From: Candidatus Treponema faecavium
GTDB taxonomy: Bacteria; Spirochaetota; Spirochaetia; Treponematales; Treponemataceae
Direction of reading: 5' to 3'
Assembly: GCA_019113455.1 (NCBI GenBank)
Contig: DXHG01000103.1
Location: 1 to 33,922, forward strand
DNA length: 33,922 bases
Shown here: one piece after another, positions 1-33,922 of the stretch
Position numbering within the stretch: position 1 is the first letter of the stretch
How the letters are laid out: every line of letters starts with the position of its first letter
Notes under the pieces: generated by a model
What the model was told of the DNA's origin: nothing
Database searches by the model: none
What the model saw: only the letters and a program-made list of their open reading frames with translations
Translations under genes and position numbers: made by a program

Positions 1-1023
1 AAACGCGGAAACGGACAGTTCGGCGGCAACGACGAACGCGAACAGACGCTCAACCAGCTGCTTACCGAAATGGACGGCTTTGACGGCTCCAAAGGCATCG
101 TGATTCTTGCGGCAACAAATCAGCCTGACAGCCTTGATCCGGCGCTGCTGCGCCCCGGCAGATTTGACCGGCGTATTCCAGTAGAACTGCCTGATCTTGA
201 CGGGCGGGAACAGATTCTGCGTGTTCACGGCGCAAAAGTAAAGATGTCTGACTCCGTTGATTACAGCGTGATTGCCAAAGCCTCTCCGGGAGCTTCAGGA
301 GCAGAACTGGCAAATATCATCAACGAAGCCGCATTGCGCGCGGTGCGGAACGGACGCGATACGGTAAGCCAGCAGGATCTTGAAGAAAGCATAGAAGTAG
401 TCATCGCAGGCTATCAGAAAAAAAACCAGGTGCTCACAGACAAAGAAAAATGGATTGTCTCATATCACGAAGTGGGGCACGCGCTTGTTGCCGCGCTCCA
501 GACAAATTCGGCGCCGGTGCATAAAATCACGATTATTCCGCGCACGTCAGGTGCTTTAGGCTATACAATGCAGGTGGAAGACGACGGCAATCACTATCTG
601 ATGACTAAAACGGAGCTTGAAAACAAGATTGCGACGCTCACCGGCGGCCGCGCCGCAGAAGAAGTGATATATGATTCTGTAACAACCGGCGCGTCTAACG
701 ACATTGAACAGGCGACAAAACTTGCCCGTCAGATGATTACGCGCTACGGCATGAGCGGCGATTTTGATATGGTGGCGCTTGAGACGGTATCTAACCAGTA
801 TCTGGGCGGAGACGCGTCGCTGAGCTGCGCTCCCGAAACGCAGAAACAGATTGACGATGCAGTCGTTGCGCTCGTAAAGACGGCGCACAGCAAAGCGCGG
901 CGCATACTCACGGATAATATCGACGCGCTGCGCCGCATCGCTGCATATCTGTACGAAAAAGAAACAATCACCGGTGATGAGTTTATGCAGCAGCTGCATA
1001 CTGCAGAGGAACGGCAGAAATAA
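1..1023 (+). CDS. ftsH: ATP-dependent zinc metalloprotease FtsH, 3' part (5' end outside window)
   Basis: Membrane-anchored AAA+ protease that extracts and degrades membrane and short-lived cytosolic proteins. The frame is open from base 1, so the gene starts upstream. The window enters just after the expected Walker B region, at the stretch containing [11 protein letters not shown]. Next come the AAA+ second region of homology ([20 protein letters not shown]), the lid, and the peptidase domain with the zinc motif HEVGH at 466-480. The usual FtsH motif is HEAGH; the A-to-V change keeps both His ligands and the Glu. [12 protein letters not shown] (about 685-720) carries the third, Asp, zinc ligand. 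The membrane segments, Walker A and Walker B are not visible here. The gene ends normally with TAA, and a palindrome array begins about 46 bp after the stop. Confidence 0.97.
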
Positions 1024-1069
1024 CGCGCTTTTTGTTGGTTTGACCGTGCGTTTTCAGGGGAACAGCATA

Positions 1070-1380
1070 TTTGCCGACGGCAAAAGTTTTCCCGTTTAAA
1101 AAATAAAAATTTGCCGCTGGCAAAATTTTATTTTGCCGTTTATCAGACTTGAATTTTGCCGATGGCCAGCGGCGCACTTGCCGATTGCAAATTTTTTGTT
1201 TGCCGTCGGCAAATGAAACGTTTGCCGATTGCAAGTGTCTCACTGGCCGACGGCAAATTTCTTACCGGATAAACGGCAAAATAAATATTTGCCGCCGGCA
1301 ATTTTTTTATTTGCCACCGGCAAAAGTAAATTTTGCCATCGGCAAATTTTTTATTTGTAATCGGCAAAAGTTTTGCGGCA
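1070..1380. repeat. 22-bp-phased palindrome array, copy 1
   Basis: No convincing gene occupies 1024-1449. It holds about a dozen 15-bp units of the form TTTGCC-NNN-GGCAAA, with starts at 1110, 1132 (half), 1155, 1177, 1199, 1221, 1243, 1266 (half), 1288, 1310, 1332 and 1354, plus a more isolated unit at 1070-1084. The start-to-start distance is 22 or 23 bp throughout, so there are 7-8 bp spacers and all units lie on about the same helical face. Core variants include CCGACGG, CCGTCGG, CCGATTG, CCGCTGG, CCGATGG, CCATCGG, CCACCGG and CCGCCGG. A second copy lies at 19212-19430. Because the unit lacks stop codons in every frame, it generates spurious ORFs on both strands. Its function is unknown; it could be a multi-site protein-binding array, a mobile small repeat, or a structured RNA/DNA element. 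Confidence 0.9.
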
Positions 1381-1449
1381 AAACGGGACGCACAGCGCGC
1401 CTGTTTTTGCTGTATTGCGGCAAGCCGGGCGCGCTGTATTTTGGCGCTG

Positions 1450-1665
1450 CTATAAATTTTCCTCTATCCGCGCCGCAAGTTCGGAAAGGCTCATATCAAA
1501 GGCGCAGGCGATTTTCAGCAGCACTGTAAGGGACGGCAGCTTTTTGCCTTTTTCAATTTCCGATACGTACACCTGATGCGAGTCGATAATCTCGGCGAGC
1601 TGTTCCTGCGACAATCCGCGCTGTTTACGCAGCTTGCAAATTGTCTTCCCGACCGCCTCGTTCAT
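1450..1665 (-). CDS. small HTH (XRE/Cro-cI family) transcriptional regulator
   Basis: A 71-residue DNA-binding protein consisting of little more than one Xre-type helix-turn-helix. The helices run over residues 7-60: KLRKQRGLSQEQLAEIID, then VSEIEKGKKLPSLTVLLKIA, a textbook HTH_3 pattern. The frame could extend upstream to 1824, but those added residues are hydrophobic and AT-rich and cover the probable promoter. The start at MNEAVGK (ATG at 1663-1665) fits the family's usual N terminus. No strong Shine-Dalgarno is seen. An inverted repeat at 1684-1716, just upstream, brackets a TATAAT on this strand, which suggests autoregulation. The gene lies in an accessory stretch between the palindrome array and two gene remnants. 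The family is clear; the regulated targets cannot be told. Confidence 0.85.
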   Translation of the reverse strand: MNEAVGKTICKLRKQRGLSQEQLAEIIDSHQVYVSEIEKGKKLPSLTVLLKIACAFDMSLSELAARIEENL

Positions 1666-1683
1666 GTGTTCATTGTAGAAAAA

Positions 1684-1716
1684 TATAAGCAATAACATTA
1701 TAAACTGTTGCTTATA
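1684..1716 (-). promoter_or_regulatory. inverted-repeat operator around the HTH gene promoter
   Basis: Arms TATAAGCAA (1684-1692) and TTGCTTATA (1708-1716) are perfect 9-bp inverted repeats with 24 bp between centres. The minus-strand hexamer TATAAT (plus-strand 1697-1702) sits between the arms, about 30 bp upstream of the HTH start codon. A dimeric HTH protein bound here would cover the -10 element. No good -35 match is visible. Autoregulation is an inference. Confidence 0.45.
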
Positions 1717-1749
1717 ATCAAAAACTAAAAAATAAATTATTCTGCACAT

Positions 1750-2190
1750 ATGCAAGACAACAGGGAATTTTCCCATGCTATTGATTCCGGAGATGACGGC
1801 GCGCAGCAGAAACACACGCCGCACGGCAGAGCGGCGTCCATGCTTTTCCGCTATATTCTGTTCGGCGTGCTTACGACTGCGGTCAATGTCTGCGTATTCT
1901 CACTTTTGCGCGCCGCGCGCGTTCCGCTGACTGTGTCGGTGGCCGCAGCATGGGGTATTTCTGTGGCATTCGCGTTTGTTACTAACCGCAGTTTTGTGTT
2001 CCGCCCTGACGCGGACGCGCCTGTGCAGCACATGCACGTTCCACCGGCGTATACGTATCCGTGCTGTCTTTTAATATTTCTGCTGCTTTGTTATATTTCG
2101 CCCGTGCGTGCAGGGTGTATGCTATTCGTTTTTGCAGTTCAGGGAATTGTGTTTTACAAACGTGATAAAAGTTTACTATCGTATCATTGA
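1750..2190 (+). pseudogene. GtrA-like membrane protein, truncated after two membrane segments
   Basis: Residues about 33-85 match the N-terminal half of the GtrA family of small four-helix membrane proteins linked to polyprenyl-phosphate sugar transfer: FRYILFGVLTTAVNVCVF as helix 1, then a second helix ending in the family hallmark FVTNRSFVFR. The first 30 residues are polar and unlike the family, so translation may begin at the ATG at 1840. From about 2015-2032 onward the reading frame is simply the antisense of a dam-like gene on the other strand, so helices 3 and 4 of GtrA are lost and replaced by unrelated sequence that happens to be hydrophobic. I read this as a gene broken by deletion or recombination. 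Whether the chimeric 146-residue product is made is unknown. Confidence 0.7.
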
Positions 2191-2347
2191 TATCGTTTAT
2201 AATTTCTATTTTTGCGGGCTCTTTTGCAAAAAATACAGCGCCGCCGCCAAAAAACGGCTCTATATAGGCTGTATGTGCAGGGATTAACTTAATAATAGTT
2301 TTTGCTAACTTTTGTTTGCCGCCGTAATACGTTAATGGTGGTTTCAT
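1982..2347 (-). pseudogene. D12/Dam-class adenine-N6 DNA methyltransferase, C-terminally truncated
   Basis: From the ATG at 2345-2347 the product begins MKPPLTYYGGKQKLAKTII, followed by AYIEPFFGGGAVFF. These are the N-terminal YxGGK segment and the SAM-binding FxGxG-type motif I of Dam-like (MethyltransfD12) enzymes, which methylate adenine N6. INDINDTIVNFYHV is the expected acidic SAM-contacting segment. Homology stops at TPVERA (about 2033), where Dam proteins normally continue RAWxFW. The last 15 or so residues are unrelated, antisense to the GtrA remnant. The catalytic DPPY motif IV and all the C-terminal half are missing, so no activity is expected. The track extends upstream to 2458, but those residues cross a terminator hairpin and are not Dam-like. 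Confidence 0.8.
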
Positions 2348-2374
2348 ACTTTTATAGGTATTTTGCGTATGCGC

Positions 2375-2411
2375 AAAAAATAAAAAAATCCTCGATGTGC
2401 TCGAGGATTTT
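2375..2411 (-). terminator. intrinsic terminator of the YjcQ operon
   Basis: Perfect 11-bp arms AAAATCCTCGA (2385-2395) and TCGAGGATTTT (2401-2411) with a 5-nt loop. Read on the minus strand, the stem is followed by a T-rich run (A-run at 2375-2388 on the plus strand). It lies downstream of the yjcQ-like stop codon and upstream of the dam remnant start, so it ends leftward transcription from the 3043-2487 operon. Confidence 0.75.
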
Positions 2412-2429
2412 GCACGATTCGTGCAGAAT

Positions 2430-2498
2430 GATAACGAAAATGTGCGTGTTGATAACAAAAAGGGCTAAACCGATAACGTTTTTGTGCTATGTGATAAC
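2430..2498. repeat. four GATAAC repeats at exact 21-bp period
   Basis: GATAAC occurs at 2430, 2451, 2472 and 2493, exactly 21 bp apart. The first three are followed by related sequence (cgaaaatgtgcg, aaaaagggct, gtttttgtgc). The last copy overlaps the final codons of the YjcQ-like gene (Val-Ile-Thr). Two helical turns separate the copies. It may be a tandem duplication of the gene's 3' end or a phased binding site. Confidence 0.6.
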
Positions 2499-2804
2499 AT
2501 CTGCAATGCCTTTGACTGTTTTATAGATGCGCTGCATGATGCTGTTTTCTGACAGGTATTCAAGCCCCTGTATGGTGATAAGCGGGTTATCGGCAATGAT
2601 GTCGATACCGCCTGCAAGGTTTTGTCTAAACTGGATGCCGGTTATGTATCCGGCGTGTACAAGCATTTGCAGATACTTGCATCTGCGTGTTTCTGATATG
2701 TGCAGCGATTCGGCCGTGATAGCGGATACGTCGAAATCGGGCACGTCGAGTGCACGCTCAAACGCGCTTAAAAGCTGGTAAATGATTTTGAAATTGTCTG
2801 TCAT
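2487..2804 (-). CDS. YjcQ-family protein
   Basis: A 105-residue protein that resembles the YjcQ family (small proteins common in prophages and accessory regions of Firmicutes and others, thought to contain a winged-helix-like fold). Family-like features are the opening FKIIYQLLSAFERALD, the middle ISETRRCKYLQMLVHAGYI, and the end PLITIQGLEYLSENSIMQ followed by a short amphipathic helix. It starts 5 bp after the stop of the upstream gene at 2810, so the two are probably cotranscribed from the promoter at 3087-3115 and end at the hairpin at 2385-2411. No catalytic motif is seen. Function is unknown; the context suggests a phage- or element-derived gene. Confidence 0.7.
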   Translation of the reverse strand: MTDNFKIIYQLLSAFERALDVPDFDVSAITAESLHISETRRCKYLQMLVHAGYITGIQFRQNLAGGIDIIADNPLITIQGLEYLSENSIMQRIYKTVKGIADVIT

Positions 2805-2809
2805 ATTCG

Positions 2810-3043
2810 TTATTCTTCGTCGGTTGGAAATAACACATTTATGTGGTGCATTATTTTAAGCGTTTCGTCAATGTCATTTACTAGAGTAAAAACGCCGTCT
2901 TTTTCAAGCGCAAACTGCGGAAAACCCACGATTGCCCCTTCAAGCTCTTTATACCACAATTCATATACCTTATACTCATTATATGTACACCAGTATTTAT
3001 GCGCGGTAAAGACTTCCTGTTTTGCAACGTCTTCTATGGTCAT
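2810..3043 (-). CDS. small protein of unknown function upstream of the YjcQ gene
   Basis: A 77-residue acidic protein (MTIEDVAKQEVFTAHKYW...) that I do not recognise. It has no signal peptide or membrane segment; it is rich in aromatic residues (several Trp and Tyr near residues 18-32) and ends in an acidic tail. AAAAAAGGA precedes the ATG by about 12 bases, and a good promoter lies at 3087-3115. It is the first gene of a two-gene operon with the YjcQ-family gene 5 bp downstream. The clean start signals and operon position argue it is a real gene rather than a chance ORF. Confidence 0.65.
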   Translation of the reverse strand: MTIEDVAKQEVFTAHKYWCTYNEYKVYELWYKELEGAIVGFPQFALEKDGVFTLVNDIDETLKIMHHINVLFPTDEE

Positions 3044-3086
3044 GCTGGTTTATGTCCTTTTTTGTACAATGTAGTTTACAACATTC

Positions 3087-3115
3087 ATATTAACATCGCA
3101 ATCTTCAACATTCAA
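3087..3115 (-). promoter_or_regulatory. promoter of the leftward two-gene operon
   Basis: On the minus strand TTGAAT (plus 3110-3115), 17 bp, TAATAT (plus 3087-3092). The GAATGTTG motif occurs twice here (in the -35/spacer and just after the -10), which may be a regulator site. The 5' leader would be about 37 nt. Confidence 0.55.
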
Positions 3116-3182
3116 TAACATGATTGCCTATCGCAGAGCGTAAACATCGGATCCCTGCGCAAACCGCGCGCCGCGCGCGGTA

Positions 3183-3211
3183 TTGCAACGCGCCTCTATT
3201 TATTATATGCT
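3183..3211 (+). promoter_or_regulatory. candidate promoter of the membrane protein-dinB operon
   Basis: TTGCAA (3183-3188), 17 bp, TATGCT (3206-3211), each matching 4 of 6 consensus bases, followed by an AT-rich stretch and a leader of about 44 nt to the GTG at 3262. The same two hexamers with the same spacing recur upstream of the uracil-DNA glycosylase gene (21487-21515). Confidence 0.45.
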
Positions 3212-3261
3212 TATATATAGAATAAATAGAATTTCAGGCACAACACGGAACAAGGACAAAG

Positions 3262-5253
3262 GTGCGTTTTACATATACCAGCAGGCTATCTGAAACACAG
3301 TATACGCGGCGCGCAGCGCAGGCCGTACGCCTTGTGTGCGCAGTGTTCTTGTGCGCCGCCCTGCCCGCTTTTGCCCAAACGCCGCACAATCCAGGAGAGC
3401 TTTCCGCGCACCTGTATGAACGGTTTACCGATGCCGGTCTGTCCCCTCAAAAACAGCTTCTTGCAGGTCCTTCGTCAGACGGCTTTCCGTTCAATATTGT
3501 GTTTGACACGCAGCCTGATTTCGGCACAGCCGAGCAGGATACCCTTATCATACAAATCTGTCAGGAAGACGCGCTGCCGCTGTTTGACCGGCTGTGCGCG
3601 CTTATAAGCCGCGCGCTGCAGGTGCAGAAACGCGTGCAGATTATCTGCACCGCGCTTGATTATCCCGTACTTCCGCAGCAGAAACAAGAGCCTCGCGGTT
3701 CGCTGCACGCTATTTCCCAGCTTGAAAATCAAAACAATATATGTGCCCTGCTTCTGATTCCCCGCTCAACGCTCTCTGACACTACCCGCCGGACACAGCC
3801 TTTGATTCTGCCCGGGGCAGGCGGTCAGGCATCGCCGCAGTGGCTGCTCGATATGCTGCAATTTTACGGCACGCGCTCATATCTGCTGCTCTACCGTCAA
3901 AACATGATTTCTGCCAATGAGCGCCTCGCCCTTTTTTTGAACAGCAGCATACCGGCGGCAGGCATCGTGTACGACGCTGTTAATCAGGAGCAGACGGCGG
4001 ATATGTTTTCGCATCTGGAGCAGGTTATAAACACATTCGAGATTCCGGACAACGCGCTCTGGGACCGGCACTACGACAGGGTGCCGGTACAGTCTGTCAA
4101 TCTCATTATCCCTGAACACAATCAGGTGCGGCTGTTTATCGTTATTATCACGGTAAGTTTGTTTGTGCTCTGCGGGTTTACGTTTTTGTTCGGCAAAAAT
4201 ATCTATCAGAACACAAAAGACTTTCTGCGCACCTGGTATCTGATTCCCGGCACCATCGCGGCAACGGCGCTCATGCTCAAAGCGGGACAAGCCGTATCGG
4301 GTATGATTTTGCCTGCGTCAACTTCGCCGTTTTTGTTTATCGTATTCAAAATCATTTTTGCCGTGCTGTTTGTTACGCTGTGCTTTATCATTCTGCTTAA
4401 ACTGCATCTGCCTGTTTCGCAGGTGGTGTACGGTGTAATGATGTCAATGACGGCAACGCTCAATATCTTTATTTTTGCCGCATTTGATATATCATTCGTG
4501 TATCTGTTCGCAATAGAATACATCATAGCCGCGATAGCCGGATACGCGCGGCGGTTTGTGCCGCTCGTGGCTGCAGAGATTGCACTCGTGCTGCCGTTTC
4601 TGCCGTATATACGCGATGTTATTGCCTACCCGAACACGGCGTTTCTGGAAAAAGTCGCAGATGCGTCGTTTGCCGGAAATCTGCTGCTCGCCTGTATCCT
4701 GCTGCCCATGCTCATCATGTGGCTTAAGCTGCAGATCCGCATTACGGTCTTTCTGCAGGGAAGGAATATTTCCATCAAGCCCGTTATCGCGATTACCGTG
4801 CTCACGATGATATGCAGCGCGGCGTTTGCGTGGATATATCTGTCGTCGCCGCGGTTTCAGACGCTCACGCAGCAGACATCCCGATTTGCGGCAGTGGAAC
4901 AGGGAAATCCCGAACACTATGAAGCAAGCATCACGGCGTCTGAAACGTTTTTTCTTGAGCTGCGCACCGTGCAGCTCAGCTTTACCGCTTCGGCGCCGAT
5001 TATACGCTGCGATATACACGTTATTTCTGATTCCGGCACGCCGGTATACAGTTCGGATTATCCGATAGCCGTTGATAAACAGCGCGTCTCTTTTCTGCTG
5101 CCTGAGTATCCGCCTGAGCCGCTGCAGATTACCTACACGGCAAACGAGACGGAAGACATGTACGTAAGCGCCGTATTCTATCTGCAAAAAGATGATACGA
5201 CTGCCGCCATGGTGGAAAAGCAGCTCTTTATTCCCGGGAAATCACAGCCATGA
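3262..5253 (+). CDS. exported polytopic membrane protein of unknown function
   Basis: A 663-residue protein with GTG start preceded by AAGGAC. Residues 22-38 form a signal peptide (AVRLVCAVFLCAALPAFA, cleavage after AFA). An extracytoplasmic domain of about 250 residues follows, then a membrane block between about 290 and 530 with six to eight segments (for example near 291-311, 357-381, 388-408, 412-427, 434-450, 471-488, 508-527). A C-terminal extracytoplasmic beta-rich domain (530-663) closes it. I do not recognise a named family. The soluble-TM-soluble layout recalls membrane proteins with periplasmic sensor or assembly domains. Its stop overlaps the dinB start (ATGA at 5250), so the two are translationally coupled. 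The protein and the surface half of the downstream fusion may act together in the envelope. Confidence 0.8.
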   Translation: MRFTYTSRLSETQYTRRAAQAVRLVCAVFLCAALPAFAQTPHNPGELSAHLYERFTDAGLSPQKQLLAGPSSDGFPFNIVFDTQPDFGTAEQDTLIIQICQEDALPLFDRLCALISRALQVQKRVQIICTALDYPVLPQQKQEPRGSLHAISQLENQNNICALLLIPRSTLSDTTRRTQPLILPGAGGQASPQWLLDMLQFYGTRSYLLLYRQNMISANERLALFLNSSIPAAGIVYDAVNQEQTADMFSHLEQVINTFEIPDNALWDRHYDRVPVQSVNLIIPEHNQVRLFIVIITVSLFVLCGFTFLFGKNIYQNTKDFLRTWYLIPGTIAATALMLKAGQAVSGMILPASTSPFLFIVFKIIFAVLFVTLCFIILLKLHLPVSQVVYGVMMSMTATLNIFIFAAFDISFVYLFAIEYIIAAIAGYARRFVPLVAAEIALVLPFLPYIRDVIAYPNTAFLEKVADASFAGNLLLACILLPMLIMWLKLQIRITVFLQGRNISIKPVIAITVLTMICSAAFAWIYLSSPRFQTLTQQTSRFAAVEQGNPEHYEASITASETFFLELRTVQLSFTASAPIIRCDIHVISDSGTPVYSSDYPIAVDKQRVSFLLPEYPPEPLQITYTANETEDMYVSAVFYLQKDDTTAAMVEKQLFIPGKSQP

Positions 5254-8200
5254 CGTGGTTTGTGCATGTCGATCTTGACGCGTTTTACGCTTCGGTTGAG
5301 CAGCTTGATCATCCGGAACTCAAAGGAAAACCGGTTATTGTCGGCGGGCTTCCCGGCTCCCGCCGCGGCGTTGTGTCTACGGCGTCATACGAGGCGCGCG
5401 CATACGGCGTACATTCTGCGATGCCGATTGGTCAGGCGTACCGGCTGTGTCCCGACGGTATTTATCTTCCGGTGCGGATGAAGCGGTACCAGCAGAAATC
5501 GGCGGAAATCATGCGCATATTCAGCGAGTTTTCTCCCGATGTACAGCAGATATCCGTGGACGAGGCGTTTGTCGATATCAGCGGCACTGAACGGCTGTTC
5601 GGTCCGCCGGAGCAGACAGCGCAGGCGATACAGACGGCGGTGCGTGAGCGGACAGGCCTTACGGCGTCTATAGGGCTTGCGTCAAATAAATATCTGGCAA
5701 AAATTGCTTCCGGCATGTCCAAGCCGAACGGTTTTTGCATGATTCCCGCAGGCTCCGAATGTGCGTTTATGCAGCGGCTGCCGCTTAACAAAGTATGGGG
5801 CGTCGGAGAAAAAACGCTTGCCAAGCTGCACAAGCTGGGGCTGCATACGACTGCGGATGTTTATAACACATCGTTTGAGCTTTTGGCAAAAACGCTGGGC
5901 ACTGCCTGCGCGAATTTCCTGTTTGCAGCCGTCCGCGGGCAAAACGCTGCTGTATTCAGTGAAGAAGCCAAAACGCACTCGGTAAGCGCGGAGTCAACCT
6001 ATGAGTATGACCTCTGTGAACCGTATGCGATAGAAACGGCGCTCATGGAATTATGCTGCACTGTCATGTTCCGCATGTATACGGAAGGCTGGATAAGCAG
6101 GACGGTGCAGGTAAAAATACGGTATGACGATTTCTCCACGGTCAGCGTGCAGGAAACATCGCAGCAGATTATAGCCAATACCGAGGATATGTTTGCCCGC
6201 GCAAAAACGCTGCTGCACAAAAAATACAGCGGAGGCAGCATCAGGCTTTTAGGGGCAGCTGCGCTCAATCTTGAACGCAGCGAAGTTCTGCGTCAGGGGG
6301 AGCTATTCGATTTCGGCAGCGCAAAAGCGCAGAAACTGGAGCAGGCTGTTTTTAATCTCAAGCAGAAAAACCCCAGGCTGAAAATTACCAAGGCGCGGCT
6401 GCTGCAGGATCTCTGCGTGCTGTTTCTGCTGCCGGCGCTGTATTTTTTTTGTTCGCAGCAGCCGCTTGCAGCAGAAACGATGCCTGAAACTGCGGCTTCG
6501 CACGGCGGAGCGGCGGCGCTTACGTTTCAGCTGCCGCCGCCATCGCCTGATACGGATGGCGCGCTCTTTTCGTATTCGCTGTTTGACACCGACATAGAGT
6601 TTTTTATGCAGGGCTACTGGGACACGGAACTGACCGGCTCGCTTTCGTTTTCGTTCGGCGGCGGCAGTGATTTTGCCGTATCCACGGCCATGCCGGTCTT
6701 TAAGCAGGAAGTTGATTTATCCGTGTGGCTCATGCTTAATAAACAGTGGTATTTTGAAGCGGCATTTGCCGAACAGTTTGAAAAAAACACCTTTGCGCTC
6801 GGCTATACGGGAGAAAACACGCTGCGTTCCGTCCGCATTGCAAACAGAGGAATACTCTTTCCTTCGTTTTATCCTGCGGACGCGCTCAACCGGGGCATAG
6901 GCGGCGGAGACAATCAGGCTCCCGGAATCAGCGCCTCGTTTGCCGGAAAGAACTGGAGAGCTGACGCCGCAGTCAGATATGAGGCTCTTACGGCGCATGA
7001 AAAGATATTTTACGGTTCAAACGAAGTGTCCGAACAGACAGTGCAGCTTACTCAGTGGGAACGCGGCAGGCTGTTTTTTTTGCCGTCAGTGCAGACTGCT
7101 GCATCAGTAACGGGCGTGTATGTTGAATCCGAAAACGGCACGCTGCGCGACCGCGAGGGGCGGACATACCGCAAGCTTGATACATCTGAATATCAGATAG
7201 CGCCGCAGCGCGCGCAGCTTGTGCTTGCAAAACAGGCGCTGATAACCGACGGCGCACATAAAAGAACGGCTGCTGTGCTGTTACGTTTTTCAGACGCGGC
7301 GGCCATACAGACGCTCAAAACGGAGCTTGGCACCTTCTCCGACGCAGGCGGCAATTCGTTTCTGAGCGATGTGCAGCAGCTTTTTTTGCAGGGCGGCATA
7401 GACAATATAGCGGCGTACTCGTACGGGGCGCTGTATCATGACAGCCCTGCAGGAGACCCCAGCGGGAACAGCACAGACGGTTTTTTTACCAACATCTTGG
7501 GAACGCAGATGCTCGTTATTCAGCATCCGGCAGGGTTTTCGCCGTTCAGCGGCGCATACCGGTATGCCAGCACCGTGCAATCGGCAGATGAAGTACAGCT
7601 TGTCTCGCAATCAACCGATACCCGTATAGAGCCGTACGCCGCCGCAACGGCAGACAGTATGCAGTTCGTTTCGGAAGATTTTCTTACGGCGCAGCCAACG
7701 ACATATATAGAAGTATACAGCACGGAGCTTGACGGCTCTGACGGAACGCAGGCGGCGGTCAGATTTCCGCTCGCCGCGCGCTATCCACAGTATTATTTAC
7801 AGTCTGCGTCATCGGTTCCCGCAGGTGAGGCAGACGCTGTCATAAAGATACGCAGCTACTCGCCTGTAGATCAATACTATATCGGCACGGACGCCGCGGA
7901 GGGGACTGTTTCCGCATACAGGAACGGAATTCGCGACAGCGGCGCGGCATACGATGCGGAATCGGGCGTTGTTACGCTTTCCGCTGCGGTATCGGCAATG
8001 GACCGCATACGCATCGTGTGGTACGAAGACAGCAATACCGCGGATACCGGCGCAATAGCTGCGGCAGCCGGCATACAGTTTTTTCCGTTCGATGGTTTTT
8101 CACTGGCGGCTTCTCTCACGTCGCGCTGGGCGTTTTCTCCTCACAAGCAGTTTGCAGACGCGGAGTCTCAGACGCAGGGGTTTGCAGCGCTTGCCGGAGC

Positions 8201-11156
8201 GGCGGCATATGAAAAAAACGGCTTTAAGGCTGCAAATACGATTGGCCTGACTGTCGATATGCAGAATACAAGCGGCTATTACCGTATCCTGGGCATGGAT
8301 GATCATGTGCCGCAAACAGCCTATTTGACGCAAAATGCGGCGTTCAACCTGCCTGACGGCTTTATTCCGTCTATTGAACAGGTAAAAGGCGGCGACGCGC
8401 CCAATCTTGCTGCACATATATCGCTTATTGAAGATATGCCGGGAATTACCGATGAGTATATCACCGGCTACGCGGCGGTGCTTGCGTATGATCTGCCGGA
8501 GACGCAAACCGGCGCGCCTGTATCATGGACGGCGCGCTCAATAAGTCTCGGGAATGCCGCCGCACAGCTTGCCTCGGCATCGCAGTTCAGTATTGCATTA
8601 AAAGATATCGGCAGCAATCGCTATGATGTGTATTTGCAGCTCGGCGTGCCTGATGAAGACAGCAGCGCATTTGAGTCAAAGGCTGCTGTACCGACCTGGA
8701 AAATAGGCGGGCTTACGGATACCGATATATCGCCCGGCGTTGAGCAGGCGTTTATCCCTGCGCAGATATCCGAACAGGGCGGCTGGCAGACCGTTACGGT
8801 AAATCTTACTGACGCAGACCGCGCACGGCTTGCGGAACATCACGCTGCGCGCCTCATTATCGTTAATTCCGGCGCGGCCTTACCGATACAGGGAGAGCTC
8901 CTCGCGGGCCCCTATGAAATAACGACGCAGGGATTCTCGGTTAAAACGACAAATGCGGAGGCTGCAGTCAGACAGACGCGGGACAATTCTCTGCCTGATG
9001 ACATCCGCAAGCGTTTTAATCCGGACAGCGACAATGCCGTACAGCAGATTTCGTGGACGATGCAGAGCGGTGCCGAAAGTAAAATCACGCTGCAGCAATA
9101 CATAGCGGAAGTCGATATTTCGCCGTATCGTATGCTACATATGTATGTGCGGCTTGCCGGTGAGAACCTAAGTTCATCACCGGCTTTTTCATTTTCGCTT
9201 GACCGGCATACAGCAGACATTGTTTCTGTAGACGTTGCGGCAGGACAGCTTGCGCTGCACGGCGGCTGGCAGCTTGTATCCGTAAATCTGGATACGCAAA
9301 AAGTATACATAGACGGCGCGGAACTTACCGCACATGCCTATTCCGTGTCATGTATGCTGCATGACACTGCGGTGCGCTTTTCTTTTTCGGCAACGCCGAC
9401 AGTAAGCGGGACGCTCTACATCGATGAAGTATATCTGTCAGAAACCAGTCCGCAGTATCTTGTTGAAGACTCGTTTGAAGTATCGTGGCAGAAAGACGGC
9501 GTTATAGCCGCGGTAAAAGACTTTGCGCTCCTTGAAGACGCGGAAGTAAAAACAGAAGGCACTGTTTCTGTAATGCTTCCGACAGCGCATATTGAGCCTG
9601 ACGCCGCATTTACTGGCAAAGTATCCGCAAGCGTTACCGTTGCGGGCCTGCAGCTTTCAGGGGACGCCGCACATGCAAGCGGTTCCGACATGATTATATC
9701 GGACGCGGGACACGCCGCCGCAACAACCTCGTCAAATCCGCTGTTCCGCTATATACAGTTTTCCGAACAATACCGCTATTCGGAAACGAGCGCGGCAAAA
9801 CAGAACGCGGCAGGCGTTACGCTTGCTCCGCTCAATATACCGGTAACGCTTACCGCCGAAACGCAGGCAAAAACATCACTCTGGCAGACACAGCAGAAAA
9901 CGCAAAGCAATCTGTATATCACTATCCCCTTTTCTCCGCTTGACTATACTATTGCGGCACAGGCTGCTGTGTTTCAGGAAACAGCCGCGGTATGGGAGCC
10001 CGACGGCGCAAACACAGAGACATACGGAGAAAGCTATCTCAGACTGTCAAAACTCTCATTTTCACGCGGAGAGGCGGCCGCCGCTTCACGTGAATTTTCT
10101 TTTAATCTCACAAACGCGATAGTATGCAATACTATTGACTTTATTCCTCAGGCATCATTCAGCGCCGACGGACAGTATGCCAATACGACAGAAACGCTGT
10201 ATACTCATTCCGCGGAATTTCAGTTTTTGTTTCCGTTTGCCGTTCAGGGCAATCAATTCAGCATCAGCTGGCAAAAAGAAACAGATACCGTGCATCAGAC
10301 AGCAGCAGGCGGAAACTATGCCGTTGATATTTCTGAGTTATTTGACACGCTCGGCAGACAGGACTGGTTTTTTGCAGCGCTGCCCTTTTATGATATGTTT
10401 GATGCACAGCTTCCGCAGAAAATAGCGGCTTTTACTAAAAAATACGCATATGCAGCAAACGGCGCATACAATACCACATACCGCTTTTCATGGCAGCGAA
10501 ATATTTCAGCCAATCGGTACAGTTTTTTTATACCGACCGCAGCAGAAATCGCAGTTTCACGAAACATCCGTACAGCGCAGAACATTGCCGATGCGTACCA
10601 GACAAAACTGGGAGCGTCATTCGCGGCGTTTAACTGCTTCGGTTCATTCGGCATACATCCTGTTTTTTCCTGGTATCAGGAAGATGAGTATATGTCTTCT
10701 TATTATATCGGCATCAAAATACCGCGCAGCGATCCGAGTCTTGTTTCTCTGGTATTTTCAGGCTACGCACAGGCAGTGTTTTATATCGAGCCGCAGGCGG
10801 CGCTTAAAGCAGCGATTGAGTTTCAGTTTGAGGAGCTGTCAACTTGGAACGGACAATGCACCGCGATATGGGAACGCACCAGCACTTTTTCAGCGATTAC
10901 GGCGCTTATACGCGCCGTCAGTATTCCGTTTTATGAAAAGATACGCGCCGCAAACCGAACAGACAGCATAAACTACGCCATTGACTGTACCGATTCCGCA
11001 ATAGCACACACCATAGTCTATGACCATAAACTGACGCTGCAGCTTGGTGCGTATTTTTCTGTCTCGGCGTCATTGGGCGCGGAACTCATTCTTGAACACA
11101 AAAAAGCCGCCGTACTGACGCTTCTTGGCAGTATCGGCGGCACCGTTATTTTCTAG
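5250..11156 (+). CDS. dinB: DNA polymerase IV (DinB) fused in frame to a large exported beta-rich surface protein
   Basis: A 1968-residue ORF. Residues 1-384 are a complete Y-family polymerase IV for error-prone translesion synthesis: Asp8 in HVDLDAFYASVE, the YEAR steric-gate region near 47-50, Asp104-Glu105 in SVDEAF, thumb and little finger, and a sliding-clamp motif QGELFDF at 349-355. Straight after DinB's basic C terminus (ITKARLL) comes a classic signal peptide: hydrophobic core about 388-402 and cleavage site LAA|E near 408. About 1560 residues of beta-rich sequence follow, with two related jelly-roll-like modules (each with GGWQxVxVNL, at about 1177 and 1338), ending in ...GGTVIF with the terminal Phe typical of outer-membrane barrels. 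There is no in-frame ATG between DinB and the signal peptide; the only nearby alternative starts are GTG 6417 and ATG 6480, which would cut the signal peptide. It is either a real fusion or two genes whose boundary was lost by mutation or sequence error. The surface part is not assigned to a named family. Confidence 0.85.
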   Translation: MTWFVHVDLDAFYASVEQLDHPELKGKPVIVGGLPGSRRGVVSTASYEARAYGVHSAMPIGQAYRLCPDGIYLPVRMKRYQQKSAEIMRIFSEFSPDVQQISVDEAFVDISGTERLFGPPEQTAQAIQTAVRERTGLTASIGLASNKYLAKIASGMSKPNGFCMIPAGSECAFMQRLPLNKVWGVGEKTLAKLHKLGLHTTADVYNTSFELLAKTLGTACANFLFAAVRGQNAAVFSEEAKTHSVSAESTYEYDLCEPYAIETALMELCCTVMFRMYTEGWISRTVQVKIRYDDFSTVSVQETSQQIIANTEDMFARAKTLLHKKYSGGSIRLLGAAALNLERSEVLRQGELFDFGSAKAQKLEQAVFNLKQKNPRLKITKARLLQDLCVLFLLPALYFFCSQQPLAAETMPETAASHGGAAALTFQLPPPSPDTDGALFSYSLFDTDIEFFMQGYWDTELTGSLSFSFGGGSDFAVSTAMPVFKQEVDLSVWLMLNKQWYFEAAFAEQFEKNTFALGYTGENTLRSVRIANRGILFPSFYPADALNRGIGGGDNQAPGISASFAGKNWRADAAVRYEALTAHEKIFYGSNEVSEQTVQLTQWERGRLFFLPSVQTAASVTGVYVESENGTLRDREGRTYRKLDTSEYQIAPQRAQLVLAKQALITDGAHKRTAAVLLRFSDAAAIQTLKTELGTFSDAGGNSFLSDVQQLFLQGGIDNIAAYSYGALYHDSPAGDPSGNSTDGFFTNILGTQMLVIQHPAGFSPFSGAYRYASTVQSADEVQLVSQSTDTRIEPYAAATADSMQFVSEDFLTAQPTTYIEVYSTELDGSDGTQAAVRFPLAARYPQYYLQSASSVPAGEADAVIKIRSYSPVDQYYIGTDAAEGTVSAYRNGIRDSGAAYDAESGVVTLSAAVSAMDRIRIVWYEDSNTADTGAIAAAAGIQFFPFDGFSLAASLTSRWAFSPHKQFADAESQTQGFAALAGAAAYEKNGFKAANTIGLTVDMQNTSGYYRILGMDDHVPQTAYLTQNAAFNLPDGFIPSIEQVKGGDAPNLAAHISLIEDMPGITDEYITGYAAVLAYDLPETQTGAPVSWTARSISLGNAAAQLASASQFSIALKDIGSNRYDVYLQLGVPDEDSSAFESKAAVPTWKIGGLTDTDISPGVEQAFIPAQISEQGGWQTVTVNLTDADRARLAEHHAARLIIVNSGAALPIQGELLAGPYEITTQGFSVKTTNAEAAVRQTRDNSLPDDIRKRFNPDSDNAVQQISWTMQSGAESKITLQQYIAEVDISPYRMLHMYVRLAGENLSSSPAFSFSLDRHTADIVSVDVAAGQLALHGGWQLVSVNLDTQKVYIDGAELTAHAYSVSCMLHDTAVRFSFSATPTVSGTLYIDEVYLSETSPQYLVEDSFEVSWQKDGVIAAVKDFALLEDAEVKTEGTVSVMLPTAHIEPDAAFTGKVSASVTVAGLQLSGDAAHASGSDMIISDAGHAAATTSSNPLFRYIQFSEQYRYSETSAAKQNAAGVTLAPLNIPVTLTAETQAKTSLWQTQQKTQSNLYITIPFSPLDYTIAAQAAVFQETAAVWEPDGANTETYGESYLRLSKLSFSRGEAAAASREFSFNLTNAIVCNTIDFIPQASFSADGQYANTTETLYTHSAEFQFLFPFAVQGNQFSISWQKETDTVHQTAAGGNYAVDISELFDTLGRQDWFFAALPFYDMFDAQLPQKIAAFTKKYAYAANGAYNTTYRFSWQRNISANRYSFFIPTAAEIAVSRNIRTAQNIADAYQTKLGASFAAFNCFGSFGIHPVFSWYQEDEYMSSYYIGIKIPRSDPSLVSLVFSGYAQAVFYIEPQAALKAAIEFQFEELSTWNGQCTAIWERTSTFSAITALIRAVSIPFYEKIRAANRTDSINYAIDCTDSAIAHTIVYDHKLTLQLGAYFSVSASLGAELILEHKKAAVLTLLGSIGGTVIF
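6443..6450 (+). other. T8 homopolymer inside the internal signal peptide
   Basis: Eight T residues encode the Tyr-Phe-Phe part of the signal peptide following DinB. A one-base slip here would leave DinB intact and remove the exported part. A second T8 lies at 7074-7081. This is a candidate phase-variation or sequencing-error site. Confidence 0.6.
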
Positions 11157-11194
11157 CTGTGCTGCTGTTACTGCAGCGGCGCAAAATAACCGGT
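11142..11194. terminator. bidirectional terminator-like inverted repeat between convergent genes
   Basis: ACCGTTATTTT (11142-11152) pairs with AAAATAACCGGT (11183-11194) apart from one bulged base, and the interior contains GCTGC/GCAGC. The repeat spans both stop codons (11154-11156 on plus, 11168-11170 on minus). Each strand has TTTT at the 3' arm, so it could end transcription from both sides, though the T-runs are short and lie within the stem. Confidence 0.4.
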
Positions 11195-13195
11195 TTCGTC
11201 TCTGCCTGAGCGGTTAAGCAGATACGTTTCTATCTCTACCGGCAGATACGCGGTTCCAAAGTTAGTAGACAGCCGTGAGGTATATGAAAGCTGATATAAA
11301 CCGTTCGGCAGCTCAAGCAAATCATTCACAATCATACCCAGTCCCTGCGGTCGATAGACGTAATACTCCTCGCCGCTCGTGCGCCGTGTTAAGTAATCAA
11401 GCTCTTCAGGAAGCGCCTGCTGTTTAATATTGATCGTAGAAAAAGGAATACCGTTATTATTCATATACGCTGTAAGATCTGAAAGGCTGTAATCGGTAAA
11501 CGCGTTTTCAGACACAACACCGCTCGTAATATAAATAATCGCGCGCTTCTTTTCTGCATTGATCAAATCGTTTGCCGCAAACCTCACCCCTAAATCGATA
11601 CGGCACGCATCGGAAACAGGATTTTTAAGGCGGGAAAGGTCAAAGTTATCCGCCTGCACCGGAGGACCTTCATACTCAAGCGTGGGAATAGCTCCGGCAG
11701 ACACAATACGCAGCGTGCCGTTTCCATTCATCGACGTGCTGATATCACGCACGGCCGTTTCTACCGCTTCTTTTAATGCTGTCGTTTCCGGCGAACGGTC
11801 AATAACAATCGTAATATCGCACACCGTATTTTCAGACGCTGCTCCGGTCAGCTGCTGATTTTCCACAGGAGCTTTATTTTCCGTAATAAAGAAGTTTGCC
11901 GCTTTAAGACCGACAACCGGTTCGCGGCTCCGGTTTTCTACCCTGACTTCAAGTATCACATTCGGAAAATCATCAGCTATCACCCGTTCAATCTGAACAA
12001 ATAAACCGCCGACAAGCTCCGTCATCCGCGACATAACATAAATTTCGTTTGTTACAAAGTCAGACGCAAGGATATTGCCGTTTTTATCAGGTGCTGCGCA
12101 CATGATGCGGGACGGCGCGTTGCCGGTTCGGGTGTTTTCAAACACAGCCCCGTTAGCCGTATCGACTGTTACAATGCGCTTGTTGTCGGCAACGATTAAG
12201 TACCTGCCGATTGCCTTCATTGCTTCCGGTCGGGTAAATGTCTGAGGCGGCACAACAATGCCTTCGTAATTGCCGGATAAGTCAAATGAATAGATTGCGC
12301 CGTCTATGGCATCAGCAACATACACCACGTTTTCAATAACCGCAATACCGGCAGGCGCGGTAAATCCGTCAAAATCATCCGTCTTCTGACCAAAAGAAAA
12401 GAGAGGCGTTCCGGCGCTGTCAAACACCACTACGCGGGCATTGCCAAAATCCGTAACAAAAATATTGCCGTACAAATCGACAGCAATATACTGCGGTCCG
12501 ACCAACTGCCCGCTGCCGATACCGGTAGTGCCAAATGATTTAATGTACCGGCCGTCTGCAGACAGCTGCGAAATCCGGTTCCCAGCATATTCAGTAACAA
12601 GCAGGGAACCGTCAGCACAGCACGCAATATCCATTGGGCGGTCAAAACCCTGCAGCGGACCTCCCGTTCTGAACACGACAGAACCATTAATATCAAGTTT
12701 CAAGAGCTCGTTTGAACTATAGGCAACGACCCAAAAAGTACCGTCGTCGTTCGGAAGCACCGACGCAGGCTGCACAAAAATCGTATCCGTTTCCGTTGTT
12801 CCGGGAAAACTGCCCGCTTCGGTATACGGCACAAGATATTTATTAAAATCAACGGAAAGACGCCTGTTCTGCACAATATCGATTTTATTCTGCAGCAAAA
12901 GCCCGCCGTAATCATTGGCGGCGGCCATCTGCCAGTTTTCAAGCGCCGCGCCTTCTATGCCCGCATGGTAATACGCTTTGCCAAGCCAGTCCAAATACAG
13001 ATTGTTGTCAGGCGTATAAGAAAGCGCCCGTTCAAACAGCACTATTGCGTCATTGAATGCGCCCCGGTAAAACGACTGAACGCCTCTTCTGAAATCATCC
13101 TGCGCAAATCCTTCATTTGCCGGACGCACAGTCTGAGCCGAAAACGGCACTATACAGCAGGCTATCAGCAATACTGCAACATATATACGTTTCAA
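11168..13195 (-). CDS. exported TPR / NHL-repeat / VWA-like protein
   Basis: A 675-residue envelope protein. The start is TTG (13193-13195), chosen because AAGGAG (plus 13204-13209) sits 8 bases upstream and because it begins the signal peptide (IYVAVLLIACCIVPFSAQ, cleavage near residue 21). Residues about 35-105 hold TPR units (FYRGAFNDAIVLFERALSYTPDN and the next). Residues about 140-385 are NHL/beta-propeller blades, with repeats of the kind GNIFVTDFGNARVVVFD. After a beta linker, residues about 455-640 resemble a von Willebrand A domain, beginning VCDITIVIDRSPETT. The MIDAS DxSxS is degenerate (D-R-S-P-E), so metal binding is doubtful. It probably scaffolds protein contacts in the periplasm or at the surface. 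It is the last gene of a leftward run with a TPR gene 15 bp upstream and converges on the dinB-surface fusion. Confidence 0.85.
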   Translation of the reverse strand: MKRIYVAVLLIACCIVPFSAQTVRPANEGFAQDDFRRGVQSFYRGAFNDAIVLFERALSYTPDNNLYLDWLGKAYYHAGIEGAALENWQMAAANDYGGLLLQNKIDIVQNRRLSVDFNKYLVPYTEAGSFPGTTETDTIFVQPASVLPNDDGTFWVVAYSSNELLKLDINGSVVFRTGGPLQGFDRPMDIACCADGSLLVTEYAGNRISQLSADGRYIKSFGTTGIGSGQLVGPQYIAVDLYGNIFVTDFGNARVVVFDSAGTPLFSFGQKTDDFDGFTAPAGIAVIENVVYVADAIDGAIYSFDLSGNYEGIVVPPQTFTRPEAMKAIGRYLIVADNKRIVTVDTANGAVFENTRTGNAPSRIMCAAPDKNGNILASDFVTNEIYVMSRMTELVGGLFVQIERVIADDFPNVILEVRVENRSREPVVGLKAANFFITENKAPVENQQLTGAASENTVCDITIVIDRSPETTALKEAVETAVRDISTSMNGNGTLRIVSAGAIPTLEYEGPPVQADNFDLSRLKNPVSDACRIDLGVRFAANDLINAEKKRAIIYITSGVVSENAFTDYSLSDLTAYMNNNGIPFSTINIKQQALPEELDYLTRRTSGEEYYVYRPQGLGMIVNDLLELPNGLYQLSYTSRLSTNFGTAYLPVEIETYLLNRSGRDETGYFAPLQ

Positions 13196-13210
13196 ACTTG
13201 CAGCTCCTTT

Positions 13211-13894
13211 TTATTTAGCGAGTTTTTTCTCTGCAACAGCCCGGTAATGCTCTCCAATTTCACGGCACGCAGGCTGCTGCTGCCGGGCACGCCCGATATA
13301 ACTTTCAGCTTCGTTTAACAGTCCAAGGTGAAAATACACCCAGCCAAGGGAATCGAGATATGCTGCGGAATCAGGATCTTCCACCAGTGCTTTTTTACAC
13401 AGACTAAGCGCGCGCGTATAATCCTTACCTGAACACGCAAGCACATACCCGAGTCCATTGAGCGCAGTCGCATTCTGTGCGTCTTCTTCAAGCGCTTTTT
13501 CATATGCGGCAATGCACTCGGCTGTCTTATGCTGCTTCCACAGCAAATACGCATATACCGACTGCACCATTACCGGGCGGTACCCGCATTCTACCAGCTT
13601 TTCAATTTCAAATTCGGCCAAACGCGCGCGTCCCGTCACCGCGTAAATAACGGCTAACAGCAGCCGGCACTGCCTGATGCGGGACTCGGCAACATCAGCG
13701 GAAGTTACCACCTGCTCAAGATACAGCATCGCGTCTTCGTATCGTTCCAGACGCACATATGACAGCCCTACATAATAGAGATAATCCATGCTGTCATCAT
13801 CATCGGTAACGGTATATTGTAAAAAAAAAGTCAGCGCGTCACTATACTGGCCCGTTCTGTAAAGCCGAATTCCTTCAGCATACCCCTCTGACAT
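13211..13894 (-). CDS. cytoplasmic TPR-repeat protein
   Basis: A 227-residue protein built almost wholly of tetratricopeptide repeats. Clear units are near 9-28 (LYRTGQYSDALTFFLQYTV), 43-63, 116-138 (AECIAAYEKALEEDAQNATA) and 145-210 (two repeats, the second with WVYFHLGLLNEAESYI). There is no signal peptide, so it is likely cytoplasmic, in contrast to the exported TPR proteins elsewhere in the window. ATG at 13892-13894 follows a G-rich GTGGGGGT. It starts 39 bp after surE and ends 15 bp before the NHL gene, suggesting one leftward operon. Partners are unknown. Confidence 0.85.
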   Translation of the reverse strand: MSEGYAEGIRLYRTGQYSDALTFFLQYTVTDDDDSMDYLYYVGLSYVRLERYEDAMLYLEQVVTSADVAESRIRQCRLLLAVIYAVTGRARLAEFEIEKLVECGYRPVMVQSVYAYLLWKQHKTAECIAAYEKALEEDAQNATALNGLGYVLACSGKDYTRALSLCKKALVEDPDSAAYLDSLGWVYFHLGLLNEAESYIGRARQQQPACREIGEHYRAVAEKKLAK

Positions 13895-13933
13895 TCATAC
13901 CCCCACATGATAAGAAACGGCAAATCCCGGATG

Positions 13934-14671
13934 CTACACAGATATGCCGTCCAGCGATATATCTGCAAACGATACTGTCGCAGGATGAGCGAACACCGGA
14001 CTGACAGAAACATATCCGTCCTGCACCGCCTGAAAATCAGACAGCTCGCTTCCCTGGGTCTGCATACATCCGCTTTCAAAAAAACTGTACGTCTGTCCAT
14101 TCGGCGCCGTATACAGATGTATCGTGTCCTGATACTGCCTCAAAGATATTGCCGTTAATTTACACCCATTATAACTGTCGGCTGATTTTGCGTTTATATT
14201 AAGAAACACATCTGCAATGCACAATTTCTTCAGGCTGTTCAGATTCCGCACCGCAAAATCAGTCAACGCCGCGTACCGCCAGCTGCCGTCATCCGAATCA
14301 AGACTGAACGCAAGCGCGGGAATTCCAAACAGCGCTGCCTGGCGCGCAGCCGCGGCGGTTCCTGAATAAATAATATCGCTTCCGATATTCGGTCCGCGAT
14401 TTATCCCTGAAATTACTACGTCAGGCACAGCCGGAAGCACCGCCTTAACGCCAGTGATCACACAATCTGCCGGAAGACCTGAACATGAAAATGTATTTTT
14501 ATCATACTGCCGCATTTTCAGCGGTTCGTGCATCGTGATACCGTGCGAAACGCCGGAACGATTCCGATCAGGCGCGACAACCCACACCTCATGTTCGCGT
14601 TTTAATCCTTCGGCAAGCGCTGCAAGGCCTTCTTCGTCAATGCCGTCGTCATTAGTCAGCAGAATACGCAT
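13934..14671 (-). CDS. surE: 5'/3'-nucleotidase SurE
   Basis: A 245-residue, metal-dependent phosphatase that dephosphorylates nucleoside 5'- and 3'-monophosphates; a stationary-phase survival protein in other bacteria. The family signature is intact: NDDG with Asp8 and Asp9, Ser39 in DRNRSGVSH, and Asn91 in SGINRGPNIGSD (the four metal ligands), followed by YSGTAAAARQAALFGIPALAFS. Length is normal for the family. A strong AGGAGGG precedes the ATG by about 5 bases. It lies 22 bp after the GHMP kinase gene and is probably cotranscribed with it. Confidence 0.95.
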   Translation of the reverse strand: MRILLTNDDGIDEEGLAALAEGLKREHEVWVVAPDRNRSGVSHGITMHEPLKMRQYDKNTFSCSGLPADCVITGVKAVLPAVPDVVISGINRGPNIGSDIIYSGTAAAARQAALFGIPALAFSLDSDDGSWRYAALTDFAVRNLNSLKKLCIADVFLNINAKSADSYNGCKLTAISLRQYQDTIHLYTAPNGQTYSFFESGCMQTQGSELSDFQAVQDGYVSVSPVFAHPATVSFADISLDGISV

Positions 14672-14693
14672 ACAGCCCTCCTACTGCAGAAAA

Positions 14694-15863
14694 TCACAGA
14701 ACTTCAGCACCGCCTGCCGGCTTCACTTCGTAACAGGCAGGCTTAAACCCAAATATCCGCTCATACTCAGACAGCTTTTTCTTATATCGGGTCACCTCAG
14801 TTTCCTTGAGCATTGTATACGTACAGCGGCCAAAACCTTTTCCGGTAATACGCGCACACGCCTTGGGAGTAAGCGACGACACAAGATCAAATTCCTGCAC
14901 GCGCTTGATAAGCCAGTCTATTTCGGGACAAGAAATAGTATATAAGTCGCGCATATTATCATGCGATTTATTGACCGCATGGGCAAATTTCTCAAAATTA
15001 TGTTCCCGCAAACCGTCCGCCGCTTCAAGCACACAGTGATGCTCTTTTATTACGCTCAGCAGCCGCTTTCGCATATCCTCAGAAACAACCGACAGCACTT
15101 CCACAAGCTCGCTTCCCGACTCCTGATAGACCCAGCCGCCATATGCGTTGCGTTTGCGATTCCGCAGTTCACCCAAAAGCAGCACGTTTTCAGGAGAACG
15201 CACCGTTTCTTCATTCCACACCGATATGCGCGGAACTTTCGCGTCAGTCAGAAGAATCGCGATGTGTTCAAACTCATATGGGAACAGATCATAGTCTTTT
15301 GTTTCGTAATTCGTAAGCAGACAGGTGGCGGGCCGCGCATATAACGCGGTAAACACGTCAGCATAATATGTACCGATGCCAAGGAACTGTTTATTTCCTG
15401 CCGCAAAGCTTTCCAGAAGCTCCTCATCGGTACAATCTCGGGCAAATAATTCCCGGCAGCCAAGCAGTATCGCGATTTTAATTGCAGTTGTAATACCGAA
15501 CCCTGCAGACGGCAGAATCTCGGAATGAATCGTTATATTCATTCCTTTGCACGGAAAACCTTTACTGATAAAACCGAACAGCACCGCTTTGACGGCGTTG
15601 AACCAGCGATCTTCTTTTTTAAATTTCATTGTCTGCAAGTTAGCGCGTTTTCTGTCGTTAAACTCGACAAAGCAGCACCGAATCGATGCATCATTGCGCG
15701 CTGAAATCGCAACATAAACCGGAATATTGATAGCCATTGAAAGTGTTTTATCCCTGCAGAACCAGGAATGTTCGCCAATCAAATGGAACCGTCCCGGCGC
15801 GGATATTATCACATCCGGCTTAGTCCCGTATTCCGTTTCATGAGCCTTTTCAATGTGTTCCAT
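14694..15863 (-). CDS. galactokinase-like GHMP kinase with altered sugar-site motif
   Basis: A 389-residue GHMP-superfamily protein of galactokinase length. The galactokinase signature is present but changed: PGRFHLIGEH (23-32) keeps the Arg, Glu and His, but the following TDY is SWF, so the sugar-contacting Asp is a Trp (residue 34). The ATP-binding loop reads LPSAGFGITTA (117-127) instead of the usual G-L-S-S-S-A. The catalytic-base region has YYADVF (Asp169) in place of MDQF. The C-terminal GKGFGRCTYTM resembles GAGFGGC. The family is GalK-like; activity on galactose is doubtful, and another sugar or loss of activity is possible. Only a weak TGGGT lies upstream of the ATG. It is divergent from lnt. 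Confidence 0.8.
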   Translation of the reverse strand: MEHIEKAHETEYGTKPDVIISAPGRFHLIGEHSWFCRDKTLSMAINIPVYVAISARNDASIRCCFVEFNDRKRANLQTMKFKKEDRWFNAVKAVLFGFISKGFPCKGMNITIHSEILPSAGFGITTAIKIAILLGCRELFARDCTDEELLESFAAGNKQFLGIGTYYADVFTALYARPATCLLTNYETKDYDLFPYEFEHIAILLTDAKVPRISVWNEETVRSPENVLLLGELRNRKRNAYGGWVYQESGSELVEVLSVVSEDMRKRLLSVIKEHHCVLEAADGLREHNFEKFAHAVNKSHDNMRDLYTISCPEIDWLIKRVQEFDLVSSLTPKACARITGKGFGRCTYTMLKETEVTRYKKKLSEYERIFGFKPACYEVKPAGGAEVL

Positions 15864-15905
15864 GTGTACCCATTGTTTGACAATATCTGCATTTACCGCA
15901 GGATA

Positions 15906-15935
15906 TTGCGTTACTGTCCTTCATTCTGCTAGAAT
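15906..15935 (+). promoter_or_regulatory. candidate promoter of lnt, transcript start next to the start codon
   Basis: TTGCGT (15906-15911), 18 bp, TAGAAT (15930-15935). Transcription would begin near 15942, 3 bases before the ATG at 15945, and no Shine-Dalgarno is visible. This would make the mRNA nearly leaderless. Confidence 0.35.
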
Positions 15936-15944
15936 AATAATATA

Positions 15945-17654
15945 ATGGAAAGATTTTTACAAGTTTATTATATACTTTTTTCGGCTTTTATGTCGGCGGC
16001 GGCAATTCAGAATGAATTTCTGCCGCTCGGCTCCCCCTTTTTAGGATTATTTGCACTGGCGCCGCTGTATCTGGCCGTTTCACGGTCAAAAAGCTATGCA
16101 GAAGCCGCGTGTCTGACAGGTCTGCAGGTCGGCGCCACACACCTCTTGTCAAGTTTCTGGCTTGCGTTTTTTAAGGATTTTGCCGTTTTTACGCTGGGAG
16201 CATCCGCGGCCGGCACCGCCGTTATCGGCCTTGTCTTCGGCTGCTATCTCTATCTGCCGTTCAGCAAAGACCATAACAGAACAAACACGCTTGCCCGTAT
16301 GCAGCCGAAAGCGTCAGTGCCGGTGCGGGTGCTGTATTTTTCCGCTGTATGGGTGCTCTACGAATGGGCAAAATCAAACGGCTTTTTAGGCTACCCATGG
16401 GGCACCATCCACATGAGCAGCTGGAAATGGCCGCTCATTATCCAGATTGTCGATATAACCGGCGTAACAGGCATCACGTTTCTGTTCGCGTGCTGCTCGG
16501 CGCTCACAGCAGAAACGCTTCTGCTCCTCCCCTGTTGCCGCACGCAGCGGCGCTCGCTTGCGGTGCTTGCCGCACGCTGTGCGCAGCTGCGAAACTGCAC
16601 CGCCGCGTGGCTCTGCCTGATTGCCGCCGCCGCCGCGTACGGCGCATACCATCTGACAAAAGACCGCACGCCGGTAAAATATATCGACGCGGTTATCGTG
16701 CAGCATAATGTCGACTCATGGAACGAAACAGGCGATGACGGCTCCCTTGCCATCCTCACATCGCAGCGCCTCACAGAACAGGCGCTTGCAAAACAGCCGC
16801 AGGCAGATCTCATCATCTGGAGCGAGTCAGTCATTCCGTATGCAATGCCGCAGTCGCACTCATTCTACACCGCATTTCCGCTTCAGAATCCGCTTGTTCC
16901 GTTTATCAAAGAACACCGCATACCAATCATTATCGGCGGGCCGGTAACGCTCGACGCGCAAAAACACTTTTACGGCAACTCTGCCGTATTGTTTGGCAGG
17001 GACGGCACATACAACGGCTTTTACTCAAAAATGCAGCTTGTGCCGTTCGCTGAAGTTATTCCGTACGGAGAAACGGAATGGATGCGCACGTTCATGCAAA
17101 ATATAGTCGGTTTTTCAAGCGGCTGGACGCCGGGAACATCATTGACGCTGTTCGATATTCCGCTTGATGACACACAAAAAGAGCAGGACGCGGCAGCCTA
17201 TACCCAGCATGATGCGCTGCCGCCGATTACCGGCGACACTGCCCGCATCAGCGTACCCATCTGCTTTGAAGACGCGTTTCCGTCAGTATGCCGCGCGCTC
17301 TTTCTCCGCGGCAGCGAGGCGTTTCTCAATATCACAAACGATTCCTGGTCGCGCATGGCAAGCGCCGAATACCAGCATTTTGCGGTGGCGGCGTTCCGCA
17401 GCATTGAATTCCGCACAACGCTGGTGCGGACAACCAATTCCGGCTATTCCGTACTGCTTGACCCCACCGGACGGATACAAAAAGACATGCCGCTGTTCAG
17501 CGCCTGCTCGGACACGTGGACTATTCCCATATACGAACGCACGCTCACAATATACGCGCGCTTAGGCGACTGGTTTCCCGCCGTCTGCCTGATTGCCGCG
17601 GCAGCATACGCAGTTCTTTTTAGAATCAAAGCGCGGTTCCGCAGCGCTCCATAA
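15945..17654 (+). CDS. lnt: apolipoprotein N-acyltransferase
   Basis: A 569-residue inner-membrane enzyme that adds the third acyl chain to the N-terminal cysteine of lipoproteins, using phospholipid as donor; important in lipoprotein-rich spirochaetes. The N-terminal membrane block (to about residue 245) includes the family motif YEWAKSNGFLGYPWG. The carbon-nitrogen hydrolase domain follows, with the catalytic triad Glu294 (IIWSES), Lys362 (YSKMQLVPFAE) and Cys440 (ICFED), then NITNDSW. A final membrane helix sits at about 548-563. The last 29 bp overlap the end of convergent miaA. The start ATG lacks a ribosome-binding site and lies next to a promoter-like pair. Confidence 0.95.
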   Translation: MERFLQVYYILFSAFMSAAAIQNEFLPLGSPFLGLFALAPLYLAVSRSKSYAEAACLTGLQVGATHLLSSFWLAFFKDFAVFTLGASAAGTAVIGLVFGCYLYLPFSKDHNRTNTLARMQPKASVPVRVLYFSAVWVLYEWAKSNGFLGYPWGTIHMSSWKWPLIIQIVDITGVTGITFLFACCSALTAETLLLLPCCRTQRRSLAVLAARCAQLRNCTAAWLCLIAAAAAYGAYHLTKDRTPVKYIDAVIVQHNVDSWNETGDDGSLAILTSQRLTEQALAKQPQADLIIWSESVIPYAMPQSHSFYTAFPLQNPLVPFIKEHRIPIIIGGPVTLDAQKHFYGNSAVLFGRDGTYNGFYSKMQLVPFAEVIPYGETEWMRTFMQNIVGFSSGWTPGTSLTLFDIPLDDTQKEQDAAAYTQHDALPPITGDTARISVPICFEDAFPSVCRALFLRGSEAFLNITNDSWSRMASAEYQHFAVAAFRSIEFRTTLVRTTNSGYSVLLDPTGRIQKDMPLFSACSDTWTIPIYERTLTIYARLGDWFPAVCLIAAAAYAVLFRIKARFRSAP

Positions 17655-18600
17655 ATAAGGCCGTTTGCCGCGCCGCGCCGTCATAATCGTCAGCGCCGCA
17701 GCGCAGCGCGCCGTCAATGCGTTTAAAGAATGTCTCCTGCCGCTTTGCATAGTGGCAGCTGTCGCTGATAACCGCGGCCTTAACTGCGGAAAGCCACAAC
17801 GCATTCTCGCTGAAATCACTGCGGCGCACCGTAAAAAACTCTTTATACCCGATTGCCTGCATCCCGGGATCGTGTTCGGTACAGCCGCCGCGCACGAGCG
17901 ACTCCACTTCTTCCGCCAGGCCGCTTTCAAACATAGCCTCGATCCGTTCCGCTATGCGCTTATACAGCTCGGCTCTGTCCCGCACCAGAAAAAGAACGCA
18001 GAACCGGTACTGCGCGCGCGGCTGCTGCGGCTGACGGTATGAGCTCAGCGGTTTTCCCGCAGTATATGGAACTTCAAGCGCGCGCACAATGCGGTATGCG
18101 TCGTTAGGGTGTATGCGCGCCGCGCTTTCAGGATCACGGTCAAGCAGCTCCTCATACAGTACCGGCGCGCCTTCTGCCTGCAACCTGCGCTGCAATTCCG
18201 CGCGCACGCGCATATCCGCCTGCGGCGTTGGAGGAAGCCCGTAAATAAAGTTTTTAATGTAAAATGCCGTGCCGCCGACAATAACGGGGATTTTACCGCG
18301 TCTTGCTATATCCCTGCAGCACAGATCGGCACAGCGCACAAATTCACCTGCCCCAAACGGCTCTTTCGGCGAACAAATATCTATGAGATGATGCGGCAGT
18401 TTCTTCAAGAATTCCGCTTCCGGCTTCGCCGTCCCGATATCCATGCCGCAGTATGCCTGCATGGAATCAGCGCTGATAACTTCTGCCATACCGGCAAACG
18501 GACTCTCCTCCCCGGCTGCAAACAGTCTGCCGGCAAGCGCCGTTTTGCCGCACGCGGTTGCACCGCACAGGATAAGAACCGGTATCGCAGCGCCGGTCAT
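17626..18600 (-). CDS. miaA: tRNA dimethylallyltransferase MiaA
   Basis: A 324-residue enzyme that transfers dimethylallyl from DMAPP to N6 of A37 in tRNAs reading UNN codons. The P-loop GATACGKT is at 13-20, followed by SADSMQAYCGMDIGTAKP (Asp44, Ser45), HHLID, PVIVGGTAFYIKNFIYGL and the C-terminal QAIGYKEF. It begins 6 bp after rpoZ and is probably translated from the same mRNA. Its substrate DMAPP derives from the MEP pathway whose first enzyme, Dxs, is encoded at 29132-31051. The 3' end overlaps lnt by 29 bp tail to tail. Confidence 0.95.
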   Translation of the reverse strand: MTGAAIPVLILCGATACGKTALAGRLFAAGEESPFAGMAEVISADSMQAYCGMDIGTAKPEAEFLKKLPHHLIDICSPKEPFGAGEFVRCADLCCRDIARRGKIPVIVGGTAFYIKNFIYGLPPTPQADMRVRAELQRRLQAEGAPVLYEELLDRDPESAARIHPNDAYRIVRALEVPYTAGKPLSSYRQPQQPRAQYRFCVLFLVRDRAELYKRIAERIEAMFESGLAEEVESLVRGGCTEHDPGMQAIGYKEFFTVRRSDFSENALWLSAVKAAVISDSCHYAKRQETFFKRIDGALRCGADDYDGAARQTALFMERCGTAL

Positions 18601-18606
18601 ACGCGG

Positions 18607-18798
18607 TTAATTTTCAATACTGTATGTAACGCTGTGGTCAAAAAGCTGCTGCGCGGCAACTGACACGACTTTATCGTCACTCTCTTCTATAACAGGATCT
18701 TTCACCATTGAAAGCTGATACGCGCGGCGGCTTGCGGCGCACGTCATTTCATAAATATTGCCTTTAAACTTGATTAACTGTTCCAACGGGAATATCAT
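18607..18798 (-). CDS. rpoZ: RNA polymerase omega subunit, spirochaete type
   Basis: A 63-residue protein. The frame opens further upstream (18825), but the ATG at 18796-18798 is preceded by AGAGG with 8 bases spacing and gives the expected start MIFPLEQLI. GNIYEMTCAASRRAYQLS corresponds to the conserved omega segment (aaRRArQL) that clamps the beta' C terminus, and DDKVVSVAAQQLF matches the later helix. It assists assembly of RNA polymerase. It heads the rpoZ-miaA operon behind a strong promoter at 18837-18865. Confidence 0.85.
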   Translation of the reverse strand: MIFPLEQLIKFKGNIYEMTCAASRRAYQLSMVKDPVIEESDDKVVSVAAQQLFDHSVTYSIEN

Positions 18799-18836
18799 AT
18801 CAGTATACCTCTGCACATTGCACAAATAGTTTACAC

Positions 18837-18865
18837 AGTATAATAGAAAAGAATAATTATGTAAA
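18837..18865 (-). promoter_or_regulatory. promoter of rpoZ-miaA
   Basis: On the minus strand TTTACA (plus 18860-18865), 17 bp, TATACT (plus 18837-18842), five of six consensus bases in each hexamer. Transcription would begin near 18830, giving a leader of about 32 nt that contains the AGAGG site. Confidence 0.7.
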
Positions 18866-18944
18866 CCCTTGTAAACTGCCGCAGCAATACGTTGATATGG
18901 CGGCTTGCGATACAGAAACGGATAATACCGTGATGTGATTATTT

Positions 18945-19017
18945 TGAGCTACACTGGATTCGAACCAGTGACCCACGCCTTAAAAGGGCGTTGCTCTACC
19001 TACTGAGCTAGTAGCCC
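18945..19017 (-). tRNA. tRNA-Lys (anticodon TTT)
   Basis: A 73-nt cloverleaf on the minus strand. The acceptor stem is GGGCTAC with GTAGCTC (one G-T pair) and discriminator A. The D arm is GCTC/GAGC. The anticodon stem is ACGCC/GGCGT with loop CTTTTAA; the anticodon TTT is at plus 18982-18984. The T arm is CACTG/CAGTG with GTTCGAATC. The CCA end is not encoded. It lies about 80 bp upstream of the rpoZ promoter, on the same strand. Confidence 0.97.
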
Positions 19018-19019
19018 AT

Positions 19020-19032
19020 CCTCAATCTGAGG
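19020..19032 (-). other. small hairpin in the tRNA-Lys 5' leader
   Basis: CCTCA and TGAGG flank a 3-nt loop just upstream of the tRNA 5' end, inside the predicted primary transcript. It may aid RNase P processing; this is an inference. Confidence 0.35.
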
Positions 19033-19042
19033 TATGTGAAAT

Positions 19043-19071
19043 ATATTACATACAATAAGAAAAAAAGTCAA
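19043..19071 (-). promoter_or_regulatory. promoter of tRNA-Lys
   Basis: On the minus strand TTGACT (plus 19066-19071), 17 bp, TAATAT (plus 19043-19048). Start near 19036 gives a leader of about 19 nt before the tRNA. Confidence 0.7.
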
Positions 19072-19211
19072 GAGGGAATATACACATGTCAGGGCAGCGG
19101 CATTTATGCTGCACGCTATATTTGCAGTTCCCTGCAGAGTGCTTCTGCACTTGCCCGCAGTCTGTGATACAGCAAATGCAGCTGTTCTAAAAACATTTTT
19201 TCTCATCGCAA
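19072..19211. other. intergenic stretch, nothing recognised
   Basis: Between the tRNA-Lys promoter and the second palindrome array. I see no supported gene, RNA or terminator; the ORFs crossing it are driven by the array. Confidence 0.5.
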
Positions 19212-19430
19212 TTTTCCCATTTAAAAAATAAAAATTTGCCGATTGCAAAATTTTATTTTGCCATTTATCAGACATGCATTTTGCCGATGGCCAGCGGCGC
19301 ACTTGCCGACGGCAAATTTTTAGTTTGCCGTCGGCAAATGAAACGTTTGCAATCGGCAAGTGTCTCGCTGGCCGACGGCAAATTTCTTACCGGATAAACG
19401 GCAAATGTAAATTTTGCCACCGGCAAAAGT
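19212..19430. repeat. 22-bp-phased palindrome array, copy 2
   Basis: Same element and same orientation as the array at 1070-1380. Units start at 19235, 19257 (half), 19280, 19302, 19324, 19346, 19368, 19391 (half) and 19413. The stretch 19212-19405 aligns without any gap to 1087-1280 (194 bp, 15 differences by my hand count, about 92 percent identity). The later units of copy 1 (1288, 1310) have no counterpart here. Of the 15 differences, 10 lie in palindrome cores. At unit 19346 the sequence is TTTGCAATCGGCAAG against TTTGCCGATTGCAAG in copy 1, an exact inversion of the 13-bp inner part. It sits between tRNA-Lys and the three-gene cassette. Confidence 0.9.
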
Positions 19431-19442
19431 TTTAGTTTGTTA

Positions 19443-19646
19443 TACAGCTGATAAATTCATACCGATACGTCTGTACGTTTGAGACATCGACTCAAACGCG
19501 GCAGCCTGACGCACAGCGCCAAGCCTCAATCGTCAAACCAGCTGTCGGCTCACCGCTGTCGTCTTCATCGGCGGCTGGCAAACGGTCAGGCGCTGTTTTC
19601 TCCAGACCGGCGCGGCTCCGCACACAGGATTGCTGCACCTGCAATA
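19443..19646. other. non-coding stretch with a perfect hairpin
   Basis: No supported gene. CGTTTGAG (19476-19483) and CTCAAACG (19491-19498) form a perfect 8-bp stem with a 7-nt loop. Neither strand has a T-run after it, so it is not a standard terminator. The 12-mer GACGCACAGCGC is also found just beyond array copy 1 (near 1387), hinting that the duplicated element extends past the palindromes. Confidence 0.4.
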
Positions 19647-19675
19647 TTGACTTTGGAAAGATTCAGGGGTATACT
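19647..19675 (+). promoter_or_regulatory. promoter of the DUF6884/GIY-YIG/DUF4145 cassette
   Basis: TTGACT (19647-19652), 17 bp, TATACT (19670-19675), five of six consensus bases each. Start near 19682, with a leader of about 28 nt to the ATG at 19710 that contains the AAGGAAG ribosome site. Confidence 0.75.
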
Positions 19676-19709
19676 GATAGTATCTTATATTAGTTATGAA
19701 GGAAGTATC

Positions 19710-20156
19710 ATGGATAACATGAAGCACATAGCATTGATCGCCTGCAGCAAAAGCAAACAGGGACAAAATGACCCCGCCAGAAAATTCAAGGCGCAGGACA
19801 TTTACACAGGCAATACGTTCAAACTGGCAAAAACGGAAGGCATACGGCGGTTCGGCTGCGAAGACTTTCATATTTTATCATCCAAGTATTATCTGCTCGA
19901 TAAGGATGACGGGATTTCGTACTACGACATGTATCTTGGTTCGCAATCGGCGTCATATAAGAAAATGTGGGCCGGCAAAGTTATTTCAGCCCTAAAAGCA
20001 AAATATGATATAGAAAACACAAAATTTTATATCTTTGGCGGCAAACCATATTATGAAAATCTCACACCGCACCTCAACTGCGTGGTGTTTGGTTATATAA
20101 GCAGCAGCAAAATCGATCTTGAAAAACCAACCGAATACAAAAACGGAGGGAAATAG
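19710..20156 (+). CDS. DUF6884-type protein (YaaA-like)
   Basis: A 148-residue protein. The frame is open from 19479, but the ATG at 19710 is chosen because AAGGAAG precedes it, the promoter ends at 19675, and homology starts at MKHIALIACSKSK. That opening, then AQDIYTGNTFKLAKTEG and FHILSSKYYLLDKDD, is the pattern I associate with DUF6884, a domain related to YaaA-type proteins. The biochemical role is not established. It heads a three-gene operon: the next gene starts 2 bp after its stop. No membrane segments are seen. Confidence 0.75.
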   Translation: MDNMKHIALIACSKSKQGQNDPARKFKAQDIYTGNTFKLAKTEGIRRFGCEDFHILSSKYYLLDKDDGISYYDMYLGSQSASYKKMWAGKVISALKAKYDIENTKFYIFGGKPYYENLTPHLNCVVFGYISSSKIDLEKPTEYKNGGK

Positions 20157-20158
20157 CC

Positions 20159-20710
20159 GTGATTCAGGCGTCAAAACTGCGCGAAAAACAGGAGCTGCAG
20201 AACATCCGTGATGTCCCCGGCTATTACAAATGGTGGGCGCGCAAAGAAGAACTCGAGCTGATTCTCAACGCCCTGCAGGTGCCGTTTGACGACATAAAAG
20301 ACGCGCTCGAAACAGCTGACGGGCTGTTCTGCATCTATGTGGGAATCGCCGAAAAAGAATCGGTTCGTAACCGGCTGAGCTGGCATGTAAACGACCCGCA
20401 CACGGAAACGCGCGTGCGAAACGGCATCCTTTCAACGCTCCGCCAGAGCATCGCAAGCATTGTCGCCGGCAATCAATACGACAAAACCGCGACAAATGCC
20501 TTTATCGATAAACTCTTTATTGAATGGTTTTATAGCGAAAACCCGATAAAATCGGACAGTGCGCATATTGAACTGCACGAAATTGAACACCGGCTGATGA
20601 CGGACTATTTTCGCATCCTGAACATCCGCGATAACCGCCATCCCTGCGCCGCGTATACGGCAAAAAAACTGAGCGCACTCAGAAAAGCAGGCAAACACAT
20701 ACAAAACTAA
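20159..20710 (+). CDS. GIY-YIG-like nuclease domain protein
   Basis: A 183-residue protein with GTG start at 20159, supported by GGAGGG at 20145-20150. DVPGYYKWW (about 18-26) resembles the GIY strand, LFCIYVGIA (about 56-64) the YIG strand, and SVRNRLSWHV (68-77) the following helix with the expected Arg. The C-terminal half has HIELHEIEHRLMTDYFRILNIRDN, which could supply the catalytic Glu. GIY-YIG nucleases cut DNA in restriction, repair and homing. Here the motifs are divergent (GYY for GIY, YVG for YIG), so nuclease activity is an inference. The gene is sandwiched in a compact operon with DUF6884 and DUF4145-like genes. Confidence 0.65.
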   Translation: MIQASKLREKQELQNIRDVPGYYKWWARKEELELILNALQVPFDDIKDALETADGLFCIYVGIAEKESVRNRLSWHVNDPHTETRVRNGILSTLRQSIASIVAGNQYDKTATNAFIDKLFIEWFYSENPIKSDSAHIELHEIEHRLMTDYFRILNIRDNRHPCAAYTAKKLSALRKAGKHIQN

Positions 20711-20729
20711 GCGCAAGGAGTTTTTGGTT

Positions 20730-21431
20730 ATGTCTGATTGGCGTGATATCTGGAAAGAAGCGATACGGGTAAACAGCTCGGTCGCAAGAAGCGGCGACGT
20801 TTCGGAATATGACCGGTTATACAAAAAATATGGCGACGACGGAATGATTCACTATACCGCCGCCGCTTCATATGAACTACTGGGAAAACAAACAGAAGCC
20901 ATGGCTGAATACGAGAAGGCAAAAGATTGTTTTCCCGCACCGCACTGGAAAGACGTGGCGGCTAAAAACGCAGAGCGGCTAAAAAAACGGCGAAGTCCTG
21001 AGCAGTTTTTCGAACAGGATGATTTTAATGAGCTTTTGTGGTACGGTTTTCAAAAAATGTATGAATTCGTCAACCTTGATCCGTTTAACCGCTACATCGC
21101 TTTATCCGCATTGGCAAGAGGCAGTTCCGAATGGTCACTGTCGCTGGTTGATTTCAGAACAGTCATGGAGCTTACAATAAAACAGTATTACCCTGAGATA
21201 ATAGAAACTACCTGCCAAAAGGATTCACTGCTTGCTACTTTAAAAGAATTACAAAAACAAACCGATATTCCCAAGCATATTATCGATACGCTGCACGCAA
21301 TCCGCAAAGCCGGAAATATAGCGGCGCACGACGCAAGGATTGTCGAGGCTGAAAAGATCGCTAACGCAAAGAATTTTATAAAAGCAATGGCGTATTTCAA
21401 CAATCTTGAACCAAACAAATATATAGTATAA
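20730..21431 (+). CDS. TPR and DUF4145 (HEPN-like) domain protein
   Basis: A 233-residue protein. The start is ATG at 20730, with AAGGAG at 20715-20720. Residues about 25-78 look like a TPR pair (HYTAAASYELLGKQTEAMAE). Residues about 130-225 match the DUF4145/HEPN-like fold: SLVDFRTVMELTIKQYYPEI, then LLATLKELQKQ, then IRKAGNIAAHDARIVEAE. IRKxGNxAAH is the family hallmark (Arg and His of a HEPN-like site, here seven residues apart). HEPN proteins are often RNases in defence systems; DUF4145 proteins are often found beside nucleases. It is the third gene of the cassette, 19 bp after the GIY-YIG gene. Confidence 0.7.
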   Translation: MSDWRDIWKEAIRVNSSVARSGDVSEYDRLYKKYGDDGMIHYTAAASYELLGKQTEAMAEYEKAKDCFPAPHWKDVAAKNAERLKKRRSPEQFFEQDDFNELLWYGFQKMYEFVNLDPFNRYIALSALARGSSEWSLSLVDFRTVMELTIKQYYPEIIETTCQKDSLLATLKELQKQTDIPKHIIDTLHAIRKAGNIAAHDARIVEAEKIANAKNFIKAMAYFNNLEPNKYIV

Positions 21432-21486
21432 GCAGCGATTTATCCGTCCTGCCCTGTCTGCCGGTCTTTCATCAGCGCGTCAATAA

Positions 21487-21515
21487 TTGCAACAAGCGCG
21501 CAATTACGGTATGCT
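21487..21515 (+). promoter_or_regulatory. candidate promoter of the UDG-priA operon
   Basis: TTGCAA (21487-21492), 17 bp, TATGCT (21510-21515), identical hexamers and spacing to those at 3183-3211. The predicted start, about 21522, coincides with the ATG, and no Shine-Dalgarno precedes the gene. Confidence 0.4.
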
Positions 21516-21521
21516 TGCGCC

Positions 21522-22301
21522 ATGACGGTTGATGAAAAAAAAGAGCTGTACGCGCTGCTGCGCACGGTCGCGTCTTCTTTATACGGGTGCAGCGCGCGCG
21601 AATACGAACAGGAACCGGTGTTTTCAGCCGATGTGCCCGACGGCCCGGCGGCGCAGCCTGCTCCCGAATACTCATCGCCTTCAGTGCATGACGGCGCGCC
21701 TTCGTCGCTTGACGCCGTTGCCGCCACCATCGCCAGCTGCAGAAAGTGCGGCCTGTGCGCAAAGCGGCGCAGCACCGTGCCGGGCACCGGCTGCACGTCT
21801 CCTGCAGTTCTGGTGATAGGCGAAGGCCCCGGCGCCGATGAGGACGCAAGCGGGCTTCCCTTTGTGGGGCGCGCCGGTCAGCTCCTTGACAAAATGCTTG
21901 CCGCTATTTCCCTTTCGCGCACGGCAAACTGCTTTATCGCCAACATCGTCAAATGCCGGCCGCCGAATAACCGAGATCCCCTGCCCGACGAAATGTACGC
22001 CTGCAGACCGTATCTTGACGCGCAGATTTCGCTGCTGCGCCCGGCAAGCATCCTTGCCGTCGGACGCATCGCGGCGCAGAACCTGCTTAACACGAGCGAG
22101 GGCATCGGCAGGCTGCACGGCGTGTTCCGCGAATACAACGGCATTCCGTTCATGGCGACGTATCACCCGAGCGCGCTTCTGCGCAACGCCGAACTCAAGC
22201 GTCCCGCGTGGGAAGACCTCAAGCTGTTCCGCAGCCGTCTGGAAACGCTCGTTCCCGGCTACGCGGAACCCTTTAACAGGGAGCGCGGACAGCCGGTATG
22301 A
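21522..22301 (+). CDS. uracil-DNA glycosylase, family 4 (Fe-S)
   Basis: A 259-residue base-excision repair enzyme that removes uracil from DNA. Four cluster cysteines are visible: Cys73 and Cys76 (CRKC), Cys145 (NIVKCRPPNNRDP) and Cys161. Motif 1, GEGPGADEDASGLPFVGRAG (from residue 100), and motif 2, YHPSALLR near residue 218, are intact. The first 65 residues are a low-complexity Ala/Pro-rich extension, often seen in proteins once annotated as phage SPO1 DNA polymerase-related. Its stop overlaps the priA start by ATGA, so two DNA-maintenance genes are coupled. Confidence 0.93.
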   Translation: MTVDEKKELYALLRTVASSLYGCSAREYEQEPVFSADVPDGPAAQPAPEYSSPSVHDGAPSSLDAVAATIASCRKCGLCAKRRSTVPGTGCTSPAVLVIGEGPGADEDASGLPFVGRAGQLLDKMLAAISLSRTANCFIANIVKCRPPNNRDPLPDEMYACRPYLDAQISLLRPASILAVGRIAAQNLLNTSEGIGRLHGVFREYNGIPFMATYHPSALLRNAELKRPAWEDLKLFRSRLETLVPGYAEPFNRERGQPV

Positions 22302-24298
22302 GCCGCTATGCAGAAGTCGTGCTGAACGTGCCGCTGCCAAAGACATTTACGTATGCCGTGCCCGATACGGCGGCGCAGACGGCAGCCGGTATGCGCGCAC
22401 AGGTGCAGTTCGGCAGCAGGCGCATGACCGCGTATATTATCGCCGTGCACGACAAACCGCCGCCGGAGCTGCCGCGCGAAAAGATACGGCCGCTTTCGCG
22501 CCTCATTGACGAAAAGCCGCTCTTTACCGCAGAGCACATCAGACTCTCGCAATGGATTGCAAGTTATTATCTGTGCACGCAGGGAGAGGCGCTTTCTGCC
22601 ATGCTGCCTTCAGGCAAAACGGAACGCGGCATACAGCCGATGTTCGGCACCGTCGAGCAGCTGCCGCAGGAATGTGCGCTTTCGGCACAGCAGCAGGCAG
22701 CCGTCGAATCTATACTGCGGGCGCCAGCCAATGCCGACACGGTGGCTGCGCTGCATTATGTCTACGGCCCTACCGGCAGCGGAAAAACGGAAGTGTTTCT
22801 GCGCATTGCGCAGGACATGCTTGCAAACGGCAAGGGCATCATTTATCTTGTGCCTGAAATAAGCCTCACCAGGCAGGTATCAGACGCGCTCACCGCGCGC
22901 TTTGGCGGCACGGTGGCGGTGCTGCATTCGGGGCTTACCGGCAGCCAGCGGCTGCGCGAATGGAACCGCATCCTCAGCCGGGACGCGCGCATCGTTATCG
23001 GCGCGCGCAGCGCCGTCTTTGCTCCCGTTCCCGATCTGGGAACGATTATCATCGATGAGGAACACGACGGCGCGTATAAATCAGAAGCGACGCCGCGCTA
23101 TCACGCCCGCCAGGTGGCCATATTCCGCTGCCGGGAACTCAATATTCCGCTTATCATGGGAAGCGCTACGCCGTCTGCAGAAGCGTGGGAACTTATGCGG
23201 CAGGGCGTTATCCGCAGGCACACGCTGTCAAAACGGCTTTCAGGCGGCGCGCCGCCTGAGATTATCACCGTCAATCTCACAGAAACTGCCGCGAACAGCT
23301 GCCTCTCCCCGCTTCTGCGCCGCGAGATAACCGCCGCGCTGCAGGAAAAACGGCAGACGATTCTCTTTTTGAACAGGCGCGGTTTTACGCATTTTTTCAG
23401 GTGCAATACCTGCGGTTTTGAGCTTACGTGCAAAAACTGTTCCGTCGCGCTCACGTACCACAAAAACGAAAAACGACTGCGCTGTCATTACTGCGGCTGG
23501 ACAATAGAGCCGCCGCATATCTGCCCGCAATGCGCGTCGCTTGATGTCGGCTATGCCGGATTCGGCACGGAATACATAGAAACGGAGGTGCGCGCCGCCT
23601 TTCCGCAGGCTGTTGTTGACCGTATCGATACCGACAGCCTGACGCACCGCAATGAGCTTGAAGAAAAACTTGCCAACTTTAAAGACGGGCGCACGGATAT
23701 TCTTTTGGGAACACAGATGATTGCCAAGGGATTAAATTTCCCGCACTTAAAACTTGTCGGCATCATTTTGGCAGATACAGGGCTGCATCTGCCTGATTTC
23801 CGCGCGGCGGAACGCACGTTTTCGCTTATTACGCAGGTTGCCGGGCGGGCGGGCCGCTTCTTTCCTGACGGAAAAGTTATCGTGCAAAGCTATGATCCCA
23901 ATCGCCAGCCGATTCTGCTTGCGTGCAGCGGCAATATCGAACAGTTTTATACGGAAGAGCTGGCACAGCGCAAACTGCTGAAATTTCCGCCGTTTACACG
24001 GCTTATCAGATTAGTGTTCCGTTCCGCTCAAGAAAATGCAGTGTGGAGCGCCGCCGAGGGAGCCGCCGTGCTGCTGCACCGCATAGCGGCAGAGCATAAT
24101 CTGACCGGAAAGATTGAGCTGCTCGGCCCGTCTGAGTGCCCGCTTGCAAAAATCGCCGCCAATTACCGCGTGCAGATACTGCTGCGATCAAACGCCATAC
24201 AGACGCTGCTTACGGTGAGCCGCCATTTTCTGTTCGGCTACCGCGCGCCGCAGCATGTCTATATCGAAGCTGACACAGATCCGGTGCAGCTGCTCTGA
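22298..24298 (+). CDS. priA: primosomal replication restart helicase PriA
   Basis: A 666-residue 3'-5' DNA helicase that reloads the replicative helicase at stalled forks. The N-terminal 3'-OH-binding domain begins YAEVVLNVPLPKTFTY. Walker A, GPTGSGKT, is at 157-164 and DEEH at 253-256. Eight zinc-binding cysteines are at 369, 372, 378, 381, 396, 399, 409 and 412. Helicase motifs GTQMIAKGLNFP and QVAGRAGR follow. The C-terminal LGPSECPLAKIAANYRVQIL is typical. Length is normal to slightly short for the family. It is translationally coupled to the glycosylase gene and convergent with truA, 3 bp apart. Confidence 0.97.
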   Translation: MSRYAEVVLNVPLPKTFTYAVPDTAAQTAAGMRAQVQFGSRRMTAYIIAVHDKPPPELPREKIRPLSRLIDEKPLFTAEHIRLSQWIASYYLCTQGEALSAMLPSGKTERGIQPMFGTVEQLPQECALSAQQQAAVESILRAPANADTVAALHYVYGPTGSGKTEVFLRIAQDMLANGKGIIYLVPEISLTRQVSDALTARFGGTVAVLHSGLTGSQRLREWNRILSRDARIVIGARSAVFAPVPDLGTIIIDEEHDGAYKSEATPRYHARQVAIFRCRELNIPLIMGSATPSAEAWELMRQGVIRRHTLSKRLSGGAPPEIITVNLTETAANSCLSPLLRREITAALQEKRQTILFLNRRGFTHFFRCNTCGFELTCKNCSVALTYHKNEKRLRCHYCGWTIEPPHICPQCASLDVGYAGFGTEYIETEVRAAFPQAVVDRIDTDSLTHRNELEEKLANFKDGRTDILLGTQMIAKGLNFPHLKLVGIILADTGLHLPDFRAAERTFSLITQVAGRAGRFFPDGKVIVQSYDPNRQPILLACSGNIEQFYTEELAQRKLLKFPPFTRLIRLVFRSAQENAVWSAAEGAAVLLHRIAAEHNLTGKIELLGPSECPLAKIAANYRVQILLRSNAIQTLLTVSRHFLFGYRAPQHVYIEADTDPVQLL

Positions 24299-24301
24299 CG
24301 G

Positions 24302-25075
24302 TTAATGCCGCCGCTCCCCGTTAAACTCAACTTTCCACAAGAATAACCCGTGCGCCGGCGCGGTGGGCCCTGCAAGGCGCCGGTCTCTGGCATGGAGCAC
24401 TTCGGAAAAGAACGCCGCGTCTTTTTTCTGCCGATCAAAGAACACCAGCGAGCCTACAATGGAACGCACCATCTTCCACAGAAACGCATTTGCAGCGATT
24501 TCAAACACGATATTGCCGCGTTCAGGGTAAAACACCGCCTTTTCTATGTACCGGCATTTTGAAACGCTTGCATCGCCGGCAGCAGAAAATGTCGTACAGT
24601 CAAGTTCCCCATGCAGGCAGGCGGCCATCGCATTCAGATTCGCAATGTCGGGCAGATGACGCAGCTGCCACACGTACGGCATCTCATGCGCATACGCCTG
24701 TCTGCCGCCGCACAAAAAATAGCGGTACGTACGCGACGTTGCCGAAAACCGCGCGTGAAAACCAGCGTCTGCCTCCGCCGCAGAAATCACGCGCACATCG
24801 TGCGGCAGCGTGCTGTTCAGCGCGGGGATATAATTCTGCACGGGAATGGAATCGATCGGAGAAAAGAAATTGACCGCCTGACCGGCGGCATGAACGCCTG
24901 CGTCAGTTCTGCCTGAACCGATTGCGGCAACCGGCTCATGATGAATACGGTGCAGCGCCTGTTCAAGCTCTCCCTGAACGGTACGCACGGGCTTTCCGGC
25001 GGCGGCTTTATCCTGTTTCTGCCAGCCGCAAAAGCGCGTGCCATCGTACGAGACCGTAAGTACAATATTTCTCAC
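24302..25075 (-). CDS. truA: tRNA pseudouridine(38-40) synthase TruA
   Basis: A 257-residue enzyme that isomerises uridines at positions 38-40 in the anticodon stem. The catalytic Asp58 lies in GSGRTDAGVHAAGQ; other family segments are YDGTRFCGWQKQ, SRTYRYFL and FLWKMVRSIVGSL. The start is GTG (25073-25075) without a clear Shine-Dalgarno; no better start is in frame. It is the last gene of a leftward run, 24 bp after the DUF2225 gene. Confidence 0.95.
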   Translation of the reverse strand: MRNIVLTVSYDGTRFCGWQKQDKAAAGKPVRTVQGELEQALHRIHHEPVAAIGSGRTDAGVHAAGQAVNFFSPIDSIPVQNYIPALNSTLPHDVRVISAAEADAGFHARFSATSRTYRYFLCGGRQAYAHEMPYVWQLRHLPDIANLNAMAACLHGELDCTTFSAAGDASVSKCRYIEKAVFYPERGNIVFEIAANAFLWKMVRSIVGSLVFFDRQKKDAAFFSEVLHARDRRLAGPTAPAHGLFLWKVEFNGERRH

Positions 25076-25099
25076 AGCAGTTGATTAAACTAAGCGGCG

Positions 25100-26005
25100 C
25101 TACTCATCGTCATCATCGAATTCGATGATATTCGCTTCTTTGAGTTCCTTTGCGAGGCTGTCGTATAAGTGGCGGGAATGTTCAAGCAGCGGCCCGGGCT
25201 TAGCCTTTGACGATTTGCCCAATCCGAAAATGCGCGCAATGGAACGCTTGCACTCATCGAGCTTTGTCAGCCGCTGGCGTATGTCCTCTCGCTGTCCGTA
25301 TTTGAATTCGAGCAGGCCGTTTAAGTAAATAACGCCGTCATATCCGTAGTTTTTGTCTATATCGGGCCCGAAATTCGATATCGCGGTAATGCTTTCCGTC
25401 CTGTCCATTTCGTATATCAGCGACTGCTGATAAAAGAACAGTGCCTTGCGGTAAAACACCTGCGCGATATAATCAAAATTGTGATTGGGGCACACGCCAT
25501 GCACGTCCATGCTCAGCCACGCAAGCCGCAGAGAAACAATGGCTTTCTTTATTGTAGGGGAATACCCCCGTGATACCTGCTCATACGTTAAAAGCGCAAG
25601 ATAATACATCGCCGCGCCGTCGTACAGCGTTCTTGGCCGGGAAAGATCATAGTGCGGGAAAATAACCGATACCGCTTTTTTGCGCGCGTCTCCGTCATTC
25701 AGTACTGCGTCAACGCTTGCCTGATCCGGCGCTGCAGGAAAATCGCTCCATAACAGAGCGGCATGGCAATGCGGACACGCGCCGACGGCATAAATGAGCG
25801 GATATATCACGCCGTACCGCGCCGACGGCTCAAAGACACGGTGCAGTTCATCCGTCAGTTCACCGGCAATCATGCGGCCGCTGCCGGAAAGCATTTCTTC
25901 ATGCGGAAATTCTTTTTTACAGAACGGACAAACAGCCGGCTGCTTCGTGTAATACGAAATAGCCGGCTTTTTCTCTGCATCGGTTGTTTTCTTTGTATGC
26001 ATCAT
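25100..26005 (-). CDS. DUF2225 protein with zinc-ribbon cysteines
   Basis: A 301-residue cytoplasmic protein of the DUF2225 family. The ATG at 26003-26005 is preferred to the upstream TTG because GGAG lies 8 bases before it. CPFC near residues 26-29 and CPHC near 77-80 look like a zinc ribbon. A helical region follows (AMYYLALLTYEQVSRGYSPTIKKA, then VFYRKALFFYQQSL), probably TPR-like. The C-terminal part is basic, then ends in a run of Asp and Glu. The function of the family is not known to me. It sits between acpS and truA. Confidence 0.8.
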   Translation of the reverse strand: MMHTKKTTDAEKKPAISYYTKQPAVCPFCKKEFPHEEMLSGSGRMIAGELTDELHRVFEPSARYGVIYPLIYAVGACPHCHAALLWSDFPAAPDQASVDAVLNDGDARKKAVSVIFPHYDLSRPRTLYDGAAMYYLALLTYEQVSRGYSPTIKKAIVSLRLAWLSMDVHGVCPNHNFDYIAQVFYRKALFFYQQSLIYEMDRTESITAISNFGPDIDKNYGYDGVIYLNGLLEFKYGQREDIRQRLTKLDECKRSIARIFGLGKSSKAKPGPLLEHSRHLYDSLAKELKEANIIEFDDDDE

Positions 26006-26055
26006 CAGCAATTCTCCACGTACTTTTTATTTTTCGGCATAACCACGCAGGTTCA

Positions 26056-26433
26056 TCAGTCTCTTTCCAGCACGACAAACGCAACAGCCGCATCCGTCTC
26101 ATGCGAAAGCGAAACGAGCACGCGCGACGCGCCTGTTTTCTCAAGCGCCTCCTGCGCACTGCCGTATACATACAGCACGGGCTTGCCCAGACTATCGTTG
26201 TGCACGCAAATGTCTGCAAGCGCGATGCCGTGGAATCCCACGCCAAGCGCTTTAACAAACGCTTCTTTTGCGGCGAAACGGGCGGCAAGCGACTGCACCG
26301 CCCGCGCTTTGGAGAGCGCCGTTACCGTATCGTATTCCTCGCTGTGAAAAAAACGGCGTATCAGGCTCGGCGTTTCATACCATTTAGTAAAGCGGCACAC
26401 GCGCACAATATCTACGCCAATGCCTATAATCAT
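26056..26433 (-). CDS. acpS: holo-[acyl-carrier-protein] synthase
   Basis: A 125-residue enzyme that moves 4'-phosphopantetheine from CoA to the serine of acyl carrier protein, activating fatty-acid synthesis. GIGVDIVRVCRF carries the Mg-binding Asp8, and FAAKEAFVKALG carries the Glu ligand near residue 57. VSLSHETDAAVAFVV is the usual C-terminal strand pair. AGAGG lies about 11 bases upstream. It begins 16 bp after ybbR. Confidence 0.96.
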   Translation of the reverse strand: MIIGIGVDIVRVCRFTKWYETPSLIRRFFHSEEYDTVTALSKARAVQSLAARFAAKEAFVKALGVGFHGIALADICVHNDSLGKPVLYVYGSAQEALEKTGASRVLVSLSHETDAAVAFVVLERD

Positions 26434-26449
26434 TGCGCATACGCCTCTG

Positions 26450-27496
26450 TCACAGCTGTTCTTCCATAGTTATGGAAATTTCTCCCGCTTCCGAAGGAAG
26501 TACTTCTTCCGAATCAGCCGCCGCTTCTTCGGCTGCCGTATCCGCCGCTTCCGAAGCGATTTCAGAAACGGCAGCGGAAACCGTCTCCGTTTCAACAGGA
26601 GACACTAACGTCAGATATGACGGCAGCTGTATCACAACCGGCACATCATATGTTCCGCCGGCAGTGATGCCTGAAAAATCAGCATAGACTGCTCCGTCAG
26701 GCGGGGAATACCGCTCAAGCGACAGTTCCGTTCCGCCCACCGTGATGTCAATCGCCGGAAGCTCCGAATCAAGCCGCAGGTTTTCTGCCAGATTCTGTGC
26801 CGAAAGCGGAACCGCAAACTGCTTTTCTGTCTGAAGCGGCTCAATGGCAACAGAAGCCGTAACGGTCGACTGTCCGCTGAAATGGATATACTGGCTTACG
26901 GACTCTGTTGCCACCGTCATCTCAAAACTTTCATGCTTGCCGTCAAGCGGAATAGGAATCGTCAGCAACTCCTGCACGCTGTGCACCGCTGACGAACCGC
27001 CTTCAATGCGCAGCGTTGAAGGCGAAAGCGAAACGCCTGCAACCCGGTAACCCGCCGCCGGAGAACCGGAAAATCCCGCCCGCACCGGCACATCGGCAAA
27101 CGTCCGCGTTTCAAGCACCAGCGGCACTTCTTTCGGCTCAATGTCTATTTCAAGCGGGGTAATTGCCTGCGCAAGCGAAGATTTGTTTGTCGTTACCGGC
27201 ACATTAAACGTACCCGGTTCCGTATAGTAATTCAAATCGAGGTACACAGAAATATCATTATCTCCCAGCGTATTGATGTCAGCACCGTTTCCGCGAATCG
27301 TTACTTTTACCCGCGGCAGATACGGACTTGCGACAACCATCGAGCCGTTTTCCAAAACGGTCAGCGGCAGCGTAAGCACCTTCTGCTGCAAGAGCGTTAT
27401 ATCGTGCAGTACATACAGCAAAATCGCTAAAATAAGGCAGACAATTTTTATCGGCCAGTCGGCAATCAGTTTGTCAAAGTTTACCTTGAACCGCAT
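26450..27496 (-). CDS. cdaR: YbbR-domain protein, c-di-AMP synthase regulator CdaR
   Basis: A 348-residue protein with one N-terminal membrane helix (about residues 13-30, WPIKIVCLILAILLYVL) and several YbbR repeats outside, each with a pattern like LPRVKVTIRGNGADINTL. The C-terminal tail (about 300-348) is Glu/Ala/Ser-rich. In Firmicutes YbbR/CdaR binds the c-di-AMP synthase CdaA. The ATG at 27494-27496 is chosen because GAGGAGG sits 9 bases upstream; the track start at 27538 lies inside cdaA. The first 23 bp overlap cdaA, which strongly suggests coupled translation. Confidence 0.9.
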   Translation of the reverse strand: MRFKVNFDKLIADWPIKIVCLILAILLYVLHDITLLQQKVLTLPLTVLENGSMVVASPYLPRVKVTIRGNGADINTLGDNDISVYLDLNYYTEPGTFNVPVTTNKSSLAQAITPLEIDIEPKEVPLVLETRTFADVPVRAGFSGSPAAGYRVAGVSLSPSTLRIEGGSSAVHSVQELLTIPIPLDGKHESFEMTVATESVSQYIHFSGQSTVTASVAIEPLQTEKQFAVPLSAQNLAENLRLDSELPAIDITVGGTELSLERYSPPDGAVYADFSGITAGGTYDVPVVIQLPSYLTLVSPVETETVSAAVSEIASEAADTAAEEAAADSEEVLPSEAGEISITMEEQL

Positions 27497-28289
27497 CTGC
27501 GTCATCCTCCTCGGTAATATCTCCCGGAGACAGTTCAAGCTCTGTTTCCAATGTTTTTGTTAATTGCTCTGCCGACAGGTTGTAATGAAGCTTTGAATCA
27601 TACGCAAGGCTGATTGCACCGGTCTCTTCCGAAACGACAAGCACAACCGCGTCCGTCTGTTCGCTTACGCCGAGCGCCGCCCGGTGGCGCGTACCAAACG
27701 TTTTTTTAATGTCGTACTGCTCGGAAAGCGGCAGAAAACAGCCCGCCGCGATAATCTTTCCGCCCTGCACAATAACGGCGCCGTCGTGCAGCGGCGTATC
27801 ATGGCCAAAGATCGTAACCAATAGATTAGAAGACAAATGCGCATCAAGACGGGTGCCGGTCTCGATAATGCCTTTGAGCTCTGTATGGTTGATAAACACG
27901 ACAAGCATACCGCGCTTAACCGCAGAAAGCTGCTCCGCCGCAAGCAGCACCGACTCTATCGACGTGTGGCGCGGACGGCTGCCGATAGCAAACCATGTGC
28001 CCTGCCCCAGCTTTAAGAATATCTTTCGCAATTCCGGCTGGAACACAATGCAGAACCCGATAACAAGGCTTGGGCCGCTTACGTTCAGCAGCCACTGCAG
28101 CGTCTGCAGCTGCAAAATCAATGCTGCAATATACGCCAGCGCGATAATCATCACCGCCTTGATAATCTGCATCCCGTTCGTCTTTACCAGCAGGCCGTAT
28201 ACCTTATACAGCAAAAATGCCAGAAAGAAAATATCAAGCAGCATCTGTATGACCGCAACAGGCGAGCCAAAACGCATAAGAGAATTCAT
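27474..28289 (-). CDS. cdaA: diadenylate cyclase CdaA (c-di-AMP synthase)
   Basis: A 271-residue membrane enzyme that makes the second messenger c-di-AMP from two ATP. Three N-terminal helices (about 11-31, 42-60, 66-85) precede the DisA_N domain. Catalytic motifs are LHDGAVIV (DGA at 169-171) and FGTRHRAALGVSE (RHR at 201-203). SEETGAISLAYD is also conserved. The start overlaps the folP stop (ATGA), and the end overlaps the ybbR start. Synthase next to YbbR is the standard arrangement, although the usual glmM partner is absent here. Confidence 0.97.
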   Translation of the reverse strand: MNSLMRFGSPVAVIQMLLDIFFLAFLLYKVYGLLVKTNGMQIIKAVMIIALAYIAALILQLQTLQWLLNVSGPSLVIGFCIVFQPELRKIFLKLGQGTWFAIGSRPRHTSIESVLLAAEQLSAVKRGMLVVFINHTELKGIIETGTRLDAHLSSNLLVTIFGHDTPLHDGAVIVQGGKIIAAGCFLPLSEQYDIKKTFGTRHRAALGVSEQTDAVVLVVSEETGAISLAYDSKLHYNLSAEQLTKTLETELELSPGDITEEDDADAVQGKL

Positions 28290-29119
28290 AATCGCAAGCT
28301 TCCCAGAACTTTAAGCATATCTATAGTCTCTCCGACATCATGAACGCGGATAATCGACGCGCCGTTCTGCACCGCAAGCATATTTGCGGCGAGCGTGCCG
28401 CCCAGCCGCTGCGAAACGTCCTTTCCCGTCATGTCTCCGATGCAGGTTTTCCGCGAAAGCCCCATCAGCACCGGATAGCGGCCGCCGCACAGCTTTCCGC
28501 ACCGCGCAATAAGCACGCGATTTGCGTCAAGATTTTTTCCAAACCCGATACCGGGATCAACGATAATGCGTTCCTCGGCTACGCCGCAAGACACCGCATA
28601 CGCCGCGCGGCTTTGCAGATATGCATCAACCTCGCCAAACGCGTCAGCGTACGCGCCGTCTTTCTGCATTATAGCAGGAACACCGCGTTTGTGCATCAAG
28701 ATAACCGCAATATCGGTTTGCGCAGCGTATGCCGCTATCTCGGCGTCATCCTCAAGCGCCGATATGTCATTGAGCATATCGGCGCCCGCCTCATACGCGG
28801 CCCGCATCACCGCTTTCTTTCTCGTGTCTACCGAGATAACGCAGTCAGAGCGGCGGCGCAGCTGTTCAATCACCGGAATCACCCGCTCAAGTTCTTCTTC
28901 CGCAGAAATATAGCGCGCGCCGGGGCGGCTTGATTCCCCGCCTATATCGATAATCGAAGCGCCTTGTTCAACGGCGTAAAGCGCCTGCTCCACCGCCGCG
29001 GCGGCAGTCTTTCTGCTTTCGCTCCAAAACGAGTCAGGCGTTGCGTTCACAATGCCCATAACAAGAGCGGGAAGCTCCGAACAAATCGTTTTCCGCGCAA
29101 GATGCAGCACAGCGCCCAT
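28286..29119 (-). CDS. folP: dihydropteroate synthase
   Basis: A 277-residue folate-pathway enzyme that joins p-aminobenzoate to dihydropterin pyrophosphate; the sulfonamide target. Family motifs are VMGIVNATPDSF, IIDIGGESSRPGA, ISVDTRK, LNDISA, ILMHKRG, DPGIGFGK and GLSRK. The loop after TPDSF reads WSES rather than the usual SDGG; this is the loop that contacts the pterin and pABA substrates, so substrate or sulfa affinity might differ (inference). It begins 12 bp after dxs and overlaps cdaA by 4 bp. Confidence 0.94.
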   Translation of the reverse strand: MGAVLHLARKTICSELPALVMGIVNATPDSFWSESRKTAAAAVEQALYAVEQGASIIDIGGESSRPGARYISAEEELERVIPVIEQLRRRSDCVISVDTRKKAVMRAAYEAGADMLNDISALEDDAEIAAYAAQTDIAVILMHKRGVPAIMQKDGAYADAFGEVDAYLQSRAAYAVSCGVAEERIIVDPGIGFGKNLDANRVLIARCGKLCGGRYPVLMGLSRKTCIGDMTGKDVSQRLGGTLAANMLAVQNGASIIRVHDVGETIDMLKVLGSLRL

Positions 29120-29131
29120 ATCAGCCCGCCG

Positions 29132-31051
29132 TCAGTCCGCTGTAAGCGCGCATGCCAGCTCCGCCAGCGCAGCGGCAGAAAGGCCTGCATCCGCAAGCAC
29201 TTCGGCACGTTTTCCCTGCGCGATAAATGAATCGGGGAACCCCGCCGCGGCGCAGCGGCCGTCGGGACGAATCGTTTTATAGTATGCCGAAAGATATTCT
29301 CCGATACCGCCCGCACGCATACCGTCTTCTGCAAACACAACATACCGGTAGCATTCCGCCACAGACTGAAAATACGCAAGGTCAACCGGCTTAATAAAGC
29401 GCAGATTGTATATATCAGCGGTTATGCGCTTAAACGCAAGACTGCGGCACGCGGTAAGCACTTCCGAAAATATACCGCCGGTGCACACAAAAAGCACGCT
29501 GCCGCGGGAGTCCGTGTCTGAAAGTTCCGCAGTCTCTGCGTCAGAATATTCATTGCACCTGAGCAGCACGCCCCTGCCTTCTTCAATCGGCTGTGCAAAC
29601 GCGTCAAACTCCGAGGGACACGATGTTTTGGGATACCGTATCACCACCGGCGCCCCGCGCTTGGCTGCCCAAAAGAGCAGCGCTTCAAGCTCCTTTGCCG
29701 ACGCGGGAGTCGTCAGTATCACATTGGGCACGGAACGCATCAGTACCATATCGAACACGCCCTGATGCGTCTCACCGTCATCCGGCACCGCACCCGCGCG
29801 GTCAAGCATAAAAATCACAGGAAATGCGGGAATGGCAATATCATGAATAAACTGATCCATCGCCCGCTGCATAAACGTTGAATATATCGCCGCAACCGGC
29901 ACCGCGCCCGCGGCCGCAAGCCCGCCGGCAAATGTTACCGCATGCTGCTCGGCAATACCGACGTCAAAAAAACGGTCAGGATACTTATGCGCAAAACGCG
30001 CCAGACCGGTACCTTTCATCATCGCAGCCGTTATCGCAACAACACGGCTGTCGCGTGCGGCAAGCCGCACCAGCGCGTTTGAAAACACCTCCGTATAGCT
30101 CATCGCGTCGAATTTCTCAACCGTACCGTCGGAAATACAAAACGGTCCGATGCCGTGGAACGCTTCGGGATCGTTTTCGGCGGGACTATAGCCGCAGCCT
30201 TTCTTTGTCAGCACGTGCACAACGACCGGACGGGAAAGATGCTTTGCCGTGCGCAGCACCGGTTCCAGCTCCGCGATATTGTGACCGTCAAGCGGACCGA
30301 CATATTCAAAGCCCAAGTCAGAAAACAGATTTGTCTGAAAAAACAATCCTTTTAAGCCGCGCTTGAACCTGAAAATAAGATGCGGCATAAACCGTCTGAC
30401 TATCGGAATATTTTCTGCAATATGGTCAACAGTGCGGCGGAACGATTGGTACGGCAGCGTTGCTGTGAGCCGGCTTAAATATTTTGAAATGCCTCCGGTG
30501 TTTTTCCCGATAGACATCTGATTATCGTTGAGCACAACGATGAGATTTTTTGCCATCGCGCCGGCGTGAGACAGCGCCTCAAACGCCATGCCGCCGGTTA
30601 AGGCGCCATCTCCGATTACGGCGACCACCTTGCCTTCGGTACCGAAAAGCTCCCGAGCGGTCAGCAGGCCAAGCGCCGAAGAAATGGACGTAGATGAATG
30701 TCCAACGTCAAAGAAATCATGCGGACTCTCGCTGCGTTTGGTAAAGCCCGCAATGCCGCCGTGCCTGCGCAGCGTGGGAAACGCCGCATACCGGCCCGTC
30801 AGCAGCTTATGCGTATAGCACTGATGACTCACATCCCAGATAATCGCGTCTGTGGGACTGTCAAAAACGCGGTGCAGCGCAAGCGTCAGTTCCACTACTC
30901 CCAGATTGCTCGCAAGATGCCCGCCGTTCTGTGCGACAGTTTCGATAATGATCTTTCTGATGTCGGCGGCAAGAACGGCAAGCTCTGTTCTGTTTAAATG
31001 CCTGATATCTTCAGGTGAATGTATTTCTGATAGCAGCGTACAGCACTCCAC
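29132..31051 (-). CDS. dxs: 1-deoxy-D-xylulose-5-phosphate synthase
   Basis: A 639-residue thiamine-diphosphate enzyme that condenses pyruvate and glyceraldehyde 3-phosphate, the first step of the MEP isoprenoid pathway. His45 (QNGGHLASNLG), His76 (WDVSHQ), the ThDP motif GDGALTGG (147-154), LNDNQMSI, and VGIAEQHAVTFAGGLA in the pyrimidine domain are all present. Length is typical. GTG at 31049-31051 is the only reasonable in-frame start, and no good Shine-Dalgarno precedes it. An intrinsic terminator ends 21 bases upstream, so the gene either uses a promoter within 31119-31193 or is controlled by attenuation. Confidence 0.95.
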   Translation of the reverse strand: MECCTLLSEIHSPEDIRHLNRTELAVLAADIRKIIIETVAQNGGHLASNLGVVELTLALHRVFDSPTDAIIWDVSHQCYTHKLLTGRYAAFPTLRRHGGIAGFTKRSESPHDFFDVGHSSTSISSALGLLTARELFGTEGKVVAVIGDGALTGGMAFEALSHAGAMAKNLIVVLNDNQMSIGKNTGGISKYLSRLTATLPYQSFRRTVDHIAENIPIVRRFMPHLIFRFKRGLKGLFFQTNLFSDLGFEYVGPLDGHNIAELEPVLRTAKHLSRPVVVHVLTKKGCGYSPAENDPEAFHGIGPFCISDGTVEKFDAMSYTEVFSNALVRLAARDSRVVAITAAMMKGTGLARFAHKYPDRFFDVGIAEQHAVTFAGGLAAAGAVPVAAIYSTFMQRAMDQFIHDIAIPAFPVIFMLDRAGAVPDDGETHQGVFDMVLMRSVPNVILTTPASAKELEALLFWAAKRGAPVVIRYPKTSCPSEFDAFAQPIEEGRGVLLRCNEYSDAETAELSDTDSRGSVLFVCTGGIFSEVLTACRSLAFKRITADIYNLRFIKPVDLAYFQSVAECYRYVVFAEDGMRAGGIGEYLSAYYKTIRPDGRCAAAGFPDSFIAQGKRAEVLADAGLSAAALAELACALTAD

Positions 31052-31071
31052 AGCAAAACAGATAGGGGCAA

Positions 31072-31118
31072 TAAAAAAGACCGCAGTTTAAGTTGCTTGC
31101 GCAACTAAAGCAGCGGTC
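31072..31118 (-). terminator. intrinsic terminator between the COX24-type gene and dxs
   Basis: On the minus strand an outer stem GACCGC/GCGGTC (plus 31079-31118) encloses GTTGCGCAAGCAAC, followed by six T (plus 31073-31078). It is about 76 bp past the small basic gene stop and only 21 bp before the dxs start codon. Confidence 0.7.
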
Positions 31119-31193
31119 TCCATCGGCAAAACAAAACCGAAGCATATACAGCAAACGATACGGCACCGAGCCAATTTCATTTGCAGAACAACC

Positions 31194-31283
31194 TTACTTG
31201 TTCTTATGCCGATTTCGTCTCAGCTTCTTCTTGCGCTTATGTGTTGCAATCTTTTGGCGCTTTCTTTTCTTTCCGCACGGCAC
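31194..31283 (-). CDS. 29-residue basic COX24/AURKAIP1-type protein
   Basis: A very short gene, GTG at 31281-31283 to TAA at 31194-31196, with AAGGAG seven bases upstream. The product begins M-P-C-G-K-K-R-K-R-Q-K-I-A-T-H-K-R and is about half Lys and Arg. This pattern matches the short bacterial proteins annotated as AURKAIP1/COX24 domain, related to mitochondrial ribosomal protein mS38 and probably a small-subunit ribosomal component. It lies 21 bp after mtaB and before the terminator at 31072-31118. Length alone makes it easy to miss. Confidence 0.85.
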   Translation of the reverse strand: MPCGKKRKRQKIATHKRKKKLRRNRHKNK

Positions 31284-31304
31284 AATGGCACTCCTTATTG
31301 AAAA

Positions 31305-32801
31305 CTATGTAGTATTATGAACAATTCCGGTATGTTCGTCAAGACAGCGAGGCTGCAATTCGATAGGCTCGATGATATGCGCAAGCGCATCAACACCAGC
31401 GCTGTTTTTTTCAGCAGGAGCAGTAATCAGAACGCGCACCGCCTCTCCCGCCTTGATACGGAATTCCTGCCAGTTTGTCAGACGCACATGCAGGAAATTC
31501 TCGGTTACTGCATGGGAGCAGGTCGCGAACGCCGCCGCCTCGGTACGCCGCAGACTTGTCAGACGATCAGGTTTGCGCGATTCCGCGACAGCCCAGTACG
31601 TGCCGCCGATACAGCCGCGTATATACGCCGCCTTCTGCGCTGCAGCGAGCTCCGTCAGCCGGCGCACGCGCTCGCCGGCAATATGCTGCGGCACCTGCGG
31701 GCGCATCGCGTACGCTTCCGTTCCCGGCCGGGCGGAAAACGGAAACGCATGTATCCAGGCAAACCGGCACGCGCGGCACAGCTCAAACGTCTGCGCAAAA
31801 TCAGCGTCCGTTTCCCCGGGAAACCCCGCGATAATATCGCACGAAATAAACGCCGCAGGCTTTATTTCACGCAGGCGCACGGCCGCGTCATACACCTGAG
31901 ACGCAGTATACGGCCGCTTCATCGCGCGCAGTACGGCGTCGCTTCCCGACTGCACAGATAAATGAAAAAACGGGGTTACACGCTCATTGGCGGCAATGCT
32001 GCAGAACGCGCTGTCAACACGTTCAGGGTACAGGCTCGATATGCGGAAACGCACCGCAGACGTGTGTTCAAGCAGTATACCGAGCAGAGACGCGATATCA
32101 ACCGCGCTTCCGTTCCAGACGCTGCGATACTGGCTGAGATTGACGCCGGTCAAAACGATTTCCGCGTAACCGACGGTCTCAAGCGCCTGCACGCGCCGGA
32201 GCACATCAGACGCCGCAAGCGATACCGGCTCACCGCGCGCAAGGCGTATGCGGCAGTAAGTGCAGCTGTTTGCGCAGCCGTCCTGTATTTTGAGCGATGC
32301 GCGGGAATGTTTGAAAAACGTCTGCGCCGAAAGCCTGAACGGAGAAGCCTCTTTTACGGTACCCGTAAGTGAACGCAGTATGCGCGCCGTCTCCGCGCCG
32401 CTGATGCTGCCGCGCGCGTGCTGCGTTAAAAGAGACGAAGAGAGTTTTTCTGCAATATCGGAAAGCGCGTCCTTAAATCTGCCGGGCAGCACCGCGACGC
32501 GCTCGTCCAGAGCGGAAACGGCTGCCTGCTCTACTTCGGCGTAACAGCCGGTTACCAGCACCGCCGCTTCAGGATATTTGCCAAGCAGCAGCCGGATTAC
32601 GCGCCGCGCTTTCTGCTCCGCTTTTGACGTTACCGTACAGGTATTAACGATGCACAGCACCGTCTGCGCCGTTTTCGATCCGTACGCCGAAGCGTTTTCC
32701 ATATCAACGGAAAAACCGGCTGCGGCAAACGCGCCGGCAGCCGCTTCAGATTCCAGCTGATTAAGCCTGCAGCCGATTGTTTCAAAATGCACGCTGTACA
32801 T
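31305..32801 (-). CDS. mtaB: tRNA t6A37 methylthiotransferase MtaB
   Basis: A 498-residue radical-SAM enzyme that adds a methylthio group to t6A37 of tRNAs, including tRNA-Lys, which is encoded in this window. Cys11, Cys55 and Cys86 of the N-terminal domain bind the second Fe-S cluster. CANSCTYC (Cys176, Cys180, Cys183) is the radical-SAM cluster motif. HLSVQSGSDAVLRAMKRPYT and DIIAGFPGETDADF are typical. A C-terminal TRAM-like region follows. No strong ribosome site is seen before the ATG. It is somewhat longer than typical MtaB, partly through the tail after residue 470. Confidence 0.93.
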   Translation of the reverse strand: MYSVHFETIGCRLNQLESEAAAGAFAAAGFSVDMENASAYGSKTAQTVLCIVNTCTVTSKAEQKARRVIRLLLGKYPEAAVLVTGCYAEVEQAAVSALDERVAVLPGRFKDALSDIAEKLSSSLLTQHARGSISGAETARILRSLTGTVKEASPFRLSAQTFFKHSRASLKIQDGCANSCTYCRIRLARGEPVSLAASDVLRRVQALETVGYAEIVLTGVNLSQYRSVWNGSAVDIASLLGILLEHTSAVRFRISSLYPERVDSAFCSIAANERVTPFFHLSVQSGSDAVLRAMKRPYTASQVYDAAVRLREIKPAAFISCDIIAGFPGETDADFAQTFELCRACRFAWIHAFPFSARPGTEAYAMRPQVPQHIAGERVRRLTELAAAQKAAYIRGCIGGTYWAVAESRKPDRLTSLRRTEAAAFATCSHAVTENFLHVRLTNWQEFRIKAGEAVRVLITAPAEKNSAGVDALAHIIEPIELQPRCLDEHTGIVHNTT

Positions 32802-32874
32802 GAGATGTTTGATTCACTCAAGCGGCGGCGCACCACGAAAACGCATGCGGCCGACCGCACATACGAGCTGATGT

Positions 32875-33507
32875 TTATAAATGAGACTGGATGCGTTCCC
32901 TGCCGGCGCGGGCTTCTGCGGCAGAGGGATTGAGCGCAAGCGCCCGATCATACGCGGCGGCAGCCGTTTTGTAGCTGCCCGTCATTTCGCGCGCGAACCC
33001 CAGACGCATCCACCAGTAGAACAGCAGCGGTTCAACGCGCACGGCGGCAGTAAGGGCAATATCCGCATGCTGATACCGCCCCTGCCGCAGATAAATTTCT
33101 CCCATAAAATAATACGCGTTGCCGACACGCGCCGCATTGTCTGAAACATATGAAAGGAATTCTTGAAACAGCGCAAGCGACTCATTGTTTTTGCCCAGAT
33201 AAAACTGCGCTTCTGCCAGTATCTCAATGACGCGGTGATCATTCGCGTTTATCCTGCGCGCCGTAAGCGCGCGCTGCTCCGCCTCCGCATAGCGCCCGTT
33301 TTTGACCAGCGCCCAACACAAAACCACATACGAATCCATATTCTGCGGATTTGCGCGGAGTTCCTGCTCGCAGATACGGATTGCCTCATCGTAATTGCCT
33401 TCACGGTACATGCGCAGCGCGTCGGGACGCTGCTGCGCGGCCACATGAGCCGGAACAAGCAACACGCATAACACCATTACCCATACCATACGTACTGCAC
33501 GCATCAT
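32875..33507 (-). CDS. exported TPR-repeat protein
   Basis: A 210-residue protein with a signal peptide (residues 1-24, VWVMVLCVLLVPAHVAAQ, cleavage after VAA or AAQ) and at least four TPR units, for example MYREGNYDEAIRICEQELRA, ALVKNGRYAEAEQRALTARR and MTGSYKTAAAAYDRALALNP. It is probably periplasmic. Two adjacent ATGs (33507 and 33504) follow AGAGGTGA, and either may be used. It begins 6 bp after the bactofilin gene, suggesting a shared role in envelope shape or assembly (inference). Confidence 0.88.
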   Translation of the reverse strand: MMRAVRMVWVMVLCVLLVPAHVAAQQRPDALRMYREGNYDEAIRICEQELRANPQNMDSYVVLCWALVKNGRYAEAEQRALTARRINANDHRVIEILAEAQFYLGKNNESLALFQEFLSYVSDNAARVGNAYYFMGEIYLRQGRYQHADIALTAAVRVEPLLFYWWMRLGFAREMTGSYKTAAAAYDRALALNPSAAEARAGRERIQSHL

Positions 33508-33513
33508 TCACCT

Positions 33514-33873
33514 CTATTTAGTCATTGTACAGCGTCCGCTGAACGTGCTCCCCGGCTCAAGCACGACTTGCGCAGACGTAATGTCGCCTCGCACGCTGCC
33601 GCTCGCCGCGATAAACACCAGCCGTTTGCCTTCTATACAGCCTTCCACGCTGCCGCGCACCAGCACGCGCTCCGCAGCTATATCGGCAGCAACAACGGCG
33701 CCCGTGTCCACCACCAGATCGCTCGCCGCATCAATGGCGCCGTTCACCGTTCCTTTTATCATGAACGGTTTTTGAAACCGAATATTGCCGGAAAACGAAA
33801 TATCGGGAGCCAGCACCGTGTCAAAATCATCTTCATCCAATTCAAAAAAATCGGAATCTTTTGCCGTAAACAT
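33514..33873 (-). CDS. bactofilin
   Basis: A 119-residue cytoskeletal protein of the bactofilin family, which forms beta-helical filaments at the membrane and helps set cell shape. After an acidic N-terminal tail (DSDFFELDEDDFDTV), the core shows the regular six-residue beta-helix pattern: ISFSGNIRFQKPFMIKGTVNG, AAERVLVRGSVEGCIEG, GSVRGDITSAQVVLEPGS. The track start (TTG at 33907-33909) overlaps a promoter -35; the ATG at 33871-33873 is preferred. No Shine-Dalgarno is visible. It is the first gene of the leftward block. Confidence 0.9.
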   Translation of the reverse strand: MFTAKDSDFFELDEDDFDTVLAPDISFSGNIRFQKPFMIKGTVNGAIDAASDLVVDTGAVVAADIAAERVLVRGSVEGCIEGKRLVFIAASGSVRGDITSAQVVLEPGSTFSGRCTMTK

Positions 33874-33880
33874 GGTGTAT

Positions 33881-33909
33881 ACTTTAATAGGAAGCGCGCG
33901 GTCGGTCAA
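33881..33909 (-). promoter_or_regulatory. candidate bactofilin promoter, start next to the ATG
   Basis: On the minus strand TTGACC (plus 33904-33909), 17 bp, TAAAGT (plus 33881-33886). Transcription would start near 33874, one or two bases before the ATG, again with no Shine-Dalgarno. Confidence 0.4.
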
Positions 33910-33922
33910 GTATATACCATTG

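Follow-up and report, generated by a model that had tools for sequence, protein, structure and literature searches.

A DUF6884 and GIY-YIG nuclease gene pair with a linked DUF4145 gene in a Treponema-like spirochaete: a candidate defence cassette

The Locus and Its Genes

The window described here is the whole stretch of 33,922 nucleotides that was analysed, contig C225 of a draft genome of 2.2 Mb in 245 contigs, and the relatives of this genome are Treponema-like spirochaetes. Three intact open reading frames, all on the plus strand, are confirmed at 19710-21431 and encode a DUF6884 protein, a GIY-YIG nuclease and a DUF4145 protein (Table 1); together they are called the cassette in this paper. 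As the initial annotation of this DNA had described, the genes are tightly spaced and have good Shine-Dalgarno sites: the gaps are 2 nt and 19 nt, the sites are of the GGAGG/AAGGAG type, and all three products score above the Pfam cut-offs. The G + C content of the cassette is 44-49%, compared with 55-62% in the flanking blocks. The cassette had also been credited with a strong promoter of its own. The site given in Table 1 is indeed well placed, being the only such site on the plus strand, and it agrees well with the consensus, but such matches are no commoner than in shuffled sequences (7 in the region against 5.2 +/- 3.0, that is, no excess).

No simple empty site was found for the position that the cassette occupies in the window: in G507, the only genome of the same genus, the region is rearranged and tRNA-Lys lies on another contig. 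A link of the cassette to the adjoining uracil-DNA glycosylase (UDG) gene was considered and rejected, because UDG and priA are adjacent without the cassette in G507.

Table 1. Positions of the features discussed in the text (positions without a locus name are those of the window)
Feature	Position	Strand	Remarks
Palindromic repeat array	1071-1345		second array in the window
tRNA-Lys	18944-19018		one flank of the cassette; UDG/priA on the other flank
Palindromic repeat array	19230-19432		
Sigma-70-like promoter TTGACT-N17-TATACT	19647-19675	+	about 35 nt upstream of the DUF6884 gene; 10/12 match
DUF6884 protein P0003 (YaaA/YfjM/DpdC-related, PADLOC PDC-M57A)	19710-20156	+	148 aa; PF21818
GIY_YIG_2 nuclease P0001	20159-20710	+	183 aa; GTG start; PF20815
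WRDIW-(weak TPR)-DUF4145 accessory protein P0002	20730-21431	+	233 aa; HEPN clan; PF13643
DUF6884 gene overlapping an EndoIII-like HhH-GPD gene	L087:206-1347		
Large spirochaete lipoprotein genes	L018:899-9628, L020:1680-7174, L111:5138-7263, L149:5318-6948		between or beside DUF6884 and GIY-YIG genes
Small membrane-like protein family	L019:1610-2131, L099:7630-8148, L102:6985-7506, L103:7974-8387, L098:5276-5839		no Pfam match

The repeat array that had been noticed beside the cassette exists and consists of palindromic units, but it is unrelated to the cassette. Its core TTTGCCGNCGGCAAA occurs in 120 exact copies in the genome, compared with 0 for a reversed control, and a second array in the window has the same core. 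Because the core is a genome-wide family, the repeats are not regarded as part of the cassette, and a reading of the array as a cassette component or as a CRISPR-like array was rejected on these counts and on the palindromic nature of the units. Both arrays in the window are made of palindromic units of about 22 nt, and their internal order is alike.

The DUF6884 Protein and the GIY-YIG Nuclease

The DUF6884 protein matches PF21818 with 81 bits (curated cut-off 30) and the PADLOC model PDC-M57A with 79 bits (E 9.6e-23). In addition, it has a weak match to DpdC (E 2.8e-4), and the best PDB match of the DUF6884 profile is YaaA (5caj), which is also weak (E 0.007). The CxxxK motif is kept, C12 and K16 being invariant in 17 homologues, and the homologue alignment further shows Y32, S57, Y72, W87, G111 and Y114 to be invariant. 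The LSAxxG motif is not found in this protein, which has LSSKYY and so keeps the LS start; the last position of the motif is G, Y, H or D among the homologues. The literature connects members of this family with DNA: YfjM of Bacillus subtilis was found among the proteins that bind abasic and ribonucleotide lesions, and a model shows it flipping the base into a conserved site (PMC11701544), and DpdC, assigned to either DUF6884 or DUF328, hydrolyses a modified base in DNA (PMC12839542, PMC11888242).

The nuclease matches GIY_YIG_2 (PF20815) with 82 bits (curated cut-off 22.4), and the GIY domain spans residues 21-176. The conservation of the GIY-YIG residues, on which the initial annotation depended, is borne out by 19 nuclease homologues, in which G21, Y23, Y60, G62, R72, E143 and N155 are invariant. 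G21/Y23, Y60/G62, R72, E143 and N155 are the predicted catalytic set, E143 and N155 being assigned by their order and 12-residue spacing. Structure prediction, which had been proposed as a check, gave confident models (AlphaFold2 pLDDT 93.5 for the DUF6884 protein and 94.3 for the nuclease), but Foldseek searches of the PDB with either model gave no significant match. A sequence profile of the nuclease likewise found no match in the PDB. Since Foldseek gave no significant matches, the fold assignment of both proteins is based on the Pfam profiles.

DUF6884 and the Nuclease Form a Conserved Pair

A profile of the nuclease only gave 21 GIY-YIG loci from one-genome-per-species collections, and in 16 of them the DUF6884 gene adjoins the nuclease gene, the ends usually overlapping or touching. 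The order of the two genes is reversed in one locus (L021), and in 2 further loci from Spirochaetaceae a large lipoprotein gene lies between the upstream DUF6884 gene and the nuclease gene. The pair is distributed over at least five bacterial classes, among Spirochaetota, Clostridia, Bacilli, Fibrobacterota and Lentisphaeria. Its hosts include Treponema, Ruminococcaceae, Lachnospiraceae, other Clostridia, Bacilli, Fibrobacter and Lentisphaeria, and the flanking genes vary. Within Treponemataceae (274 genomes) all 16 genomes with GIY_YIG_2 also have DUF6884 (1.9 expected), and the two genes are adjacent in 15; the pair is absent from G507. DUF6884 and the GIY-YIG nuclease are therefore a real conserved unit.

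Both genes are under purifying selection, with dN/dS of 0.08-0.24 in close pairs, and a mirror-tree comparison of their distance matrices gives r 0.77, a value reached in 0 of 2000 permutations. The nucleases of Ruminococcaceae and Lachnospiraceae are 56-57% identical to the window copy, compared with 45-48% for some Spirochaetaceae copies, and this closer similarity points to a spread of the pair by horizontal transfer. The nuclease was also sought in viral contigs, plasmids and phages, where no match was found; because of this, the mobility of the cassette is deduced from the variability of its sites only. Across loci in which the identity of DUF6884 to the window copy drops to 26-35%, that of the nuclease stays at 42-62%, and in a Treponema locus (L100) a nuclease with 50% identity is paired with a DUF6884 protein with 31% identity. 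This divergence pattern fits a division of labour in which DUF6884 would be a variable specificity subunit and the GIY-YIG protein a common cutter.

Some further features of these loci are recorded here. Large spirochaete lipoprotein genes recur between or beside DUF6884 and the nuclease gene, and a family of small, probably membrane, proteins without a Pfam match recurs beside DUF6884 cassettes (Table 1). The nuclease gene is split in two frames while DUF6884 is intact in L030/L109 (Treponema vincentii OMZ 806) and in L036/L110.

Natural Fusions and the Candidate System PDC-M57

In four Treponema loci (L096, L098, L101 and L102) the DUF6884 protein carries, as a C-terminal fusion, a further domain of about 190 aa, and these fusions match both PADLOC models, PDC-M57A and PDC-M57B. 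The fused M57B domain has weak matches to GIY_YIG_2 (E 8e-4), GIY-YIG and DUF123 and carries the motif NG[VI]Y...[IV]R[VI]GTH...RL...H, so that we read it as a predicted divergent GIY-YIG nuclease. An hhalign comparison of the window nuclease family with the M57B domain was not significant (probability 2.5%), and the window nuclease does not match PDC-M57B even at E<=1.

PDCs are computationally predicted defence candidates (PMC12988326), and a literature search found no published test of PDC-M57. The window pair resembles PDC-M57 in that DUF6884 (M57A) goes together with a GIY-YIG-like domain (M57B), in a gene of its own or as a fusion, but it differs in having a separate GIY_YIG_2 protein without an M57B match and a DUF4145 gene in addition. 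Because the nuclease does not match PDC-M57B, the window is not filed under this system, and the two would share a superfamily by motifs only. The earlier statement that no named system has exactly this set is thus nearly right, except that PADLOC-DB already holds PDC-M57 as a candidate of the DUF6884 plus GIY-YIG-like kind.

A Variable Site and Its Defence Neighbours

In Treponema, a site between a gene for a 258-aa membrane protein and an ABC-F gene (L099, L102, L103, L104 and L189-L191) is occupied in different ways. It is empty in G370 and G463, it holds DUF6884, the GIY-YIG nuclease and DUF4145 in G401, G448 and G459, it holds the fusion version with DUF4145 in G348, and in G294 it is filled with a BrnT toxin, an XRE-like gene and a Sel1-repeat protein. 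The site behaves like a defence hot spot. Other cargo is uncharacterised, namely proteins of 235-275 aa, an 88-aa GELHRLLGGYPGTNHRMP protein and the Sel1-repeat protein, and may be worth mining for defence genes. At other loci, the neighbours of the pair are a HaeIII restriction-modification (R-M) system (L028) and GmrSD (L035), and bSEFIR is found about 4 kb off in L025. The genes thus occur both at a variable chromosomal site and beside known defence genes, which supports the initial annotation.

The DUF4145 Protein and Its Link to DUF6884

The third protein matches PF13643 with 38 bits (curated cut-off 23.1), while the TPR part announced in the initial annotation scores 17 bits, under the cut-off of 27 bits, and is weak. 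DUF4145 is a HEPN-clan family, and it was reported near R-M and McrBC genes (PMC3710099). The motif in 22 homologues is [IVL][RK]xxG[ND]xAxH with an invariant H. The protein had been called HEPN-like; the clan membership agrees with this, but the HEPN Rx4-6H motif is not found, the spacing being R-x7-H and R being replaced by K in 4 of the 22 homologues. An RNase activity is possible, as a candidate which is not to be assumed.

When the DUF4145 protein alone was searched against 274 Treponema-family genomes, 24 had convincing homologues, and DUF6884 is above its cut-off in 33 of the same genomes. Both occur together in 18 genomes compared with 2.9 expected, and are neighbours in 16; the Fisher P of 1.5e-14 overstates independence, as many of these genomes are congeneric, and it is the variety of architectures and sites that carries weight. 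The DUF4145 gene is divergent from DUF6884 and the nuclease gene in L099, L100, L103 and L104 and downstream of them in the window, and it accompanies the DUF6884-M57B fusion in all four fusion loci. Furthermore, five loci (L088, L089, L091, L092 and L094) combine it with CARF, a 304-aa protein, DUF6884, a kinase, a vWA protein and a PP2C-like phosphatase, of which kinase and CARF were called by profile and vWA and PP2C were read from sequence. This operon is possibly a CARF-linked, TerY-P-like defence system. The five operons also encode a Zn-ribbon-like protein, with the TPR-DUF4145 gene divergent, and L090 and L093 are cut copies. In L087, CARF and TPR-DUF4145 genes are followed by the DUF6884 gene, which overlaps a gene for an EndoIII-like HhH-GPD protein.

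Pairs outside Treponema are missing this DUF4145 gene, and inside Treponema it is usually divergent and not the third gene of an operon. A fixed triplet as the unit was rejected, because the pair stands alone outside Treponema. Accordingly, the suggestion that the triplet is conserved in other genomes holds in that the genes do recur together, the pair across phyla and DUF6884 with DUF4145 in Treponemataceae, but not in that the three form a fixed set.

Is DUF4145 then simply a bystander, with a separate function at common variable sites, while DUF6884 and the nuclease are the whole unit? In Clostridia, Bacilli, Fibrobacter and the T. denticola group the pair occurs complete with no DUF4145 gene, and where the gene is present its orientation relative to the pair varies. 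DUF4145, however, tracks DUF6884 and not one site, being adjacent to it in the 16 genomes across GIY-YIG, fusion and TerY-P/CARF contexts, and this makes the bystander explanation the less likely one. The DUF4145 gene belongs with the cassette, and its true partner is DUF6884, not the nuclease. A broader picture, put forward tentatively, is that DUF6884 may be the hub of a modular base-sensing defence in Treponema, tied to TPR-DUF4145 and to at least four output modules: GIY_YIG_2, the fused M57B GIY-YIG-like domain, the EndoIII-like HhH-GPD protein, and the TerY-P-like set of CARF, kinase, vWA and PP2C.

The HEPN relationship and the position of Treponema cassettes beside BrnT-type toxin genes would also suit abortive infection, in which DUF6884 or DUF4145 would sense infection and the GIY-YIG nuclease, an HEPN RNase or both would attack host nucleic acid. 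This is rather improbable in view of the altered motif described above and of the lack of a DUF4145 gene in most pairs outside Treponema.

Proposed Function

The reading preferred here, with a probability of about one half, is that the cassette is a horizontally exchanged, defence-type unit of the DUF6884 plus GIY-YIG kind and acts as a split restriction system dependent on base modifications or lesions. The pairing and linkage of the genes are observed and a role in defence is likely; the base-reading step is what we infer from the relatives of DUF6884. In this scheme DUF6884, like YaaA and DpdC, would bind DNA and flip an abnormal base, whether modified, damaged or abasic, into the CxxxK pocket, acting as a reader or remover of the flipped base, and the separate GIY-YIG protein would then cut the DNA at the abnormal base. 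The two together would amount to a split type IV-like restriction enzyme directed against phages, and the DUF4145 protein may be a Treponema-specific accessory, that is, a regulator, a scaffold or a second (HEPN) effector.

Defence systems with GIY-YIG nucleases have been described before, namely CMoRE, a type IV GIY-YIG restriction enzyme (PMC12923530), and SNIPE (PMC13190303). CMoRE / PD-T4-3 resembles the cassette in concept, a GIY-YIG nuclease being joined to a sensor of base modification, but in CMoRE a single protein carries its own C-terminal sensor, which has a unique fold, whereas the window has a separate sensor (DUF6884) and nuclease; the window nuclease, with its GIY domain filling residues 21-176 of 183 aa, does not have the CMoRE-type architecture. 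SNIPE (DUF4041 and GIY-YIG, membrane-bound) likewise pairs a GIY-YIG nuclease with a domain that binds DNA, but the window proteins have no recognised DUF4041 or fused membrane anchor and are two-component. DpdC and YfjM/YaaA share with the cassette a domain of the DUF6884/YaaA type that is connected with bases in DNA; unlike the Dpd 7-deazaguanine system, the cassette has no dpdA, dpdB or other dpd genes, and its partner is a nuclease. Base-excision restriction (the R.PabI family and Brig1-type glycosylases) is similar in its attack on one base, after which the strand breaks, but the folds differ from DUF6884, whose base excision is hypothetical.

The same relatives could suggest accessory DNA repair without defence, DUF6884 recognising lesions in the DNA of the cell itself, next to which the GIY-YIG protein would incise like UvrC. 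The lesion binding reported for YfjM (PMC11701544) and the overlap with an EndoIII-like gene in L087 would agree with repair. Against it are the occurrence of the pair in only 16 of the 274 family genomes and its absence from the sole genome of the same genus, the exchange of the cassette with unrelated cargo at the variable site, and its co-location with restriction systems, BrnT and CARF/kinase operons, so that repair is an improbable function. Lastly, GIY-YIG is a common fold of homing nucleases and the insertion sites vary, but a selfish element spread by its own homing endonuclease is most improbable, because the cassette lies at many unrelated sites and not inside genes, introns or inteins, the nuclease is fused to or paired with DUF6884, and no long recognition site or intron context was seen at the loci examined.

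Concluding Remarks

Catalogues of defence systems represent this cassette only partly, as a predicted candidate, and current models miss the GIY_YIG_2 form of the DUF6884-nuclease pair. If split restriction is the function, the cassette would be a small two- or three-gene system that helps to explain the candidate entry PDC-M57, and DUF6884 would serve bacterial immunity as a general reader of bases, usable with different nucleases.
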